Source: Chloroflexota bacterium | GTDB lineage: Bacteria; Chloroflexota; Anaerolineae; Promineifilales; Promineifilaceae | Reading direction: 5' to 3' | Assembly (NCBI GenBank): GCA_018004935.1 | Contig: JAGNBF010000002.1 | Coordinates: forward strand, 62,001-126,000 | Length of the DNA: 64,000 nt | Shown: positions 1 to 64,000 of the stretch, piece by piece | How the letters are laid out: each line of letters opens with the position of its first letter | Numbering within the stretch: position 1 is the first letter of the stretch | Position numbers and translations under genes: made by a program | The notes under the pieces: generated by a model | What the model saw: only the letters and a program-made list of their open reading frames with translations | What the model was told of the DNA's origin: nothing | The model's database searches: none

Positions 1-2108
1 CGGGTTTGGGGCAGAAGGGGGTGCGATAAGAATCCGGGTTCGGCCTGGACATCATTGACGATGACGGCCTGCCGGTTACGGGCGGCCCGGGCCACAAGGG
101 AGCGTTCCTGGTTCAAGGGAATGGTACGCCCTTCACCTACCATTTGCCGCCCTATATCACCGGCCCCAGTGGTTAGAATCAGGGTATCTCCGACTTCGTT
201 GAGTAAGTAGATGTGGGTATGGTAAAGGTTAAAGTACCCTTTGGTGAGGTCCACAACAGTTTGGAGCAGATGATCCGTCGCCTGGATGGTCGCCGCGGCC
301 GCGCTGATTTGGGCCACCGCTTCCAATTCTCGGGCCTGTTTGGCCAATAACGTCTCCGTCTGTTTACGGAGAGTAATATCCTGGTTTGCCCCGGCTATTT
401 TACAGGTACGCCCTTCCTCATCTTTCTCAATCTTGAACCGCACCACAATATAACCAACGCCACCATCCCGATACCGAATACGGTGTTCAGTCAAACCCTG
501 ATAATCAGGGTCGGTAGTTGCCAGCGATTTCCCGATCTCAATACCAACAACCGCCGCATCATCTGGATAAACAAACCGCTCCACATATTGCGCCGCAGAG
601 AGATAATAACCGCCTTCTTGCGCCGCAGTTGTATGCATCATCTCAAACAACTGATCCGTGAAGGTAAACTGATCTTTCAGTACGTCATATTCCCAGCTAC
701 CCATTTGGGCAATGGTGAGTGCTTCTGTCAGTTGGGATTGACTGGCACTCAACACCTGTTCCACAACCTTTTGGCTGGTTACATCCCGAACAAACCCTAA
801 TATCCCGGCAACCTGGTTATTCGCATCATAAAATGGGGTTTTATATGTGTTACGATAAACCGTTTGTCCCCTCCACTCCGTGGGGGGTTCCACAATATTA
901 ATAGCTTGCCCGGATCGCATTACTTCATCATCGTCTTCCCAAAAACCCCGTATGCCTTTCTCGGCGTTACCCTTGACAATCTCTTCAGGGAAACCCATAT
1001 CCAGGTCATTCTTACCGATAAAATCTTCGGGTTGCAACTGGAGGGCATCGGCATATTCTTTATTGACCAGGCGATAACGATGATTGGTATCTTTGATAAA
1101 AATAAAGTCTGGGGTGGAATCAATCACGCTCCGTAACAGAATTTGGTCTTGGTGCGACTGCTCCTCAGACTTTTTCGTCGCTGTAATATCAAAAAGAACC
1201 CCATCTAACCATTGCGGCTCATTCTTCTCGTTATAAATGGCCTGTCCTTTTTCTAGAAACCAGGCAACAGAGCCATTGGCCCGGATGATGCGGTATTCAA
1301 TCGTATACGGCGCACCCGCATTAATCGCTTCCCAGGCCGTGTTGGTCACAGCCTGAGCATCATCGGGGTGGAAAAGGTGGCCAAAGGTCATTTTATGGTT
1401 GTTAAACACCTCATACGGATAACCGGTGAGGGTTTCAATATAAGGGCTAACATACTCGATGGTCCAATTTTTATCAGGTTTGCAACGATAAATAGCTCCA
1501 GGCAAATTATTCAGCAGGAAACGCCAGCGCTCTTCATTGTCTCGTAGCGTTTTTTCCATCTGTTTGCGGGCGTCAATTTCGTGTTGGGCCGATTGGTAAA
1601 GTAAGCCGTTGGCAATAGCCAGACCCGCAGGCCCGGCAATTTCGACCAGTAAATCGGCCTGTTGGGGGGCATTACCGGGTTCGGTGGTGTTGAAGATTTC
1701 GAGAATACCGATGATGTTGTTGCCACTTTTGAGGGGCAGGGCAATATAGCTGTCTATTTCTACGGGGGCCAGGGCAGTTAGCGGGGATAGGGGGGTGGTT
1801 GCGTCTGTGCGGCACCAGATGATGGGCTGATGCGCGACAAAATATTGGGCGATGTTGCCCGGGAAATGGGCTGTTTCCCGACGGAAGTTTTCTAAAGGAT
1901 AACTTAGCTGGCTGGTTATTTCCTGGTCTGTTTGCAGGTGTAAGGCAACCTGTTTAGCCCCCGTGACCTGAAAAACCACCTCGATGAGCATCGCCTGTAT
2001 TTCGCTCGCGTCCAGGGTGGCGGCGAAACGATGGGTAAACTCGACAATGATATTGTTCTGAGCTAACCGCTGGCGAAGGCGGATGATTTCTTGATTAGAT
2101 GAAGACAT
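1..2108 (-). CDS. PAS/GAF multi-domain sensor protein, 3' end beyond the window
   Basis: The frame is open from the ATG at 2108 to position 1 (702 codons), so the C-terminus is off the left edge. An N-terminal GAF-like domain (about residues 15-170) is followed by three PAS domains (about 180-300, 310-430 and 440-565, each ending near an 'FDITATKK' or 'DITLRKQ' type strand). A second GAF domain starts near 590 with 'YHTHIYLLNEVGD' and is cut by the edge. No membrane segment is seen, so it is probably cytoplasmic. A GGGAGG motif lies about 10 bases before the ATG, inside the end of the upstream methyltransferase gene; the two genes are 6 bp apart and probably cotranscribed. Whether an output domain such as a histidine kinase follows cannot be told from this window. 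Confidence 0.85.
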   Translation of the reverse strand, partial: MSSSNQEIIRLRQRLAQNNIIVEFTHRFAATLDASEIQAMLIEVVFQVTGAKQVALHLQTDQEITSQLSYPLENFRRETAHFPGNIAQYFVAHQPIIWCRTDATTPLSPLTALAPVEIDSYIALPLKSGNNIIGILEIFNTTEPGNAPQQADLLVEIAGPAGLAIANGLLYQSAQHEIDARKQMEKTLRDNEERWRFLLNNLPGAIYRCKPDKNWTIEYVSPYIETLTGYPYEVFNNHKMTFGHLFHPDDAQAVTNTAWEAINAGAPYTIEYRIIRANGSVAWFLEKGQAIYNEKNEPQWLDGVLFDITATKKSEEQSHQDQILLRSVIDSTPDFIFIKDTNHRYRLVNKEYADALQLQPEDFIGKNDLDMGFPEEIVKGNAEKGIRGFWEDDDEVMRSGQAINIVEPPTEWRGQTVYRNTYKTPFYDANNQVAGILGFVRDVTSQKVVEQVLSASQSQLTEALTIAQMGSWEYDVLKDQFTFTDQLFEMMHTTAAQEGGYYLSAAQYVERFVYPDDAAVVGIEIGKSLATTDPDYQGLTEHRIRYRDGGVGYIVVRFKIEKDEEGRTCKIAGANQDITLRKQTETLLAKQARELEAVAQISAAAATIQATDHLLQTVVDLTKGYFNLYHTHIYLLNEVGDTLILTTGAGDIGRQMVGEGRTIPLNQERSLVARAARNRQAVIVNDVQAEPGFLSHPLLPQT

Positions 2109-2114
2109 GTTTGA

Positions 2115-3872
2115 TCAGCCCTCCCACTCTTTAACGGCCTGAACCATGGCCCAGATCACGTCGTCAGGAACGCCCAGGGGGATTTCTGGCCCCTGAGCAG
2201 AGAGGATGAAGCGGTTGCCGGACGCGGCCGCGGCCAGAACAGATCTGACTTTCTGCTTCATCTCTTCCGGTGTCCAGCGCAACATTTCAATGTTGTTCAG
2301 GTTCCCGATGAGTGTCAGCTTATCACCGACTATTTGCCGACATACGGCAATATCATCCCGATGACTCAACATCACTCCCGTCAAACCGATATCGGCTAAC
2401 AAATCCAGCATGGGGTGAATATGCCCTATCCCTTCATGTACCACCGGACCATTTATCCGGGGAATCGTATTCCGAAGTACGGGTAAAGCTAAGTCCATAA
2501 ACTGCTGGCGTGTTATCACCGCGGCTGAGGCCATCCCATCGGCCAGCACGATGACATCTGCTCCGGCGGCCAGTTGAGCATTGGCCCAGGTTGTGCAAAA
2601 TTCCAGCGAAATGTCCAGAATGCGTTCCATTACTTGTGTCCGTACGGCTGGCTCTTCAAATAGCATCAGGTTCATCCATTTTTCTGTGCCCATCAACATG
2701 CTCGGCAGGCTAAATGGGGCAATGACGGCCCCGATGATGGGCACTCGGCCTTTGACCTCTTGGGCCAATCGTTCGATGGCTTTCAATGTCTCGCTCAGGA
2801 CAGGTGAGGTGAATGGATCTGGAACCTGGAGATTGTCTACATCTTGCCAGGAGTGAATGACCATGCTCCCAGGGCTGGGAGGCCCCCCTTGCCAGTATGT
2901 GAGCGTAGCGCCAAAGGCGGTTACGTCTTCAACGACATGGGGCACACCGACGACACAATCATGGTCAAATTTATCGAGCAGGCGTAATTGGCCTTCGGCC
3001 CAGTTGGCTCCCTGGCTGAAATATTGTTCCAGACCCATGCCTAACGCGGCCGCGCCTTGCATCAACATAATGGGAAACACCGGGACACGGTCTGGGGGGT
3101 TGTTCTGGATGGTCGTTAGTACCCGTTGGAGAGGTGTCATCTCTTGCATTTTCATCGTCTCCACCAATTGACTAACAACCTCAATGGCGTCTATCGCGTT
3201 GACGGCCGTCGCATCGGCGTTGACCGCTTTATATAGTTCAGTATCAAAATTAAACGGTGCACCACCAGCCACCAGTTTTATTTTGTCTTCTAACTGGCGA
3301 TCATGCAGGATCTGACGAACTTCACGAATGCGATCCAGGGTATGAAGGAGTAAGGTGGAGACACAAATGACGCTGGCTTTGTGGGCCACGGCAGTCTCCA
3401 CAAAGGTAGCACTGGGGACATTTGTGCCTAATTCATACACGACAAAACCTGCCATACGCAAAAATGTGCCGACAATTTTGGCCCCCATGCCATGAAAATC
3501 ACCGGCCACAGTACCCACCACAACAGTACCAGCGGTGCGGCCGCTTCGCGGAATAAGGGACATGAGTTGATCCAAGACGTTGTCACCAATACGGGCCACG
3601 GCATAAATCTCAGAGAGGGTGATTTCCTGGTTGGCCTGCATCTGTCCAAACCGGTCCATGGCGGGGCAGAATACTTCCAGAACAAGGGATTCGGGGGGCA
3701 TGCCAGATTCCAGGGCCTCGGTGATAATTGTTCGTGCCCCGGTATTGTCCAAACTCATAAGGGCGTCAAAAAACTGTCCGGCACAGGCGGTCAGTTTTTC
3801 GGTGGCAGGGCCACTCCCCAAAATAGAGCGGCGATAGAAAGTGGTGAGGCGTTGCGAGCTGTTTGGGTTCAT
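2115..3872 (-). CDS. Corrinoid-binding domain fused to a UroD/MtaA-type methyltransferase
   Basis: 585 residues. Residues 20-110 form the helical cap of B12-binding methyltransferase corrinoid proteins. Residues 115-235 form the B12 Rossmann domain, with the cobalt-ligand motif 'GDFHGMG' (His127) and 'STLLLHT'. Residues 250-585 match the uroporphyrinogen decarboxylase-like methyltransferases (MtaA/MtbA/CmuA group), which move methyl groups between a corrinoid and an acceptor. Here corrinoid carrier and methyltransferase are one polypeptide, with the corrinoid part first, the reverse of CmuA. Both cysteines expected in the zinc site of the MtaA group are absent: 'VVHEGIGHIHPML' stands where HxCG is usual, and 'AQGPEIP' where GCEIP is usual. 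The acceptor or the metal site may therefore differ. The gene follows the giant sensor gene and is 6 bp upstream of another sensor. Substrate unknown. Confidence 0.85.
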   Translation of the reverse strand: MNPNSSQRLTTFYRRSILGSGPATEKLTACAGQFFDALMSLDNTGARTIITEALESGMPPESLVLEVFCPAMDRFGQMQANQEITLSEIYAVARIGDNVLDQLMSLIPRSGRTAGTVVVGTVAGDFHGMGAKIVGTFLRMAGFVVYELGTNVPSATFVETAVAHKASVICVSTLLLHTLDRIREVRQILHDRQLEDKIKLVAGGAPFNFDTELYKAVNADATAVNAIDAIEVVSQLVETMKMQEMTPLQRVLTTIQNNPPDRVPVFPIMLMQGAAALGMGLEQYFSQGANWAEGQLRLLDKFDHDCVVGVPHVVEDVTAFGATLTYWQGGPPSPGSMVIHSWQDVDNLQVPDPFTSPVLSETLKAIERLAQEVKGRVPIIGAVIAPFSLPSMLMGTEKWMNLMLFEEPAVRTQVMERILDISLEFCTTWANAQLAAGADVIVLADGMASAAVITRQQFMDLALPVLRNTIPRINGPVVHEGIGHIHPMLDLLADIGLTGVMLSHRDDIAVCRQIVGDKLTLIGNLNNIEMLRWTPEEMKQKVRSVLAAAASGNRFILSAQGPEIPLGVPDDVIWAMVQAVKEWEG

Positions 3873-4198
3873 GGTTTGGCTTCACTTTCAGGCATTGTTT
3901 TGTAACTATGTACCTTAAGATAATGATTTGGAGTAGGGGCTGGCCTTGTGCCTGCCCCCTCAGCAGAGGGCAACCACAAGGGTTACTCCTACAGCCAAAC
4001 TCTTTTTCGGCGTGGTTCAAAAGTCGGCAAACGGTGCTTAACACTTTGTAGGGCGATTTGGTAAATCGCCCACGAGACGATTTACCAAATCGTCCTACAA
4101 ATTTGTAAAGCTGACCTGAACCATGCCTCTTTTTCTTAAAAGCTATACTAACCCTCTCGAGGGCTGAGCTTGCCTCAGCCCGTTTGCCTTCGACAAGC
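3873..4198. repeat. Intergenic cluster of three palindromic repeat families
   Basis: No gene is seen here. In order: a family C element (about 3912-4000, 'GGGGCTGGCCTTGTGCCTGCC' type arms pairing with 'GGGCAACCACAAGGGTTAC'), a family B element (4048-4099, GTAGGGCGATTTGGTAAATCGCCC pairing and repeating as GACGATTTACCAAATCGTCCTAC) and a family A element (about 4148-4218, CTTCGACAAGCTCAGGC pairing with GAGGGCTGAGCTTG). Parts of the same C+B arrangement recur at 47.64-47.98 kb. The A element runs into the 3' end of the giant sensor gene and supplies its stop codon at 4199-4201. Confidence 0.8.
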
Positions 4199-7100
4199 TC
4201 AGGCAACAGATTCAGTAGTGGCATCACTTTTGCCATTTGTAGGGGTATCGGGCGCGGCCGCGATTTCCACCCAGGCATATTTCGCCTTTAGCGCCTGGCC
4301 CAGTTCATTCACGGCCGTTTGTAAGGCCCCTTCTAGCGTATGGGTCCCTTGAATCTTCTGCGTAATCTCATTCAGTAAACGTTCCCGCTGGGCACGACGG
4401 CGGGTTATCTCATATTGTTGGGCATTCTGTATGGCCACCCCAATTGAGGAAGCCAGGGTCAAGAGTAACCGCTGATCTGCCTCATTAAACATCCGCTTGC
4501 CCACATCATTTTGCACGGCAATCACCCCTACGACTTCATCCCCAACGATCATGGGCACACCCAGATAGGCTTGCACATTCTTGGGTCCCGAGGCACCCAT
4601 GGCTAACATCTGCGCCTCTGTATCCTGCGTGACCAAAATTGATTGGCGCGACTTAATGATACGCCCGGTAACCCCTGGCCCATCCAGATCACGCGGAGCC
4701 ATATCCAAGAATTTGCGTACACCTTCATCCGTTTCCATAAAATAGGGAAAGGTAATGCGCCGCTTTTCGGGTTCATGGAGGGCCACATAGACACCATCGG
4801 CCTGGAAGGTGCGCTCCAACTGCGCCCCGACAGCCCGCACCAGCCCAGAAAGACTCAATTGGCTAGACGCAATCTGGTTCATTTCGTTGATGGTAGCTAA
4901 TTCAGCCGCCCGTTCCTGAGTTTGGGCGAAAAGACGGGCATTTTCTAGAGCCACAGCCACATGGCTGGCTATACCAATCAGCAGGGTCAGGTCGCCGTCA
5001 TCATACGCATTGGTCTGGTAGCTTTGTACCGACATGGCCCCCATAACCTGTGTACCACTAAATAGGGGCACATAAATGACAGACGCCGGAAATGCTGTTG
5101 TATCGCCTACGGTAGGATCTACCTCGCGGCTTTGTTCTAGTTGTGCCGAGGAAAGATTTACATAAACCGGTTGACCGGTATCAATGACCTGGAATATATA
5201 ACTTTGCGGCGTGCGGGCTAAAGGTTCTTGTTTATAACGTTGACCGTTGTCGTACAGAATGGGGTAAGAAATAATATCCTTATCCGGATCATACAAGCCA
5301 ATAAGAAAGGCATCGGCGACCATAACACGCTGTACCTGATGATAAACCGATTCCATCACCTGCTCTGGGTCAAGCTGGCGAGCCACGGTTTCCGCCACCT
5401 GGTTGATCACCCCCAACTCGGCGGCACGCGCCTGGGATTGTTCGTACAGAAGACGGTTTTCGACGATAGTAGATCCCTGGGTACGGAGCGCTTCATACAA
5501 ACGGCGCTCCCCCAGAGTGAACTGGTGGGGTTTATCCCAGGTGATATAAGCCACCCCTAACCAACGGCTCTGGGCGGTCAAAGGTATCCAGATAGTGGCT
5601 CGTGCAGATAACTGATGTCCCAGGAGTTTGATGGCCTCGTCCACCCGGCTATCAGTGCTCATGTCTTCCAAAAAAAGAACGTGGTTAGAATCGGTGAGCC
5701 ATAAATGGGCCGAGGGGAAATCGGGAACATAGAAACGGTTCCCTATGGGAATGGCGGAGTAACCATCGCGTTGCCACGCGGCCGCGACCACACCCCATTC
5801 TGGTTGCCCCGCATCATCCAGTTCAAACGTAAACAACCCCGTGGCATTCGCCTCGCGCTCCATCGCCGGTTGCGTTAAAGCCAACAAAGCCTCTGGTAAC
5901 GTTCGGGCCGCATTCAATTGTGTACTTACTTCATAAAGCGTACGAGCCTCAGCCAACGCCTGCTCCGTTTGGTCAAACAGGCGGGCATTATCTACCGCAA
6001 TGGCCGCCTGATAAACGATTGTTTCTACCAAACGCGTCTGCTCGGTGGTCAGCACCCGCCCTGCCTCCAAAATATCAATACCGATTGTCCCAATCAGTTC
6101 ATTACCAACAATCATGGGGAAGATGGTGATTGACTGCACATTACGGGTTTTTAACCCTTCATGAATAGGGGCGGTAAGGGGGCTTGTCTGGGGATCCGCA
6201 ATCACCAACGGCTTACGGGTACGCATAACTTCCTGAGTAGAAAGATTCCCCGCTACTGGAATGACAAAGCCAATCGCACTTTCGGAAACGTTGGGATCAT
6301 ACAGTTCTGCCACAACCGTGAGGTGGGTATGTTCGGCATTGAACAAAGCAATACCCGTCTGCTCCACACGGGCAACCCGGGCCAATTCGGTCGCCACAAT
6401 CTGCATACTCTGGCGGATATCCAATGATGAAGCCACGGAAGAAACGACCCGGTTAATAATGGACAGCTCTTCAGCGCGAGCCTGCGTCTGGGTTAGCAGG
6501 TATACGTTGCTGATGGCGATAGCCATCTGGCTGGCAACGGCTACGAGCAGTTCTAGATGGCTTTCATTAAACAGATAAGTTTCCTCTTCGGTTTGTATGG
6601 CAATAACACCTAACGCATCGGCCCCGACGATCATGGGTACACCAATATAGGCGTGGGGAAGCCGCCCAATAATCTCAAACCCTTTTTCACGAGCAATTTC
6701 TTCTATGTTCTCGTGCATAAAGAGAGGCTGACGGCTACGTAACAGGTATTCGGTGATGCCATTACCTGTTTCACGGGTGAAATGGCTGTAAGGTTCATTA
6801 TTTACGAAGACACGGATCTCGATTTCATTTCGTTCTGCATGGTTAAAGGCGATGTAATAATCATCAGCCGGAACCAGTTGCGGCAAATAGGTATGTAGAT
6901 GTTGGACTATTTCTTCAATATTGTTGGCCCCGGTTAAGGCTCGCCCCATTTCATTGAGCACATTTAGTTCCGTACTACGCCGCCGGGCTTCCGCCAGGGC
7001 ACGCTCAGTCTGCTCATTAAGACGCAGATTATCCAGATGGGTGCTGAGGCCATGCGAAACCGCCATGAGAATGGCTTGCGATTCGTCGTCATCTATATCC

Positions 7101-10100
7101 ACATCAGTGGCGATGAGTTGCCCGATGGATTCCCCATGGACGGTAACTGGCTGAACAAAGGAGCGTTTGTTGTGGGCGTTAGGAACGGGTGGCCTGGCTG
7201 ACCCATTTTCAGGGAGATGAATGGTGCGGTCGCCTTCAAATAAGTAAGCCAGCCGCTCTTGGGAGGCATCGGCGAGGTAAGAATGCCAGCCTTCTTGGGT
7301 GAGGCGGCGGGTGAGCATCTCCAATTCGGTCAGGGCGTTTTGTGTTTGCTCAAAGAGGCGAATATTTTGAATGGCGGTACTGAGGTTGGTGGCAATGGTG
7401 CTCAAGAGGCGCATATCGCTTTCTTTGAGCCAGTTGGGTTGCTCGGGATGCTGGAGGCTGATGAAGCCAAGGACCTGATCGCTACTGAGAATGGGAACCC
7501 CCAACCAACAGGCGGCCAGGGCATCAGCGACAATATTGATCCCTATTTCTACCGGTGATTTGGCTTGCATATTGGCAATGAGGCGTGGCTGACGGCTCTG
7601 AATGATCTGGGTAACGAGGCCAGGTCGGAGCGGTTGGGCGGGGATGGTTACGACTGTGCCCAAATGCAAGGCAAAGGGGGTGTTGAGCATTTGTGAGCGG
7701 GGTTCGTAAAGGGCGATGTACCCGGTGTTGACGTTGAAGATGGCGCAGATTTGTTGTCCTACCTGGAGCAACATTTCTTGCAGGTCTGTTTGGGTGGTGA
7801 GAATTTGCCCTACGGCATTGAGGGCTTCCATTTCTAAGAGTTGGCGGTTAAGTGTTTGTTCGGCGCGTTTTCGTTCTGTGATGTCAGTGAGGATACCGAC
7901 GGAGCCAACGGAGGTGCCATCAGGGCCTAATACTTCTACGGAGGTGTCGGCTAACCAACGTTCTTCGCCGGTACGGGTATGGATGCGATAATCGGCCTTC
8001 CAATGGGCTACTTTGCCAGCCCGGGTCTGGCGCACGGCGTCGGCGTGGGTTTCTTGTTGGACAGAGTGAATGATGTTTTCCTGGATGAGGGTGTCGAAGA
8101 TGCGGGCGCTGAATTCTGCGACAGGGTAGCCGGTAAGCATTTCAATGCCTTCACCGACAAAGGAGTAGGTTTCATCCTGGTAGCGGCGGGAATAGGGAAC
8201 GGCGTCTGCGGCCGCGATGGCTCGCCGATACAATGCTTCCAGGTCTTGCAGGGCCGTTTCCGCCTTTTTGCGTTCGGTGATGTCTTCAGACAGGCCGATG
8301 AGGTATTTCGCTTGACCATCTGGCCCATAGACAGGGGTTTTGCGCGTATGGAGTAAACGCACCCCATAAGGGGTAGTAACCGTTTCATCGGCCACATCCA
8401 GGAAGCTCATGCCGGAAAGAATATCCCGATCTTGACGGGTAAAACGTTCTGCTTCTTCCGGCGGGAAGGAATCATAGGCATTTTTACCGAGGACTTCCTC
8501 GGCACTGATACCCAGTAATTCTTCACCGGCTTTATTCCAGCGCAAATAGCGCAGTTCTTGGGCATCTTTGACGAACAAAAGGAGGGGCAGGTTTTCGATG
8601 ATGGAGTCGAGCAAGTTACGCGATTCTTCGAGCGCGGCCGCGTTTTGTTGCGTTTGTTCGATCAGGCGAATATTTTCCAGGGCAACTGCCACTTCTGTGG
8701 CTACTTCCCGTAACAGCGCTACATCTTCAGGGGAAAAGTCATGTTCTGCCTCACTGTGTTGTACCTGAAAATGCCCTATTGTTTCTCCCTGAACGGTGAT
8801 AGGCATCGTTATTTCCAGGGGGGTTCCCATGTGGTTGGGGAAAGCCTTCATCTGGGGTGATGCATCTTCAATGGTAAAGTTGCCCCTGGTTTGGGTAAAT
8901 TCCTGCCACCCTTGCCGGACAAGCCGACGGTTTACAATATCGAGTTGGGTAAGGGTAGATTGGGTTTCGGCTAATAACTGCTGGTTTTGCAACAGAATAG
9001 CCATTTGACCGGCAAGGATTTGGGATGGTTGCAATTCTCTTTGCGTGAAGGTATGCGGCCTCACATAACCAAACAGTAAAGCGCCCAGCCGTTTTTCACC
9101 CACGCGCAAGGGCAAAGTAGCCAATGATTGCAGGCCAAATTGGGTCAACAATTCTGAGGCTTCAGGGCTGAGGGTTTGTGCTTGCAGGGTTGGCTGATTA
9201 ATGTGGGTGACGGTGAAAGATTGGTCTGATAAGAGCGAGGCCAGGAAAGGGAGTTGCTCGGGGGCAAAATAGGTGCCCACAGGTAAGGTGGCGACATGGG
9301 CAGAATGTGGGGACCACGCGGCCGCGTACTCTACAGATAACAGGGTGCCATCATCCAGCGTGTTGAACAATAACAGACCCCCGTGATCCGCCTGGGGTGC
9401 TCCAAATGTCATAAAAATCTCTAACATTTGCTGTTGATCGTTCGCGGCCGCTAAAGCCTGTCCCCCTTCAAATAACTGGCGTGCCTCTTCATACTGACGC
9501 GCATTTTGCCAGGCCACCGCCACCTGATTAGCAATAGATTGCAGTAACTCCACATCTTCCGGGAAAACATCCCCTATTACGTCATCTTGTACATCCAAAA
9601 CCCCAATCACCTGATCATGCAAAAGAATCGGCACGGCAATCTCAGCCCGGGTATGGGGTAAAAGCGGATTTGCCAACCAGTTTTCTTCTTTAGATGTATC
9701 TGGAACCAAGATGCCCTGTCTTAATGATGCGGAGCGCCCAACAACACCCATCCCCAGAGGAATTGTATGGCCATGTTCCAATAAAGTCTGCCCGGCCGTA
9801 CCCGTTCCCCCAACCATACGCAATTTCTGCCCACTTTCATCCAGCAGATAAATATGGGCATGATAGTAGTCATAGGCCGCTTTCACCTGTTCTACCACTT
9901 CCAAAATCAATTGGTTGGGGTCCAGAATGGTAGACAAACGGCGGCTTATTTCCATAGAGGCTGATAATGCCCGCGTCCGCTCAACCACACGTTCTTCCAG
10001 GGTGGACACCAAAGCCACAATTTCTTGTTCCTTATGCCGCGCCTGCTCTAAAGCATTATCAATGCTCTGCAAAGCCAGATTCACTAAAATAACCGTAAAT

Positions 10101-10606
10101 AAGGACCCGAGGGTGAAGGTAATGACCTGGGCCACGGATGGGCCGAGGGGTGTGGGTAACAAACCGTTGCTTTCGGCCCAAATGAGGCCAGCTACGATAC
10201 CGACATTGATGACAGAGACGACGATAGCGGCCCGCCGACTAATGACTAAACCCGTAATGATACTGGCGAAAATGAAGAAGATAAGTCCAGGCGCACGGGC
10301 TGTGCCGGTTGTGGCAAGAGTAGCGGCGATCAGCGGAATAAATAAAATGACAAAAAGCGTACTGGCTAATTTGACTTCACCCCGCCGTAAAGGTATTTGC
10401 AAACCGACAAGGGTCAGAATAAATACACTTAAAAACAGGTAGGTAGTAGGCCGAACCAAACCACCGGCAATTCCTGCCACAAGCATGAGGGCTATAAAAA
10501 CCGTCAGGCTGATGAAAATCGTATTGACCAGGCTGGCGGCCCGGGTTTTTTCTTCATCCCCCGGGAAAACAGGCGGGGCTAAGAAACGTCGTATGGTCGT
10601 AAGCAT
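4199..10606 (-). CDS. Giant membrane-anchored multi-GAF/PAS sensor protein (2,135 aa)
   Basis: The start is the ATG at 10606, preceded by GAGGGAGAC and 13 bp after the upstream gene's stop; a longer reading to 10786 only overlaps that gene. Residues 25-200 contain about six membrane helices, then a coiled coil ('LEERVVERTRAL'). Rough order after that: GAF (240-385), GAF (390-560), a C-terminal half-GAF (575-665), PAS (680-800), PAS (810-930, 'GILTDITERKRAE'), GAF (945-1100), a second half-GAF (1110-1200), then five GAF domains in tandem (1215-2065). The last 50 residues carry the terminal motif shared by the neighbouring sensors. No kinase, GGDEF, EAL or methyl-accepting domain is present, so it must act through a partner. 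It probably binds small ligands or gases; which ones is unknown. The stop lies in a family A repeat. Confidence 0.9.
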   Translation of the reverse strand: MLTTIRRFLAPPVFPGDEEKTRAASLVNTIFISLTVFIALMLVAGIAGGLVRPTTYLFLSVFILTLVGLQIPLRRGEVKLASTLFVILFIPLIAATLATTGTARAPGLIFFIFASIITGLVISRRAAIVVSVINVGIVAGLIWAESNGLLPTPLGPSVAQVITFTLGSLFTVILVNLALQSIDNALEQARHKEQEIVALVSTLEERVVERTRALSASMEISRRLSTILDPNQLILEVVEQVKAAYDYYHAHIYLLDESGQKLRMVGGTGTAGQTLLEHGHTIPLGMGVVGRSASLRQGILVPDTSKEENWLANPLLPHTRAEIAVPILLHDQVIGVLDVQDDVIGDVFPEDVELLQSIANQVAVAWQNARQYEEARQLFEGGQALAAANDQQQMLEIFMTFGAPQADHGGLLLFNTLDDGTLLSVEYAAAWSPHSAHVATLPVGTYFAPEQLPFLASLLSDQSFTVTHINQPTLQAQTLSPEASELLTQFGLQSLATLPLRVGEKRLGALLFGYVRPHTFTQRELQPSQILAGQMAILLQNQQLLAETQSTLTQLDIVNRRLVRQGWQEFTQTRGNFTIEDASPQMKAFPNHMGTPLEITMPITVQGETIGHFQVQHSEAEHDFSPEDVALLREVATEVAVALENIRLIEQTQQNAAALEESRNLLDSIIENLPLLLFVKDAQELRYLRWNKAGEELLGISAEEVLGKNAYDSFPPEEAERFTRQDRDILSGMSFLDVADETVTTPYGVRLLHTRKTPVYGPDGQAKYLIGLSEDITERKKAETALQDLEALYRRAIAAADAVPYSRRYQDETYSFVGEGIEMLTGYPVAEFSARIFDTLIQENIIHSVQQETHADAVRQTRAGKVAHWKADYRIHTRTGEERWLADTSVEVLGPDGTSVGSVGILTDITERKRAEQTLNRQLLEMEALNAVGQILTTQTDLQEMLLQVGQQICAIFNVNTGYIALYEPRSQMLNTPFALHLGTVVTIPAQPLRPGLVTQIIQSRQPRLIANMQAKSPVEIGINIVADALAACWLGVPILSSDQVLGFISLQHPEQPNWLKESDMRLLSTIATNLSTAIQNIRLFEQTQNALTELEMLTRRLTQEGWHSYLADASQERLAYLFEGDRTIHLPENGSARPPVPNAHNKRSFVQPVTVHGESIGQLIATDVDIDDDESQAILMAVSHGLSTHLDNLRLNEQTERALAEARRRSTELNVLNEMGRALTGANNIEEIVQHLHTYLPQLVPADDYYIAFNHAERNEIEIRVFVNNEPYSHFTRETGNGITEYLLRSRQPLFMHENIEEIAREKGFEIIGRLPHAYIGVPMIVGADALGVIAIQTEEETYLFNESHLELLVAVASQMAIAISNVYLLTQTQARAEELSIINRVVSSVASSLDIRQSMQIVATELARVARVEQTGIALFNAEHTHLTVVAELYDPNVSESAIGFVIPVAGNLSTQEVMRTRKPLVIADPQTSPLTAPIHEGLKTRNVQSITIFPMIVGNELIGTIGIDILEAGRVLTTEQTRLVETIVYQAAIAVDNARLFDQTEQALAEARTLYEVSTQLNAARTLPEALLALTQPAMEREANATGLFTFELDDAGQPEWGVVAAAWQRDGYSAIPIGNRFYVPDFPSAHLWLTDSNHVLFLEDMSTDSRVDEAIKLLGHQLSARATIWIPLTAQSRWLGVAYITWDKPHQFTLGERRLYEALRTQGSTIVENRLLYEQSQARAAELGVINQVAETVARQLDPEQVMESVYHQVQRVMVADAFLIGLYDPDKDIISYPILYDNGQRYKQEPLARTPQSYIFQVIDTGQPVYVNLSSAQLEQSREVDPTVGDTTAFPASVIYVPLFSGTQVMGAMSVQSYQTNAYDDGDLTLLIGIASHVAVALENARLFAQTQERAAELATINEMNQIASSQLSLSGLVRAVGAQLERTFQADGVYVALHEPEKRRITFPYFMETDEGVRKFLDMAPRDLDGPGVTGRIIKSRQSILVTQDTEAQMLAMGASGPKNVQAYLGVPMIVGDEVVGVIAVQNDVGKRMFNEADQRLLLTLASSIGVAIQNAQQYEITRRRAQRERLLNEITQKIQGTHTLEGALQTAVNELGQALKAKYAWVEIAAAPDTPTNGKSDATTESVA

Positions 10607-10619
10607 TCTCTTGTCTCCC

Positions 10620-12368
10620 TCAGGCGTCTCTACGAATAGATTGTGTTGTGGTAGGGACGGCCAGGGCTTCTTCCGGTTGTTCAATGACGACTGTGGCTCG
10701 TGATGCGCCAATAGCCTGGCGCACCTCATGGGTGGCAATTTGTAACACTTGCTCCATCGCGGCCGCGCTCCGGATTTTCGTCGCAATACGGTTCAATACC
10801 CGGTCTCGTTCAACCCGTTTCACCAATGTCTCACCTGCTTCTTTACGCTCGGTGATATCCGTCAGGTTCACATAAAATGATGCGTCACCCGCATAACTCA
10901 TCTGTTGCACCGACAACGCTACCCAAATCGGCGATCCATCCAGCCGCCGACCCAGTACTTCATAGTTCAATAAACGGCCTTCACGTTTCAAGATGTCCAA
11001 CACCGTTTCCCGGTCATGCGGATGGTAATATAGATTGGGGGTCATATGACCAATCAATGTATCGAGAGGGGACGCAAAGAGCGCGGCCGCTTTGTCATTC
11101 GCATACTGCACCACCCCATCCTGTAACCGTGTAATCATCACCGCCGTAGGAATCGCATCAATCATTGCCCGCAACCGCGATTCGCTCTCCTGCGCCTGCA
11201 TATATTGGCGGGCATTCTGAATCGCCACAGCCACCTGGCTGGCAATTACCTGCAACAACTCAGCATCCACTTCCATCAACCCATTCACAACATTGTGTTG
11301 CACATCCAACACCCCCATCACCGTTGACCCAAAAGCAATCGGCACAGCCACTTCCGATTTCGTCTCCGGCAAGAGGGGGTTTGACAACCAACCCGGTTCA
11401 TTACTCGTATCGGGCACAAGCACAATCTGATTTGTCCGGGCGGCACGCCCCACCAAACCACTGGCCAACGAAATGGTGTGACCACTCTGAAGCATTATCT
11501 GCCCGGCTTCCCCTGTGCCACCCACCATCGTCAAGTTTTGTCCCCGTTCATCCAAAAAATAAATATGGGCATGATAGTAATTAAACGCCGACTTAACCTG
11601 CTCAACCACCTGCAATACCAGTTGATCCGGGTCAAGAATAGTAGATAACTGGCGACTGACATCGGCACTGGTAGTTAAAGCCCGGGTACGAATCCTCACC
11701 CGTTCTTCCAGGTCAGCATTCAGCCGTTGCAATTGCTGATTCGCCGCCAAAATTTGCGACTGACGATCTTGCTCTACCATTACCCGATAACGATTCAGTA
11801 CCAGATTAAGCACAGTCAACACCAACAAGGTAAATAACAACCCATTGGTTACTGAACCATCTATGACGGGTACCAATGTGGGCAAAAAAATGAGGCCTGC
11901 CATATTGGCCAACATCCACAGAAAACCCAACCAATAGGGAAACAGTACCGCACCGAAGAAATAACCGGGTAATATCCAAACCAACGTATTGAGGTTCTGT
12001 AAGGCGTCAGAGCTATCCCGAAAGAAAATGACCCCATAAACAAACCCGGTGAAGGCAAAAACAAAAAGTGACAGTGACAGATTCAAATAACGGGTCCGAC
12101 TGGCTACATACGAGCCAAACATCAGGGCAAAAAAGAAATACAACAAAACAAAGGATTCGTCGGTCAGATAACTACCAGAACGAAACCCGACAAATATACG
12201 GATACCCGTCAGGGCACAAGTTGCTAATGTCAGACCGGCTAACAACTGGGCCAATCGTTTGCGATCTGCATCCACTACTGAATGTGCTGGTTTAAACAGC
12301 CTATCACCCAGGCGTTGCCAAAAGCTGGCGGGGGCTGGTGTGGATGGTTTCATTGAACTGATTGCCAT
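10620..12368 (-). CDS. Six-helix membrane sensor with GAF and PAS domains
   Basis: 582 residues. Starts at ATG 12368 with GGAG about 8 bases upstream. Residues 38-195 form about six membrane helices, followed by a coiled coil ('LEERVRIRTRAL', about 215-232), a GAF domain (about 235-385, with 'YYHAHIYFLDERGQ' and 'NPLLPETKSEVAVPI'), a PAS domain (about 395-515, ending 'VNLTDITERKEA') and the shared C-terminal motif (about 520-565, 'NRIATKIRSAAAMEQVLQ'). It has the same layout as the N-terminal part of the giant sensor 13 bp downstream, so the two are likely duplicates and cotranscribed. No catalytic output domain is visible. Likely role: membrane-located sensing through an unidentified partner. 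Confidence 0.9.
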   Translation of the reverse strand: MAISSMKPSTPAPASFWQRLGDRLFKPAHSVVDADRKRLAQLLAGLTLATCALTGIRIFVGFRSGSYLTDESFVLLYFFFALMFGSYVASRTRYLNLSLSLFVFAFTGFVYGVIFFRDSSDALQNLNTLVWILPGYFFGAVLFPYWLGFLWMLANMAGLIFLPTLVPVIDGSVTNGLLFTLLVLTVLNLVLNRYRVMVEQDRQSQILAANQQLQRLNADLEERVRIRTRALTTSADVSRQLSTILDPDQLVLQVVEQVKSAFNYYHAHIYFLDERGQNLTMVGGTGEAGQIMLQSGHTISLASGLVGRAARTNQIVLVPDTSNEPGWLSNPLLPETKSEVAVPIAFGSTVMGVLDVQHNVVNGLMEVDAELLQVIASQVAVAIQNARQYMQAQESESRLRAMIDAIPTAVMITRLQDGVVQYANDKAAALFASPLDTLIGHMTPNLYYHPHDRETVLDILKREGRLLNYEVLGRRLDGSPIWVALSVQQMSYAGDASFYVNLTDITERKEAGETLVKRVERDRVLNRIATKIRSAAAMEQVLQIATHEVRQAIGASRATVVIEQPEEALAVPTTTQSIRRDA

Positions 12369-12398
12369 GAGAACGCTCCGTTACGCAAAACCTCGTTA

Positions 12399-12487
12399 TC
12401 TTAGGGTTCGCTCGCAAATAACTTTTGAGTTTGCTGTGGCCGGTCTCCTGACCGCACCACCCAACTTAATCTTGAGCGAACCCTAAG
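12399..12487. repeat. Family E palindromic element
   Basis: About 88 bp bounded by inverted ends TTAGGGTTCGCTC and GAGCGAACCCTAA. The core is GCTGTGGCCGGTCTCCTGAC followed by CGCACCAC, in which CGGTC and GACCG pair. The same core recurs near 26508, 38906, 42840 and 43607. It lies exactly between two co-oriented genes, directly after the stop codon of the downstream-numbered gene, so it could act as an RNA hairpin in the mRNA. Confidence 0.8.
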
Positions 12488-15400
12488 TTATTGTTTTTGG
12501 GTCAATTCCACAAAAGTACGGCGAGCTTTCAAAGCGACACCTAACTCCTGGATAGCTGTTTGCAACGCGCCTTCCACAGTGGTCGCGTTTTGAATTTTCT
12601 GGCTGATAAGGTTCACCTTCGCCTCGCGCTCGGCCCGTTTTTGCGTCTGTGCAAACAAGCGAGCGTTTTGGATGGCCACAGCCACATTCGACGCAATGGT
12701 GCGAAGTAAATTCATATCGCCTTCCGTAAAGCGCCCTTCTCGCTCTGCATCTTGAACGGTCAGCACACCTATCACCTGATCCCCAACTACCATTGGCACC
12801 CCCAGAAACGATTTAGACAACTTTTGTGTATTTGTGGGTATAGCTCCCATTGTCATTAAACGGTGTTCTGTATCCTGGTTTACCAGAAGTGCCTGCCGAT
12901 TTTTAATGATGTAGGTGCTAATACCTTCCCCAAAGGGAAATGAAGGTTCATCTATAAATATCTGATCATTGTCTAGCAGGTAAGGAATGCTAATGATCTG
13001 GTGTTCTTGATCATATAGGGCAACATAGGCACCATTGGCATTAAAAGCCCGACTCAGATTGTGCACCACAGCGGCCAAAATTTTAGGCAAATCTACTTCG
13101 GTGGCTAAGGCCTGTCCAATTTCATTGACTACGCCTAACTCGCTGACACGTCGCTCCGCTTCTTCAGTCAGGCGCAGGTTTTCTAAATGTGCGCCTAACC
13201 CTTGAGAAACGGCCTGCAAAATGGTGCTGAACTCTTCTTCGGGCATTTGCACATCGGCAGCCGTTAACTGGCCCACTTTTTCCCCGCGTAAAACAATGGG
13301 TTGGGTAAAAGTTCGGCCCGATTCGGCAATCAGGTGTCCATTTTCAGGCAGGACAGCCAGTTTATCGTCGGCAAACATGAAGCCAATGCGGCCGCGTTCT
13401 GTTTCTGCCACGTAGGTCTGCCAACCTTCACGTGTTAACCGGCGCGTCAACGAGTCCAATTCCTGTAAGGTCTTAGTAGATTGCTCATTGGCACGCGCAT
13501 TTTCCAACACAATAGCCACCTGAGATGCCAGAATAGTTTGAATGCGGACATCCTCATCGGAAAAATAACCTGCCTGATCCGACTGCACATCTAACACACC
13601 CACAACTTTCCCTGTAGCTATCAGCGGAACAGCTAATTCCGAACGAGTGTCAGGAAGTAAAGGATTAGGCAAAAAATCCGGGGCCTGGGTGACATCATGA
13701 ATATTTACGGCCTGGCGGGTTCGTGCGGCACGTGCCACAAGTGATTGCTCCGAGTGGGCCAGGAGGGTATGTCCCTGAACGACCATTCTACGTCCCGCTT
13801 CGTCCGCACCCGCCGCCAAGACCAATTGTTCTCCCGTCTTATCTAACAGATAAATATGGGCATGGTAAAGACCAAAATTGACCTTTGCCTGATCTACCAC
13901 CGTCTGCAACATTTCTTGAGGACGATGAATGGCGGCAATCGTGGTAGCAACTTGCGTAATCGTTTCTAGTTCAGCCGCCCGTTTGGTTAAAGCATCTTCC
14001 GCATGTCGGCGGGCCGTAATATCACGATGAGTAGCCATGAAACCCAGACGATTACCGCTGGCATCCAGAATAGATGTATTCATGGCTTCAATAGGAATAA
14101 GGCGACCGTTCTTATGTTTGTTGGTGAGTTCACCCGCTACAACCTGATCATGTAACAGTGCATCCCAGAATTGCACATATTGTTCCTGCTTTATAAGACC
14201 AGATTTGATAATGCGGGGAGTTTGGCCTATGGCTTCAGCGGCAGAGTAGCCATAGGTTTTTTCAAAGGCCGGGTTGACGTATTCAATGAGGCCATCCAAA
14301 TTGGTCATAAAAACCGCATCGGTGGAGCGCTCAAGAGCCAGTTGGAATTTACGCAGATTTGTTTCAGCCTTTTTTCGGTCAGTGATATCTTGCAAGGCCC
14401 CTTTAACCCCGGTGGGCTGGCCGGTTTGATCTGTGGTGACAACATAGCGGAATAAAAAGTAACGACTATCACCATCACTTCCTAATAGCCGATATTCCAG
14501 ATCCCCCCTCAATGAGTCCTGACCAATTGTGGCAATGTCTTGAAGCAATCGTTGGCGATCATCTGGGTGAACGAAACGTTCGACAGCCGTCAGGAGCGGT
14601 ATTTCATTCCCCCCGACGGCTTCGGGCGTTGTGCCTAATAGGGTAAAAAACAGGTTATTAAAGTGAATGGTTTGGCTCTGAAGCTTAAATTCGTAACTGG
14701 CTAACTGGGCCAGGCGGGAGGCTTCGTCTAGTTCAATGAGGATGGATTGGGCACGGGCCTGTTCTTGTTGCAGTTCCTGGGTTCGTTCGACCACGCGTTG
14801 TTCCAGTGTGCCGATGAAACCACGCAATTGGCTAGTCATGGTATTGAAGGCCAGCCCCAATGTGCCGATTTCGTCCTGGCTGGTAACGGTAGCTTGTTGA
14901 GATAAATCACCCTGACTAACAGCGCGGGCAATGTGGGCCAATTCGCCGATGGGTTGGGTAATCTGCTGGGCCACAATACTGCCAAGCGCGGCCGCGATGA
15001 TAATAACAACAATGGTAGCCCCACTGGCAATGTAGACATTGCTAAGAGCCAGCGCCAGTGCTTCCGAACGTGGCTGTTCGGCAATGATGACAAAGCTCTG
15101 TTCGTTGAAAGCCAACGTTTGGCGGGCCAGAGCAACATCCTCACCCCCCAAACCGATTGTGAATGAATCTTCTTCCGGTGGGGTTAATTCCGTTCCCTGT
15201 AACACCACAGAAGGATTGGGATGCGCCACAACCCGGTTATCCGCGTCGAGCATATAAACGATTCCCGTGCCAATCACATTCGCCTGGGCCATAATGTCCC
15301 ACACCGGTTTGAAGCGGAAATTAGACACCAAAACACCAGAGAATTGACCCGTCCGCAAATTGCTGAGCGGAATAGAAATGGTCATGAAAGGTTCGCCTGT

Positions 15401-15856
15401 GTTTTGATTAATACTGATAGAACTAAAAAAGGTGTCCCCTGTGGTGCGGGGGGTTTCAAACTCATCCTGTCCTACCCAGTTGATTAAATCATCGGGAGCC
15501 ACTACAGAAAGGCGGGAAAGGTGAATTTCTTCCTGGCCTGCGGCATTGATCAGAATGAGTTGGTCATAATCATGTTGCAAGGCCAATAGATTGGTAAGAA
15601 GGGTGGCCTGTTCTTCAGGCGGCAGGGCGGCAAAATTGCGTAAATCGGCCAACGAACGTAATTCATTTTCACGAGCACGAATGAAATTTTCTACTTCCAC
15701 GCCGACGCGTTGAACTACCTGGCTTTGGGCATCCAAGACATAAGGAACCTGAGTGGTAAAAGAGCGATAGGTCAGGATAAACCCCACAAAGACGAGGGGA
15801 ACAATAGCCAGGCTAACAAAGAAGATTGTGACTCGGGTACGGAGGCTATTGCGCAT
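12488..15856 (-). CDS. dCache-HAMP-PAS-GAF transmembrane sensor without kinase
   Basis: 1,122 residues. Starts at ATG 15856 with AAAGGAGAG 6 bases upstream. One membrane helix (8-30), an extracellular dCache-type sensor (about 35-285), a second helix (about 290-310), a HAMP linker ('ITQPIGELAHIARAVSQGDL') and a coiled coil. Then PAS (about 390-500), PAS (about 510-630, 'HRDITARRHAE'), GAF (about 645-800), a C-terminal half-GAF (about 815-905, 'LTREGWQTYVAE'), a full GAF (about 915-1075) and the terminal motif ('VNLISQKIQNATTVEGALQ'). The HAMP plus coiled coil would normally drive a histidine kinase or methyl-accepting domain, which is missing. It is next to the substrate-binding lipoprotein gene, 103 bp upstream, suggesting shared ligand sensing (inference). 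Confidence 0.9.
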   Translation of the reverse strand: MRNSLRTRVTIFFVSLAIVPLVFVGFILTYRSFTTQVPYVLDAQSQVVQRVGVEVENFIRARENELRSLADLRNFAALPPEEQATLLTNLLALQHDYDQLILINAAGQEEIHLSRLSVVAPDDLINWVGQDEFETPRTTGDTFFSSISINQNTGEPFMTISIPLSNLRTGQFSGVLVSNFRFKPVWDIMAQANVIGTGIVYMLDADNRVVAHPNPSVVLQGTELTPPEEDSFTIGLGGEDVALARQTLAFNEQSFVIIAEQPRSEALALALSNVYIASGATIVVIIIAAALGSIVAQQITQPIGELAHIARAVSQGDLSQQATVTSQDEIGTLGLAFNTMTSQLRGFIGTLEQRVVERTQELQQEQARAQSILIELDEASRLAQLASYEFKLQSQTIHFNNLFFTLLGTTPEAVGGNEIPLLTAVERFVHPDDRQRLLQDIATIGQDSLRGDLEYRLLGSDGDSRYFLFRYVVTTDQTGQPTGVKGALQDITDRKKAETNLRKFQLALERSTDAVFMTNLDGLIEYVNPAFEKTYGYSAAEAIGQTPRIIKSGLIKQEQYVQFWDALLHDQVVAGELTNKHKNGRLIPIEAMNTSILDASGNRLGFMATHRDITARRHAEDALTKRAAELETITQVATTIAAIHRPQEMLQTVVDQAKVNFGLYHAHIYLLDKTGEQLVLAAGADEAGRRMVVQGHTLLAHSEQSLVARAARTRQAVNIHDVTQAPDFLPNPLLPDTRSELAVPLIATGKVVGVLDVQSDQAGYFSDEDVRIQTILASQVAIVLENARANEQSTKTLQELDSLTRRLTREGWQTYVAETERGRIGFMFADDKLAVLPENGHLIAESGRTFTQPIVLRGEKVGQLTAADVQMPEEEFSTILQAVSQGLGAHLENLRLTEEAERRVSELGVVNEIGQALATEVDLPKILAAVVHNLSRAFNANGAYVALYDQEHQIISIPYLLDNDQIFIDEPSFPFGEGISTYIIKNRQALLVNQDTEHRLMTMGAIPTNTQKLSKSFLGVPMVVGDQVIGVLTVQDAEREGRFTEGDMNLLRTIASNVAVAIQNARLFAQTQKRAEREAKVNLISQKIQNATTVEGALQTAIQELGVALKARRTFVELTQKQ

Positions 15857-15959
15857 TGTCGCTCTCCTTTAGCCCATCGGTGTGAATGTGTAAGTTGGTG
15901 AATAACATCATGCTTGTTCTATGGGCAGGGAATGGCACCCTGACATAAGGGAAAGGCCA

Positions 15960-16985
15960 TTAACGCAGAATGGTATCAGCGGCCTGGATGACACTTTCGG
16001 GCACTTCTAAACCAATGGCCTCGGCCGTTTGCAGGTTGATGGTAAGGAAAAATTCCGGGGCCTCGACGGGTAAGGTGGCAGGATCAGTGCCGTTGAGAAT
16101 TTGCCCGGCCAACCGGGCGGCCTGGGCACTCATGGCTTCCAGGTCAGAGGAATAAAACATGAGGACGCCGACTTCCTCGCCTTGTGTCGAAAGGGGGATA
16201 TTACGTTCCAGGGCTAGAGCCAGGGCGGTATCAGCCGCCCCCCCAAAATAGACACGTTCGGAGAAGAGGAGCATGGCATCAATGTCTTCGGGCGCTTCGG
16301 TAAAAGCGGCCGTAGCTTCTTCGGGGGTACGAATTTCTACTAAGACGAGTTCGATATCTAGTTTCGCGGCCGCGTCCTTCACCGCCACTAATTTAGCCGC
16401 CGTAGCTGGTTCATCTGGGTTATGCGGCACATAAACCCGGTGAATATTAGGTGACATTTTGACCAGCCATTCCAAACGCAATCCTTCATTACCGGAATCT
16501 TTTGCCGCGGAAGCGATACCGGTTACATGACCGCCCGGGCGAACCCAGTCTTCCACCAAACCGGCGGCAATGGGGTCCGTAACGGCGACAAAAACAACGG
16601 GTGTGCCTGAGTCTGCGGCCGCGGTCTGGGCCGACTGACACGCCGTGGTACTGATGCAATAGATGAGATTGACCTCAGCCGCCAATAATTCTTGCGCCGC
16701 CTTATCCATCGCCTCCGGCGAAAAATCACCCGAAGACATATCGGCCTGGATATAGTTCACATTATCCCCTTCCACAAAACCCGCCTGAGCCAAACCATCC
16801 TTAAATCCGGCAACTGGCCCCCCCACAGAGGGATCATCAGCACTACTATCACCCCCAAAGGGGTTCAGAACCCCTACCGTAAACACATCAGGTTCAGCCG
16901 CACTGCAAGCCGCCAAAACCAAACCCAACACCATAAGCAATAAAAACAGGCTATAACGATTTGCATTAAAAGAACTGCGTTTCAT
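15960..16985 (-). CDS. ABC-type substrate-binding lipoprotein (ABC_sub_bind family)
   Basis: 341 residues from ATG 16985. An in-frame ATG at 16991 directly abuts the TAGGAG Shine-Dalgarno sequence with no spacing, so the second ATG, 6 bases further on, is preferred. The N-terminus is a lipoprotein signal with lipobox LAAC and Cys27. The mature part has the two-lobed periplasmic-binding fold of the ABC_sub_bind (TrpX-like) family, e.g. 'FTVGVLNPFGG', 'VVFVAVTDPIAAGLVEDW' and 'NIPLSTQGEEVGVLMFYSSD'. These proteins usually bind amino acids or other small molecules for ABC importers, but no permease or ATPase is adjacent. It lies between sensor genes in the same direction and may deliver its ligand to them (inference). 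Confidence 0.88.
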   Translation of the reverse strand: MKRSSFNANRYSLFLLLMVLGLVLAACSAAEPDVFTVGVLNPFGGDSSADDPSVGGPVAGFKDGLAQAGFVEGDNVNYIQADMSSGDFSPEAMDKAAQELLAAEVNLIYCISTTACQSAQTAAADSGTPVVFVAVTDPIAAGLVEDWVRPGGHVTGIASAAKDSGNEGLRLEWLVKMSPNIHRVYVPHNPDEPATAAKLVAVKDAAAKLDIELVLVEIRTPEEATAAFTEAPEDIDAMLLFSERVYFGGAADTALALALERNIPLSTQGEEVGVLMFYSSDLEAMSAQAARLAGQILNGTDPATLPVEAPEFFLTINLQTAEAIGLEVPESVIQAADTILR

Positions 16986-17239
16986 TGACATCTCCTACGA
17001 AAATGTAGGGCGATTTGGTAAATCGCCCGGTGGACGATTTACCAAATCGTCCTACAGATTTTCATCCCTCTTGGTGTGCCCAAGGCACATGGGGAACTCC
17101 TCTAAAAAACGTAATGACTAAATCTGTTACCGGGGCTTGTCGAAGGTAATGCGGGGTTTCGACAAGCTCAGCCCTGGAGAACGTTAGTCGTGACAAAAAA
17201 CAAGAATTTTGTCCTATGACCTGCATCGCCCGGGATTTC
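16986..17239. repeat. Family B and family A palindromes between signalling genes
   Basis: No gene is seen. A family B element occupies 17004-17055 (GGCGATTTGGTAAATCGCC and its partner). A linker at about 17066-17102 ('CTTGGTGTGCCCAAGGCACA') recurs after the B element at about 46128-46162. A family A element occupies about 17111-17193, with outer arms AATGACTAA and TTAGTCGT and inner GGGCTTGTCGAAGG and TTTCGACAAGCTCAGCCC. The B element is only about 10 bases upstream of the lipoprotein Shine-Dalgarno sequence. Confidence 0.8.
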
Positions 17240-20200
17240 TCACGCCTGTTTCCCGTTTTGCACCCCCACCCCAATCTCGACAATAGCCTGACGTGCCTTT
17301 AGCAACTGACCGATTTCACGAGCCGCAGTTTCCAGAGCCGTTTCCACTGAGGTTGTTCCTTGAATTCGTTGGTTAATCGTGTTAATCAGAGCTTCACGTT
17401 CGGCACGTTTACTGGTTTCTTCAAATAAGCGCTGGTTCTCGATAGTTGTCGCGACTACCGAAGCGGCCTGCTGTAAGAGCACGGCATCCCGTTCAGAAAA
17501 AGCGGCTTTTCGTTGCCGACTCATAATATTTAACACCCCCAATACCCGATCCCCCAATATAAGGGGAACCTGGATGAGGGAGAGAAAACCAAATCGGGCC
17601 ATATCTTGTACATCCAGAGCATCATTTTGCTGGATATCGGGGATGATGCGGACGGTTCGTTCCGCAATAATGCTGGCGGTAGAAGTTCCGGCTAAAGGAA
17701 TATCTGTGCCCTGTGGGGAAGTCACCATCACCACAACACCCTCACGTAAGGTAAACGCATTTATGTGGGCGCCATCAGCAGTCACCAAGGCGATGCCTGC
17801 GGCCTGCGCCCCAACCAGAGTGGGTGTCTGGTTGAGGACAATGCTGAGTAGTTCATTTCTCTCCGTTGCCCTATTTAGTTGAGCACTCATATCATTTAAC
17901 TGGGTCAATCGGTGCGCCTGCGTTTCCGTCTCTGAGAGGGCCGTTTGTGTGGCCTCAGAGAGGCGGATATTTTCGATGTGGGCTGTCAAGGCTTCAGCGA
18001 CAGCGGTAAATAATTCCTGCGTTTCATCACCAGGGATAACGGATTCCGACATGCTGAGGGAGCCAATGGTTTCGCCTCGGATTAGCAAGGGATGAACATA
18101 GAGGGCTGGGTTGGGTGTTGATTCGTTTTCCAGGGTAGAGGGTGTAACCTGATTTTGGGTGTAGGTAAAATGGCTTGTTTCTGAGGTCGTGCGCTGGTAG
18201 GTATCCCAACCTTCACGAGTAAGGCGGCGTACTGCTTGTTCCGCCCGACCCCGGTATTGTTCGGCTTCTTCTAGCAGGCGCAAGTTCTCAACTTGTTGGG
18301 CGACACGGCTGGCGATTTCATCTACCAAAGCCCGTTTGTCTGGTGTCCAGGCATTATGAGGAACGCCGGTTATTTCGACAAAACCAATGGCTTCGTTGCC
18401 TAATTGAATGGGGATAACGACGGGTTGATCCGCGGCCGCGGGCAGAGTCACTATTTTCTCATCAGCCTCATAGGTGTACACCAACCGCTCCGGCTTGGAA
18501 ATAGCATCCAGATAACTATCCCAACCACTGTGGATCAAACGGCGACTTTGTTCCTCTAATGTTACCCGTGCCTGTTCCACTTCTGTAAACAAAGCCGCAT
18601 TTTCAATAGCAATAGCTAACTGCCCCGCCAGCGTCTGAAAGGCCGTGAGGTTTGCCGCAGAAAGGGCTTCGGGTTGAGCACTTTGTAGGTCAAGTACCCC
18701 TACCACACGTGGTCCAATCAGCAAGGGCACTGCGATTTCCGAACGGGTCTGGGGAAGTAAGGGGTTGGAACGGAAAATCGCGCTTTCTAGCGTGTTAGTT
18801 ACGATAATAGGCCGACGTTCGGCGGCCACACTCCCGTTGATGGAGCCAGGGCCAACGGTCAGGCGATGGCCGCGACGCAAAAGTTCTTCGCCCGCGTGGC
18901 CTGTGCCTGCCCGCAAGAGGAGAATCTGCCCGGTAGGGTCTGTCAGGTAAATCTGCGTATGGTAGAGGTTAAAGCGCTCACGAATCAGTTCCGCGGCCGC
19001 GCTCAACAACTCATCCAGATTACGTTGCGTAGCCACCCGTTGGCCCACTTCTGCCGCCAGTGTCAGGTCGCGAGTCTGTTCCGCCACCCGTTGCTCCAGA
19101 CCACGAATAAGCTGGCGCAACTGCTCAGTCATGCGGTTAAAGGCCAGCGCCAATGAACCAAGTTCATCATCCCGCTCAATCATAACCGCCTGATCAAGAT
19201 CCCCCTTGGTCACTAATTGCGCGGCATTCGCCAACTGAATAACCGGGGTGGCAATCGTACGAGAAACAAACAAAGCCAACCCCAAAGCCACCACAAACGT
19301 CACCACATTTAAAACCCCAGCGGTAATAGCGGCAGTACGCAGGGCAGAAAATGCCTCACTCTGATTTTGTTCCGCCAACAAACCCATTTGCATTTCCGGC
19401 AACCAACGATACACCCCCACAACGGGAAGTTCATCATAGTTAGGATACAAACTTTGACCATCTACCTGCTCCCGCACCGCTGTGGTCGCACCATCCGTCC
19501 GCACAAAACGCACATTATTTGCCGTGCCCCGAACACGGGTAATCGGGGCCATATTTTCCCCGACCAGATAGGTTTCACCGGTTTCTCCCAAACCCACTCG
19601 TTCCAACATAATATTTTCTAACTCGTCCAGACTGACACGACCAGCAATCACCCCAATAACCGAACCCGTTGAGTCGCGAAGCGGGCGAGAAACAAGCATC
19701 GAAACCGAACCTGCCGTCGGGGGTTGCAGGTAAGAGGCCACAAGACCCTCACGGAAATAGGTCTGGTTGGTGTGTGTTTCCCCAATCTCTAGCTCATTGG
19801 TAGAAACAATCACATGCCCTTCGCTATCCAAAACAAAAATCTCGCTAAACAAGTCAGTTTGTTGAACGACTACGGCCAATTGTCTTTGCACATGAGTCAC
19901 AAAAAGAAGGTCGGCCGCGCCAGGGTTCAAGAAATAACGATTCAAGTCATCTGCGTCATCCCCATCAAGCGTGATGGCCAAGGTCCCATCTAACTGGTTG
20001 ACCCAGGCAAGAATCTCTTGCTCTTTTAAGGTGGCTACGGAATTCAACTGGGCAAACACCTGATTTTGCACGCGTTGGATATAAATCAAGTTGACCAACA
20101 CACCGATCACCACAGCAGGGATGGTCGCCAGTAAGACATAGGAGATGAGGAGCCGGGCACGAATGGAGCCACGTTGGAGAAACCGAATCAGGGCGATGAA

Positions 20201-20740
20201 GGCCATAGACAGAGTGCCAAAGGCTATCATGCCGTTGCGAATGCCTACAGAATCAGTTTCAGCCAGGTTGTAACGAATCGGTAGATTAATGACTGAGCCG
20301 CCCCAAAACAGACCCACATAAACCAACAAGACCAACACCCAGGCTAACCGGCGGCGCGGCCAAACGGTCATAAGCGTGAGGAATACCCCGGCTAGAACAG
20401 GAAACCCATTAAAGAATGGTGCACCTTGTTCAATGGATACTCCCAAAGCTATGAGCACCGCGACAAAAAGAACGGCATGACCGGAAATCACTAAATCGTT
20501 TTGGCGGGCCGCTCGGTAGGCAAAAAACAGACTCAGGATAGACCCAATGGTGATACCCATATCTATCAGCACAGGGATAGAACGTAATTCAAGATAAATA
20601 GGGATGAGGCTGAAGAAACTGAATACCATCAGCACCAGGACAATCTGGCTAAAACGGGCCATGAAGCGAAGCCGATCGGCCAGACTTCTGCCTTCACGAA
20701 GGGAGTATTCCTGTGCTGAAAAATCAGACATATCACTCAT
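17240..20740 (-). CDS. Membrane dCache-HAMP-GAF sensor without kinase
   Basis: 1,166 residues from ATG 20740. A TTG at 20746 lies in the spacer after the GGAGG Shine-Dalgarno sequence and is rejected as start. About six membrane helices (residues 25-185) precede a further helix (about 195-215), an extracellular dCache domain (about 220-470), a helix (about 475-500) and HAMP (about 500-555, 'ATPVIQLANAAQLVTKGDL'). Then GAF (about 575-725), two C-terminal half-GAFs (about 735-825, 'LIHSGWDSYLD', and 845-945, 'LTREGWDTYQR'), a full GAF (about 955-1110) and the terminal motif ('INTINQRIQGTTSVETAL'). No output domain is visible. It belongs to the run of co-oriented sensors. Confidence 0.9.
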   Translation of the reverse strand: MSDMSDFSAQEYSLREGRSLADRLRFMARFSQIVLVLMVFSFFSLIPIYLELRSIPVLIDMGITIGSILSLFFAYRAARQNDLVISGHAVLFVAVLIALGVSIEQGAPFFNGFPVLAGVFLTLMTVWPRRRLAWVLVLLVYVGLFWGGSVINLPIRYNLAETDSVGIRNGMIAFGTLSMAFIALIRFLQRGSIRARLLISYVLLATIPAVVIGVLVNLIYIQRVQNQVFAQLNSVATLKEQEILAWVNQLDGTLAITLDGDDADDLNRYFLNPGAADLLFVTHVQRQLAVVVQQTDLFSEIFVLDSEGHVIVSTNELEIGETHTNQTYFREGLVASYLQPPTAGSVSMLVSRPLRDSTGSVIGVIAGRVSLDELENIMLERVGLGETGETYLVGENMAPITRVRGTANNVRFVRTDGATTAVREQVDGQSLYPNYDELPVVGVYRWLPEMQMGLLAEQNQSEAFSALRTAAITAGVLNVVTFVVALGLALFVSRTIATPVIQLANAAQLVTKGDLDQAVMIERDDELGSLALAFNRMTEQLRQLIRGLEQRVAEQTRDLTLAAEVGQRVATQRNLDELLSAAAELIRERFNLYHTQIYLTDPTGQILLLRAGTGHAGEELLRRGHRLTVGPGSINGSVAAERRPIIVTNTLESAIFRSNPLLPQTRSEIAVPLLIGPRVVGVLDLQSAQPEALSAANLTAFQTLAGQLAIAIENAALFTEVEQARVTLEEQSRRLIHSGWDSYLDAISKPERLVYTYEADEKIVTLPAAADQPVVIPIQLGNEAIGFVEITGVPHNAWTPDKRALVDEIASRVAQQVENLRLLEEAEQYRGRAEQAVRRLTREGWDTYQRTTSETSHFTYTQNQVTPSTLENESTPNPALYVHPLLIRGETIGSLSMSESVIPGDETQELFTAVAEALTAHIENIRLSEATQTALSETETQAHRLTQLNDMSAQLNRATERNELLSIVLNQTPTLVGAQAAGIALVTADGAHINAFTLREGVVVMVTSPQGTDIPLAGTSTASIIAERTVRIIPDIQQNDALDVQDMARFGFLSLIQVPLILGDRVLGVLNIMSRQRKAAFSERDAVLLQQAASVVATTIENQRLFEETSKRAEREALINTINQRIQGTTSVETALETAAREIGQLLKARQAIVEIGVGVQNGKQA

Positions 20741-20746
20741 GAGCAA

Positions 20747-20897
20747 CCTCCGCTGGTGTTTTGGTTTTCAGCGGTTATAACGAGCGGCTGATTATTTCAG
20801 CCGTTTTTGTAACTATTAAGTCTGTTGTCTGAGCTTGTCGAAGGCAAAACGGGCTTCGATAAGTTCAGCCTTCGAGAGGCTTAGGCGTTACCGTTTT
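20747..20897. repeat. Family A palindrome between two sensor genes
   Basis: Element at about 20810-20890 with outer arms GTAACTATTAAG and CTTAGGCGTTAC and inner GAGCTTGTCGAAGGC and GGGCTTCGATAAGTTCAGCC. A smaller inverted pair, ACGAGCGGCTGA and TCAGCCG, lies at about 20779-20803. Nothing else is seen in the gap. Confidence 0.75.
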
Positions 20898-23333
20898 TTA
20901 GGGTGTTTCCGATTTTGCCTTACCATTGGGCTGTCCTGAGCGTATGCCAATTTGCACGGTAGTACGCCGGGTGCCTAAGGTCTGGCCTAGTTCCTGCGCC
21001 GCAATCTGTAAAACCCGATCAATGGTGGTAGCGCTTTGTATTTTTTGCCCGACATCATTGATGAAAGCGGCTTTTTCGGCCTGTTGTTGGGCCTGAGCGT
21101 ACAAACGAGCATTTTGGATGGCAATGCCCATCTGGTTACCAATAGATTGAATAAGGTCAACATCAGCCAGCCCCAGGCTATTGACAAGGTTATTTTGCAC
21201 ATCGAGAACGCCTAAGACCTGACTGCCCACGCTAATGGGAACAGCGATTTCGGCTTTGGTTTCTGGGAGAAGGGGGTTGGGTAACCAACCGGGTTCTTGG
21301 GTAACATCTGGGATAAGAATGGGGGAGTTGATCGCGGCCGTGCGGCCAACCAGCCCCTGCCCCATCCCAATGCTGTGCCTTTGTGTCAATAACTGCCGCC
21401 CTACATCACCAGTTCCCCCTGCCAGTACCAAATGTTCACGAAGCTCGTCCAGCAAGTAAATATGGGCATGGTAATAGTGAAAAGACGTTTTCAATTGTTC
21501 TACCACCTCAACCACCAGTTGCTGGGGATCCAAAATGGTAGAGAGGCGGCGACTGATATTGGTACTCATTTCCAATGCCTGAGTACGTTCCTGTACGCGA
21601 TGTTCCAACATTTCCACCAATTCACTTACCTGAGCGGTCATGGTGTTAAACGTTGTAGCCAGCGTGCCAATTTCGTCTTCTGTTTCCACCAAAGCCTGAA
21701 CCTGAAGATCCCCCCCGGCCACTTTCCCCGCCACAGTCGTGAGGCGAACGATGGGAGCCGTGAGAAGTTCAGCCACGAAAATAGCGCTTATGGCCACAAA
21801 CAAGGCAATGAGCAAAGAAATAATGATTATTTCGCGTGTTTGGGCTTGAATGGGGGCAAGATAAGTCGGTTGAGAAATGGCAAAAGCTACCTTCCAGGGG
21901 CGTAGCGTCAGTGGGGCCACAGCAATCGTATCCAGGTGGTCTTCATCAGGATGAATTTCGGCGTCAAAAACTGGCGTTGTTTCGGCATTGGCTAAACCCT
22001 CGGCAAAGGAGGGAAAATCTGTCGCCAGAGTATCCAGGGGACGATTGGGCAAGAGGCGTTGTGCCTGTAAAGCCGCTACCAGGTCTGGTTCTAACGGAAC
22101 CACTGATTGCATAATCAAATTAGAATTAAACCCATCGGCCAGGCGAATTCCATTATTATCTAACAAGATAGCGCCAGATGTTTCGCCGAGTAAGTCCGTA
22201 TTCTGATGTATCATTTGTTGAATGACACCCGCGTTAAAACTAACACGCAGAACTCCGATGGGGTCGCCGCTAGAATTACGGACAGGGGCACTGAAATAAA
22301 GGCTTGCCCCTCCTTCAGTTAATGATTGTTCAATCGAAGAAACGTAAGGTACCCCAGTGTGGAGTGGCTCCAGAAAATAGCTCAGGCTGGCGGCATCTAA
22401 GTTTTGTTCTGGGAAAAAGGTATCTACCACATGAATGCCGTTTATATCGAGAAGGGCGTAAGAGAGGATATAATCGGGGTTTTTGCGGCTTAATTGGAGC
22501 AGTAATCGTCGTACGCGGGTTTCCTCGGCAGAGTTGGGACGTTGTGCGGTAGGGAGTTGGAGATAGCTGACAAAGTCAGGGAAACCGGCTTCGATGCGCA
22601 CGGCATTTAAGTTGTTATCAATGAATGTATCGAGACTGAGCGCTGTTTGGATCGCGGCCGCAAGCAATGATTGATTAGCACTTTCTATCAGCGCAGTACG
22701 GGAACGTTGCACGGCAAAACCGGCCACCAAACTCACCGAAAGAAAGGCCACCAGGAGAAAGCTGAGTAGAAGTTTGTTGCGTAGCGGAAGAGTAGAAAAT
22801 TGGCGTATCACCAAAATGGCGTATACCACCAAAATGACCCCAGCAATCGTAAAAGTGATGTTTTGTAAGGATGGAATGACATACTGGAAAGGGAAAGCCA
22901 GAAAATCCATTAGACCCATCACAATCGCCACAACAGCTACCACCAAAATGGGCCGGAAGCTTATCTGTGAAGGCAAATGTTGGGTGGAAATCTGCAAAAT
23001 CACCACAAAGGTAGCCGCTCCTAAAGCCAGACCAATCCCCGCGACGACTACCGAAACTGTGAACGCGGCCGCGACATTGGCATAGATTATCAGGGCAATG
23101 CCCCGTGTCACATCCCCTTGCCGACATAATCGAACACTGACCCAGGCCGCGGCCGCAAACCCCAACAAACTAAATAAGGAAATATAAATCTGCCAGGCAT
23201 TGGCTCGTAGCGCCAAAACCAGATAGACCGGCAACGTCGCAGACGCCGCAACGGCTAATACCAGACTTGTGCGAAAAGCCTTTTGCGCTTGTCGCGAATG
23301 AGTAGTCAGTGTATTAACAGCATTTGTGCTCAT
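20898..23333 (-). CDS. Membrane dCache-HAMP-GAF sensor without kinase
   Basis: 811 residues from ATG 23333 (weak upstream GGGAA). Six membrane helices (about 20-185), a helix (about 188-210), an extracellular dCache-like domain (about 215-500, 'PYVSSIEQSLTEGGASLYFS'), a helix (about 505-530), HAMP (about 530-585, 'VAGGDLQVQALVETEDEIG') and a coiled coil ('LEHRVQERTQAL'). One GAF domain (about 605-755, 'YYHAHIYLLDELREH') and the shared terminal motif ('INDVGQKIQSATTIDRVLQ', about 765-800) complete the protein. It is a shorter paralogue of the neighbouring sensors. Output partner unknown. Confidence 0.9.
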   Translation of the reverse strand: MSTNAVNTLTTHSRQAQKAFRTSLVLAVAASATLPVYLVLALRANAWQIYISLFSLLGFAAAAWVSVRLCRQGDVTRGIALIIYANVAAAFTVSVVVAGIGLALGAATFVVILQISTQHLPSQISFRPILVVAVVAIVMGLMDFLAFPFQYVIPSLQNITFTIAGVILVVYAILVIRQFSTLPLRNKLLLSFLLVAFLSVSLVAGFAVQRSRTALIESANQSLLAAAIQTALSLDTFIDNNLNAVRIEAGFPDFVSYLQLPTAQRPNSAEETRVRRLLLQLSRKNPDYILSYALLDINGIHVVDTFFPEQNLDAASLSYFLEPLHTGVPYVSSIEQSLTEGGASLYFSAPVRNSSGDPIGVLRVSFNAGVIQQMIHQNTDLLGETSGAILLDNNGIRLADGFNSNLIMQSVVPLEPDLVAALQAQRLLPNRPLDTLATDFPSFAEGLANAETTPVFDAEIHPDEDHLDTIAVAPLTLRPWKVAFAISQPTYLAPIQAQTREIIIISLLIALFVAISAIFVAELLTAPIVRLTTVAGKVAGGDLQVQALVETEDEIGTLATTFNTMTAQVSELVEMLEHRVQERTQALEMSTNISRRLSTILDPQQLVVEVVEQLKTSFHYYHAHIYLLDELREHLVLAGGTGDVGRQLLTQRHSIGMGQGLVGRTAAINSPILIPDVTQEPGWLPNPLLPETKAEIAVPISVGSQVLGVLDVQNNLVNSLGLADVDLIQSIGNQMGIAIQNARLYAQAQQQAEKAAFINDVGQKIQSATTIDRVLQIAAQELGQTLGTRRTTVQIGIRSGQPNGKAKSETP

Positions 23334-23396
23334 AAGCTATTCCCAAACCAGCGGAAAGAGTACGGGGGCAAAAAACTCCGTCTTACCCTGTCCTTT

Positions 23397-25892
23397 TCAT
23401 TCCTCAATCAGTGGGGTTTCCCGATGTCCATTACTCTGCAAACGCACCGTTGTCTGCGGTGCCCCGGTCAACCGGCCCAACTCCCGCACCGCCACCTGCA
23501 AGGCCCCTTCAATCGTAGTTTCATTTTGAATTTGGGCTTTGACTTGTGTCACTTGGGCCAGCCGTTCGACTCTCTGATGTGCGTCTTGAAGCAGGCGGGC
23601 ATTTTGTAAAGCAATAGCCACCTGATTAGCAATGGAAAGCAAAAGGTCAGCATCTTGCTGTTGTAAGCCATTGACAACATTGTGCTGAATGTCCAAAACA
23701 CCAATAACTTCTTCGCCAATAGCAATCGGTACGGCAACTTCGGCTTTGGTTTCAGGTAGAAGGGGATTTGCCAACCAGCCCGGTTCATTCTCAACATTAG
23801 GGGCAATAATCGGTAAATTCGTCGCGGCCGCACGGCCTACCAACCCCTGCCCTATCGCAATCTTATGCCCACTGGCCAGCATCGTTTCCCCCGCCTGACC
23901 CGTGCCACCCACCATCAACAATTGCTTTTTTGTCTTATCAAACAAATACATGTGGGCATGATAATAGTCAAACCCCAGTCGCACCTGTTGCACCGTTTCT
24001 GCCACCAGATGCTGACTATCCAAAATAGTGGAAAGCCGACGCCCCACTTCTGTACTAATATTCAAAGCACGGGTACGGTCTACCACGCGCTGTTCCAAAT
24101 TAGCAATGGCATCCCGAAGTTGTTGCGTCATCGTATTAAACTCAGCCGAAAGCACACCAATCTCATCACGGCTACTCACCGTGACCTGTGCCTGCAAATC
24201 ACCCCTGGTTATGCGTGCGGCCGCTTCCGTTAATTGAATAATAGGCGCCGTCAAAACACGACCCACATAAGTAGCGGCTACCCCACCAATAATCACCGCA
24301 CCCACACCCAACAAAATATTTGTTCGTTGTTGGGCAGTTACAGGCGCATTTGCTACCAACTCCGGTTCCGCCGAAACAACATACCATTGCAGATCTCCCA
24401 CAAAATTCTCACCGGAAAGGGTAGATACCGGATAACGAGTCACCAAACTAGAAATATTTTCATAATCAAGCACCACGACCGTTTCATTTTGCGGCAACAA
24501 TTCAACTAATCTGTCAGGCGGAATAGTTGCTACTTGAAACGAAATTTCATTTTCCACAACCCGCAAAGAGGTACCATCGGCAAAATACAAATCCAGTTTC
24601 CCTTCATCACCCAAATCCACCGCGCCCAGAAAATCCACCAAAGCATCAAGTCGGTAGGTAGTACGCAAAACACCGACAAATTCTTTCACTTCCCCTGACT
24701 CTGGATTACTAAATACAGGGACAGCAATCGCCAAACCCAAAACATTGCTACTCTGATCGAAATCTGGGGTATCCACAAAAACGCCCCCAAAACCACTGTT
24801 ATAAACTTCTTCCCACCATACCTCATCCCCTTGATAATAATCAGAAGTACGACCCGTGGCGGCTACCAAAGCACCATAACGATCCGTTACAAAAACTTCC
24901 GCATTCTCGGGAAAAGCCCCAATATATTTCTGCAATTCATCTGCCACGACATTATTCAAATAGCGTTGTATCAGCGGATCCTCATCACGAGCATAAATCC
25001 AACTGCTATCTTTTTCTATGTTTAACTGAATAATGTCGGCTTCACTACCGGCATAAGCGTCCGTCTGCGCTTCCGCGGCATTTTGAAGCAGGACATTAAA
25101 GGACAATGCCTGCAATGTATTAACCTGCCGGGCCAACAATTCTCCCAGCGCCAGGGCTTGCGTCTGAGTCAAAACATGTAATCGTTCCCGTGCCTGTTCT
25201 TCAATCGTCTGACGGATCACTGCCCCCACCGCATATGTGGTAATACCCACAATGAGCATGGTCAAAAACAAGGTAGTGCCTACTAATTTAGCCTGAAGGG
25301 AAAATTCCTGAAAATCGCGCAAGATGATAGCTACGAGAAGAACAGCCGCCAGTGCAACCAGTACGTACGCGGCCGCGCGATTTTGCACCGAAAGAATAGG
25401 ACGCGGCTCAGGCCAATACAAATCCACGAATGTCAACAATAATGTCATAGCCGCAACCGCCCCCATCATATAACTCATATAACGCTGGGGAACCGTCTGG
25501 GTAATAAGAATCACCCCAATAATGGCCGTAATAATCGTCGCTACCCGCCCCAACTCTTCCTGATTAGCAGTGAAACGGAGCGACACCCACCACAACCCCA
25601 CCATTACCACCACCGAAGCCACAAACATTTGTCCTGCTTTCGATAAAAACCGCTCGGGCAACCATTGGCGTGACAACAAAAAACCAATGACTCCCACCAC
25701 CAACAGCAACCGGGTGGTTGGATAACCAGTCCAAACAAAAACCCCAGTACCTAAATAGCTAGAAAACCCGGCCACTAGCTGGGTTAATACAGTAAGACCA
25801 AAAATCGCTTGAAAAAGGCGATTAACACGATGGTGGCGTCGTTCCTCTTTCCTTACCTCAATATCAGAAAAGATTGGCTTACGTTTTTCCAT
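23397..25892 (-). CDS. Membrane dCache-HAMP-GAF sensor without kinase, first gene of the block
   Basis: 831 residues from ATG 25892. The frame is open to a GTG at 25997, but the extra 35 residues look unstructured and lack a ribosome site, so I chose the ATG directly before 'MEKRKPIFSD'. Six membrane helices (about 25-185), a helix (about 198-222), an extracellular dCache domain (about 230-510), a helix (about 520-545), HAMP ('LTAPIIQLTEAAARITRGDL'), a coiled coil, one GAF (about 620-770, 'YYHAHMYLFDKTKKQ') and the terminal motif ('QVKAQIQNETTIEGALQ'). As the first gene transcribed leftward from the 1.2-kb divergent region it is the likely promoter-proximal gene of the sensor block. Start uncertain, family clear. 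Confidence 0.88.
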   Translation of the reverse strand: MEKRKPIFSDIEVRKEERRHHRVNRLFQAIFGLTVLTQLVAGFSSYLGTGVFVWTGYPTTRLLLVVGVIGFLLSRQWLPERFLSKAGQMFVASVVVMVGLWWVSLRFTANQEELGRVATIITAIIGVILITQTVPQRYMSYMMGAVAAMTLLLTFVDLYWPEPRPILSVQNRAAAYVLVALAAVLLVAIILRDFQEFSLQAKLVGTTLFLTMLIVGITTYAVGAVIRQTIEEQARERLHVLTQTQALALGELLARQVNTLQALSFNVLLQNAAEAQTDAYAGSEADIIQLNIEKDSSWIYARDEDPLIQRYLNNVVADELQKYIGAFPENAEVFVTDRYGALVAATGRTSDYYQGDEVWWEEVYNSGFGGVFVDTPDFDQSSNVLGLAIAVPVFSNPESGEVKEFVGVLRTTYRLDALVDFLGAVDLGDEGKLDLYFADGTSLRVVENEISFQVATIPPDRLVELLPQNETVVVLDYENISSLVTRYPVSTLSGENFVGDLQWYVVSAEPELVANAPVTAQQRTNILLGVGAVIIGGVAATYVGRVLTAPIIQLTEAAARITRGDLQAQVTVSSRDEIGVLSAEFNTMTQQLRDAIANLEQRVVDRTRALNISTEVGRRLSTILDSQHLVAETVQQVRLGFDYYHAHMYLFDKTKKQLLMVGGTGQAGETMLASGHKIAIGQGLVGRAAATNLPIIAPNVENEPGWLANPLLPETKAEVAVPIAIGEEVIGVLDIQHNVVNGLQQQDADLLLSIANQVAIALQNARLLQDAHQRVERLAQVTQVKAQIQNETTIEGALQVAVRELGRLTGAPQTTVRLQSNGHRETPLIEE

Positions 25893-26479
25893 ATGGATTC
25901 TTTGCCTATTGGTAGCGTCTATTCCAGAAAGCGCTTCTACATTTGCCGTAGTTAAGCTTCTAACTAGACCGTTATGGGGACCGCATACTGTATTCACCGA
26001 CTAATCAAGCATAAAACATCGGGGTCTTCGGGATTTCGTGGGGTACGGGCAACCCTTGTAGTTGCCCACACTGAGCAGGCACAAAGCCAGCCCGTACATC
26101 TGGTGTCAACCCCCTGAATTCCCCAACAGCCAAACATCGGCAACAATACAGGGATTGCTTGCGACAGGCGCAGGTTATGCCCAGATAGATACACACTGGG
26201 AAATTTCTGCGGGAATTCATCACCGTACAGCTAAACATACCCTGACAAAAACCTGATATTTTGCCCGGCAACGGTTGAAGTCGTGATTTGTTCTAAACGG
26301 GTATATTGGGGCACATAGAGGTATGACCAAAGTCCAGTATACCACTTAACACCTTGATCTTAACATAGTTTACTGATCAAAACGTGAAGAAAGCGTTACC
26401 AGACAGTCAATTTGTTGGGAAAATAGTACCCTGTTGACCTGTAGTATACAAGAGCGATGGTACTAAGGAACTGTCTAAG

Positions 26480-26566
26480 TAATCGTTCGTATTTAACTTA
26501 GCGATTTGCTGTAGCCGGTCTCCTGACCGCGCCACCTAACTTATTTCCGAACGATTACTAAGTGAC
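26480..26566. repeat. Family E palindromic element with variant ends
   Basis: Ends TAAGTAATCGTTCG and CGAACGATTACTA form perfect inverted repeats that differ from the TTAGGGTTCGCTC ends of the copy at 12399. The core TTTGCTGTAGCCGGTCTCCT-GACCGCGCCAC is nearly identical. So the core is conserved while the arms differ but stay self-complementary. Confidence 0.8.
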
Positions 26567-26703
26567 TGGAGTTTCGAGCGAGAGGAGAGAGCAAGAGGAA
26601 ATTACTCTGGAAAACCCTCTAGCTCTGGCTCTGAACTCTAAACTCAAGAAGTGAACATCTAAAAATAACTTCCCGATTTAGACCTGACAAGTTTCCGAAA
26701 ACC

Positions 26704-26950
26704 GTAAGCGTTTAGTCATAACTATTCATCCGCCAGACCCGCCCGGTCGTAATGCGTTTTGAAAATCAAAATCGGTATAAACAGTACACCCCACAGGAAG
26801 GTACACGCCCTTTTTTACCGGTTTTGATGGTAAAAACTGATAACGACCGGGCTATGGTTACAAAGGCCGCTGGCCTGGGCTTTTAGCCCGCAAAGCTCCG
26901 TAGGTTTAGCCCGGCGGTTTGACCGCTGGGCGGGGTAACTGAACGCTTAC
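26704..26950. mobile_element. MITE-like element (247 bp) inserted in a family D palindrome
   Basis: Terminal inverted repeats GTAAGCGTTTAGT (left) and its near complement ACTGAACGCTTAC (right). The 9 bases CCGAAAACC occur directly on both sides (26695-26703 and 26951-26959). Removing the element and one copy restores the ordinary family D palindrome (AGACCTGACARGTTTCCG / AAAACCTGTCAGGTCT) seen intact at 32.8 and 42.7 kb. No open frame long enough for a transposase is inside, so it would need a transposase supplied from elsewhere. A shortened copy in opposite orientation lies at 59565-59696. Confidence 0.8.
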
Positions 26951-27064
26951 CCGAAAACCTGTCAGGTCTTCCACAAAACATGGATATACTCAACGAATGA
27001 GTAATTCTTTTCCCACCTGCAACATTATGTTAAAATGCCCCCAAACTGGTTCAGGAAGGTGCAG

Positions 27065-28867
27065 ATGACCAGCAAACGTAATTTTCTAGCGCAACATCCT
27101 TTATTCTCAGAGCTATACGAAGACGAATTAACTGTTCTGGCGGCCATCACGGAAGAGCGTGAGTACCCGGAAGGGGCGGTTGTCGCGTACCAACGGGATG
27201 TCGCCGATGGCCTCTATCTGGTGCGGTCGGGTCATCTATTGGCCCTTTCCGTCACTCAAGTGGGCGAAGTTGCCTCTCAAGATAAAAAACATTATATGGC
27301 CGGACAGTTTTTTGATGATGCCTGGCTTTTTGCCCCTGGTATTCATCCGGCCACGGTTAAAGCTGTCAAACCAAGTCGCGTATTGACCATTAAAGGGGAT
27401 AATTTTCTCAAATTTGTGGAAAAACATCATATTCCGGTGGAATACCTGGGCCTTACTCCTCAGGCCCAGGAAGCGGCCCTCCGGAGCCGCCTGGCCCTCC
27501 CCAAACGGCAGTATGCCCCCCTGCAATTACAACCCGATGAACTGGTAGAATGGCAGGCACGGCGTAGTCCTTATATTTTGCTCTTACGGGGTATTTTTCC
27601 GGCTGTTCTCATGTTTGTTGTCCCCTTATTACTGTTTTACTTGTTTGTCTCTTTCATTCCCACCGCGAGTACACTCCTACTTATTCTGGTAACGGCCATT
27701 CCGGCACTGATTGGAGCGGCTATTATGGGTTTCCATATTTTGGATTGGTCTAATGACTATTTCTTAGTTACCAATCGCTACTTGATCCATGCCGAATTTA
27801 ATCTACGTACCTTTAGTACAGCAGTAGATAAAGTACCGATTGACCGGGTGCAGAGTGTAGAAATTGAAAAACCTTCTTTTTTGATGAACCTCTTTGATGT
27901 GGGATCAGCCAAAATAACCACCGGTGCCCAAAACAAAACACTTCGTTTTGATTTCATTGATAACCCGCAAGAAATTCAGGACACCTTGAACCGGATGCAA
28001 CAACGGGGCAAAGCGTTAGATTTTGGCCGGGAGCAAGCCTCTATGCGGGAGTCTGTGGAAGGATATTTTGCCCTTCCCCCCGCTTATAAGAAGGTGGAAG
28101 AACCTAAACCAACAAGAGACGAAGAGGAAGAACTGCCCCTGGGTCAACGGTTGTGGCAAAGCATCCAAAAAGAAACCCGCCAGCGGTTGAGTCTGCGCCA
28201 TGAAGTAGGTAATCTCATCATTTACCGAAAACATCCTTTGGTGTTGTTGAATGCGCTGAAATGGCCTTTTGTAGGATTTGTGTTGCTTATTGTTTTCAAT
28301 ATATTGGCGAATCAATTTGCATTAGCCCAGACTATTTCCTGGTTGTGGTTATTGGAAGGGCCAGCCTTTCTGGTTATTCTGTTTTGGTCTATCTGGCAGT
28401 TTTTAGACTGGGATAATGATTTGTACCAGCTTTCAGATCGGTATGTAGTAGACATTGATCGTCTGCCCTTTGGCTTCTCGGAAAGTCGCAAACAGGCTGA
28501 TTTAGGCAATGTGCAGAATGTAAGTGCAACTCGCCCTTCATTTCTGGCGACGTTGTTCAATTATGGAAATGTGAAGATTGAGACCGCTGGCGCGGCCGCG
28601 AACATCATCTTCGAAAATGTCCATAACCCCAACAAAATCCAAAATGAAATCTTTGGCCGCCGCGATGCCTTCCAGCGGTTACAGGCCAATAATGCGCGTA
28701 AACAACAGCGCCGTGAGTATGGCTTGCTCCTGGATGTCTACAAACAAGCCCTGGAACAAGATCGTATCCCCCAACGCACACCCATCGGTGATATGCAAGA
28801 ATATCTGGATGATGACCCTCAAGATGAATCATCTCTGCTTAATGGATATAATAATCAACCAACTTGA
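27065..28867 (+). CDS. Cyclic-nucleotide-binding domain fused to two membrane PH-domain modules
   Basis: 600 residues from ATG 27065, preceded by AGGAAGGTG; the upstream ATG at 27035 has no ribosome site. Residues about 8-125 match a Crp-type cyclic-nucleotide-binding domain ('YPEGAVVAYQRDVADGLYLV'). Two similar modules follow, each a pair of membrane helices plus a bacterial PH (bPH2) domain: helices about 175-235 with 'WSNDYFLVTNRYLIHAEF', and helices about 405-455 with 'DWDNDLYQLSDRYVVDID'. The C-terminal tail is charged and probably coiled. No helix-turn-helix is visible, so it is likely a membrane protein rather than a transcription factor. Function unknown. Rightward start of the middle gene block. 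Confidence 0.8.
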   Translation: MTSKRNFLAQHPLFSELYEDELTVLAAITEEREYPEGAVVAYQRDVADGLYLVRSGHLLALSVTQVGEVASQDKKHYMAGQFFDDAWLFAPGIHPATVKAVKPSRVLTIKGDNFLKFVEKHHIPVEYLGLTPQAQEAALRSRLALPKRQYAPLQLQPDELVEWQARRSPYILLLRGIFPAVLMFVVPLLLFYLFVSFIPTASTLLLILVTAIPALIGAAIMGFHILDWSNDYFLVTNRYLIHAEFNLRTFSTAVDKVPIDRVQSVEIEKPSFLMNLFDVGSAKITTGAQNKTLRFDFIDNPQEIQDTLNRMQQRGKALDFGREQASMRESVEGYFALPPAYKKVEEPKPTRDEEEELPLGQRLWQSIQKETRQRLSLRHEVGNLIIYRKHPLVLLNALKWPFVGFVLLIVFNILANQFALAQTISWLWLLEGPAFLVILFWSIWQFLDWDNDLYQLSDRYVVDIDRLPFGFSESRKQADLGNVQNVSATRPSFLATLFNYGNVKIETAGAAANIIFENVHNPNKIQNEIFGRRDAFQRLQANNARKQQRREYGLLLDVYKQALEQDRIPQRTPIGDMQEYLDDDPQDESSLLNGYNNQPT

Positions 28868-28928
28868 AAATTGATTCGCGTTTCGTGTTGCGTGTTAAGC
28901 AAGGCGAAACACGTAATACGGTGGAATA

Positions 28929-29519
28929 ATGCCCAAGTTAGATGTTTTAACCCCCAAAGACCCCATTCTGCGTCGCAAAGCACGCCCTGTTATTCGCTTT
29001 GACTCAGAATTACAATCCCTGATTGATAACATGATTGAAACGATGCGTGAGGCCAAAGGTGTGGGTCTCGCCGCGCCACAAATAGGCCAACCCCTACGCC
29101 TGGCCGTCATCGAAACACCGCCCGATATAGATGAAGACGGTAAAGATATTGAAGGCACGCAAGAACTGTTTGTTATCATCAATCCGGAAATCACCTGGAA
29201 ATCATCTAAAATGATCCAGGGTATTGAAGGTTGCCTCTCGATTCCGGGTTGGGTGGGGGAAGTGGAACGCCATGAGGCGGTACGGGTGAAAGGATTGGAC
29301 AGACGCGGCCGCAAAGTCAGCTACCGCCTCACCGATTACACCGCCCGTATCTTCCAACACGAAGTAGATCACCTGGAAGGTGTTCTCTATATTGACCGCC
29401 TTACTGGCCCCAACCGCTTCTGGACTGAAAAAGAGTATGAAGAGATGGTCAAGAAACAAGACGAAGAACGGGAAAAGCGGGAAAAAGAAAAAGAAGTCGC
29501 TCCGATGATGGGGAATTGA
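28929..29519 (+). CDS. def: Peptide deformylase
   Basis: 196 residues. It removes the formyl group from the N-terminal methionine of new proteins, using a metal ion in the cytoplasm. All three family motifs are present: GVGLAAPQIG (44-53), EGCLS (100-104, metal-ligand Cys102) and HEVDHLEG (144-151, metal-ligand histidines and catalytic Glu). The length is typical of bacterial enzymes, with a charged Lys/Glu-rich C-terminal tail of about 25 residues. The start ATG has only a weak GGTGG before it. It sits ahead of gatC and gatA, forming a short protein-synthesis group. An insertion of acidic residues at about 65-77 is mild and does not touch the active site. Confidence 0.95.
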   Translation: MPKLDVLTPKDPILRRKARPVIRFDSELQSLIDNMIETMREAKGVGLAAPQIGQPLRLAVIETPPDIDEDGKDIEGTQELFVIINPEITWKSSKMIQGIEGCLSIPGWVGEVERHEAVRVKGLDRRGRKVSYRLTDYTARIFQHEVDHLEGVLYIDRLTGPNRFWTEKEYEEMVKKQDEEREKREKEKEVAPMMGN

Positions 29520-29521
29520 GG

Positions 29522-29602
29522 CAGTGGACAGTGAACAGTGGACAGTGAACAGTAAACAGTAAACAGTGAACAGTAAACAGTAAACAGTAAACAGTGGACA
29601 GT
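29522..29602. repeat. Tandem 7-bp repeat (CAGTRRA)
   Basis: Eleven consecutive 7-bp units of CAGTGGA, CAGTGAA or CAGTAAA plus a partial twelfth, directly after the deformylase stop codon. It is followed by AT-rich short repeats (ATTAACAATTAACCATTAAC, about 29653-29680) resembling parts of 31595-31615 and 47872-47945. The unit is too short and has no spacers, so it is not a CRISPR array. Confidence 0.9.
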
Positions 29603-29709
29603 CATTCGTTCCAGTTCACGATTCACCAGGCACAATTCCCTTTCATTAGTCATTGACAATTAACAATTAACCATTAACCATTAAGAGTTCCTAAAGCTCC
29701 CCTCCGCCT

Positions 29710-30000
29710 ATGCTCACCCTCAACGAAGTCGAAAAAATCGCTCATCTGGCCCGGTTAGAACTGACCGAGGCCGAAAAACAGCAATTCCAGCAACAGTTGT
29801 CGGCGGTGTTGGATTACATGGCGATGTTGCGGGAACCGGACACGCGTGACGTTCCCCCCACCGCCCATGCCGTCCCCCAGCACAATGTCTGGCGCGAAGA
29901 TGTTATTCAACCCTCTTTGCCGACAGAAGATGTGTTCTTTAACGCCGCCCAGCACCAAAATCAACAATTCAAGATTCAATCGGTGTTGGGAGACGAGTAA
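29710..30000 (+). CDS. gatC: Asp-tRNA(Asn)/Glu-tRNA(Gln) amidotransferase subunit C
   Basis: 96 residues, the usual size for GatC. It is the small subunit that wraps around GatA and stabilises the GatCAB complex, which converts mischarged Glu-tRNA(Gln) or Asp-tRNA(Asn) to the correct amide form. The family pattern 'EVEKIAHLARLELTEAE' is at the N-terminus and 'LDYMAML' and 'REDVIQPSL' follow. gatA starts 70 bp downstream. No clear Shine-Dalgarno sequence precedes the ATG. Confidence 0.93.
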   Translation: MLTLNEVEKIAHLARLELTEAEKQQFQQQLSAVLDYMAMLREPDTRDVPPTAHAVPQHNVWREDVIQPSLPTEDVFFNAAQHQNQQFKIQSVLGDE

Positions 30001-30070
30001 TTGTTAGCTCAAACGTGGTGTGTGGGGCGTGGAACGAAACACGCGACACGCACCATGCCACACGTTGCCC

Positions 30071-31546
30071 ATGAACCTGACCTCTCTCACCCTCACCGAA
30101 CTCCGCCACGCCTTACACACCGGGCAAACAACCAGCGCGGCCGCGACCCAGGCCACCCTCGACCGAATCGTCGCTGTAGATAACCAGGTGCAATCTTATC
30201 TGACTATCGCTGATGAATTGGCCCTGGAGCAAGCCGAATCAGCCGATAAGCGGATTGCCGCCGGGGAAGAGACACCGCTCCTGGGTGTGCCCGTCGCCCT
30301 CAAAGACATCATCTGCACTGCCGGGGTTGAAACGACGGCCGGGAGCAAAATTCTTGATGGTTTTGTGCCCCCGTATGATGCCTTTGTGGTGCAAAAGCTC
30401 AAAGAAGCCGGGGCGGTCATCATCGGCAAAACCAACACCGATGAGTTTGCCATGGGGTCGTCTACCGAAAATTCGGCCTTTTTTACCAGCCGCAACCCGT
30501 GGGATTTGAGCCGGGTGCCGGGGGGAAGTAGTGGTGGCAGTGCGGCCGCGGTCTCGGCCCAACTGGCTTATGGCGCACTGGGCACGGATACCGGCGGCAG
30601 TGTGCGCCAACCCGCCAGCTTGTGTAACCTCGTTGGTTTGCGCCCCACCTATGGCCGCGTGTCCCGCTGGGGGGTGATCGCCTTCGCCTCATCACTGGAC
30701 CAGATTTCCCCCTTTGGCCGCACGGTGGCTGATTGTGCCGCCATGCTCCAGGTGGTGGCCGGGCATGACCCCCGTGACAGTACCTCACTCAATGCGCCGG
30801 TGCCAGACTACGCGGCCGCGCTCACCGGCAACATCAAAGGGTTACGCATTGGTGTGGCGGCTGAATATTTTGGCGAAGGGCTAAACCCGGAAGTCGAAGC
30901 CGCCGTGCGTCAGGCCATAGACAAACTGGCGGAACTAGGGGCCATCATCCAGCCAGTCAGCCTACCCCACATCCGCTACGCGCTACCCGTCTACTACCTC
31001 ATCGCCCCCGCCGAAGCCAGTGCCAACCTGGCCCGCTACGACGGCATCCGCTACGGCCCCCAGGTCAACGGCGTGGATGTGATTGATTCGCTCCAGAAAA
31101 CCCGCGCCCTCTTTGGTCCCGAAGTGAAACGGCGCATCATGCTGGGAGCCTATGCCCTGAGTGCCGGTTACTACGACGCCTACTACGGGCAGGCGCAGAA
31201 AGTCCGTACCCTCATCACCAGAGATTTCCAGGATGCGTTCCGGCAGGTGGATGTCATCGCCACGCCTACCAGCCCTGTCACGGCGTTCAAAATTGGCGAA
31301 AAAGCCGATGATCCCCTCAGCATGTACCTGGCCGACATTTACACCCTGCCCCTGAACCTGAGCGCGAGCTGTGGTCTTTCCGTTCCCTGTGGCTTTGACA
31401 GCCAGGGGTTGCCGATTGGTCTACAACTGATGGGCGATACATTGCAAGAAGCCACCATTCTCAACACCGCATTTGCCTACGAGCAGGCGACGGAGTGGCA
31501 TAAACGGTTGCCGGTTCTGGCAGAAGTAGAGGATAGTGAACAGTAA
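30071..31546 (+). CDS. gatA: Asp-tRNA(Asn)/Glu-tRNA(Gln) amidotransferase subunit A
   Basis: 491 residues from ATG 30071; an upstream in-frame start at 30020 would add 17 residues without family similarity. GatA is the amidase subunit that releases ammonia from glutamine. The Ser-cisSer-Lys triad is in place: Lys78 ('VALKDI'), cis-Ser153 ('[10 protein letters not shown]') and nucleophile Ser177 ('[10 protein letters not shown]'). Length and C-terminal pattern ('[17 protein letters not shown]') are typical. It is cotranscribed with gatC, but gatB lies 4.4 kb further on behind three unrelated genes. The catalytic-loop alanines coincide with a GCGGCCGC site, as do two other sites in this gene. 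Confidence 0.96.
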
Positions 31547-31650
31547 CTAGTGAGCAATCTCCAACCGTCAGTTTGCCTTGAAGAATTGGCAGTTGACGAT
31601 TAACCATTGACCCTTCTCGAAGTTCCCACAGTTCCTATCGGAGAATAACC

Positions 31651-32649
31651 ATGAAAACAATCATCTTATTGGGTGGATATGGAACAAGAATGCGGCCGCA
31701 TACCTGGAGTCGCGCCAAACCATTGTTAAGAGTGGCTGGAAACAGCATTATCGGCCACCTGCTCGACCTGATGAAGGAAGTCACCACCGGGCAGGTTATC
31801 TTTGTTGTGGGGTACAAAGGGGATCAGATTGAAACCTGGCTCCGCGAACATTACAGTCACCTGGATATCCACTTTGTCGTCCAGGAGCAGGCTCTGGGTC
31901 AGGCCCACGCCCTCTGGCTCTGTCGTGAATACCTGGATAGTGATGAAGATGCGCTGATCGCTTTTGGTGATGGCATTGTTAAGGCTGATTATGCCGCCCT
32001 GGCTAACGACGATGACGCCGTTTTCCTGGTCAAAGAAGTGGATGATCCACGCACATTTGGTGTTGTGGTTCTAAATGAAGCCGGATATGTCACCAAATTT
32101 GTGGAAAAACCCAAAACGATGAATGACCGGTTGGCGATTGCGGGAGTGTACTGGTTCAAAAACAGCCGCAACCTGCGCGATGCCGTAGACACCGTTCTCT
32201 CCACTGGACGGCAAACGCTAGGAGAGTATTATCTGGCCGATGCCTTCCAGGTGATGCTGGAACAGGGAGACAAGATCAGTGTCGCGGCCGCGGATGTGTG
32301 GGAAGACGCTGGTAAACCCAACACCATTCTCCACACCAACCGCCGGATGCTCTCCCTCGGTTATGCCACCTTTGAAGCCATCGAACGAGGATATGGTGAA
32401 GGCTTTGTCGTTGTACCCCCGGTTTTTATCCACCCCGATGCTGATATCGAAGCGTCGGTGATTGGGCCATTTGCCAGCATCGAAGCCAATGCCGTCATCC
32501 GCAACGCCGTTGTGCGCGACAGCATCATTGACGCAGGGGCCAAAATCGAAGATTGTGTCATTGAGAACAGTTTGATTGGGGAAAAGGCACAGGTGAAGGG
32601 CCGCGGCCGCGAACTGTTCATCGGTGACAACGCCATCGTTGATTTATGA
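31651..32649 (+). CDS. Sugar-phosphate nucleotidyltransferase with left-handed beta-helix tail
   Basis: 332 residues, ATG preceded by CGGAG. Residues 1-225 are an NTP_transferase domain with the pyrophosphorylase signature 'LLGGYGTRMRPHTWSRAKPL' and metal-site 'FGDGIV'. Residues about 245-325 form hexapeptide repeats of a left-handed beta-helix ('IEASVIGPFASIEANAVIRN'). The enzyme joins a sugar-1-phosphate to a nucleotide to give an NDP-sugar, in the glucose-1-phosphate thymidylyl/uridylyltransferase group; the exact sugar cannot be decided. It could feed the glycan genes at 43.7-49 kb. The last helix coil contains a GCGGCCGC site read as Gly-Arg. Confidence 0.88.
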   Translation: MKTIILLGGYGTRMRPHTWSRAKPLLRVAGNSIIGHLLDLMKEVTTGQVIFVVGYKGDQIETWLREHYSHLDIHFVVQEQALGQAHALWLCREYLDSDEDALIAFGDGIVKADYAALANDDDAVFLVKEVDDPRTFGVVVLNEAGYVTKFVEKPKTMNDRLAIAGVYWFKNSRNLRDAVDTVLSTGRQTLGEYYLADAFQVMLEQGDKISVAAADVWEDAGKPNTILHTNRRMLSLGYATFEAIERGYGEGFVVVPPVFIHPDADIEASVIGPFASIEANAVIRNAVVRDSIIDAGAKIEDCVIENSLIGEKAQVKGRGRELFIGDNAIVDL

Positions 32650-32754
32650 GGTCCGTACACGGATTTCACGGATGCGTCCTCTGAAAAAAGGAACCGCAAA
32701 GACGCCAAGATCGCCAAGAAGAGAAGAAGTCCAGAGTAAATCTTTGCGCCCTTT

Positions 32755-32856
32755 GCGTCTTAGGGTTCGTAAAAATATAACTTCCCGGTTTAGACCTGAC
32801 AGGTTTCCGAAAACCTGTCAGGTCTTGACGGAACTTAATCTTTTACAGGCCCTTAG
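32755..32856. repeat. Family D palindrome (complete copy)
   Basis: About 100 bp with an inner perfect hairpin AGACCTGACAGGTTT-CCG-AAAACCTGTCAGGTCT and outer arms that also pair roughly (CTTAGGGTTCGTAAAAATAT against TTTTACAGGCCCTTAG). The copy at 42714-42812 is its near-exact reverse complement over its whole length. It ends about 55 bases before the aminotransferase start. Confidence 0.85.
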
Positions 32857-32911
32857 CGGTGAAAAATCTTCTTTTTTCAATGGAGTCATCCGTGTCCTAA
32901 AAGGAATTTCC

Positions 32912-34078
<1,167 letters not shown>

Positions 34079-34083
34079 AAGAG

Positions 34084-35952
34084 ATGGGGAGCATGGCGGA
34101 TCAGTTACAAACGTTAGAAGACAGGCTCGCGGCCGCGACCACACCCCAAGAAAAGGTAACGGCACTCAACAACCTTGCCAGTTACTGGGTAGATAAAAAC
34201 CCCCAACGCGGCCGCGAGCTGGCCCAATCCGCCATAGCCCTGGCCCAAGCCGACCCCCACAGCGATGGCTATTTCAACACCTTACTAACCCTCTCCCGCA
34301 CCAACCAACGCATCGGTGACTTTTCCCAGGCCCTGCAAAATGCCCTGGAAGGGTTCACCATTGCCGACACGCTCGCCTCACTCCCCAAAAAAGCCGAGGC
34401 TCTGGAACGGCTCGGAGCCATCTACGATTACCTGGGCAACTATTCCGACTCATTGTGCTACAATCTGCAAGCGCTCAAACTTGTCCAGGGTTGGCAGGAT
34501 CGGGTCGCCGAAGCCCGTATCCTCAACACCATCGGCATTCTCTACAACCGCACTGGCAACTACCAGCAAGAACTCACCACCTACCAACGGGCGTTACAAC
34601 TGGCCCAAACCAATAAAGATAGGCGTACTGAGGCGGTTCTACATAACAATATCGCCATGGCCTACTGCGCCTTGCAAGAGTACGACCTGGCTCTGGAAAA
34701 CGCACGGCGTTGCCTGGTATTAGCCCGCCAGGTCGAGGTGCGCCTGCTGGAAGTGATAGTCCTGTGTACGCTGGCCGATATTTATCAGGGGATGGGGGAT
34801 GATGCCTCAGCCCAAACCTACCTGGAAGAAGGACTCGCGGCCGCGCATCGCCAACAATTTGATCACATGATCCTCTACGCCCACCTCAGCCTGGGGCGTG
34901 TTCTCACCCGTTCCGGCAAATATCAGTCTGCCCTGTCCCATCTCCAGACCGCGCTCCCCATGGCCGAACAGCAACAAGCCCGTCAGGAATGGGCACAATG
35001 CCATGAAGCCCTCTACCTGCTGTACAAGGCACAAGGTCACTACGAACAGGCCCTCATCCACCACGAACAGTTCCATACTCTGCAAGAAACCCTCTTCACC
35101 GAACAATCCCGTGAAACCCTGCGTAATTTGCAGGTACTCCATCAAACCGAATACGCCCGCCGCGACGCCGAACTCTACCGGCTCAAGAGCGAAGAACTCG
35201 AAGCCGAGATCACCCGGCGACAGGCGGCTGAAGAAACGTTGCGCTATCGCACCCTGGAGCTAGAAGCCCAAAACGCCGAATTGGATGCCTTTGCCCATAC
35301 CGTTGCTCATGACTTAAAATCCCCTCTGGCGATTTTGCTGGGGTTAACCGGAGATGCCGATGCCCTGCTTCCCCTATTATCTGAGGACCAGATTGAACAA
35401 AGCTGGCAAATGATCAGCCACAGTGCCCGCAAAATGACCAACATCGTGGACGAACTACTGTTGCTTTCCACCGTGCGCGGGCAGGCGATCACCCTTCAGC
35501 CCATCGTTATGGCCGATGTGGTGACTGAAGCCCTCAGCCGGGTGAACCACCATCTCAACCAATACCAGGGCAAGATCGAGATGTCCTGCCATTGGCCGCC
35601 CTGCCTCGGTTATGCCCCCTGGATCGAAGAGGTGTGGGTCAACTATCTCAGCAATGCCATCAAATATGGGGGCACACCCCCCTTACTAATCTTAGGTTAT
35701 GAGCTGTTGCCGGATAGTCAGGCCTGTTTTTGGGTGCAGGATAATGGCGAAGGGTTGTCGCCGGAGCAAATTGAGCGGCTCTTTATCCCGTTTGAGCGAC
35801 TCCATCAGGTACATACCAAAGGGCATGGCCTGGGGCTTTCGATTGTGCGCCGCATTGTAGAAAAACTCGGCGGCCGCGTCGGCGCCGAATTGAATCAGGA
35901 GACACAGGGCAGTACCTTCTACTTCACTCTGCCACTGGCAACACCATCATGA
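34084..35952 (+). CDS. TPR-repeat sensor histidine kinase
   Basis: 622 residues. Residues about 1-370 are tetratricopeptide repeats (at least seven, e.g. '[20 protein letters not shown]'), then a coiled coil (about 370-400), a HisKA dimerisation domain with phosphoacceptor in '[18 protein letters not shown]', and a HATPase domain with N-box '[14 protein letters not shown]', 'DNGEGLS' and G2 box '[12 protein letters not shown]'. There is no membrane segment, so it senses through the TPR part in the cytoplasm. It is one of two complete kinase cores in the window and a possible partner of the kinase-less sensors (inference). The stop precedes the gatB start by 7 bp. A second ATG at 34093 is possible. 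Confidence 0.9.
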
Positions 35953-35959
35953 GGTGATA

Positions 35960-37429
35960 ATGGCAACAAAAACAGAACCCACCCCCACCACCGAATACGA
36001 AACCATCATCGGCTTAGAAATCCATGCCGAACTGATGACCGAATCCAAGATGTTCTGCGGCTGTCGGGTTGTAGATAGCGTAACCGCTCCCCCGAATACC
36101 GCCGTTTGCCCCGTCTGCCTGGGAATGCCAGGAATGCTCCCGGTGATCAACAAACGGGCGGTCGAATTTGCCTTACGTGTGGCCCTGGCCCTCAACTGCA
36201 CCATCAACCGGGACAACATCTTCGCCCGCAAAAATTACTTCTACCCTGATCTGCCCAAAAGTTACCAGATCAGCCAGTATGAACAGCCGATTGGGGTAAA
36301 TGGCTGGCTGGCTGTAACCCTGGAAGATGGCACAACCCGGCGGATCGGCATCCGGCGGGTGCATCTGGAAGAGGACACCGGCAAGTTAACCCACCTGGAA
36401 GGGGGCGGTTCGTTGGTGGATTACAACCGTTCCGGTGTGCCCCTGCTGGAAATTGTCTCTGAGCCGGAGATACATTCGGGGGAAGAGGCGCGGGCGTATG
36501 CCATGATGATTCGCCAGATTTTGCGCTACCTGGGGGTGAACTCAGGGGACATGGAGAAAGGGGTGTTTCGGGTGGAGCCGAATATCAGTCTGCGGCCGCG
36601 AGGCACGACCGCCTTTGGTAAACGGACTGAACTCAAAAACCTGAATAGCTTCAAGGTGCTGTCCGATGGCACAGCCTATGAGATTGAACGGCAAACGGCC
36701 CTGTTGCGGGCCGGGCAACCGGTGCTTCAGGAGACACGGGGTTGGCACGAAGGCCGCCGGGAGACGTTTAGCCAGCGCAGTAAAGAGGAAGCGGAAGATT
36801 ACCGCTACTTCCCGGAGCCAGATTTGCCCCCCTTGCAACTGGCTGAGGGGTTGATCGCGGCCGCGCAGGCCAGTTTGCCCGAATTGCCCGCCCAACGCAT
36901 AACCCGCTACCGGCAGGCCGGATTGTCGGCGTATGAGGCACGGGTGCTGGCAGAGGATAAAGAGGTAGCGGATTGGTTCGACGCGGCCGCGGCCCTCCAC
37001 CCTTCCCCCAAAACCATCGCCAACTGGCTCCTCAACGACCTGTTCCGCCTGCTCAACGAGTCCAAACTTAGCCTCAGCGAACTGCCAATCAGCCCGGCTC
37101 TGCTGGTGGAGCTGATTGGCCTGGTGGAGAAACAGACCATCAGCAGTGGTACAGCCAAAGAGGTGCTGGCCGAGATGGTCAAAACGGGCCAACCCGCTCC
37201 GACCATCGTCAAAGCCAAAGGGTTGGCCCAAATCTCCGACACCGATCACATTCGCCAGGTGATCGAGCAGATATTGCACCAATCGCCCAATGAGTTAAAC
37301 GCCTACCACCAGGGAAAAGTGCAACTGCGCGGCTGGTTCGTCGGCCAGATCATGCGCCAGCTCAAAGGGCAGGGCAATCCTGCCCTGGTGAATCAACACC
37401 TGGATGAATTGTTGCGGGGGGAGCATTGA
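35960..37429 (+). CDS. gatB: Asp-tRNA(Asn)/Glu-tRNA(Gln) amidotransferase subunit B
   Basis: 489 residues from ATG 35960, with GAGGTG just upstream; a GTG at 35954 is part of that ribosome site. GatB binds the mischarged tRNA, phosphorylates it and receives ammonia from GatA. The family patterns 'GLEIHAEL', '[18 protein letters not shown]', '[13 protein letters not shown]' and 'EPNISLRP' are present, and the C-terminal YqeY-like helical domain is complete. It is separated from gatC-gatA by nucleotidyltransferase, aminotransferase and kinase genes. Three GCGGCCGC sites lie within it. Confidence 0.96.
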
Positions 37430-37829
37430 TATACCTACCACGGTCATAAAATGCCATTGAGTCTTGGGGAATTCAGGGGGTTGGCCCCCTATGTACGGGC
37501 TGGCCTTGTGCCTGCCCAGTGTGGGCAACCACAAGGATTGCCCGTCCCCCGCGAAATCCTCAAAAACCATGACATTTTGTTGACGGCAACAGATTGAGTA
37601 AGCTCAGGCTGAAGACCCATCCCCCTACGATCTCAGAGGGAAGGGGAGAAACCCAACGGCGCGATTTTGGTGGGCGTCCGCGTGCCAAATCGCGCCGAAA
37701 ATAGTTCCCCACCCCTGGGGGACCTCAGCTATACCCGACACGACGATAAAGCGACAAGGCGAAGAAATGTCAGATTATGTCCATTGACAGAGGCGTCAGG
37801 CCGGAGGTAACCAGCCTGATCCCTAAAAC
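37430..37829. repeat. Intergenic family C and family F palindromes
   Basis: A family C element lies at about 37453-37565 (GGGCTGGCCTTGTGCCTGCC pairing with GGGCAACCACAAGGATTGCCC, flanked by GGGGAATTCAGGGGGTTGG). A fragment of family A follows at 37580-37610 (GGCAACAGATTGAGTAAGCTC). A family F element lies at about 37612-37722, with hairpin GGCGCGATTTTGGTGGGCG and CGTGCCAAATCGCGCC. No gene is seen. Confidence 0.75.
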
Positions 37830-38216
37830 ATGATTATCCGCACGGGTCATGCCTTAAAAAATACGAAGAAACAGATATATGGCTGGTTTACAGGGTCAGA
37901 CATGGCTATTATTATATTGATGTCGCGTCTGGCTCTGCTTTTTTTAGCCTTCATCTTCTTCATATTTACCCCAACCGTAGCGTTGGTTTGTGGGAGCGTT
38001 TTTTACCAAACGGCCGCTATTCCTACTTGCCACCTCATTCCCCTCACACCTGAAAGTACCCTGGCGCAAAATAGCCACTCATTTTCACTGGATTTACCCC
38101 CGGGATTATTCACTTTTGTTGGTCTGGCGTTATTCGCGGCCGCGTGCTGTGCCCCTATTCTCACGCCAACACTGTTTACCCTACTTCCCCAAACACCCCC
38201 ACCCGAAGGCGTATAA
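37830..38216 (+). CDS. Small hydrophobic membrane protein, function unknown
   Basis: 128 residues as an open frame, but the real start may be ATG 37902 or 37920, since none has a convincing ribosome site. Two hydrophobic segments are visible (about residues 24-55 and 92-115, the second ending 'FAAACCAPI'). It contains one in-frame GCGGCCGC read as Ala-Ala-Ala, which supports it being a genuine gene because such sites are almost confined to genes here. It lies 97 bp before the secreted protein of the copper-type cluster. I do not recognise a family. Confidence 0.5.
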   Translation: MIIRTGHALKNTKKQIYGWFTGSDMAIIILMSRLALLFLAFIFFIFTPTVALVCGSVFYQTAAIPTCHLIPLTPESTLAQNSHSFSLDLPPGLFTFVGLALFAAACCAPILTPTLFTLLPQTPPPEGV

Positions 38217-38313
38217 GCCACACCGGGAAAAAACGCTGGCCACCCTGGGCAAGAAACACCAGGTATCCAGCCCTCAGCACACGGTCCTCAGCACTGTTTT
38301 TAGAGGAGTTATT

Positions 38314-38898
38314 ATGCTGTATAAACGTACCCTTCCCTGGCTTTGGGCCATTCTAATCGCCGGATTGGGGCTGTTCGCGGCCGCGTCCCCTCTTTGGGCA
38401 CATGGCAGTACTACCGTAGGGCCATACACCCTGATTGTTGGTTGGGTTAATGAACCCCCTCTGGTCAGCGAACGGAACGCCGTTCTGCTTATCGTGACCA
38501 ACGAGGAAACGGGCGAACCCGTTACCGGTGTAGAAGCTTCCCTGGACGCCGAAGTTATCTATGGGGGAAAAACCTTTCGTGCCAATCTGAACCCTACGAC
38601 CACTCCCGGTGAATACACCCTGGAACTCATTCCTACCGTACGGGGGCAGTACAATCTGCACCTGTTTGGCTCGATTGGGAGTACAGAGGTGGAAATAACC
38701 GTGGAACCGGAAGAAGTGTTCGCGGCCGCACGTTTGCAATTCCCCGAACCCGAACCGGAGAGTATCGCCCTGGCCGCACAGATCACAACCTTGGAAACTC
38801 AACTGCAACAAGCCCGCACCCTGGCCTTCATCGGCATAGGTTTGGGGGTCATTGGTTTGCTCTTGGGTTTTATAAGCTTAAGGTTTGCTCGCAAATAA
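38314..38898 (+). CDS. Secreted beta-rich protein with C-terminal membrane anchor
   Basis: 194 residues from ATG 38314, with GAGGAG 6 bases upstream; an upstream open frame to 37990 overlaps the previous gene. Signal peptide about 1-29 with likely cleavage after 'PLWA'. The mature protein begins with His30, followed by an immunoglobulin-like beta domain (about 36-140, 'GPYTLIVGWVNEPPLVSERN'), a short coiled stretch and a C-terminal membrane helix (about 172-190). It resembles small YtkA/FixH-like periplasmic domains found beside CopC/CopD genes, but the match is by style only. The last five codons and the stop are contributed by a family E repeat. Confidence 0.75.
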   Translation: MLYKRTLPWLWAILIAGLGLFAAASPLWAHGSTTVGPYTLIVGWVNEPPLVSERNAVLLIVTNEETGEPVTGVEASLDAEVIYGGKTFRANLNPTTTPGEYTLELIPTVRGQYNLHLFGSIGSTEVEITVEPEEVFAAARLQFPEPEPESIALAAQITTLETQLQQARTLAFIGIGLGVIGLLLGFISLRFARK

Positions 38899-39070
38899 CT
38901 TTTGCGTTTGCTGTGGCCGGTCTGTTGACCGTGCCACTCTTGAGAACAAGTTATTTAATTGGATCTTCGGGATTCCGTGGGGTACGGGCAACCCTTGTGG
39001 TTGCCCCACACGGGGCAGGCACAACGCCAGCCCGTACATATAGTGTCAACCCCCTGAATTCCCAAAGAGC
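38880..39070. repeat. Family E and family C palindromes
   Basis: A family E copy (about 38880-38958, core GCTGTGGCCGGTCTGTTGAC followed by CGTGCCACTC) overlaps the 3' end of the secreted-protein gene. A family C copy follows (about 38964-39066, GGGGTACGGGCAACCCTTGT and GGCACAACGCCAGCCCGTAC). No gene is seen before the next ATG at 39145. Confidence 0.8.
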
Positions 39071-39144
39071 CATTTAGTTCTCATTCCTTGGGACGAAAAA
39101 ATAAACCGGATTCTATAGTCTTTACGAATCCTTAGGAGAACATC

Positions 39145-39612
39145 ATGTTACGCCAATCACTCACCTTGAGTTTACTCATTTTTATCCTTTTGTTCGCGGC
39201 CGCGTGCTCCCCCGCCAACAACGCCGCCAACAACGGCCACACCAACAACGAACATACCAACAACGAGCACGCCAACAATGACCATGAACACGCCACGGAT
39301 GAAGAAGCCGCCACAGTGCCCAACAATGGTGCGGTCATTCATCTCCACGCCCCCGAAGATGGTGCCACCTTCACCACCGCCGAAGACATTACCGTAGAAA
39401 TTGAAGTAGAGAACTTCGACCTGGGTGTAGATGGCAATCATTGGCACATCATCGTAGACGACGCCGAATATGCCATGGTTATGGGTGGCAACACCTCTGA
39501 TGTGTTGCGCGGTCTAGAACCTGGCGAATACACCATTACCGTGCGCCTGTCCAATGGTGATCATCAGGACCTGGAAGAAGGAGACTCGGCTACCATCACC
39601 ATCACCGAGTAA
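39145..39612 (+). CDS. His/Asn-rich lipoprotein with beta-sandwich domain
   Basis: 155 residues, ATG preceded by TAGGAG. Lipoprotein signal with lipobox ending FAAAC, Cys21; the three alanines are encoded by a GCGGCCGC site. Residues 22-55 hold a repeated NNEH/NNDH stretch with six histidines and many acidic residues, a probable metal-binding tail. Residues about 60-155 form a DUF4399-like beta domain ('VIHLHAPEDGATFTTAEDIT', 'GNHWHIIVDDAEYA'). Outer-face anchored. It sits between the secreted protein and the DsbA-like gene, 10 bp before the latter's start, consistent with a role in copper or other metal handling (inference). Confidence 0.8.
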   Translation: MLRQSLTLSLLIFILLFAAACSPANNAANNGHTNNEHTNNEHANNDHEHATDEEAATVPNNGAVIHLHAPEDGATFTTAEDITVEIEVENFDLGVDGNHWHIIVDDAEYAMVMGGNTSDVLRGLEPGEYTITVRLSNGDHQDLEEGDSATITITE

Positions 39613-39622
39613 GGAGGGCATA

Positions 39623-40309
39623 ATGGCGCAACGCTCGAACAAATCCAAACATACCTCAGGGCTATCATCCCGACCCATTAATTGGAAAGTGCTGGGCGGC
39701 GTTTCTGTTATTGGTGTCATAGGTCTGCTTGCTTTACTCATCCTGGCCGCCAGACCGGTCACCGTTCTGACCCTGACGGATTATTGCCAGAGCGAAGAAG
39801 CACACTGTGTCACCATTGGCTCAGCCGATGCCCCAGTAACAGTGGCTGAAGTTTTTGACTTTGGCTGTCCTCACTGCCGTGATTTCCATGCTGAAACGTG
39901 GCCTTTGTTGGCCACAGGTTATGTAGCCGAGGAACAGGTGCAATGGCTTATGTTCCCCTATGCCCTATCTGAGGACCGCATTCCCGCGGCCGCGTCGGCC
40001 CTGTGCGCCCATGAACAAGAAGCCTATCTAACCTACACCCAGGCCTTATTCTCCGGATTTGAGACCAGCGATAACCTGACAAACAAAGGCTTCCAGCGTG
40101 CGGCCGCGGCCAGCCAGCTAGAAATAGACGCGTTTAACCAATGTCTGTCAGAGGGACGCTATCACGATATCATCCGTGATAACATCGCCGTGGCCCAACA
40201 GATGGGTATCAACAGTACCCCCACCTTCTTCATTAACGACCAGAAGGTGAAAGGCAACATACCCTGGCCGCAATTTCAGCAACAGATTGATCTGTGGTTA
40301 ACCCGTTAA
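39623..40309 (+). CDS. Membrane-anchored DsbA-like thiol oxidoreductase
   Basis: 228 residues from ATG 39623, with GGAGGG 5 bases upstream; the longer frame to 39554 overlaps the previous gene. One N-terminal membrane anchor (about 24-44), then a thioredoxin-fold domain of the DsbA/Thioredoxin_4 type. The active-site motif is CPHC ('FDFGCPHCRDFH') and the cis-proline loop is 'GINSTPTFFIND'. It likely oxidises or reduces cysteines outside the membrane, for example preparing heme or copper proteins encoded beside it. Two GCGGCCGC sites encode alanine triplets. Confidence 0.9.
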   Translation: MAQRSNKSKHTSGLSSRPINWKVLGGVSVIGVIGLLALLILAARPVTVLTLTDYCQSEEAHCVTIGSADAPVTVAEVFDFGCPHCRDFHAETWPLLATGYVAEEQVQWLMFPYALSEDRIPAAASALCAHEQEAYLTYTQALFSGFETSDNLTNKGFQRAAAASQLEIDAFNQCLSEGRYHDIIRDNIAVAQQMGINSTPTFFINDQKVKGNIPWPQFQQQIDLWLTR

Positions 40310-40328
40310 TAATCGTTCGCCCATAATG

Positions 40329-40391
40329 GCATCGTGAAGAAAGGGTCTCTGGACGAGAGACAAACCAGTCTCTCGTCCTTCATGATGCCTG
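40329..40391. terminator. Long hairpin after the DsbA-like gene
   Basis: Outer arms GGCATCGTGAAG and CTTCATGATGCC pair with one mismatch, and an inner perfect pair GACGAGAGAC / GTCTCTCGTC encloses 6 bases. There is no T-run after it, so it may be an RNA-processing or stability structure rather than a classical terminator. Confidence 0.5.
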
Positions 40392-40453
40392 TAAGGGTTA
40401 TGTTTTGGTTCTTAGTACCAACTCCTGTGTCTTAGACGCAAAGGTAATTGGTT

Positions 40454-42718
40454 ATGTCTGTACGTCGGCAAACAATGTTCTCCACCCTCATCGCGGCCGC
40501 GATCCTGGCTCTGCTTCTGCTTACCAACACGCCGCCCGCCTATGCCCACGCGATTCCCATCTTCTCCAGCCCTCGTCCCAACGACATCCTGGAAACCGCG
40601 CCCACCACCGTCTCCATTCAATTCAGCGAACCCACCGTTCCTGATCTGAGCCACCTCACCATTCTGACCCAGGCTGGCCAGGAGTTAGACACCGGCCCCC
40701 TGGCCGCCAACGAAGACAAAAGCACCCTTAGTATCAGCCTGCCCGCACTCAACAATGGCACCTATCTGGTAAGCTGGCAAGTCCTTTCGGCCGTAGACGG
40801 GCATACCACCAGCGGCACCTTCTCTTTTGGCGTGGGCGTCACTTCCTTAGGGATCGCCAGTGGGGGCACAGACACAACATTCCGCATTTCCCCCTTCAGT
40901 ATTGCCGCTCGTTGGGGAACTTTACTGGGTGTCTCTCTTTTGCTGGGTCTGGTGGCTTTTCGCCTCTTTATCTTACCCCACACCTACCCCCTCAATCGTA
41001 CTCATCTGCGGCTGGCCGTATTAGGGCTGATTTTGCTGGGAATCGGCCTCATTCTCACGCTATTTGATCAGTCACAACAATATGATTTGTGGCAAATCAG
41101 CAACTTTCGCACCTGGTTGGGCACCCGTTTTGGCCAGATGTGGCTCTTACGTCTGCTTCTCAGCGGGTTAACAACCTACCTGTTTGCCCCATTATGGCAA
41201 GAACACGCCCCTCTTAACGCCTACCCCACCCCATTACCTCTTCACCCTTCCTGGTGGTTCCTGTTGGCCCTTAGTCTGGGATTGGGGCTAACGAGTTCCC
41301 TGGTGAGTCATAGTGCGGCCCTCCGTGAAGATAGTGTATTGGCAACGACCATAGATATGGCTCATCTCGCGGCCGCGGCCGTGTGGGTTGGGGCTTTACT
41401 ACAATTAGGGCTAACCCTCTGGCAAAGCCGGAGTTTGCCAGAGCCAGAACGTACCCGATTAAACCTGGACCTCAACCTGAACTTTTCCGTGCTGGGCGCG
41501 GCCGCGGTTGGCATTCTTATCCTCAGCGGTAGTTTTCTGGCTTTCACCCACATTGCCACCTGGACCGCCCTTGTCGGCACCAGTTACGGCCTCACCCTCA
41601 TCGCCAAAATCCTGCTCATTTTGCCTGCCCTTTTCATTGCCGCCATCAACCTACTCCTCATCAAACCCCAACTCCACCGCACACCCACCACACCCGCCAG
41701 TCAACAACGATTCAGTCGCCTGGTACGCCTGGAAACCTTCATCGCCTTACTCGTACTCCTTTGTGCCGGTATCCTCATTGAACTACAACGCGCCGCCGAT
41801 TCCCCACTCCTGGCCGATGACCCTGGCCGCCTCGTCGTAGAACAAACCGTAGACGATCTCAACGTCACCCTGGCCATCGAACCGGCTCTCATTGGTAACA
41901 ACACCTTCGACATCTTCCTGACCGATACCGAAGGAAACCCCATCACCACTGTCAACGAACTGACGGTACGCTACACCTTCCTGGGACAGGCCCTCGGGGC
42001 CGATGAAGGTACAGCCACCAATCAGGGAAATGGCCATTACCAGTTACAGGGTAGCTACATCAGCCTGATCGGAGAATGGCAAGTCGAAATCGCTATTCGT
42101 CGGCCTGGAACCTATGACAGTTTTGCCCCCTTCCGCCTGGATGCCGGTCTGGGTGGAACCCTACGCCCCCAGGCCAGCAACGACGTAAGTCTGACCGAAC
42201 GGTTTGCCCGTTTTATGACCATCATGAATGGTGGTGTTACAGGCTCCTTCTTCATCCTTTTCGGCCTGAGCTGGTTATTCCTGGCTCGTAAAGCCTCGCG
42301 CACCCCCTGGCAATTGATCCCGCTCCTGACCATAGGCCTGATCATGATCTTCGCCGGGGGCAATCAAGCCTTTGTTTTTTTTAGCCAAAACTACACCCCC
42401 ACCAAATTCCTCAACAACCCCATTTTGCCCGATAGCCAGTCCATTGGCGTTGGTGAAACGCTATACCAGGAAAATTGCGCCGCCTGTCATGGTGTGTCGG
42501 GGCTAGGGGATGGGCCATCCGCCCTGGGACTGAGTCCCGCCCCGGTGAACTTCAGTGCGGGACACACCGCCACTCACTCCGATGGCGACTTATACTATTG
42601 GATTAGCCAGGGTGTCACGAACTCTGCGATGGTCGCCTACGATGAAAAATTCAGCGAGGAAGAAATCTGGCATCTTGTCAACTATGTACGTCGGCTAAGT
42701 ATGCAAACCTTTCCCTAA
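40454..42718 (+). CDS. CopC-CopD-cytochrome c fusion protein
   Basis: 754 residues from ATG 40454 (a TTG six bases upstream is less likely). Signal peptide about 1-31, then mature His-first CopC domain ('AHAIPIFSSPRPND', about 32-130), whose N-terminal His is the copper ligand in CopC proteins. About eight membrane helices of a CopD-type domain follow (about 145-455), an extracytoplasmic beta domain (about 460-570), three more helices (about 590-650) and a C-terminal cytochrome c domain with heme motif CAACH (675-679) and likely axial Met near 726 ('SAMVAYDEKF'). It may link copper import or reduction to electron transfer (inference). It closes the redox cluster. The stop codon lies in the end of a family D repeat. 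Confidence 0.88.
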   Translation: MSVRRQTMFSTLIAAAILALLLLTNTPPAYAHAIPIFSSPRPNDILETAPTTVSIQFSEPTVPDLSHLTILTQAGQELDTGPLAANEDKSTLSISLPALNNGTYLVSWQVLSAVDGHTTSGTFSFGVGVTSLGIASGGTDTTFRISPFSIAARWGTLLGVSLLLGLVAFRLFILPHTYPLNRTHLRLAVLGLILLGIGLILTLFDQSQQYDLWQISNFRTWLGTRFGQMWLLRLLLSGLTTYLFAPLWQEHAPLNAYPTPLPLHPSWWFLLALSLGLGLTSSLVSHSAALREDSVLATTIDMAHLAAAAVWVGALLQLGLTLWQSRSLPEPERTRLNLDLNLNFSVLGAAAVGILILSGSFLAFTHIATWTALVGTSYGLTLIAKILLILPALFIAAINLLLIKPQLHRTPTTPASQQRFSRLVRLETFIALLVLLCAGILIELQRAADSPLLADDPGRLVVEQTVDDLNVTLAIEPALIGNNTFDIFLTDTEGNPITTVNELTVRYTFLGQALGADEGTATNQGNGHYQLQGSYISLIGEWQVEIAIRRPGTYDSFAPFRLDAGLGGTLRPQASNDVSLTERFARFMTIMNGGVTGSFFILFGLSWLFLARKASRTPWQLIPLLTIGLIMIFAGGNQAFVFFSQNYTPTKFLNNPILPDSQSIGVGETLYQENCAACHGVSGLGDGPSALGLSPAPVNFSAGHTATHSDGDLYYWISQGVTNSAMVAYDEKFSEEEIWHLVNYVRRLSMQTFP

Positions 42719-43410
42719 GGGCCTGTAAAAGATTAAGTTCCGTCAAGACCTGACAGGTTTCCGAAAACCTGTCAGATCTAAACCGGGAAGTTATATTTTT
42801 ACGAACCCTCAGTAACCGTCTAAGAATAATTTCCCGTTTTGCTGTGGTCGGTCTCCTCACCCCACCACTCCCAGCGAATAAGCTATTTATTTTTCATTTC
42901 TAAGGCATCTTTAACAAAGAGATTGTGAAAAACCTGACCGGTTTCTGAAAACCTCAGCCATTCTCCATTTAACGGGTCTTCGGGATTTTGTGGGGTACGG
43001 GCAACCCTTGTGGTTGCCCCACACTGGGCGAAGGGTGACGGCGGTAAGGGTAGGTACGGGCAACCCTTGTGATTGCCCCACCCCTAACCCCGCCCTCCAG
43101 GGGCGGGGAACTTTTTCTCGTATCATTTTTCGCGAGCGTCTGCCCGCGAAAAATGATACGAATGGGGTAGTACCCCTTCCCGGCGGGAAGGGGCGCTACC
43201 ATCCAGGTTGCGGATTGAGGCGAAGAAAGGTTTCCCCCTGTCCACTGGGATCGCAGGGGATAGGGCTTTCGTGGTAGCCATTCTATGCCGGGATTATTGC
43301 GGAAAAACGCAAAAACCATTGGCCGCCAAAAGCACACCCGAAAAATGGCCCAAGCCGTAGAACAGCCTTTCAGGCTGTTCACCCTCTAACATAAAACTGG
43401 TGCGCTAAAT
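42714..43410. repeat. Non-coding stretch of family D, E, C and F palindromes
   Basis: No gene is seen over about 690 bp. In order: a complete family D copy (42714-42812, reverse complement of 32755-32856), a family E copy (about 42795-42895, core TGCTGTGGTCGGTCTCCTCA), a decayed D hairpin (about 42925-42960), a family C copy (about 42976-43080) and a family F copy (about 43076-43200) with an inner hairpin TCGTATCATTTTTCGCG / CGCGAAAAATGATACGA. The remainder to 43410 has no clear feature. Confidence 0.8.
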
Positions 43411-43412
43411 TT

Positions 43413-43441
43413 TTGACAAAAGACCCACTTCTCCCTATACT
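43413..43441 (+). promoter_or_regulatory. Sigma70-type promoter of the tRNA gene
   Basis: A perfect -35 TTGACA (43413-43418) and a near-perfect -10 TATACT (43436-43441) are 17 bases apart. The -10 box ends 13 bases before the first base of tRNA-Pro, leaving a very short leader. It is the clearest promoter in the window. Confidence 0.85.
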
Positions 43442-43454
43442 ACTACTCTGCTTA

Positions 43455-43528
<74 letters not shown>

Positions 43529-43529
43529 C

Positions 43530-43566
43530 AAAAAAAGCCTCACCAGTTATTGGTGAGGCTTTTTTG
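43530..43566 (+). terminator. Rho-independent terminator of tRNA-Pro
   Basis: Hairpin AAGCCTCACCA / TGGTGAGGCTT with a 5-base loop, followed by six T. An upstream A-run makes it usable in both directions. Confidence 0.92.
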
Positions 43567-43579
43567 TTGCGACTTTGGA

Positions 43580-43665
43580 TTGCCGATTAAATAAATTGAA
43601 CATTTGTTGTGGCTGGTCTCTTGACCATACCACTCTCAGCGAACAAGTTATTTAATTCTCATTCC
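43580..43665. repeat. Family E palindrome between tRNA and sugar dehydrogenase gene
   Basis: Core TTTGTTGTGGCTGGTCTCTT-GACCATACCAC with flanks ending AACAAGTTATTTAATTCTC, matching the flank of the copy near 38950. It lies 30 bases after the stop side of the minus-strand dehydrogenase gene. Confidence 0.7.
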
Positions 43666-43694
43666 TTTATTTTGTTGGACAACCCTCGTCTTGG

Positions 43695-45083
43695 TTAGCT
43701 TCTGTTCCCCTTGCGGTAAACGCCACCTACAGACAAATAATCGTACCCTTTACCCACGAGGGCATCAAAATCGGGTACCATGCGGCGGCCATCAATCAAC
43801 AGATACGGCAGTGGGGCCATTTCACTGATGGTATGGGATAACCCCCGGAACTCTTCCCAGTCGGTTGAGATATAAGCGGCATCACTGCCCGCAATGGCAT
43901 CTTTAACTGTGGCATGATAGGTAATACGTTCAAAGAGATGGTTCTGGTTAGGGTTAAACCAGCGGGTTTTGGCTTCTTCTTCAGCCAGGGGATCATAAGC
44001 CCGAATTTCTTTTACGCCCCGGGCTAACAGTGACTCCACGGCTTTAAGGGCGGCCGAGTCGCGCATGTCGTTGGTGCGTTTCTTAAACGCCAGTCCCAAT
44101 AAAGCCACTTTTTTCTGATTGAAGTTAAACCCGGCTTCATGAACGGCCCGGTCAATCAGATAGGTTTTCTGATATTCGTTGATGTTGTAAACAGATTGGA
44201 GTAAATCGGTGGTGTTGCCAGCTCGATTCAATTGGTAAATGAGAGATTGAATATCTTTGCCAAAACAACTTCCCCCAGCCCCGTTGCTCACATAGGATCC
44301 CCAGGTGCTGATGCGAGAATCAGCGGTGACACCCCGTTTTAGATCTTCCATACGAATATTTTCAAAGGTCTCACCCAGACGTGCTCCTACCCCATTCCAG
44401 AAGGAAATATAGGTGAGGAGTAGGGTGTTCGCCACGTATTTAATGGATTCAGAAGTTTCTGGGGTGGTTTCGAGGTATTGGATGCGCACATGGTTATAAA
44501 ACTGGGAGTAAATACGGCGCAGGATTTTGAGGTCTTCTTCTGTGTCGGCACCTACTACTACCCGATCTGGGCGACGTGAGCCATCCATCGCGTTACCCTG
44601 CGCCAAAAATTCGGGATTAGAGGCGACACCTACGTTGTTGGCGTGGCATTCATCCAGGATGCTCTGGAGTAGGCGAGCCGTGCCAATCGGGACGGTGCTT
44701 TTGTTGACTACAACGACCCGTTTTTTGTCTTGGCGGGCCGCTAGTAGTTGGGCAACGGTGTAGGCGGCGTTGGTGTAATAGCTAAGGTCGGTAGAGCCAT
44801 CTCGGTTGGGAGGGGTGTTGAGGCACATGAAAATTACATCGGCACCTTCAACGACAGAGGTAATATCGGTGGTAAAGAAGAGGTAGTTATTGAGCGTTTC
44901 GGCGACCGCGGCCGCAAGTCCAGGTTCATTTACATACCGTTCAATGGCATCTCGTTCCCCTGATTGGTAAGCGGTTATGCGGGCTTTGTCAATGTCATAA
45001 GCATAGACTTCATGACCAGATTCAGCACATACAGCGGCATGGGGGAGTCCCACATAGCCAGTGCCCACGACAATAATTTTCAT
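43695..45083 (-). CDS. UDP-sugar 6-dehydrogenase family protein
   Basis: 462 residues from ATG 45083, with AAAAGGAG 9 bases upstream; the longer frame to 45122 crosses that site. NAD-binding Rossmann motif 'VVGTGYVGLPHAAV' at the N-terminus, central helical domain, and catalytic cysteine in 'GAGGSCFGKDI'. The family oxidises UDP-glucose or a related NDP-sugar twice to the uronate, for surface polysaccharide. 'LGLAFKKRTNDMRDS' marks the C-terminal domain. Its ATG overlaps the stop of the epimerase gene (ATGA), implying translational coupling. Confidence 0.93.
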   Translation of the reverse strand: MKIIVVGTGYVGLPHAAVCAESGHEVYAYDIDKARITAYQSGERDAIERYVNEPGLAAAVAETLNNYLFFTTDITSVVEGADVIFMCLNTPPNRDGSTDLSYYTNAAYTVAQLLAARQDKKRVVVVNKSTVPIGTARLLQSILDECHANNVGVASNPEFLAQGNAMDGSRRPDRVVVGADTEEDLKILRRIYSQFYNHVRIQYLETTPETSESIKYVANTLLLTYISFWNGVGARLGETFENIRMEDLKRGVTADSRISTWGSYVSNGAGGSCFGKDIQSLIYQLNRAGNTTDLLQSVYNINEYQKTYLIDRAVHEAGFNFNQKKVALLGLAFKKRTNDMRDSAALKAVESLLARGVKEIRAYDPLAEEEAKTRWFNPNQNHLFERITYHATVKDAIAGSDAAYISTDWEEFRGLSHTISEMAPLPYLLIDGRRMVPDFDALVGKGYDYLSVGGVYRKGNRS

Positions 45084-46048
45084 GGCAATATACTCCTTTT
45101 CGGATACGAAAGACGATACCATTCAGCCATCGTCATCAATTGACTGATAAAATCTACGGACGGCTCATATCCCAATTCCCGTTGGGCGGCGGAAATGTCT
45201 GCCAGGGTGTGTTTGACATCTCCGACACGCGGCGGACGAAGAACCAGATTGAGTTTGCGGCCGCTAAGCTCCTCTAGCATATCCCGACATTCTAACAATG
45301 AATATGAACGTCCCTGCGCAATATTAAAGGCTTCACCCACAAATCTCCGTTCGCGAGTAACGGCTAACATATTGGCCTGGACAACATTGTCCACATAACA
45401 AAAGTCTCGTGTTTGGGTGCCATCCCCTTCAAGAAAGGGTTCATAGGTGGGATCAACATAGAGATGGTACAGCCAGGCACTTAATACGGTGGAGTACGCT
45501 CCCCCAAAAAGGGCATGAGGACCAAATACATTAAAATAACGCAGACTGACGACATCAAGTCCATACAGGTTAGCAAACAGGCGACACCACTCCTCCGCCT
45601 GATATTTTTCCAGGGCATAGGGTGACTGGGGCTGACCGGGGTAATTTTCGGGTGTGGGAAATTGATCGACCCCGCCGTAAATCGAACTACTACTGGTATT
45701 TACCAACCGGGTCTTACCCACTAATTCGGCCTTGACCAACCCTTCCAGCAGGCTAATCGTGCCTAACAGATTGGCCTCAGCAGAGGCGAAAGGCTGTTCT
45801 ACCGAGTAACTGACTCGGGGAATAGCCGCCAGATGAAAAACAACGTCTGGCTGAAAATCGCGCAGGAGGGCGACCACACGCTCTTTATCCTGAACTTTAC
45901 CTCGTTCATAACGAAAGGTGGCAATACTATTTTCTGCTAACCCGGACGAAAGATCGTCCAGGCCCATAACTTCATACCCTTGAGTCTGTAAGGTTTGGCA
46001 CAGATTGTAGCCAATGAAACCGTTACTGCCGGTAACGAAAGCTTTCAT
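45080..46048 (-). CDS. NAD-dependent sugar epimerase/dehydratase (extended SDR)
   Basis: 322 residues, ATG preceded by TAGGAG. NAD motif GSNGFIG (7-13), catalytic Tyr144-x3-Lys148 in 'SPYALEKYQAEEWC' and Ser triad in 'NTSSSSIYGG', as in UDP-glucose 4-epimerase-like enzymes. It probably epimerises an NDP-sugar for the same glycan as the dehydrogenase whose start overlaps its stop by 4 bp. The exact sugar is unknown. A pair of family B repeats lies directly upstream. Confidence 0.92.
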   Translation of the reverse strand: MKAFVTGSNGFIGYNLCQTLQTQGYEVMGLDDLSSGLAENSIATFRYERGKVQDKERVVALLRDFQPDVVFHLAAIPRVSYSVEQPFASAEANLLGTISLLEGLVKAELVGKTRLVNTSSSSIYGGVDQFPTPENYPGQPQSPYALEKYQAEEWCRLFANLYGLDVVSLRYFNVFGPHALFGGAYSTVLSAWLYHLYVDPTYEPFLEGDGTQTRDFCYVDNVVQANMLAVTRERRFVGEAFNIAQGRSYSLLECRDMLEELSGRKLNLVLRPPRVGDVKHTLADISAAQRELGYEPSVDFISQLMTMAEWYRLSYPKRSILP

Positions 46049-46063
46049 AAATCTCCTACGAAA

Positions 46064-46223
46064 ATGTAGGGCGATTTTGTAAATCGCCCAGTGGACGATT
46101 TAAAAAATCGTCCTACAGATTTTTATCCCTCTTGGTGTGCCAAATGCACATGGGGAACTCCTACGAAAATGTAGGGCGATTTGGCAAATCGCCCAGTGGA
46201 CGATTTAAAAAATCGTCCTACAA
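46064..46223. repeat. Tandem pair of family B palindromes
   Basis: Two copies at 46064-46117 and 46170-46223, each GTAGGGCGATTTNGNAAATC-GCCC followed by GTGGACGATTTAAAAAATCG-TCCTAC. They are separated by the linker CTTGGTGTGCCAAATGCACA also seen at 17066. In both, the second half carries the same TTAAAAAATC change, so the pair arose by duplication. They precede the epimerase gene by about 15 bases. Confidence 0.85.
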
Positions 46224-46284
46224 ATCTTCATTCCATTTGGTGAGCGCCCCGTTCATATTAAGGTACCAGTACAACTTTTCGGTT

Positions 46285-47613
46285 TTACGAGGCATTACGC
46301 TCCTGTGCTGACATGAGGTTGGCAACACGACGGCCAATTTCCACGGCGAAATTGGTGCCCCGATCCCAGGGGTAAACCTGGCTCATACTGGCGAAATAAA
46401 GCCCATGAATGGGTGTTTGCAGGGTGGGAATGTTAGCGGAATGGTTGACCAAAGGCACAGGCTGGGCATACGGGGTGCGGAAAAGCCAGCTTGCCCGTAT
46501 CCAATCCTGAGTAAAAGCGGGGTTGAGTTTCGGCAACGCGGCCGCGAACTTCTGCACCAATTCTTCTTTACTCAACTGAAAATATTCATGTTCCGGCAAC
46601 ACATAATCCCCACAGTATACCAGGTAGTCTCCCCCATAATGCTCCCGGCTGACAAAGTTCGTATGCTCCACCAGCGCCAGGAAAGGAAACTCATTCTGGC
46701 TCTTATCGGCTGATGTTGCCGGAATATTAAGCCAATAGGTACGTCCATCGGGCATCAATGGTTGTTTCAGGGCCAATGTCACGACGACTGCCCCAATATG
46801 TTTCAGGTTGAGAAGTTGTTGCAAATACGTAGAGGGTAAATCGGGTGCCATGCCCCTTAACTGATGGGGCGAAAGCGTCACCAACACCTGATCATAAAGC
46901 TGTGTCTGACCATCTACCTGAAGTTGCAGACGATGATCCGGCAAAGGAGAGACGTTTTGCACCGGGCTGTTTAGATGAATCTTCGCCCCTTTTGTTTTAA
47001 TCACCTGCGTCAAATGATCAACCATTGCCTGGAAACCACCCTCAAAATACCCCAAACGGAAGGTGCGTGCCTTAAGCCGCGCCCACATCCAGGCCATGTT
47101 CACATCCTGATAATACGGCCCAAATTTGTTGATGAGAAGCGGCCGCCAGGTAGCTTCATATACCTGCTTACCAAACCATCGGCGCATCCACGCATCCGCC
47201 GTGTGTTGCTCAAGAGTGCGCCAGGCATTACCAAAACGCAAAAAAGCCCCCACTGCCCCAAAACGAATGGTATTCAAGAAACCAAACCCGGGGTATTTAA
47301 ACCAGGCCGGAATAGAATCGAACGGGTAAATTTGTTTTTGATAATAAATGGAGGTAATCGGGCGAGGAAAAAACAGTTTATCCCGAAAACCAATCTCTTC
47401 TAGTAACCCAATCATCGCCTGATCACTTTGGAAGAGGTGATGATAATATTTTTCTAACGGCCAATCCCACTGATCAGCCTTAAAACCGGTCGCCAGTCCA
47501 CCTGTCTGGTCGCTGGCTTCATACAGGGTGACATGATGACCGGCTTGTAACAAATCATAGGCCGCCGACATTCCGGCCAGCCCTGCACCCACAATTGCAA
47601 TATTTTTTACCAT
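46285..47613 (-). CDS. FAD-dependent oxidoreductase (amine oxidase/protoporphyrinogen oxidase-like)
   Basis: 442 residues from ATG 47613. N-terminal FAD dinucleotide motif 'IAIVGAGLAGMSAAYDLL' with the acidic 'TLYEASDQTGG', and a C-terminal FAD motif 'HGLYFASMSQVYPWDRGTN'. The family includes protoporphyrinogen oxidase, UDP-galactopyranose mutase and desaturase-like enzymes. In bacterial glycan clusters such proteins are common beside sugar epimerases, which suggests a role in surface polysaccharide or lipid-linked sugar metabolism (inference). It shares strand with the sugar genes downstream and the flippase-like gene upstream. Substrate unknown. Confidence 0.85.
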   Translation of the reverse strand: MVKNIAIVGAGLAGMSAAYDLLQAGHHVTLYEASDQTGGLATGFKADQWDWPLEKYYHHLFQSDQAMIGLLEEIGFRDKLFFPRPITSIYYQKQIYPFDSIPAWFKYPGFGFLNTIRFGAVGAFLRFGNAWRTLEQHTADAWMRRWFGKQVYEATWRPLLINKFGPYYQDVNMAWMWARLKARTFRLGYFEGGFQAMVDHLTQVIKTKGAKIHLNSPVQNVSPLPDHRLQLQVDGQTQLYDQVLVTLSPHQLRGMAPDLPSTYLQQLLNLKHIGAVVVTLALKQPLMPDGRTYWLNIPATSADKSQNEFPFLALVEHTNFVSREHYGGDYLVYCGDYVLPEHEYFQLSKEELVQKFAAALPKLNPAFTQDWIRASWLFRTPYAQPVPLVNHSANIPTLQTPIHGLYFASMSQVYPWDRGTNFAVEIGRRVANLMSAQERNAS

Positions 47614-47639
47614 TCAGACTTTATCCTCTCAGTGTTATA

Positions 47640-47985
47640 GACCTCAAGATAATGATTGGGGTAGGGATTGGCCTTGTGCCCTTTTTCTCAAAAGAGGGCA
47701 ACTCCAAGGATTACCCCTAAAGCCAAAATCATTTTCTTAAGCATGGTTCAGGTCAGCTTTACAAATAGGTAGGACGATTGGGTAAATTGTCCAGTGGGCG
47801 ATTTACCAAAGGGTGTGTTTCATTTCAGTTGAGAGGAAGAAAATAATGAATCGGTGAATTTGTGAATTGTTGACTGATTAACGAGGGAAGCGTCTACCGC
47901 TTCATTAACCATTCAACCATTCAACTGTTCAACAATTAATTATTCAACTCATTTGAAACGCACCCTTTACCAAATCGCCCTACAT
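47640..47985. repeat. Family C and B palindromes, the B copy split by an insertion
   Basis: A family C copy (about 47640-47745) is followed by a family B copy whose left half is 47768-47810 and right half 47966-47985. The 155 bp between are a separate MITE-like element (listed on its own). The order C then B, with a shared junction, mirrors 3912-4105. The remaining bases to 48063 have no clear feature. Confidence 0.8.
47811..47965. mobile_element. MITE-like element (155 bp) inserted in a family B palindrome
   Basis: Ends GGGTGTGTTTCATTTCAGTTGA and TCAACTCATTTGAAACGCACCC are imperfect inverted repeats of 22 bp. The 9 bases TTTACCAAA flank it on both sides (47802-47810 and 47966-47974). Removing it restores an ordinary family B palindrome. 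The inside is AT-rich and roughly self-complementary over its whole length, with no open frame of note. Confidence 0.8.
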
Positions 47986-48063
47986 ATTATTAAGCATCAT
48001 GTGCCGACTTTTGAACTATGCCCTCTTTTTGAACAGCCTCATAATCAAGGCGAAATAAAGGTC

Positions 48064-49068
48064 TCAGGTTGAGGCCTCATTTTCAGCCAGCCGGACGGCC
48101 TGGCCAAAATCGCCCCAGCCCAACCCTTCGCGCACCATATAAACAGCGCCTAATAAGGTAATGGGCAACCAGAGGGCGGCATGGAGTACCAGGGTATAGG
48201 CAGTCGCTACGGGAGCGGCTACCCCATAAAGGGTCAGGACATTGATGCCCGGTGTGTCGAATGTGCCGACGTAACCCGGCGCAGAAGGAATGGTTGTCAT
48301 CAGGTTCACGACACCGTTCATCAACATAAGGGCAAAGAAGGAAACCTCGAACGGGAAGGCATGCATCACAAACCAATATTTGAGCGTTTCAAGAAGCCAG
48401 ATGAGCACTGAGGTGAAGAAAATCATGAGGACGTTGCGAAAACTACGCAGTGAGTCCAGGCCGGTCAGGAACCGGGCAATGAATCCCAACAAAGGTTCCT
48501 GAAAACGGTGCGGGAGGAGACGAATAGTGAACCATTGGGCAAGTTGTTGGGCCAGCCGCGGCCGCGCCGCCATGCCAAAAAACACAATCAGTGCGCCAAA
48601 AAAAGCTATACTGGCGATAATGACCAGGTTTTGCACCGCCGCACTAGGGATTGGGGTCAAGGGTAAGGCTACAAATACAAATACCAGCATCACTAACCCA
48701 TCAAATACCCGCTCCACAATAACCGTTGCCAGACTGGCACTGATAGAGACCTGTTCTCGCCGGTACAACACGTAGGAGCGCAACAACTCACCGGCTCGAA
48801 ACGGATAAACGTTATTGCCCATATAACCAATAACCACGACGGGGAATAAGCGACCAACAGGGATATGTTTTAGCGGCCGCAACATATAATCCCAGCGCCA
48901 TGTCCGCACCCACACCCCCGCAAAATAGGCCAACACTCCCGGCAACAACCACCCATAGTTCGCATTTTGGATACCTTCCCAGACATCTGTCAGTTTTAGT
49001 TCGCGTAAGGCCAGCCACATGAAGAACACACTAATGCCGATGCCGACCCAAAATTGCCATTTTTTCAA
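48064..49068 (-). CDS. YbhN/AglD-type integral membrane protein (UPF0104)
   Basis: 334 residues; the start is a TTG at 49068 with AAGGA 8 bases upstream, giving 'MKKWQFWVGIGISV'. About eight membrane helices. Family features: 'WVRTWRWDYMLRPL', 'GYMGNNVYPFRAGELLRSY' and 'ERVFDGLVMLVFV' near the middle, and 'SAPGYVGTFDTPG' near the end. The family is related to the flippase domain of lysylphosphatidylglycerol synthase and is often found with glycan genes. It may move a lipid-linked substrate across the membrane (inference). Confidence 0.88.
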   Translation of the reverse strand: MKKWQFWVGIGISVFFMWLALRELKLTDVWEGIQNANYGWLLPGVLAYFAGVWVRTWRWDYMLRPLKHIPVGRLFPVVVIGYMGNNVYPFRAGELLRSYVLYRREQVSISASLATVIVERVFDGLVMLVFVFVALPLTPIPSAAVQNLVIIASIAFFGALIVFFGMAARPRLAQQLAQWFTIRLLPHRFQEPLLGFIARFLTGLDSLRSFRNVLMIFFTSVLIWLLETLKYWFVMHAFPFEVSFFALMLMNGVVNLMTTIPSAPGYVGTFDTPGINVLTLYGVAAPVATAYTLVLHAALWLPITLLGAVYMVREGLGWGDFGQAVRLAENEAST

Positions 49069-49477
49069 GTTACGGTTCCTTACAAAAGGGCGTAACTACT
49101 AAGGCTCTTGAGGGCCGAGCTTGTCGAACTCCCCTGTTGCCTTCGACAAACTCAGGCAACGGCTTAGTAGTTACAAAAGGGTAGAGAACAGCGTAAGAGC
49201 TAGAGGTTTAATCGCCTCTAGCTCTGATTCTGGCTCTTTTGTTTATACACATGCCTTTCAGCAAAGTCGCTATTGTACTATGAGGTTCAGGTTTGGTGAA
49301 ACAAACCAGGACATAATTTAGGGCAACTGCCTACTCGAATTTCGCCCGCAAATCAGGCTCCCCCTTCCCGAAATTGGAGGGATGGGGCCGTTTTTCGGGT
49401 AGGGTTATAGCCTGCCCATACCTTTTGTATCGGCCCCCTCAATGGGCTAAGAATGAGGTTTGGTCATCTTTTGAGGT
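49069..49477. repeat. Intergenic region with family A palindrome
   Basis: A family A copy lies at about 49091-49174, with outer arms GTAACTACTAAG and CTTAGTAGTTAC perfectly inverted and inner GAGCTTGTCGAA / TTCGACAAACTC. The rest contains a G/C-rich segment at about 49321-49440 resembling 57838-57910 (GGGCAACTGCCTACTC and CCCCTTCCCGAAATTGG), but no gene. Confidence 0.7.
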
Positions 49478-49981
49478 TTACACTATGCGGTGTTGACTTT
49501 CTGTGTTGGGGGTTTGAGTCAATAGATCAAGGGCATGGGGCAATACAGGAAGGAGAATGTCCAGGCTCTCTTTTACTGCTTTGGGATTGCCCGGCAAATT
49601 AATGATGAGGGTGCGGCCGCGAATTCCCGCTACGCCTCGTGATAACATGGCATGGCGTGTAATCTTCAGGCTTTCGGTGCGTAGGGCTTCGGCAATGCCG
49701 GGGGTTTCTCGTTCGATAACCGCTTTTGTAGCTTCGGGGGTCACATCACGGGGGGCAAAACCGGTGCCACCAGTGGTCAAGATAAGGTGCACACCCTCAT
49801 CAGACCAGGTACGGAGCGCGGCCGCGATTTCGGCCACCTCATCCGCAACCACCCCCCGCCGAACCACCTGCCAGGCTGTCCGCCCGACCAGGATTTCTAC
49901 CATCAACGGACCCGCCTTATCCTCATACTCCCCTCGGCTGGCCCGATCACTCACCGTCAATATTCCTACCTTGTGGGACAT
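49478..49981 (-). CDS. mogA: Molybdopterin adenylyltransferase-like protein (MogA/MoaB family)
   Basis: 167 residues, ATG preceded by GAGGGTGCT. MoCF-biosynthesis fold with 'VGILTVSDRASRGEYEDKAG', 'LTTGGTGFAPRDVTPEAT' and 'LIINLPGNPKAVKESL', the molybdopterin-binding signature. It activates molybdopterin with ATP before metal insertion. No other molybdenum-cofactor gene is nearby. MogA and MoaB cannot be fully separated by inspection. Two GCGGCCGC sites occur, one read as Gly-Arg and one as Ala-Ala-Ala. Confidence 0.9.
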   Translation of the reverse strand: MSHKVGILTVSDRASRGEYEDKAGPLMVEILVGRTAWQVVRRGVVADEVAEIAAALRTWSDEGVHLILTTGGTGFAPRDVTPEATKAVIERETPGIAEALRTESLKITRHAMLSRGVAGIRGRTLIINLPGNPKAVKESLDILLPVLPHALDLLTQTPNTESQHRIV

Positions 49982-50032
49982 AGCACCCTCAACTCACCCT
50001 GAACGCTAAACTATTAGGGGCATTTTTCGCGG

Positions 50033-50064
50033 CCTTCGCCCCAAAAAATGCCCCTAAAAAATTA
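50033..50064. terminator. Strong hairpin between PHP/AlbA gene and mogA
   Basis: TTAGGGGCATTTTT and AAAAAATGCCCCTAA enclose CGCGGCCTTCGCCCC, with TTTT/AAAA inside the stem. It lies after the stop of the minus-strand PHP gene and before mogA. It could terminate transcription but lacks a separate T-run; it also resembles family F elements in style. Confidence 0.5.
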
Positions 50065-50094
50065 AGAAGATACCAACCTGAAGAGTCACACGGG

Positions 50095-51852
50095 TTATTC
50101 ACCCAACTCAATCAATTTTAGCCAGGCATCATCCAGACCACTATCTGTCACACCGTAATAAATGTGAATCGTGCCCTCTGGGTCACGTAAGGCCAGGTCG
50201 TACCAGGTATTGCCATCTTTCACCCTTTTGTTAACCAGGGCACGATTACCTTGCCAGCGAATATGATCTAACTTGGGGCCACCTACTTCCGCCTGCTGGA
50301 TAGCATAATGCCACAACTTCCGTGCTGACGATTGGGTAACATTTTTGATAAGGTTACCATTACGCAGATCACGCAAGACATGATAAACCGTCCCACTTCG
50401 TTTCTGGCTTTCTACAACTTCCACACCCGTGCGGGGGGAAGCGATTTCGCCCGGGGCCGATTCGGACATGGTGGGAGGCACGGGGGGGGGAGGGATCACC
50501 GCGGCCGCGGCCGTTTTCACGGGCGTCATACCTTCTCGCCCCAGGCGTCGCTCCACCAGGCGCACAATCTCATCGCGCACCGCCAACTGCGACTCACCCT
50601 CATCGCGAATATAAAACTGATTGGTATTCAAAGCGTAGGGTAAATCCTGATCCGCTGGCACAATAATACGGACAATCCGTTCCCCCTGTGAGGGCAGGCT
50701 ATCTACAATAACTGCCGGTTCCGGACTAATATTGCGGGTAATCTCCTCTTGCAACTTACTGATCGCTTTTTCGTGATCCTTCACACCCAGGGGCTTTTCT
50801 TTAGGGTTGAGCGAAACACCCAGGTAAATGGTGCCACCATTGGTGTTTGCCATGGCACAGACGTCCTGCAAAATGGCCGTAAGATGGCCCCCCCGTTGGG
50901 TCAATTGAGGATGAAAGGCTTGCACAATCGAAGGGCCTTCTTCACGGGCGGCCTGCACAAAATCTACCGGTGCGGCCTTACCCCGGAAAGGACGTGTCAG
51001 CGACAGGTCTTGACCTTTGAGAACCACCATCAGAGCCTCAAAACTCACCTCTTCCAATAAGGCTTCCGTCGCCCGATCCCCAACCCCCAACGATTTAGGG
51101 TTGTTGGGATCACGGCTCAGGCGGTGGGCATCAGACCCCTGAATGCAACGCATGGCGCGAGGATATTCGGGTTTAGAGCCGTTAAAAAAATTAGCGGTGG
51201 TGGTGCGGCCGCGTTTTTCCAGGTCAGTTACCTCTAGCACATGCAAATGGGGGTCTTGTGTATAGGCGATCTTCGTTTGACCACCAAAGGGGAAACCCCG
51301 CATCGCTACCCCATTACCTGAATTGGCATGGGCGGCAATACTGATCCCGCCTGCCTCGGCAATGACTTTATAGGCGGTCAACACATCGGCGGTCGCGCCA
51401 ACTGTGGTACTACCCTCAGCCAATTTCTCAATAGGCACTTGCAGGGTCAGAAGCAGGTGTTCCAAATAACTGATAGGTGTTTCGGGGGGGAAAATGCCAA
51501 TAATGTGAAACCCAAAGGTCGCCGTAAATTCAAACCCCGGCAAAACTAAAATTTTACCCAGCAGGCGGCGAAATTCGTCCAGGCGACGTTTTTCTTCCGG
51601 CTCCAACCGATTCAGTTGTTCCAGAAACAACAACTGCTCAAACTCTTGTTTGAGCGCGGCACAGCCATTTACGGTGTTGTGATCGGTAAGGGCAATAATA
51701 TCCAGGCCCCGGCGTTCAGCCTGGCGGAGTATATCAAGATACGTAGTGTGTGGCTCCTGGTAATCGTTCGAGGCAGGAGTGTGGAGGTGCAAATCCATGC
51801 GCCGCCATTGTCGGGAAGGTTTTGTCTTACGACGGCTGGATGATTGAGTCAA
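50095..51852 (-). CDS. PHP phosphoesterase domain fused to an AlbA/Schlafen-like domain
   Basis: 585 residues; start TTG 51852 with AGAGGAG 8 bases upstream. Residues about 15-270 form a PHP metal-dependent phosphoesterase domain with 'DLHLHTPAS' (Asp20, His22, His24), 'LTDHNTV' (Asp57, His58), 'GFEFTA', 'IAAHANS' and 'QGSDAHR'. Residues about 300-435 match an AlbA_2/Schlafen-type domain ('EEGPSIVQAFHPQ', 'MANTNGGTIYLGVS', 'YIRDEGESQLA'). A proline-rich linker (about 460-480) leads to an unrecognised C-terminal domain of about 110 residues. Likely acts on nucleic acid or nucleotides in the cytoplasm; a defence or regulatory role is possible but not shown. Confidence 0.82.
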   Translation of the reverse strand: MTQSSSRRKTKPSRQWRRMDLHLHTPASNDYQEPHTTYLDILRQAERRGLDIIALTDHNTVNGCAALKQEFEQLLFLEQLNRLEPEEKRRLDEFRRLLGKILVLPGFEFTATFGFHIIGIFPPETPISYLEHLLLTLQVPIEKLAEGSTTVGATADVLTAYKVIAEAGGISIAAHANSGNGVAMRGFPFGGQTKIAYTQDPHLHVLEVTDLEKRGRTTTANFFNGSKPEYPRAMRCIQGSDAHRLSRDPNNPKSLGVGDRATEALLEEVSFEALMVVLKGQDLSLTRPFRGKAAPVDFVQAAREEGPSIVQAFHPQLTQRGGHLTAILQDVCAMANTNGGTIYLGVSLNPKEKPLGVKDHEKAISKLQEEITRNISPEPAVIVDSLPSQGERIVRIIVPADQDLPYALNTNQFYIRDEGESQLAVRDEIVRLVERRLGREGMTPVKTAAAAVIPPPPVPPTMSESAPGEIASPRTGVEVVESQKRSGTVYHVLRDLRNGNLIKNVTQSSARKLWHYAIQQAEVGGPKLDHIRWQGNRALVNKRVKDGNTWYDLALRDPEGTIHIYYGVTDSGLDDAWLKLIELGE

Positions 51853-52006
51853 GCAAAAACTCCTCTAAAGGGATAAAGGGGATAGCCGATAAATTTCCAG
51901 GTGGGATGTAACTATACACGTCCTCGGGGCTGAGCTTGTCGAAGCCCGGCTCCGCCTTCCACAAGATCAGGCAGAGCCGTATCCCATCTGTATAGATACG
52001 GTGAAA
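51853..52006. repeat. Family A palindrome
   Basis: Element at about 51908-51998 with inner GCTGAGCTTGTCGAAGCC and CCTTCCACAAGATCAGG and outer AACTATACACGTCCTCG. The outer string recurs at 56345-56363 without the rest of the element. No gene is seen. Confidence 0.7.
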
Positions 52007-52378
52007 TTACTTTTTCAGGGCCAGTATCTCTGTGATGGTTTTAGAGAGGGCACTGGGTGGATAGGGTTTGAGCAAAAACCGATCTACACCTGCCTCTTCC
52101 GCCTCTTTTTCTTTGCGTTGATCACCTGTCGTGAGAATGGTCAGGGTTGTTATGGCCGCCGCAGTATCACCTCGGCGCACTGCTTTCACCAATTCCAGAC
52201 CGTTATCTCCAGAGCGGAGGTGATAATCTACGATGATGGCGTCGGTTGTCGCGGCCGCGGCCTCTTTGGCCGAAGCGATGTCATAACAGGTTATTACCTT
52301 AAAACCATCCAGTTCTAAAAGCATTTTTACCAGATTTACACTGGTACGGTCGTCGTCTACAAGAATGACATTGGTCAT
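52007..52378 (-). CDS. Single-domain response regulator receiver protein
   Basis: 123 residues, all one receiver (REC) domain: acidic pocket Asp8-Asp9-Asp10, phosphoacceptor Asp51 ('AIIVDYHL'), switch Thr83/84 ('ILTTGD') and Lys104 ('FLLKPYPP'). No DNA-binding or enzyme domain, so it acts by binding a partner when phosphorylated. GGAG lies 11 bases before the ATG. It heads a small group with three membrane-protein genes upstream on the same strand. It is the only receiver protein in the window and could take phosphate from either kinase (inference). Confidence 0.92.
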   Translation of the reverse strand: MTNVILVDDDRTSVNLVKMLLELDGFKVITCYDIASAKEAAAATTDAIIVDYHLRSGDNGLELVKAVRRGDTAAAITTLTILTTGDQRKEKEAEEAGVDRFLLKPYPPSALSKTITEILALKK

Positions 52379-52408
52379 GGTTACGGTTACTCCGTAGGTT
52401 TATCGAGC

Positions 52409-52636
52409 CTAATCACCTAATGAAGCGATACCCCGCATCAAACCAATCACACCAATAACACTCTTCACCGCATCACCCGTAGATATTTTGGGTAGGCCGC
52501 CATGTTTTTCTTCTGCTGTACGAATGAGCAGATAAGCGGTGGCCACACCTAACACGGCTCCGGCTACGGCTCCGGCGAGTAAAATACGGGTTTGCCAACC
52601 TTCATTACTGGTTATCATTTCATGCTGTTGTGACAT
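52409..52636 (-). CDS. Small single-helix membrane protein, unknown function
   Basis: 75 residues, ATG with GGAG 6 bases upstream. One glycine/alanine-rich membrane helix (about 18-40, 'LLAGAVAGAVLGVATAYLLI') followed by a charged stretch and a short amphipathic segment ('SVIGVIGLMRGIASLG'). I do not recognise a family. Good ribosome site and tight spacing (30 bp to the receiver gene) support it as real. Confidence 0.75.
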   Translation of the reverse strand: MSQQHEMITSNEGWQTRILLAGAVAGAVLGVATAYLLIRTAEEKHGGLPKISTGDAVKSVIGVIGLMRGIASLGD

Positions 52637-52682
52637 GGGTTACTCCATACATTTGTGTGCATTGTCTCCAAACCGGAAATTC

Positions 52683-53207
52683 TTACCGTTTTTGCCGGAA
52701 AAAGTGGCGCATCTGATCTATCCAGGCCATGATAAAAGAGAGACGCGCATTAGCCTGAATAACGGGTGCGGCCGCTTTGGGAGACAATTCTTTTGTTTTC
52801 TGCTGTAATTGTGCCACTTTACTGTCAACGCGCCAGAGCAAAATCTGAAGTCCACGCAAGGGGGAAATATCCTTCTGGCGCATTTGGAAAAACAGGGCAA
52901 TCGCCGCCAAGGGGATGAGCGAAGCCACCAGCCATAGGGGCACAATCGTACCGATCAAGATGATATCGGCCAGGCCGGAAAGAAAATCACGGGTAGGTTC
53001 GCTGGTTTCATTGGGCAATGCCTTTACCAGCATGAGCACCATTAAGGCCAGGCTGATAAGGGCAAAAAGGGTCAACGGCAGGTAAATGTAAAGCTGATTA
53101 AACCGTCGCAAGGCGGCCGCACGTGTCAGTTGGGCCGCGGTTGGTACATAAGGGGCTGGTTCAGCCTCAGTTGTTGTTGCCACTACAGTTGGGGTTGGTG
53201 TTTCCAT
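52683..53207 (-). CDS. Two-helix membrane protein with proline/threonine-rich N-terminus, unknown function
   Basis: 174 residues from ATG 53207, 4 bases after the upstream gene's stop; the frame is open further to 53246 but would overlap that gene. N-terminal 30 residues rich in Thr, Pro and Ala ('TPTPTVVATTTEAEPAPY'), two long membrane helices (about 50-75 and 90-115), and a basic helical C-terminal domain ('LLWRVDSKVAQLQQKTKELS'). No family recognised. It belongs to the four-gene group ending in the receiver protein. Confidence 0.72.
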   Translation of the reverse strand: METPTPTVVATTTEAEPAPYVPTAAQLTRAAALRRFNQLYIYLPLTLFALISLALMVLMLVKALPNETSEPTRDFLSGLADIILIGTIVPLWLVASLIPLAAIALFFQMRQKDISPLRGLQILLWRVDSKVAQLQQKTKELSPKAAAPVIQANARLSFIMAWIDQMRHFFRQKR

Positions 53208-53211
53208 AACT

Positions 53212-53574
53212 TCACTCTTCGCCTGACACGCAGGCTTTACCATCAAGACATTGGCAATATTGGCTATTTTGCCCTTCCCCCACCCACATATAATAACGCA
53301 CCGTGGTGGTGAAACAAGCGGAATTAGGTTGCGGCCGCGTTGATTGCACGCCTATTCCTTCCGCGTTCTTATCCTGGAGCAAAAAGACCCTTACCTGGCG
53401 CCCAGTTTCCTCACCCCAGGCTAATTCCCCCTTTGTCGCCAATTGAAAAGCAAAAACAGGAAAAAGCATCACCAGTAACCAGGCAATGAAGATAAAGACG
53501 TAACCCAGGCGGCGCAACCATCGTCTCATAACATCAGTAAATAACTGCCTCAAGGTTTTCTCCAGAAACCCCAC
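53212..53574 (-). CDS. Small membrane protein with Cys-rich tail, unknown function
   Basis: Up to 120 residues. The start is uncertain: GTG 53574, TTG 53553 (GGAG 6 bases upstream, my preference) or ATG 53529. One membrane helix ('LGYVFIFIAWLLVMLFPVFAF') followed by an extracytoplasmic domain with four cysteines near the end ('ACFTTTVRYYMWVG', 'YCQCLDGKACVSG'), which could form disulfides or bind metal. No family recognised. Tightly linked to the next gene (4 bp). Confidence 0.65.
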   Translation of the reverse strand: MGFLEKTLRQLFTDVMRRWLRRLGYVFIFIAWLLVMLFPVFAFQLATKGELAWGEETGRQVRVFLLQDKNAEGIGVQSTRPQPNSACFTTTVRYYMWVGEGQNSQYCQCLDGKACVSGEE

Positions 53575-53751
53575 TGCGAACCCCGCCCCAGGGGTAGGGT
53601 ACTTGTCTGAGGGCGGTTTTTTGGGGCGAAGATCCCAAAAAACCGCTCTCTACATGGAGGGGCTGGCCTTGTGTCTGTCCTACTGAGAGTAATCACAAGG
53701 GTTGCCCCTACAGAAGGCGTCAACCCCCTGTAATCCTGAAGACCACCATTT
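53575..53751. repeat. Family F and C palindromes
   Basis: A family F-like hairpin (about 53608-53650, GGGCGGTTTTTTGGGGCGAAG and TCCCAAAAAACCGC) and a family C copy (about 53655-53735, GGGGCTGGCCTTGTGTCTGTCC pairing with AATCACAAGGGTTGCCCC). No gene is seen. Confidence 0.7.
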
Positions 53752-55890
53752 TTATTCCTTCACCTCTCCGCGCAAAGCCGGAAGATACAACATTGTTGTG
53801 TATTCTTTGACCATTCGTCTCATGCTGTAGCGGGGTGCATTAGAGCGAATCGTCTCGCGCATAATTTCCACCCAACCCCGGGGTACATCATCCCGGTCAC
53901 GGTCATAGAACAGGGGCACAATTTCATCTTCGAGTAGCTGATAGATGGAGTTGGCATCAGCGCGGTCTTGATCATCTGGGTTGTTATACTCTTCACTCCC
54001 ACCAATAGCCCAACCATTCGCCCCGTTATACCCTTCGGCCCACCAACCATCAAGAATGCTTAAGTTCGGCACACCATTCAGAGAGGCTTTTTGGCCGCTG
54101 GTTCCACTGGCCTCACGCGGCCGCCTGGGGGTATTTAGCCATACATCTACCCCTTGTACCAGGTAACGGGCCATGTGCATGTCATAATCTTCCACAAAGG
54201 CAACGCGGCCGCCCAAGCCATGATGGCGAGCCAGGTTATAAATGCTTTGAATCAACATTTTACCCGGATCATCGGCGGGGTGGGCTTTTCCAGCAAAGAC
54301 AAGTTGTACCGGGCGATGAATGTCACCTATGATGTTACGCAAACGGTCAAGATCTTGGAAGATCAGGTTGGCGCGTTTATAGGTAGCAAATCGCCGGGCA
54401 AAGCCAATGGTCAGGGCATCTGGGTCTAACAAAGTTCCCCCGGTCAACACCTGGGTGGCATCATTTTTACCCCCGGTCCACCGTCGCCGCACATGTTCAC
54501 GTAGATAGCTGAGAAGTTTATGCCGCAATTGGACATGGGTACGCCACATTTCTTGCGCCGGTATGTCATTAACACGGGACCAGAAGGCAGGTTCATCTTG
54601 GTGCTCAATCCAATCGGGACCAAGGTATTTACAGAGTAACTCGTTTAACTGGGGAGACACCCAGGATGGCACATGAATGCCATTGGTGATGTGTCCAATT
54701 GGCACTTCTTCCAGGGGTTTTTCAGGCCAGACTTCATTCCACATCCGGCGCGAGACATCGCCATGCAGTTTACTAACGGCATTGGCCTGCCCGGAACGGC
54801 GCAAAGCCAGCACCGTCATATTGAAACCCATACCCCAGTTTTCTTGATGTCCGCCCAGGGCCAGGAATTGTTCCCGACTCAGTCCCAATTCATCCCAGTA
54901 GCCGCTAAAATATTGTTCGACCATGTGGAAGGGAAATACATCGTGTCCGGCGGGAACAGGTGTGTGAGTGGTAAAAACGGTGCGTGCTTTGACGTGCGCG
55001 GCCGCGGCCGCGTATGACATCCCTTCCGCCACCTTTTCGCGAATTAGTTCCAACACCAGGAAAGAAGAGTGCCCCTCATTCATATGCCAGATATCCGGTT
55101 CGATACCCATCTGCCGTAGGAAGCGCACCCCACCCAACCCCAATAAAATTTCCTGCCGAATCCGTAAATCCCCATCTCCAGAGTACAGCCGGGCCGAAAG
55201 TTCCCGATCCCAGGCCTGGTTTTCATCAACATCCGTGTCCAGAAGATATAACCGGGTACGTCCCACTTGCACCAGCCAGATACGGGCATAAACGTCCCGT
55301 CCCCCCAACCGCACACTGATTTTTCTTTCCTGACCGTCTTGATCCAACACGGGCAGGATGGGGGCTTTACTCATATCTAACTGTTCATAAACCGATTCTT
55401 GCCAGCCATGGGCCGGAACCCGCTGGCGGAAATACCCTTGCGGGTACATATAGCCCACACCGACAAAGGGCAATCCCAGGTCACTGGCTTCTTTGGTGTG
55501 ATCCCCGGAGAGGATACCCAAACCACCGGAATAAATGGGCAGGCTATTGTGTAAGCCAAATTCAAAGGAGAAGTAGGCGATGGTTTTGCCTCTAAGTTCC
55601 GGATATTGTTTACTGAACCAGGAATGACCATTTTGCATTTCCTGATCAAACTTCATCATGACTTTGTTGTAATGACGATAAAAGGCGGGATCATTTGCGG
55701 CCGCGTCCAGCTTTTCTCGGCTGATCTCATGCAAAATGTGTACCGGGTTATGCTGGAACCCATGCCATAAGGGGTAGTCCAGGCGGCGAAATAAGGCCCG
55801 TGCTTCCAGATCCCAACTCCACCACAGGTTATGAGCCAGTTCCGGCAACCGTTTGAGCTTCTCTGGCATTTTTTCAACTAAAGGTGACAT
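53752..55890 (-). CDS. glgP: Alpha-glucan (glycogen) phosphorylase
   Basis: 712 residues, ATG preceded by AAGGAAA. GT35 phosphorylase of the short alpha-glucan family: it splits glucose-1-phosphate from glycogen or maltodextrin in the cytoplasm with PLP. The DUF3417 N-terminal region ('LPELAHNLWWSWDLEARALF'), 'YFSFEFGLHNSLPIYSGGLG', 'HMNEGHSSF' and the PLP-lysine segment 'EASGTSGQKASLNG' are all present. It stands alone with no other glycogen gene adjacent. Two overlapping GCGGCCGC sites (54998 and 55004) encode five alanines in a row. Confidence 0.95.
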   Translation of the reverse strand: MSPLVEKMPEKLKRLPELAHNLWWSWDLEARALFRRLDYPLWHGFQHNPVHILHEISREKLDAAANDPAFYRHYNKVMMKFDQEMQNGHSWFSKQYPELRGKTIAYFSFEFGLHNSLPIYSGGLGILSGDHTKEASDLGLPFVGVGYMYPQGYFRQRVPAHGWQESVYEQLDMSKAPILPVLDQDGQERKISVRLGGRDVYARIWLVQVGRTRLYLLDTDVDENQAWDRELSARLYSGDGDLRIRQEILLGLGGVRFLRQMGIEPDIWHMNEGHSSFLVLELIREKVAEGMSYAAAAAHVKARTVFTTHTPVPAGHDVFPFHMVEQYFSGYWDELGLSREQFLALGGHQENWGMGFNMTVLALRRSGQANAVSKLHGDVSRRMWNEVWPEKPLEEVPIGHITNGIHVPSWVSPQLNELLCKYLGPDWIEHQDEPAFWSRVNDIPAQEMWRTHVQLRHKLLSYLREHVRRRWTGGKNDATQVLTGGTLLDPDALTIGFARRFATYKRANLIFQDLDRLRNIIGDIHRPVQLVFAGKAHPADDPGKMLIQSIYNLARHHGLGGRVAFVEDYDMHMARYLVQGVDVWLNTPRRPREASGTSGQKASLNGVPNLSILDGWWAEGYNGANGWAIGGSEEYNNPDDQDRADANSIYQLLEDEIVPLFYDRDRDDVPRGWVEIMRETIRSNAPRYSMRRMVKEYTTMLYLPALRGEVKE

Positions 55891-56371
55891 GTAAAAATTT
55901 CCTTGAACGTTTTGAGATGATGATATTTAGAGCAAACGTCGGAGACTCTTTGTGAATTTAGGGGCACGCGCTATGCGGGGGGAAGATGCAGGAAACTTAC
56001 CCTACCATTTGGCCTATCACTCTGTAAAGTCTATAAAGAACCGCTCCAAATTCATGTTAAGAGCGCGTAAACCAGAAAGAATAACGCTTTTAGCCAGGCT
56101 ACGCGCACTTGTCACAATGAGCATAACGACTAACCCTCTCGAGGGCTGAGACAAGCTCAGCCCGTTTGCCTTCGACAAGCTCAGGCAACAGGCTTAGTCG
56201 TTATCAATGAGCATTGTATCATTGCTCCGGTGTAAATAGCGTTACAATGGGACTTAAGTTTGATTATAACATGTTCACGGGAGGGGAAAAATCAACTTGG
56301 CGCGGCCGCAACGGGGCGGTTATCATTAGCCCTGAAACTGATATAACTATACACATCCTCGAGGAAAATCT
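55891..56371. other. Divergent non-coding region with family A palindrome and one intergenic GCGGCCGC
   Basis: It separates glgP from the rightward genes. A family A copy lies at about 56125-56204 (outer arms ATAACGACTAA and TTAGTCGTTAT, inner CTTCGACAAGCTCAGGC). A weak promoter-like pair, TTACAA (56242-56247) and TATAAC (56265-56270) 17 bases apart, faces right. The only GCGGCCGC outside recognised genes is at 56302-56309. It falls in a 47-codon frame from ATG 56271 to 56414 that overlaps the next gene; I cannot tell if this is translated. Confidence 0.55.
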
Positions 56372-57322
56372 TTGCCCGCCTTATCTGCCCACTTCGTCCA
56401 CATTTTCTTTATAGATGGGGTTGGTCTGGGTGAAGCAAACCCAGAAATTAATCCTTTTGTTACGGCACGCCTGCCCCACCTAACCCACTTGTTAGGTGAC
56501 AGGTGGTATGTGCGGGATCGCGGCCGCATTACTACCCCACGCGCCTCCCTCATCCCTACCGATGCCAACCTGGGTCTGCCAGGCCGCCCCCAAAGTGCAA
56601 CCGGGCAGGCGACCATTTTAAGCGGCCGCAACATCCCCCAGATCATCGGCGAACATTACGGTCCCAAACCCAATCCCGCCGTCGCGGCAACCATCCATCA
56701 GGGAACCCTGTTCCATGAAGTTGTGGAAGCCGGAGGCACAGCCGCTCTGCTCAGCCCTTACCCCCAGGGTTATTTCGACAGCATCAACAGTGGCAAACGG
56801 CTTTACTCCAGTGTGCCATTGGCGGCCACCTCCGCTGGCCTTCCTTTGATGACAGTTGATGATTTGCGCCGCGGCCGCGCCATCAGTCCCGACTTCACCG
56901 CTCAGGCCTGGCACGAATTTCTCGGTTACAATGACATCCCCGTGCTCACCCTCACCCGTGCCGGTGAACAACTGGCCTATCTGGCCAGCCAGTACGACTT
57001 TAGCTTTTTTGAGCATTGGCCCAGCGACCGCGCCGGGCACAAAGGAACACTCAACGAGGCCGTACAGCACCTGGAAATGTTAGATACCGCCATCGGGGGT
57101 TTGTTATCGGCCTGGGATGAGGCTCATGGCCTGCTGATTATCACCAGCGACCACGGTAACATCGAAGCCAAAGACCATCGCCAGCACACAGACAATCCTG
57201 TTCCCACCATTTTAGTGGGGTTAAATCATCTTGAACTGGCCGGTCAAATTCAAACTCTGGCTGATATCGCCCCTATCGTGCGGCAATACTTAAAACTCTC
57301 CTCGTTATCCTCTATAAAGTAA
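56372..57322 (+). CDS. Alkaline-phosphatase-superfamily metalloenzyme (phosphomutase-like)
   Basis: 316 residues; start TTG 56372, with GAGGAAA 6 bases upstream. Metal-site motifs of the phosphoglycerate mutase/phosphopentomutase branch: 'FIDGVGLGEANP' near the N-terminus, 'SATGQATIL' (likely nucleophile Ser/Thr), 'WPSDRAGHKG' and 'IITSDHGNIEAKDHRQHTDN' with the paired Asp-His and His ligands. The protein is shorter than true cofactor-independent phosphoglycerate mutase, so it is a phosphatase or mutase of unknown substrate. It precedes a flavin reductase-like gene by 4 bp. It holds three GCGGCCGC sites, mostly read as Gly-Arg. Confidence 0.8.
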   Translation: MPALSAHFVHIFFIDGVGLGEANPEINPFVTARLPHLTHLLGDRWYVRDRGRITTPRASLIPTDANLGLPGRPQSATGQATILSGRNIPQIIGEHYGPKPNPAVAATIHQGTLFHEVVEAGGTAALLSPYPQGYFDSINSGKRLYSSVPLAATSAGLPLMTVDDLRRGRAISPDFTAQAWHEFLGYNDIPVLTLTRAGEQLAYLASQYDFSFFEHWPSDRAGHKGTLNEAVQHLEMLDTAIGGLLSAWDEAHGLLIITSDHGNIEAKDHRQHTDNPVPTILVGLNHLELAGQIQTLADIAPIVRQYLKLSSLSSIK

Positions 57323-57326
57323 CTCT

Positions 57327-57818
57327 ATGCCCATCACCTCCGAAGCCTACCGCAACGCCTTACGCCATTTCCCCACCGGTGTGACCATCGTCACCCTGAA
57401 CACAGGAAGTGAAATTCACGGTCTCACCGTTTCTGCTTTTGCTTCTGTTTCTCCAGAACCACCTTTGATCATGGTTGTTATTGATCATAAACACAAAGCT
57501 CATGCCCTGTTAGAGCAAGAAAACACAGTGTTCGCCGTAAATATTTTGCGCCAGGAGCAGGCCGATTTATCAAACCGTTTTGCCTGGGTCAAAGATGAAG
57601 ACCGTTTTGCCGCCGGGGAGTGGGGGACAGCAGTCACGGGTGCTCCCATCTTAAAAAACGCTTTGGCCTGGTTGGATTGTACCATCCATGCCCGCATGCT
57701 TGTGGGAACACACACTATATATGTCGGTCAGGTAGAGGCCAGCGATGTACCTGACCCGGACATTAACCCCCTCGTCTATTGGAATCGAGGGTATCACTCG
57801 CTGGTAGAACAAATATAA
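57327..57818 (+). CDS. Flavin reductase-like FMN-binding protein
   Basis: 163 residues. Flavin_Reduct domain across the whole length: 'ALRHFPTGVTIVTLN' near the N-terminus, 'HGLTVSAFASVSPEPPLIMV' (flavin-binding loop), 'FAVNILRQEQADLSNRFA' and C-terminal 'YWNRGYHSL'. These proteins reduce FMN or FAD with NAD(P)H for a partner monooxygenase, or use bound FMN directly. No monooxygenase gene is nearby. It starts 4 bp after the phosphomutase-like gene, so both are probably one transcript. Ribosome site weak. Confidence 0.9.
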   Translation: MPITSEAYRNALRHFPTGVTIVTLNTGSEIHGLTVSAFASVSPEPPLIMVVIDHKHKAHALLEQENTVFAVNILRQEQADLSNRFAWVKDEDRFAAGEWGTAVTGAPILKNALAWLDCTIHARMLVGTHTIYVGQVEASDVPDPDINPLVYWNRGYHSLVEQI

Positions 57819-58039
57819 CGATGCCACCCTTGGGCAATTGCCTACTCACCAGAATGAACCCACCCCCCTGACGATTCCCGAAACCGGGAAGGGGGAAACA
57901 CCAGGCACAGAAGAAAGTTCCCCGCCCCTGGGGGCGGGGTTAGGGGTGGGGGAAATCCGCGTATGCAATCACCCTATACATACGGAACCCGTACCGTTCA
58001 AAATGAGAATTGCGGAGCGCCATACCACATTATCCTGAT
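57819..58039. repeat. Short gap with family F hairpin
   Basis: Contains a family F type GC hairpin (about 57920-57955, TTCCCCGCCCCTGGGGGCGGGG) and the segment at 57838-57905 resembling 49321-49390. No gene is seen; the open frame before 58040 has no family similarity. Confidence 0.65.
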
Positions 58040-59161
58040 ATGAGTAATATTCCTTTCATAGATTTACAAGCTGAATACCAGGCTTTGCAGGCAGAATTGA
58101 CCGCGGCCGCGCAACGGGTGATGGCTTCCGGTTGGTACATTTTGGGCCAGGAAGTAACCGCCTTTGAGCAGGAATTTGCCGCTTATCTGGGCGTTGCCGC
58201 CGCCGTCGGTGTGGCTTCTGGCACGGATGCCGTCCTGCTGGCCTGCCGTGCCCTGGAGATCGGCCCAGGTGATGAAGTGATCACCGTGGCCCACACCGCC
58301 GTAGCCACCATCACCGCCATCGAATTGGCCGGAGCAACTCCCGTTCTGGTAGACATCAATCCCCATACCTATACCATTGATGTGCACCAGATTGAAGCGG
58401 CCATCACGGCCCGTACCAAAGCCATCATACCAGTGCATCTGTACGGCCATCCGGCTGAGATGGATACAATTCTGGCCCTGGCACAACAATATGGTCTATG
58501 TGTGATTGAGGATTGTGCTCAGGCACATGGAGCCAGGTACAAAGGGCGGATGGTAGGTAGTATGGGTGACGCGGCCGCGTTCAGCTTCTACCCCACCAAA
58601 AATCTGGGCGCTCTAGGGGATGGCGGAGCGGTCGTAACGAATGATTCGGTCGTGGCCCAACGCCTCCACCAATTACGACAATATGGTTGGCAAGAGCGGT
58701 ACATCAGCAATATCAGCGGTTACAACAGTCGCCTGGATGAACTTCAGGCCGCCTTTTTGCGCCTAAAATTGCCTCATCTGGAGTCATTTAATGCCACACG
58801 CCGTCACTTCGCCAGTCTGTACCAACAATCGCTGGCCGGGCTTCCCCTGATATTGCCCGTGGAGAGGACCCATTGTCAGGCTGTTTATCACCTTTATGTC
58901 ATTCAGAGTGAACAACGAGATAAACTCCGCCACCATTTGCAGGAACAGGGTATCGGCACGGCCATCCAATACCCGGTTCCCGTTCATCGCCAACCAGCCT
59001 ATCACCACCTGGGGTATGGGCCAGGCTCCTTGCCCGTGACAGAAACAGTCTGCGGCCGCATCCTTTCCCTGCCCCTACACCCCCACCTGACACCAACCCA
59101 ACTCCAACATGTTATTACCGCCCTAAAAATGTTCTGGCCCTTGGGGAATTCAGGAGGTTGA
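58040..59161 (+). CDS. DegT/DnrJ/EryC1/StrS sugar aminotransferase
   Basis: 373 residues from ATG 58040, chosen because '[14 protein letters not shown]' is the family start; an upstream TTG at 58010 adds only nonconserved residues. PLP-dependent aminotransferase of NDP-keto-sugars: '[16 protein letters not shown]', '[15 protein letters not shown]' and PLP lysine in '[16 protein letters not shown]'. It likely makes an amino sugar for surface glycan, together with the sugar genes at 43.7-46 kb (inference). The last residues (PLGNSGG) and the stop are encoded by the start of a family C repeat, so the tail is probably repeat-derived. Confidence 0.92.
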
Positions 59162-59733
59162 TACCAAAAATGGAGGGGCTGGTCTTATGCCTGCCCAATC
59201 TCGAGCAACCACAAGGGTTTGCCCCTTACCCCGTGAAATTCCATAGACCCAAAATGTTCTTCTCTGATGATGATCGTAATTTGTGACTATACTGTCAAAG
59301 GGCATAATCTGACATTTTTCGCCCTCTCGCCGTCTCCCTTTATCGTCGTGTTGGGTTTATCCAAGGCCACCCTCACCCCTAACCCCGCCCCCAGGGGCGG
59401 GGAACTATTTTCGGCGCGGTTTGGCGAGCGTCCGCTCGCCAAACCGCGCCGGTAGGTTTCTCCCCCCTTCCCCCTGGGATCGAAGGGGGATGGGTCTTCA
59501 GTCCAAACCTACCAATCTGTTGCCGCTAACAAAATGTCACTTTATAACCGTGGTAAGTATATACGTAAGCGTTCAGTTATCCCGCCTGGTGGTCAAACCA
59601 CCGGGCTAAACATACCAGGCCCTGCGGGCGAAAACCCCAGGCCAGCGGCCTTTATAACCATAGCCCGGTCGTTTTACGTCCGGGCAGATCTGGCGACCGT
59701 AAATCGTAAATCGTAAATCCCACCCCCCTCCCC
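59162..59733. repeat. Non-coding region with family C, F and shortened MITE
   Basis: A family C copy (about 59140-59250, beginning inside the aminotransferase gene), a family F copy (about 59365-59500; hairpin GGCGCGGTTTGGCGAGCG and CGCTCGCCAAACCGCGCC), a shortened MITE (59565-59696) and three tandem CGTAAAT units (about 59697-59718). No gene is seen before ATG 59734. Confidence 0.8.
59565..59696. mobile_element. Shortened copy of the 26704-26950 MITE, opposite orientation
   Basis: Bases 59565-59675 match the reverse complement of the right half of the 247-bp element, starting with the same GTAAGCGTTCAGTTA end. A further stretch (TTACGTCCGGGCAGATCTGG) matches an inner part of the left half. 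The middle of about 100 bp and the left terminal repeat are missing, so it is a deletion derivative. Confidence 0.7.
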
Positions 59734-62202
59734 ATGTCTCACCACTCTCCCTGGCGCTTTCTACCGCTCATCCTCATCATAATTCCCCTGCTCTACCTGG
59801 CTACCTTAGCTCAGGGGCTGGTACTGGGAGATCCCACCGAATACACCATGATCGCTCAGATTCTGGGCATCGCCCACCCACCGGGATACGCCTTCATAAC
59901 AGTTCTGGGCAAACTGTTTCAAACAGTCATCCCACTGGGTGATATTCCCTGGCGGATGCATTTGCTCTCAGCGGCGGCAGGCACACTCGCGGCCGCGTGC
60001 CTGTATGGCATCGTCAAAACCATTGGCTCACAACCAGACAGTGAACTGTATTCCCCCTCACAATGGTTATATGCTCTCGCGGCCGCGCTCTTCGCCGCCT
60101 TCTCCCTCGCCTTTTCTGCCGATTGGTGGCAACACGCCATCCACGCCAATCCGCACATCTGGACCGCTGTGTTTTTAGCGTTTAACCTGTATTGCCTGAC
60201 ACAGTGGGCCACAGCCATACGGCGACAGGGAGATATGGCGACCAATGATCCATCTCTCACCGTGTCGCCCTTGCGCTCGTTTGCTCCTGCGCCTTTCTGG
60301 CTCTTCCTGTTCTCCTTCACCGCCGGACTGGGTATAACTCACCATCCACTGACACTGTTCTCTTTTCCGGCATACGCACTATTTATTGTCTGGACGCGGC
60401 CGCGGCTCCTTCTCGATTGGCGCACCTTACTCAAAATGGTTACTTTTGCCCTGCTGGGGCTGGCCTTGTGGCTCTATTTCCCCCTGCGTAGCCCATCCGT
60501 CCCCTTTGGCCCTACCAGCATGAACACCCTCAACGGCTTCCTGGATCACGTCCTGGCCCGTGGCCTCAGCGAAAGCCTGCCTTACTTCCGCCTGGTAGAC
60601 CTGCCCGACCGCCTCACCGTGTTCTGGTCCCTTCTCCGCCTGCAATATCCCCTCCCCACCATTTTCCTGGCATTGATTGGGCTGGGTTGGTTGTGGCGCG
60701 ACGGGACAACGCGGCGCGGCAATGCGGCAAACCCCAATCGTCAAACCTCACTCCTCAGCCTCTACGGTTTAGCATTTCTCGCCAATATCACCTTCGTAAT
60801 GAGCCTGAAAGCCCAGGATATTATGGCTTACCTGTTAGGGCCGTTTATGCTGGTGGCATTACTGGCGGGAATCGGGTTATATGGGCTGATAATGTTGGCC
60901 CAGGCCAGATTACGCCTGGATAACCGGGCGCTGGCCCTGCTGATTGGCCTGGTGATTTTGTTAGGGCCGGTCGCGCAAATTTTACGCAACGGCCCCCGAG
61001 TTACCTTGCGCCGTTATGACGAAGGTGATGCCTATGTCACGGCTGTGTTTGACTGGTTTGGGGGTAAGGGAGAAGGAGTCACCCTACTAAACGATTGGGA
61101 ACATCAGACACCACTCTGGTATCACGAATATGCCCTGGGCGAAACACCCAACCCGGCTGACGTGCGGCCGCGCCTCGTCGCCGCCGCCCGCCCCTGGGTA
61201 GAATCCGTGTTTGATTTTCTAGGGGGTGGGCCGGTTTATTTGAGCAACTACCGGCGGGAAGTGGTAGATGCGGGTTTCCGTTTGCGGCCGCGTGGCCCGT
61301 TCTATCAAGTTGTAGAACCTGGCGACACCACCCTGCCCCCTGAACTAACATACGTAACGACCGATGCGGCCGCGGATAACCCCATTAACCTGGTTGGCTA
61401 CGAATTGCCACACACCAACGTCACCGCTGGAGATTACGTCCCCCTCACCCTGGCTCTGAGCGTGCCTGTCACCACCACCGATTATTACGCCCCCGTAGTA
61501 ACAGTCGGTGCGATGACCTTCGCCTTCACCACCGACAGCCACCTCATCACCCCTCGCTGGCAGGCGGGCGAAATCATCATCGAGCGGTTTGATTTTGCCC
61601 TACCGCACAACTTGCCCACGGGCACTTACCCGCTCACCGTGCGCCTGCAAAACCTATCCCAAAACCAGGATGCCGGTATTTTGCTCAACCTGGGAGGATT
61701 GCAGGTAGCCGAACAGGTAAATCCCCGGCGCACAGCGCACCTGTTAGCTAATTTTCGCCAAAGCGTGGGGTTAGTCGCGGCCGTAGCTCAGGCCGATAGT
61801 CGCGGCCGCGCTCCCTGGCCCACCCCCCTTACCGCCCATCCCGGCGATGTCATCCACCTGACCCTCACCTGGGAATGTCTGGCCCCCGCCGCAGAAAGTT
61901 ACACCATCTTCGTACATCTCATCCGGCCTGATAATTCGCCGGTTACATTATTACAGCCTTTGGATTACACGCCGTTGGGGGGTTCAGCCCCCACACATTT
62001 GTGGATTCCCAAATGGCTCCCTGGTCAGCAGTACACCGACCCGTACCGAATGGAACTGCCCCCCGATTTACCACCCGGCACGTATCAAATCGAAGTGGGT
62101 TTGTATGAAATGGTTAGCGGCCGCAGACTACACATTTCCGATGCCCAAGGCAACCTGGCCGGAGATCGCGCCATTTTAGGCGCTGTGGAAATTATCCCCT
62201 GA
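59734..62202 (+). CDS. DUF2723-type polytopic membrane protein (glycosyltransferase-like)
   Basis: 822 residues. Residues 1-430 contain about ten to twelve membrane helices and the DUF2723 signature 'GDPTEYTMIAQILGIAHPPG', related to the protein-mannosyltransferase (GT-C) superfamily; the acidic residue in 'GDPTEY' is the usual catalytic-type position. Residues about 430-822 form an extracytoplasmic part with beta domains ('NLVGYELPHTNVTAGDYVPL', 'GDVIHLTLTWECLAP'). It probably transfers a lipid-linked sugar outside the membrane. No ribosome site is evident. It is rich in GCGGCCGC (eight sites). Confidence 0.85.
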   Translation: MSHHSPWRFLPLILIIIPLLYLATLAQGLVLGDPTEYTMIAQILGIAHPPGYAFITVLGKLFQTVIPLGDIPWRMHLLSAAAGTLAAACLYGIVKTIGSQPDSELYSPSQWLYALAAALFAAFSLAFSADWWQHAIHANPHIWTAVFLAFNLYCLTQWATAIRRQGDMATNDPSLTVSPLRSFAPAPFWLFLFSFTAGLGITHHPLTLFSFPAYALFIVWTRPRLLLDWRTLLKMVTFALLGLALWLYFPLRSPSVPFGPTSMNTLNGFLDHVLARGLSESLPYFRLVDLPDRLTVFWSLLRLQYPLPTIFLALIGLGWLWRDGTTRRGNAANPNRQTSLLSLYGLAFLANITFVMSLKAQDIMAYLLGPFMLVALLAGIGLYGLIMLAQARLRLDNRALALLIGLVILLGPVAQILRNGPRVTLRRYDEGDAYVTAVFDWFGGKGEGVTLLNDWEHQTPLWYHEYALGETPNPADVRPRLVAAARPWVESVFDFLGGGPVYLSNYRREVVDAGFRLRPRGPFYQVVEPGDTTLPPELTYVTTDAAADNPINLVGYELPHTNVTAGDYVPLTLALSVPVTTTDYYAPVVTVGAMTFAFTTDSHLITPRWQAGEIIIERFDFALPHNLPTGTYPLTVRLQNLSQNQDAGILLNLGGLQVAEQVNPRRTAHLLANFRQSVGLVAAVAQADSRGRAPWPTPLTAHPGDVIHLTLTWECLAPAAESYTIFVHLIRPDNSPVTLLQPLDYTPLGGSAPTHLWIPKWLPGQQYTDPYRMELPPDLPPGTYQIEVGLYEMVSGRRLHISDAQGNLAGDRAILGAVEIIP

Positions 62203-62203
62203 C

Positions 62204-62353
62204 TCATTCCTCTTCATCATCAATCGTCAGTCGCAACACCCCCACCACATTCAGCCAATCCATATCTACCTGTATAGGCAACACCGACACAAGCTGAACC
62301 TGCTCTTCCGCCAACGCCATCACCTGGCCGATCAGCCGTAATTGACACCACAT
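62204..62353 (-). CDS. Possible 49-residue acidic protein downstream of the ABC-kinase fusion
   Basis: ATG 62353 to TGA 62204, on the same strand as the fusion gene and 22 bp after its stop, ending one base from the convergent DUF2723 stop. An AGG lies 6 bases before the ATG. The product starts 'MWCQLRLIGQVMALAEEQ' and ends 'LRLTIDDEEE'. No family recognised. The tight packing supports it, the short length argues against. Confidence 0.4.
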   Translation of the reverse strand: MWCQLRLIGQVMALAEEQVQLVSVLPIQVDMDWLNVVGVLRLTIDDEEE

Positions 62354-62375
62354 TGTTGCCTGAAGGCCGGTGACA

Positions 62376-63977
62376 TCAACTTAAAGGGTCAGGCGAAACC
62401 CGAGGATGAGGAATTTCTACAACAAGACTAAACCCCCCACTCGTCTGATTCTGAATGCTCAATCGTCCCCCCAACAAAGCGACTCGCTCACTAATCCCCA
62501 ACAAACCAAAATGGCCGGAACGGCTCAAAGCCGACAAATCAAACCCGTGCGCCATCCCCTTGCCATTGTCAGCAATCGTTACAGATAACATACGTGGCGA
62601 CGTATACGCCAGATTCACCTGAACCTGCGTCGCATTAGAATGTTTCCAGACATTGTTCAGCCCTTCCTGCACAATCCGAAAAATAGAAAGTTCAATCGTT
62701 TCAGGTAGCCGTCCAAAGGTTTCATTAAGCGTCAGCTCTACGGTAATACCAGTGCGCTCCTGCCAGCCTGAGGTGTAAGATTTGAGCGCGGCCCCCAAAC
62801 CAAGGCTATCAATCGTTGGCGGCCGCAGATTGCTACATATACGCCGAATATTCGTCACCAGCCGCCGGATATTATGCCGTACATCATCCAATTCGGCTGT
62901 CAGTGCCTTATCACCCTCACCCAGGCTGGCAATCTCCTCAAGCTGATAATTCAAACTCAGCAAATCCTGAATGGTCTCATCATGCAATTCACGAGCCAGA
63001 TGCTTCCGCTCCAACTCGCGCTGAGTCAACAAGCGCCGTTGGGCATCCTGTAAGGCCATATTCGCACTATCAAGCGCACGTACCTGCTCCGACAATTGTT
63101 CTAACAACTGTTGATTAATCGTGTCCCGAACAGCCAAATCTTGTTCCAACAACAACTGTTGATGTTGCAATATTTCGGCATGTTGTTTTGCCTTGTAATA
63201 ACTGTCCAAGGCCCAAATCACCGGAGTATGTTGTTGCCGCTCCGCCGTACCCACCAGAGCCGCCACAATTTCCTCCCGGTTCGTAGCATCGGTTTGTAAG
63301 GTAGCTGTCACTTCCCCCTGCCGCACCACAATGATCCGATCCGTCACGGCAAATAAATCATCCAGATTTTGACTACTAAACAAAACAGCGATGCCTTCTT
63401 GTTGCCAGGATTCAATCAACGACAACAATCTGGACTGGTAGGGGGAACTCATCGTAGCTGTGGGATCATCCACAATGCGGAGTTTGGCGGGAGACACCAT
63501 ACCCTGTGCCAGTGAAACTAATAGCCGATCATCACCCGATAGATTGCCTACTTTTTCGTGAAGGGTAGGGAATTCTACATTGAGCAAGGCCAAAACACGT
63601 CGGGCTTCCTCGTGCATTTTGCGCTGATTAAGAAGGCTACTACGCCGCCCCAGAATGGAGTGTGTGAGTTCATGACCGAGGAAAATATTGCTGGTAATAT
63701 CAAACTGATCCGCCAGCATCGGCTCTTGCTGGATCATGCCAATGCCAATTTTTTGCGCCTGAAAAGGCCAGGAAAGGGCACGCCCATCAAATACGAGGTG
63801 ACCACTATCGGGCATCAACAGCCCGGCTAAGGTTCGTGTCAATAAAGTTTTACCGGCGCCACTGCGGCCAGCCAGGCCCACAACTTCACCCGGGTGAATT
63901 TCCAGGCTAATATCTCGTAAGACCGTTAAGACGCCAAAACGTTTGGTAATACCGTGCGCCTGTAATAGGGGTTCCAT
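62376..63977 (-). CDS. Sugar-type ABC ATPase fused to a NarL-type histidine kinase
   Basis: 533 residues. Residues 1-245 are an ABC ATPase of the sugar importer (RbsA/MglA/XylG) type: Walker A GRSGAGKT (37-44), Q-loop 'MIQQEPML', signature NLSGDD (145-150), Walker B 'LRIVDDPTA' and 'LFSSQNLDDLF' at the switch region. The signature lacks the second glycine and glutamine, the catalytic Glu after Walker B is Asp171, and the switch His is Ser202, so ATP turnover is probably weak or lost. Residues 255-315 are coiled coil, then HisKA_3 with His332 ('ARELHDETIQDLL') and a HATPase domain ('GLNNVWKHSNATQ', 'IADNGKGM'). A nucleotide-binding domain thus replaces the usual sensor. Genes upstream are off the window. 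The ATG is preceded by a weak GATAGG. Confidence 0.9.
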   Translation of the reverse strand: MEPLLQAHGITKRFGVLTVLRDISLEIHPGEVVGLAGRSGAGKTLLTRTLAGLLMPDSGHLVFDGRALSWPFQAQKIGIGMIQQEPMLADQFDITSNIFLGHELTHSILGRRSSLLNQRKMHEEARRVLALLNVEFPTLHEKVGNLSGDDRLLVSLAQGMVSPAKLRIVDDPTATMSSPYQSRLLSLIESWQQEGIAVLFSSQNLDDLFAVTDRIIVVRQGEVTATLQTDATNREEIVAALVGTAERQQHTPVIWALDSYYKAKQHAEILQHQQLLLEQDLAVRDTINQQLLEQLSEQVRALDSANMALQDAQRRLLTQRELERKHLARELHDETIQDLLSLNYQLEEIASLGEGDKALTAELDDVRHNIRRLVTNIRRICSNLRPPTIDSLGLGAALKSYTSGWQERTGITVELTLNETFGRLPETIELSIFRIVQEGLNNVWKHSNATQVQVNLAYTSPRMLSVTIADNGKGMAHGFDLSALSRSGHFGLLGISERVALLGGRLSIQNQTSGGFSLVVEIPHPRVSPDPLS

Positions 63978-64000
63978 ATCAGCCTATCGTATCTTCAATG

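Follow-up and report, generated by a model that had tools for sequence, protein, structure and literature searches.

A short mobile element that lies exactly in the centre of an intergenic palindrome raises the question of whether it was directed there by the shape of its target or by the base sequence. The window analysed here, by which we mean the whole stretch of 64,000 nucleotides, belongs to the assembly G000 (7.98 Mb). The original prediction placed in it a 155-bp MITE with a 9-bp target duplication, and gave GGGTG(T/C)GTTTCA as the ends of this element. All three statements are correct. The element occupies positions 47811-47965 of the plus strand, between two minus-strand genes (46285-47613 and 48064-49068), and the sequence TTTACCAAA is repeated exactly on its left (47802-47810) and on its right (47966-47974). 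Within positions 47760-47990, the order is GGGCGA, the first TTTACCAAA, the element, which begins with GGGTGTGTTTCATTTCAGTTGA and ends with TCAACTCATTTGAAACGCACCC, the second TTTACCAAA, and TCGCCCTAC. The terminal inverted repeats are 22 bp long and imperfect (left, GGGTGTGTTTCATTTCAGTTGA, 47811-47832; right, TTCAACTCATTTGAAACGCACCC, 47943-47965; both on the plus strand). In addition, the element shows imperfect internal inverted symmetry, and the fold-back of its entire length has a z-score of -4.1. A mechanical inverted-repeat search returned arms of 37 nt at 47796-47832 and 47944-47980 that are 81% complementary, the arms of the palindrome being included in this figure. The element carries no transposase gene and is non-coding, with 4 stops in the frame tried, and RNA-family and tRNA searches at the insert site gave no match. 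It is thus short and non-coding, with terminal inverted repeats, a target duplication and multiple copies, which are the features by which a MITE is recognised.

The target of the insertion is a GTAG-tagged REP palindrome, which the element splits at its centre. When the element is removed, the flanks rejoin as GGGCGATTTACCAAATCGCCC, a repeat that is found at about 700 places in the genome with up to 3 mismatches, as compared to 0 for a reversed control. Together with the neighbouring GTAGGACGATTGGGTAAATTGTCC, this repeat constitutes an inverted pair of GTAG-tagged hairpins. On the plus strand, the first half of the pair, consisting of the GTAG tag and the hairpin GGACGATTGGGTAAATTGTCC, is located at 47769-47792. 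The interrupted second hairpin, as delimited from the window sequence and the inverted-repeat search, comprises the left arm and loop GGGCGATTTACCAAA at 47796-47810 and the right part TTTACCAAATCGCCCTAC at 47966-47983, with the reverse-complement GTAG tag at its end. The first half was assigned to its class by comparison with the described GTAG-REPs, and GTAG repeats have been reported in Chloroflexi (PMC3733652). As in this class, the target repeat is intergenic and has a terminal GTAG tag beside a short stem-loop with a 3-base loop; it occurs in inverted pairs, and its GTAGG[GA]CGATTT... hairpins are present in hundreds of copies. It differs from the GTAG-REPs in that study in being the target and not the element, and in that no REP-linked tyrosine transposase was found adjoining it. 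A genome search for a REP mobiliser (RAYT) gave 1 Y1_Tnp match, with 0 REPs in its 3.2-kb locus.

The 155-bp element is one of many in this genome. BLAST identified 40 strong copies with 84-100% identity, the window copy included, and a search for the end pattern revealed about 101 right ends and about 115 left ends. From the fetched neighbourhoods, at least 76 distinct copies with paired ends were catalogued; 22 of these are 155 bp long, 10 are 243 bp long, and the remainder range from 129 to 559 bp. Target duplications of 9 bp flank 56 of the 76 copies (46 exact, 10 with one mismatch), and several of the mismatched duplications seem to reflect recombination between MITE copies. The insertions are at separate loci, as the flanks share 250 bp or more in only one pair. 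Copies with unpaired ends, which were checked for internal genes, contained ordinary neighbouring sequence only, and no transposase was recognised in them. On contig C92 of G000 (15233-15641; L070), two MITE copies are located side by side, and the duplication TTTGGCAAT of the second abuts the end of the first. On contig C140 (L047, 9961-10210), two occurrences of the element end GGGTGTGTTTCATTGCCTTCG flank a run of Ns at a distance of 227 bp from each other, and this doubling is probably an assembly artefact.

The exact 22-bp ends of the MITE are also present in related genomes of the same family. In two related Anaerolineae (G015 and G011), the same ends bound 1.7-kb elements that encode an ISKra4-family transposase and represent complete insertion sequences (ISs). 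MITE-type left and right ends surround the transposase gene at the loci L089/L220 and L092/L219, the transposases of the complete ISs match NF033572 with E-values of 4e-87, 1e-84 and 5e-77, and matches above the cut-off for this family were obtained for L080, L219 and L222. The left end of the window copy is identical to that of L092/L219 at 22 of 22 bp, and its right end matches those of L089, L091 and L092 save for 1-2 variable bases. The left and right ends diverge from one another past base 12, and the MITE and the ISs have both versions in common, which strongly argues for descent rather than convergence. GGG ends and a 9-bp duplication are traits of the ISKra4 group. Both were found in the MITE copies, and 9-bp duplications were also observed at the complete ISs L093 (ATTAAATTG) and L222 (ATATGATTT). 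Because the complete ISs have the same asymmetric ends of 22-23 bp around an ISKra4-family transposase, it appears well supported by sequence comparison that the 155-bp element derives from an ISKra4-family IS and is non-autonomous. It differs from the ISs of this family (NCBIfam NF033572) in its length of 155 bp, the lack of a gene, a host assembly in which no transposase was found, and a strong focus on REP loops. The matching transposase could be identified at the family level through the complete relatives, but protein and family searches of G000 (229 contigs, 96.6% complete) revealed no ISKra4 transposase. Contigs of this assembly often terminate inside these repeats, and a true loss of the IS would look the same as an assembly gap or collapse.

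Insertion in the centre of an intergenic palindrome, as originally predicted for the window copy, recurs throughout the genome. By a strict REP definition, 43 of the 75 scorable copies are located in a REP and another 7 in half-REPs, with the insertion exactly at the loop. Most copies thus reside in REPs, and not at random sites lacking a preference for palindromes. The 15 non-REP insertions with good duplications share the symmetric motif A[WTTRNYAAW]T, in which the bracket denotes the duplicated 9 bp. At the 22 sites with good duplications that fall outside the strict REP class, complementarity amounts to 77% at position 2 from the centre, 91% at position 3 and 68% at position 4, and drops to 50% at position 5 and a mean of about 27% beyond. 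At non-REP sites, the pairing of arms past the core is therefore at background, which implies that a stem is not required. When a motif was learned from the 15 non-REP insertions only, the REP cores that had been hit scored 10.4-11.6, as compared to 5.1 and 5.4 for the common but unhit REP cores TTTACAAAA and TTTAAAAAA, respectively. The flanks of other ISs also fit the motif, namely TTTGCCAAA (L089), ATTGGCAAT (L092) and TTTATCAAA (L091), and the fit is poor at the central bases of the L093 and L222 target sites. For the TTTATCAAA REP loop, the score is 10.7 yet there are 0 insertions, its 11-12 empty copies being too few for a test.

The original prediction explained the position of the element by hairpin-targeted transposition, in which the transposase recognises an extruded or symmetric stem-loop and inserts the element in the loop. 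This would accord with the majority of copies being exactly at the REP centre, and with one non-REP insertion at the centre of another palindrome, CCTGACAGG. Moreover, when sites are matched by their score for the 9-bp motif alone, the rate of insertion was about 7-9 times higher for REP sites than for the remaining intergenic sites. The background for these comparisons consisted of 0.69 Mb of contig stretches chosen irrespective of the element and 1.79 Mb surrounding the copies. Since gene calling relied on a rough criterion of ORF length, the coding and intergenic labels are approximate; REPs within called ORFs were still counted as REPs. Once the flanking A/T are added to the motif, 34 of the 35 high-scoring intergenic 11-mers in the unbiased 0.69 Mb sample are REP loops, and motif and hairpin are therefore inseparable by a score-matched comparison.

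The REPs themselves allow a separation. REPs with GRCGA/TCGYC arms have either the loops ACC, GCC and ATC (R-N-Y) or the loops ACA and AAA (non-RNY), and the loops ACC, ACA, ATC and AAA have an equal folding energy of -8.8 kcal/mol on the same arms. The filled REPs with these arms comprise 22 with RNY loops versus 0 others, whereas the empty ones comprise 34 versus 27 in the unbiased sample (p=3.8e-5) and 182 versus 90 in the neighbourhoods of the element (p=4e-4), both p-values assuming that the copies are independent. This preference for RNY-loop REPs is predicted by the motif that was learned outside REPs. The comparison should be read with two points in mind: the non-REP set is small, and the REP variants may differ in age, as the non-RNY REPs could be younger than the burst of MITE insertions. 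A further comparison of exact TTTACCAAA cores suggested equal rates inside and outside REPs, but with 2 background sites and 3 insertions in half-REPs it was set aside. Equally stable REP hairpins are thus unhit when a single loop base is changed, the non-REP insertions have no arms past the core, and the second element cited in favour of hairpin targeting shows no palindrome preference. The first two of these observations led us to reject hairpin targeting as the main cue, and we regard it as an improbable explanation. The best reading is that target recognition is sequence-specific and symmetric, and that hairpin shape may contribute but is not needed.

We consider it likely that an ISKra4-derived MITE, moved in trans, chooses the symmetric A[WTTRNYAAW]T sequence, and that this sequence is supplied mainly by REP loops. 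The trans-acting transposase would originate from a full-length ISKra4 IS that has since been lost or is missing from the assembly. It would recognise the 22-23 bp ends and join the element to a target cut with a 9-bp stagger, at a symmetric site approximating A[WTTRNYAAW]T of which the bracketed 9 bp become duplicated. A symmetric multimeric transposase may read this site as duplex DNA. The loop of the very abundant GTAG-REP palindrome CGATTTACCAAATCG is the richest intergenic store of near-perfect sites in this genome, which would explain why most copies land exactly in the REP loop. An unlikely, more elaborate version is that REP loops and transposase influence each other, the RNY-loop REPs serving as safe intergenic landing sites and the TTTACAAAA REPs, which differ by one base, being escapees, with a modest boost from hairpin geometry on top of sequence recognition.

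It is very doubtful that MITE and REP were moved or copied together as a composite repeat, such that a few insertion events were duplicated instead of one target being chosen repeatedly. REPs do lie within longer repeats with shared immediate flanks, and the mismatched duplications of some copies suggest recombination. However, the element points either way with respect to the loop (18 versus 15 copies), the copies differ in REP arms, element length and locus beyond the repeat, and the identical motif is present at non-REP sites. Even less credible is a passive accumulation of near-random insertions with a weak motif, spared by selection in neutral, REP-rich intergenic DNA, since survival alone, even in a genome with repeat-dense intergenic regions, cannot account for an insertion point that is fixed to the base within the REP and restricted to RNY-centred copies.

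The sequence preference proposed here has parallels. In IS903-like target preference, a 9-bp duplication is centred on a preferred palindromic sequence, which is explained by symmetric binding of the transposase. The MITE resembles IS903 in the central position of its 9-bp duplication within a preferred palindrome, and differs from it in transposase family and end sequences. REPs are established targets of ISs, and insertion at the palindrome axis has been described for ISPsy8 and ISRm22 (PMC1525189). Like ISPsy8, ISRm22, ISPpu9 and ISPpu10, the MITE is inserted specifically in REPs at a fixed base. In contrast to the MITE, the REP-targeting ISs in that study are autonomous, their duplications measure 2-6 bp instead of 9 bp (ISPa11 has none), and 100% of their copies are in REPs as compared to about 57-67% for the MITE, which also uses motif-matching sites elsewhere (PMC1525189). 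The targeting of REPs by ISs is therefore already known, and the few mobile elements that land in REP loops are joined here by a MITE of the ISKra4 family from a Chloroflexota genome. In the literature covered by our search, to which most subscription papers did not belong, we found no report on an ISKra4-type MITE or on ISKra4 target choice. The present findings provide a testable target-site motif for this little-studied IS family, and they have a built-in control, since hundreds of hairpins are identical except for the loop. They also illustrate that a base-specific preference can produce an apparent hairpin preference.

The idea of two elements choosing palindrome loops most likely involved, as its other example, the element at 26704-26950. 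This is a separate 247-bp element (GTAAGCGTTTAGTC...AACTGAACGCTTAC) with GTAAGCGTT ends, and its duplication CCGAAAACC is located in a palindrome of the AACCTGTCAGGT and AGACCTGACAGGTTT type. We located 74 candidate copies of it in 2.5 Mb of this genome. The duplication is exact at 33 of them, with a length of 8 bp in 29 cases and 9 bp in 4. No palindromic arms were detected at these copies, the mean being 2.97 arm pairs out of 10 as compared to about 2.5 expected by chance. The claim does not hold for this element, which consequently lends no support to a general palindrome-loop rule.

Lastly, about 25 intergenic stretches of the window (e.g. 3902-4219, 16980-17200, 43053-43388, 46046-46256 and 59279-59695) are saturated with repeats from several families, which are high in copy number and mostly palindromic. 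The stretch at 46046-46256 consists of two adjoining copies of a REP-containing repeat of about 105 bp with the loops TTTTGTAAA and TTTGGCAAA, both of which are free of the MITE. Within 1.79 Mb of this genome, many of the intergenic repeats of the window have tens to hundreds of matches.

Follow-up and report, generated by a model that had tools for sequence, protein, structure and literature searches.

A sugar-importer ATPase domain fused to a histidine kinase in Chloroflexota: a candidate cytoplasmic sensor linked to sugar import

Introduction

Histidine kinases that draw their information from binding proteins or from ABC transporters are already known. ChvE of Agrobacterium signals to the histidine kinase VirA, and in the BceAB-BceS and PstSCAB/PhoU-PhoR systems the ABC transporter is a co-sensor of a histidine kinase. 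In Clostridium, XylFII-LytS unites a binding protein, a histidine kinase, and a response regulator for the sensing of xylose (PMC6321045); LuxPQ and TorT-TorS likewise pair a histidine kinase with a binding protein (PMC6321045). The cellobiose system CuaD-CuaS-CuaR devotes a second binding protein to sensing and drives the expression of the importer (PMC10384115).

Here we analyze a window of 64,000 nucleotides (G000:C145:62001-126000) from an 8.0-Mb Chloroflexota genome, which contains a gene that joins an ABC ATPase domain to a complete histidine kinase core. The locus resembles XylFII-LytS in that a binding protein, a kinase, and a regulator would together sense a sugar that is imported by an ABC importer; LytS, however, contacts XylFII through a ligand-binding domain of its own, whereas the fusion lacks any domain in or beyond the membrane and has an ABC ATPase for input. 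A second binding protein with a putative role in sensing, comparable to that of CuaDSR, stands beside the importer's own in some of the genomes, but CuaD binds the extracellular part of its kinase, and the route in the fusion likely runs from binding protein to permease, ABC domain, and kinase. The importer that adjoins the regulator of the fusion is ChvE-GguAB-like and so recalls ChvE-GguAB/VirA, although VirA is a membrane kinase that ChvE contacts outside the cell and that has no fused ABC domain. BceAB-BceS and PstSCAB/PhoU-PhoR consist of separate proteins with a membrane kinase and an active ATPase; in the fusion, by contrast, the ATPase is covalently attached and its catalytic motifs are altered. 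The HisKA_3 and HATPase_c core with a NarL-type partner is shared with NarX, UhpB, LiaS, and MctS, but the inputs of those kinases are membrane sensor domains rather than an ABC ATPase. Within the open-access papers searched we found no description of an ABC ATPase-histidine kinase fusion, nor of an ABC ATPase that serves as a kinase's own input domain; an automatic database listing of the domain order ABC_tran-HisKA_3-HATPase_c probably exists.

Domain architecture of the fusion

The fusion gene is a single intact open frame (Table 1), and each of its three Pfam domains scores above the cut-off: ABC_tran (aa 20-174, 82 bits), HisKA_3 (aa 323-387, 48.5 bits against a cut-off of 24), and HATPase_c (aa 429-525, 38.9 bits against 26.4). 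In a structural database the N-terminal part is matched best by ABC ATPases, and sugar ATPases (xylose, ribose) rank at the top of its NCBIfam matches. For the C-terminal part, the best kinase matches in NCBIfam are MctS, UhpB, and NarX, and LiaS is also among the types matched. No transmembrane segment was found in the fusion, in which the highest 19-residue hydropathy mean is 1.1; HisKA_3 kinases of the NarX/UhpB type commonly, though not necessarily, have a membrane-spanning sensor part. An initial annotation, made from the DNA letters alone, had described this gene as a fusion of an ABC ATPase with HisKA_3 and HATPase domains, and that description is borne out.

Table 1. Coordinates of the fusion gene, its parts, and its partner (positions within the window)
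Feature	Position	Strand	Evidence
ABC ATPase-histidine kinase fusion gene, 533 aa	62376..63977	-	Open frame, Pfam domains, full-length orthologues in 27/400 Chloroflexota genomes
CUT2-type ABC ATPase domain, aa 1-235: Walker A GRSGAGKT (37-44), Q-loop Gln, signature LSGDD (146-150), Walker B IVDD (D170, D171), switch His replaced by Gln203	63273..63977	-	Pfam, alignment, tree
Linker helix, aa 236-320, conserved block TPxIWAL(D/E)xYY	63018..63272	-	Alignment; low-confidence model
HisKA_3 dimerization and phospho-acceptor domain, aa 321-390, H-box RELHDETIQD, His332	62808..63017	-	Pfam, alignment
HATPase_c catalytic domain, aa 391-527: N-box EGLNN...H, G1 DNGKGM, G2 GHFGLLG	62397..62807	-	Pfam, alignment
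Response regulator gene upstream of the fusion, last 22 bases in the window	63979..64000	-	REC-LuxR-REC, 360 aa

The ABC domain and HisKA_3 are separated by a helix of 80 to 90 residues, in which P252 and W255 are invariant across the alignment. The stretch that leads from the ABC domain to the H-box (aa 245-335) is equally long in 25/25 orthologues; length differs from that of the window's gene in 13 ABC parts and in 12 kinase parts. Mean identity is 0.535 in the linker, 0.55-0.58 in the kinase parts, and 0.42 in the ABC part, which puts conservation of the linker only slightly below that of the kinase. An AlphaFold model renders aa 247-352 as a single continuous helix, but it is a poor model, built from three sequences, of low confidence (mean pLDDT 51) and silent on the dimer. 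The natural reading of model and alignment is a rigid signaling helix, and the fixed length of the linker suggests mechanical coupling between its ABC and kinase ends. The kinase core itself is well preserved: the H-box is intact in 26/26 sequences, with His332 and Asp333 invariant, as are N442, D470, G472, and G474 of the N-box and G-boxes.

Altered motifs of the ABC domain

We compared ATPase motifs across the 25 fusions with a complete ABC part; one partial copy (L042), which retains a His at the switch position, stands outside this count. The Walker A Lys and the Walker B Asp occur in 25/25 fusions and the Q-loop Gln in 24/25, and Walker A is invariant even in ABC parts that have drifted to about 29% identity. 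The fourth position of the signature is Glu in 24 fusions and Asp in one, the window's own gene (Asp149), such that LSGGQ has become LS[S/G]EQ or LSGDD. The switch His is found in none of the 25, its place being taken by Asp, Gln, Ser, Asn, Lys, or Gly. As a background, we took the 30 best-scoring ABC domains of the window's genome, a choice that favors canonical domains; signature position 4 is Gly in 30/30 of these, and the switch His is present in 29/30. The motifs of five unfused relatives are likewise canonical. The acidic fourth signature position and the missing switch His are both diagnostic of the fusions.

The initial annotation had reported a retained Walker A and an altered signature, LSGDD, and both are confirmed. 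It had also placed the altered switch His at Ser202: the loss is real, but the aligned residue is Gln203. Its remaining substitution, Asp171 for the Walker B Glu, is present in the window's gene; we nonetheless rejected it as a diagnostic loss because the residue after the Walker B Asp is Glu in 20/25 fusions and Asp in only 5/25, and because Asp replaces the catalytic Glu in 6/30 ordinary ABC domains of the background. The acidic signature and the lost switch His are the alterations conserved in 25/25 orthologues.

The altered signature residue corresponds to the position of G551D in CFTR. That substitution causes a severe gating defect (PMC3434365). Each ABC active site combines a catalytic part contributed by one domain with a signature contributed by its partner domain, and in CFTR the changes in Walker B, switch, and signature yield a site that binds tightly and hydrolyzes badly (PMC3434365). 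By analogy, the ABC part of the fusion likely holds ATP with little or no turnover. Slow hydrolysis by this domain is possible, given that the catalytic Glu is still encoded in 20 of the 25 fusions.

Ancestry and distribution

The ABC domains of the fusions form one clade in a maximum-likelihood tree (100/99), and this clade groups with single-ATPase sugar importers (100/98), adjoining XylG-type domains. The ABC part thus falls in the sugar (CUT2) ATPase branch, in agreement with the sugar-transporter origin first proposed for it, and its single clade is consistent with one origin of the fusion. The nearest unfused ATPases, at about 40% identity, belong to importers at two loci (L067 and L068). 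Read by eye, these importers adjoin an apparent FGGY sugar kinase and an LsrF-like aldolase, neighbors that hint at what class of substrate the ancestral transporter handled.

A search of other genomes, which the initial annotation had proposed, found that 27 of the 400 Chloroflexota genomes sampled (the window's included) encode a full-length orthologue, at 43-59% identity. The threshold was a full-length match at E <= 1e-105; the next matches, at 1e-54 and weaker, cover the ABC part only. A 110-aa query spanning linker and H-box matched the identical 27 genomes and, at E <= 1e-12, detected no unfused linker-kinase protein among the 400. The linker query had no match among plasmids, and a scan of genome contigs yielded only two true relatives (L041 and L042). 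The two further genomes sampled from the family to which the window belongs lack the fusion.

Several of the fusion-bearing genomes consist of one to a few contigs, which excludes an assembly error, and the rate of change of the ABC part exceeds that of the kinase part by a factor of only 1.05-1.4. We rejected sequencing error and chance fusion on the strength of the 27 genomes, the lack of any unfused linker-kinase form among the 400 searched, and the constant linker length. Unaltered ATPase motifs in orthologues whose kinase is a separate gene, the pattern first linked to a chance fusion or a decayed gene, were sought and not found across the phylum sample.

The partner response regulator

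The response regulator upstream of the fusion is encoded mostly beyond the window (L009:5979-7061, minus strand, equivalent to G000:C145:125979-127061) and has the architecture REC-GerE-REC, with a LuxR domain between two receivers. A single base separates its stop codon from the ATG of the fusion (TGA-T-ATG), and from this spacing the two genes almost surely share an operon. The regulator occurs in 28 of the 400 genomes, namely all 27 with the fusion and one other (Fisher p about 4e-41, relatedness of genomes ignored). All active-site residues of both REC domains, including both phospho-Asp residues, are conserved in 19/19 sequences. Receiver domains that flank a LuxR domain on both sides are an unusual layout, which suggests two phosphorylation inputs.

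The one additional genome (G024) has no full-length match to the fusion. One of its contigs (C472, 6152-7310) carries frameshifted pieces of a permease gene described below (PERM2), followed by only the kinase end at 56% identity, and the regulator lies on a different contig; this copy of the fusion may be broken or misassembled. In Herpetosiphon-type genomes, fusion and regulator are far apart, and the regulator still adjoins a sugar importer at L070, L071, and L075. At three loci of one genus (L072-L074), the regulator adjoins a PadR-like gene and an ABC exporter, with no sugar importer there.

Neighboring importers

Past the window edge (L009), the gene order runs from the fusion and the regulator, both on the minus strand, to a divergent ChvE-type binding protein, a GguA-type ATPase, and a GguB-type permease. 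The ChvE model of NCBIfam was passed, whereas GguA and GguB are the best models for their genes yet score below the cut-offs. The ChvE-type protein at this locus (L009:7993-10242, plus strand, beyond the window) is a tandem duplicate in a 749-aa frame, with copies 95% identical in DNA over 943 bases; a 728-aa frame elsewhere (L053:5544-7730, minus strand) also contains two ChvE-type matches. A ChvE-group binding protein at L044 matches the solved structure 4rxu, which we take to be a Chloroflexus aurantiacus glucose complex, at E = 1e-181.

At 18 fusion loci, the vicinity of the gene contains a sugar importer or a fragment of a binding protein at the edge of a contig. The other loci are on short contigs (L050, L041), have a match cut by the contig end (L042), or have their genes apart (Herpetosiphon type).

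At five loci (L044, L046, L047, L049, and L051), a second permease (PERM2, BPD_transp_2) and a second binding protein (SBP2, Peripla_BP_4) stand directly before the fusion; at L048, PERM2 is certain and the SBP2 frame is ambiguous. In these five to six genomes, the order PERM2-SBP2-fusion makes up a complete importer-like gene set with the kinase as its ATPase. PERM2 and SBP2 are closer to the permease and the binding protein of the L067/L068 importers (150-168 and about 100 bits, respectively) than to GguB and ChvE. Since PERM2, SBP2, and the ABC part of the fusion are all nearest to those same importers, three parts of one importer seem, from their sequence relationships, to have been co-opted jointly. 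Listing the neighbors, as had been suggested at the outset, thus tied the fusion to a response regulator and a sugar importer and, in six genomes, to a second permease, with SBP2 clear in five.

PERM2 had no match other than GguB in the window's genome, and no close PERM2 was found at this similarity in Chloroflexus-type and Herpetosiphon-type genomes. In the window's genome, the second permease has been lost or was never present; SBP2 is likewise absent next to the fusion, where the only binding protein nearby is the importer's ChvE-type protein.

Permeases usually dock on the region after the Q-loop of an ABC domain. Two fusions on the Anaerolineae side (L064:875-2545 and L065:16342-18015) carry about 27 inserted residues immediately past the Q-loop, and PERM2 is absent from both genomes.

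Discussion

The explanation that we favor, and that we hold as a whole with somewhat better than even confidence, is that the fusion acts in the cytoplasm as a sensor histidine kinase, with the ATPase subunit of a CUT2-type sugar importer as its input domain; this subunit would be docked on a permease and coupled to the kinase through a helix, and the fusion would regulate the adjacent importer. Its ABC domain would bind ATP and hydrolyze it poorly or not at all. In the kinase dimer, two such domains would sit side by side against a sugar permease, at its cytoplasmic surface. In some genomes this permease would be the dedicated PERM2, paired with a binding protein of its own; in the window's genome, if there is any such partner, it would be GguB. 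Arrival of a sugar-loaded binding protein would change the shape of the permease and move the ABC domains together or apart, a movement that the helix of fixed length would relay to the kinase core and so alter the phosphorylation of His332. The phosphate would pass to the co-encoded REC-LuxR-REC regulator, which would then control the adjacent sugar importer. We infer from this arrangement a physical link between sugar transport and phosphorylation, and the findings support the coupling that the initial annotation had suggested. As PERM2 is absent from the window's genome and from the Chloroflexus and Herpetosiphon types, docking there is without support from a dedicated partner; in genomes of this kind, GguB may be the docking site, or the fusion may sense nucleotides.

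Were nucleotide sensing the general function, the ABC domain would bind ATP or ADP in the cytosol and tune the kinase with no permease contact at all, and the importer would be connected to it through the regulon only. The missing permease of these genomes, a Walker A that stays invariant through extensive drift of the ABC part, and a protein with no transmembrane segment would all suit such an energy sensor. We nevertheless consider it unlikely, for it can hardly account for the PERM2 that directly precedes the fusion in six genomes, with SBP2 clear in five, and it has no need of a sugar-importer ancestry. Those same five to six importer-like gene sets, together with the catalytic Glu in 20/25 and the Q-loop Gln in 24/25, would be expected of a bifunctional subunit that continues to drive transport through a sugar permease (PERM2, or GguB alongside GguA) and signals as well. 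This possibility strikes us as more doubtful still, because the signature Gly has become acidic in every fusion, a change with a severe gating effect in CFTR (G551D; PMC3434365), and because no fusion with a complete ABC part has kept the switch His.

About equally improbable, in our estimation, is an ABC domain that is only a scaffold for dimerization or docking, with ATP in a structural role and the kinase switched otherwise, for example by a further protein. Signature and switch residues lost throughout alongside a retained Walker A are what a folded, passive domain might display, but the linker of fixed length suggests that the two ends are mechanically coupled. Motif changes alone could also resemble decay; a chance fusion or a decaying gene in the window's genome is nonetheless scarcely credible, refuted as it is by orthologues in 27 genomes with 43-59% full-length identity, constant linkers, invariant kinase boxes, and an ABC part that evolves little faster than the kinase part.

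Returning to the permease-docked kinase, we note that its transport part has been joined to a kinase while the residues that burn ATP have been altered, and it therefore probably serves now as a receptor that prompts the cell to produce a sugar importer. A bolder version, to which we assign a little less than an even chance, holds that a whole importer (binding protein, permease, and ATPase) has been turned into a receptor that no longer transports sugar but reports its presence outside the cell and activates a second, functional importer.

ABC transporters are known to communicate with sensor kinases by way of separate proteins, and the path by which a signal of shape reaches the kinase is difficult to follow. 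The fusion, which joins both partners covalently through a linker helix of constant length and occurs in cultured Chloroflexota, offers a tractable system in which that path could be measured directly. The fusion suggests that an engine of transport became a receptor through the change of the signature Gly to an acid, the loss of the switch His, and the gain of a kinase.
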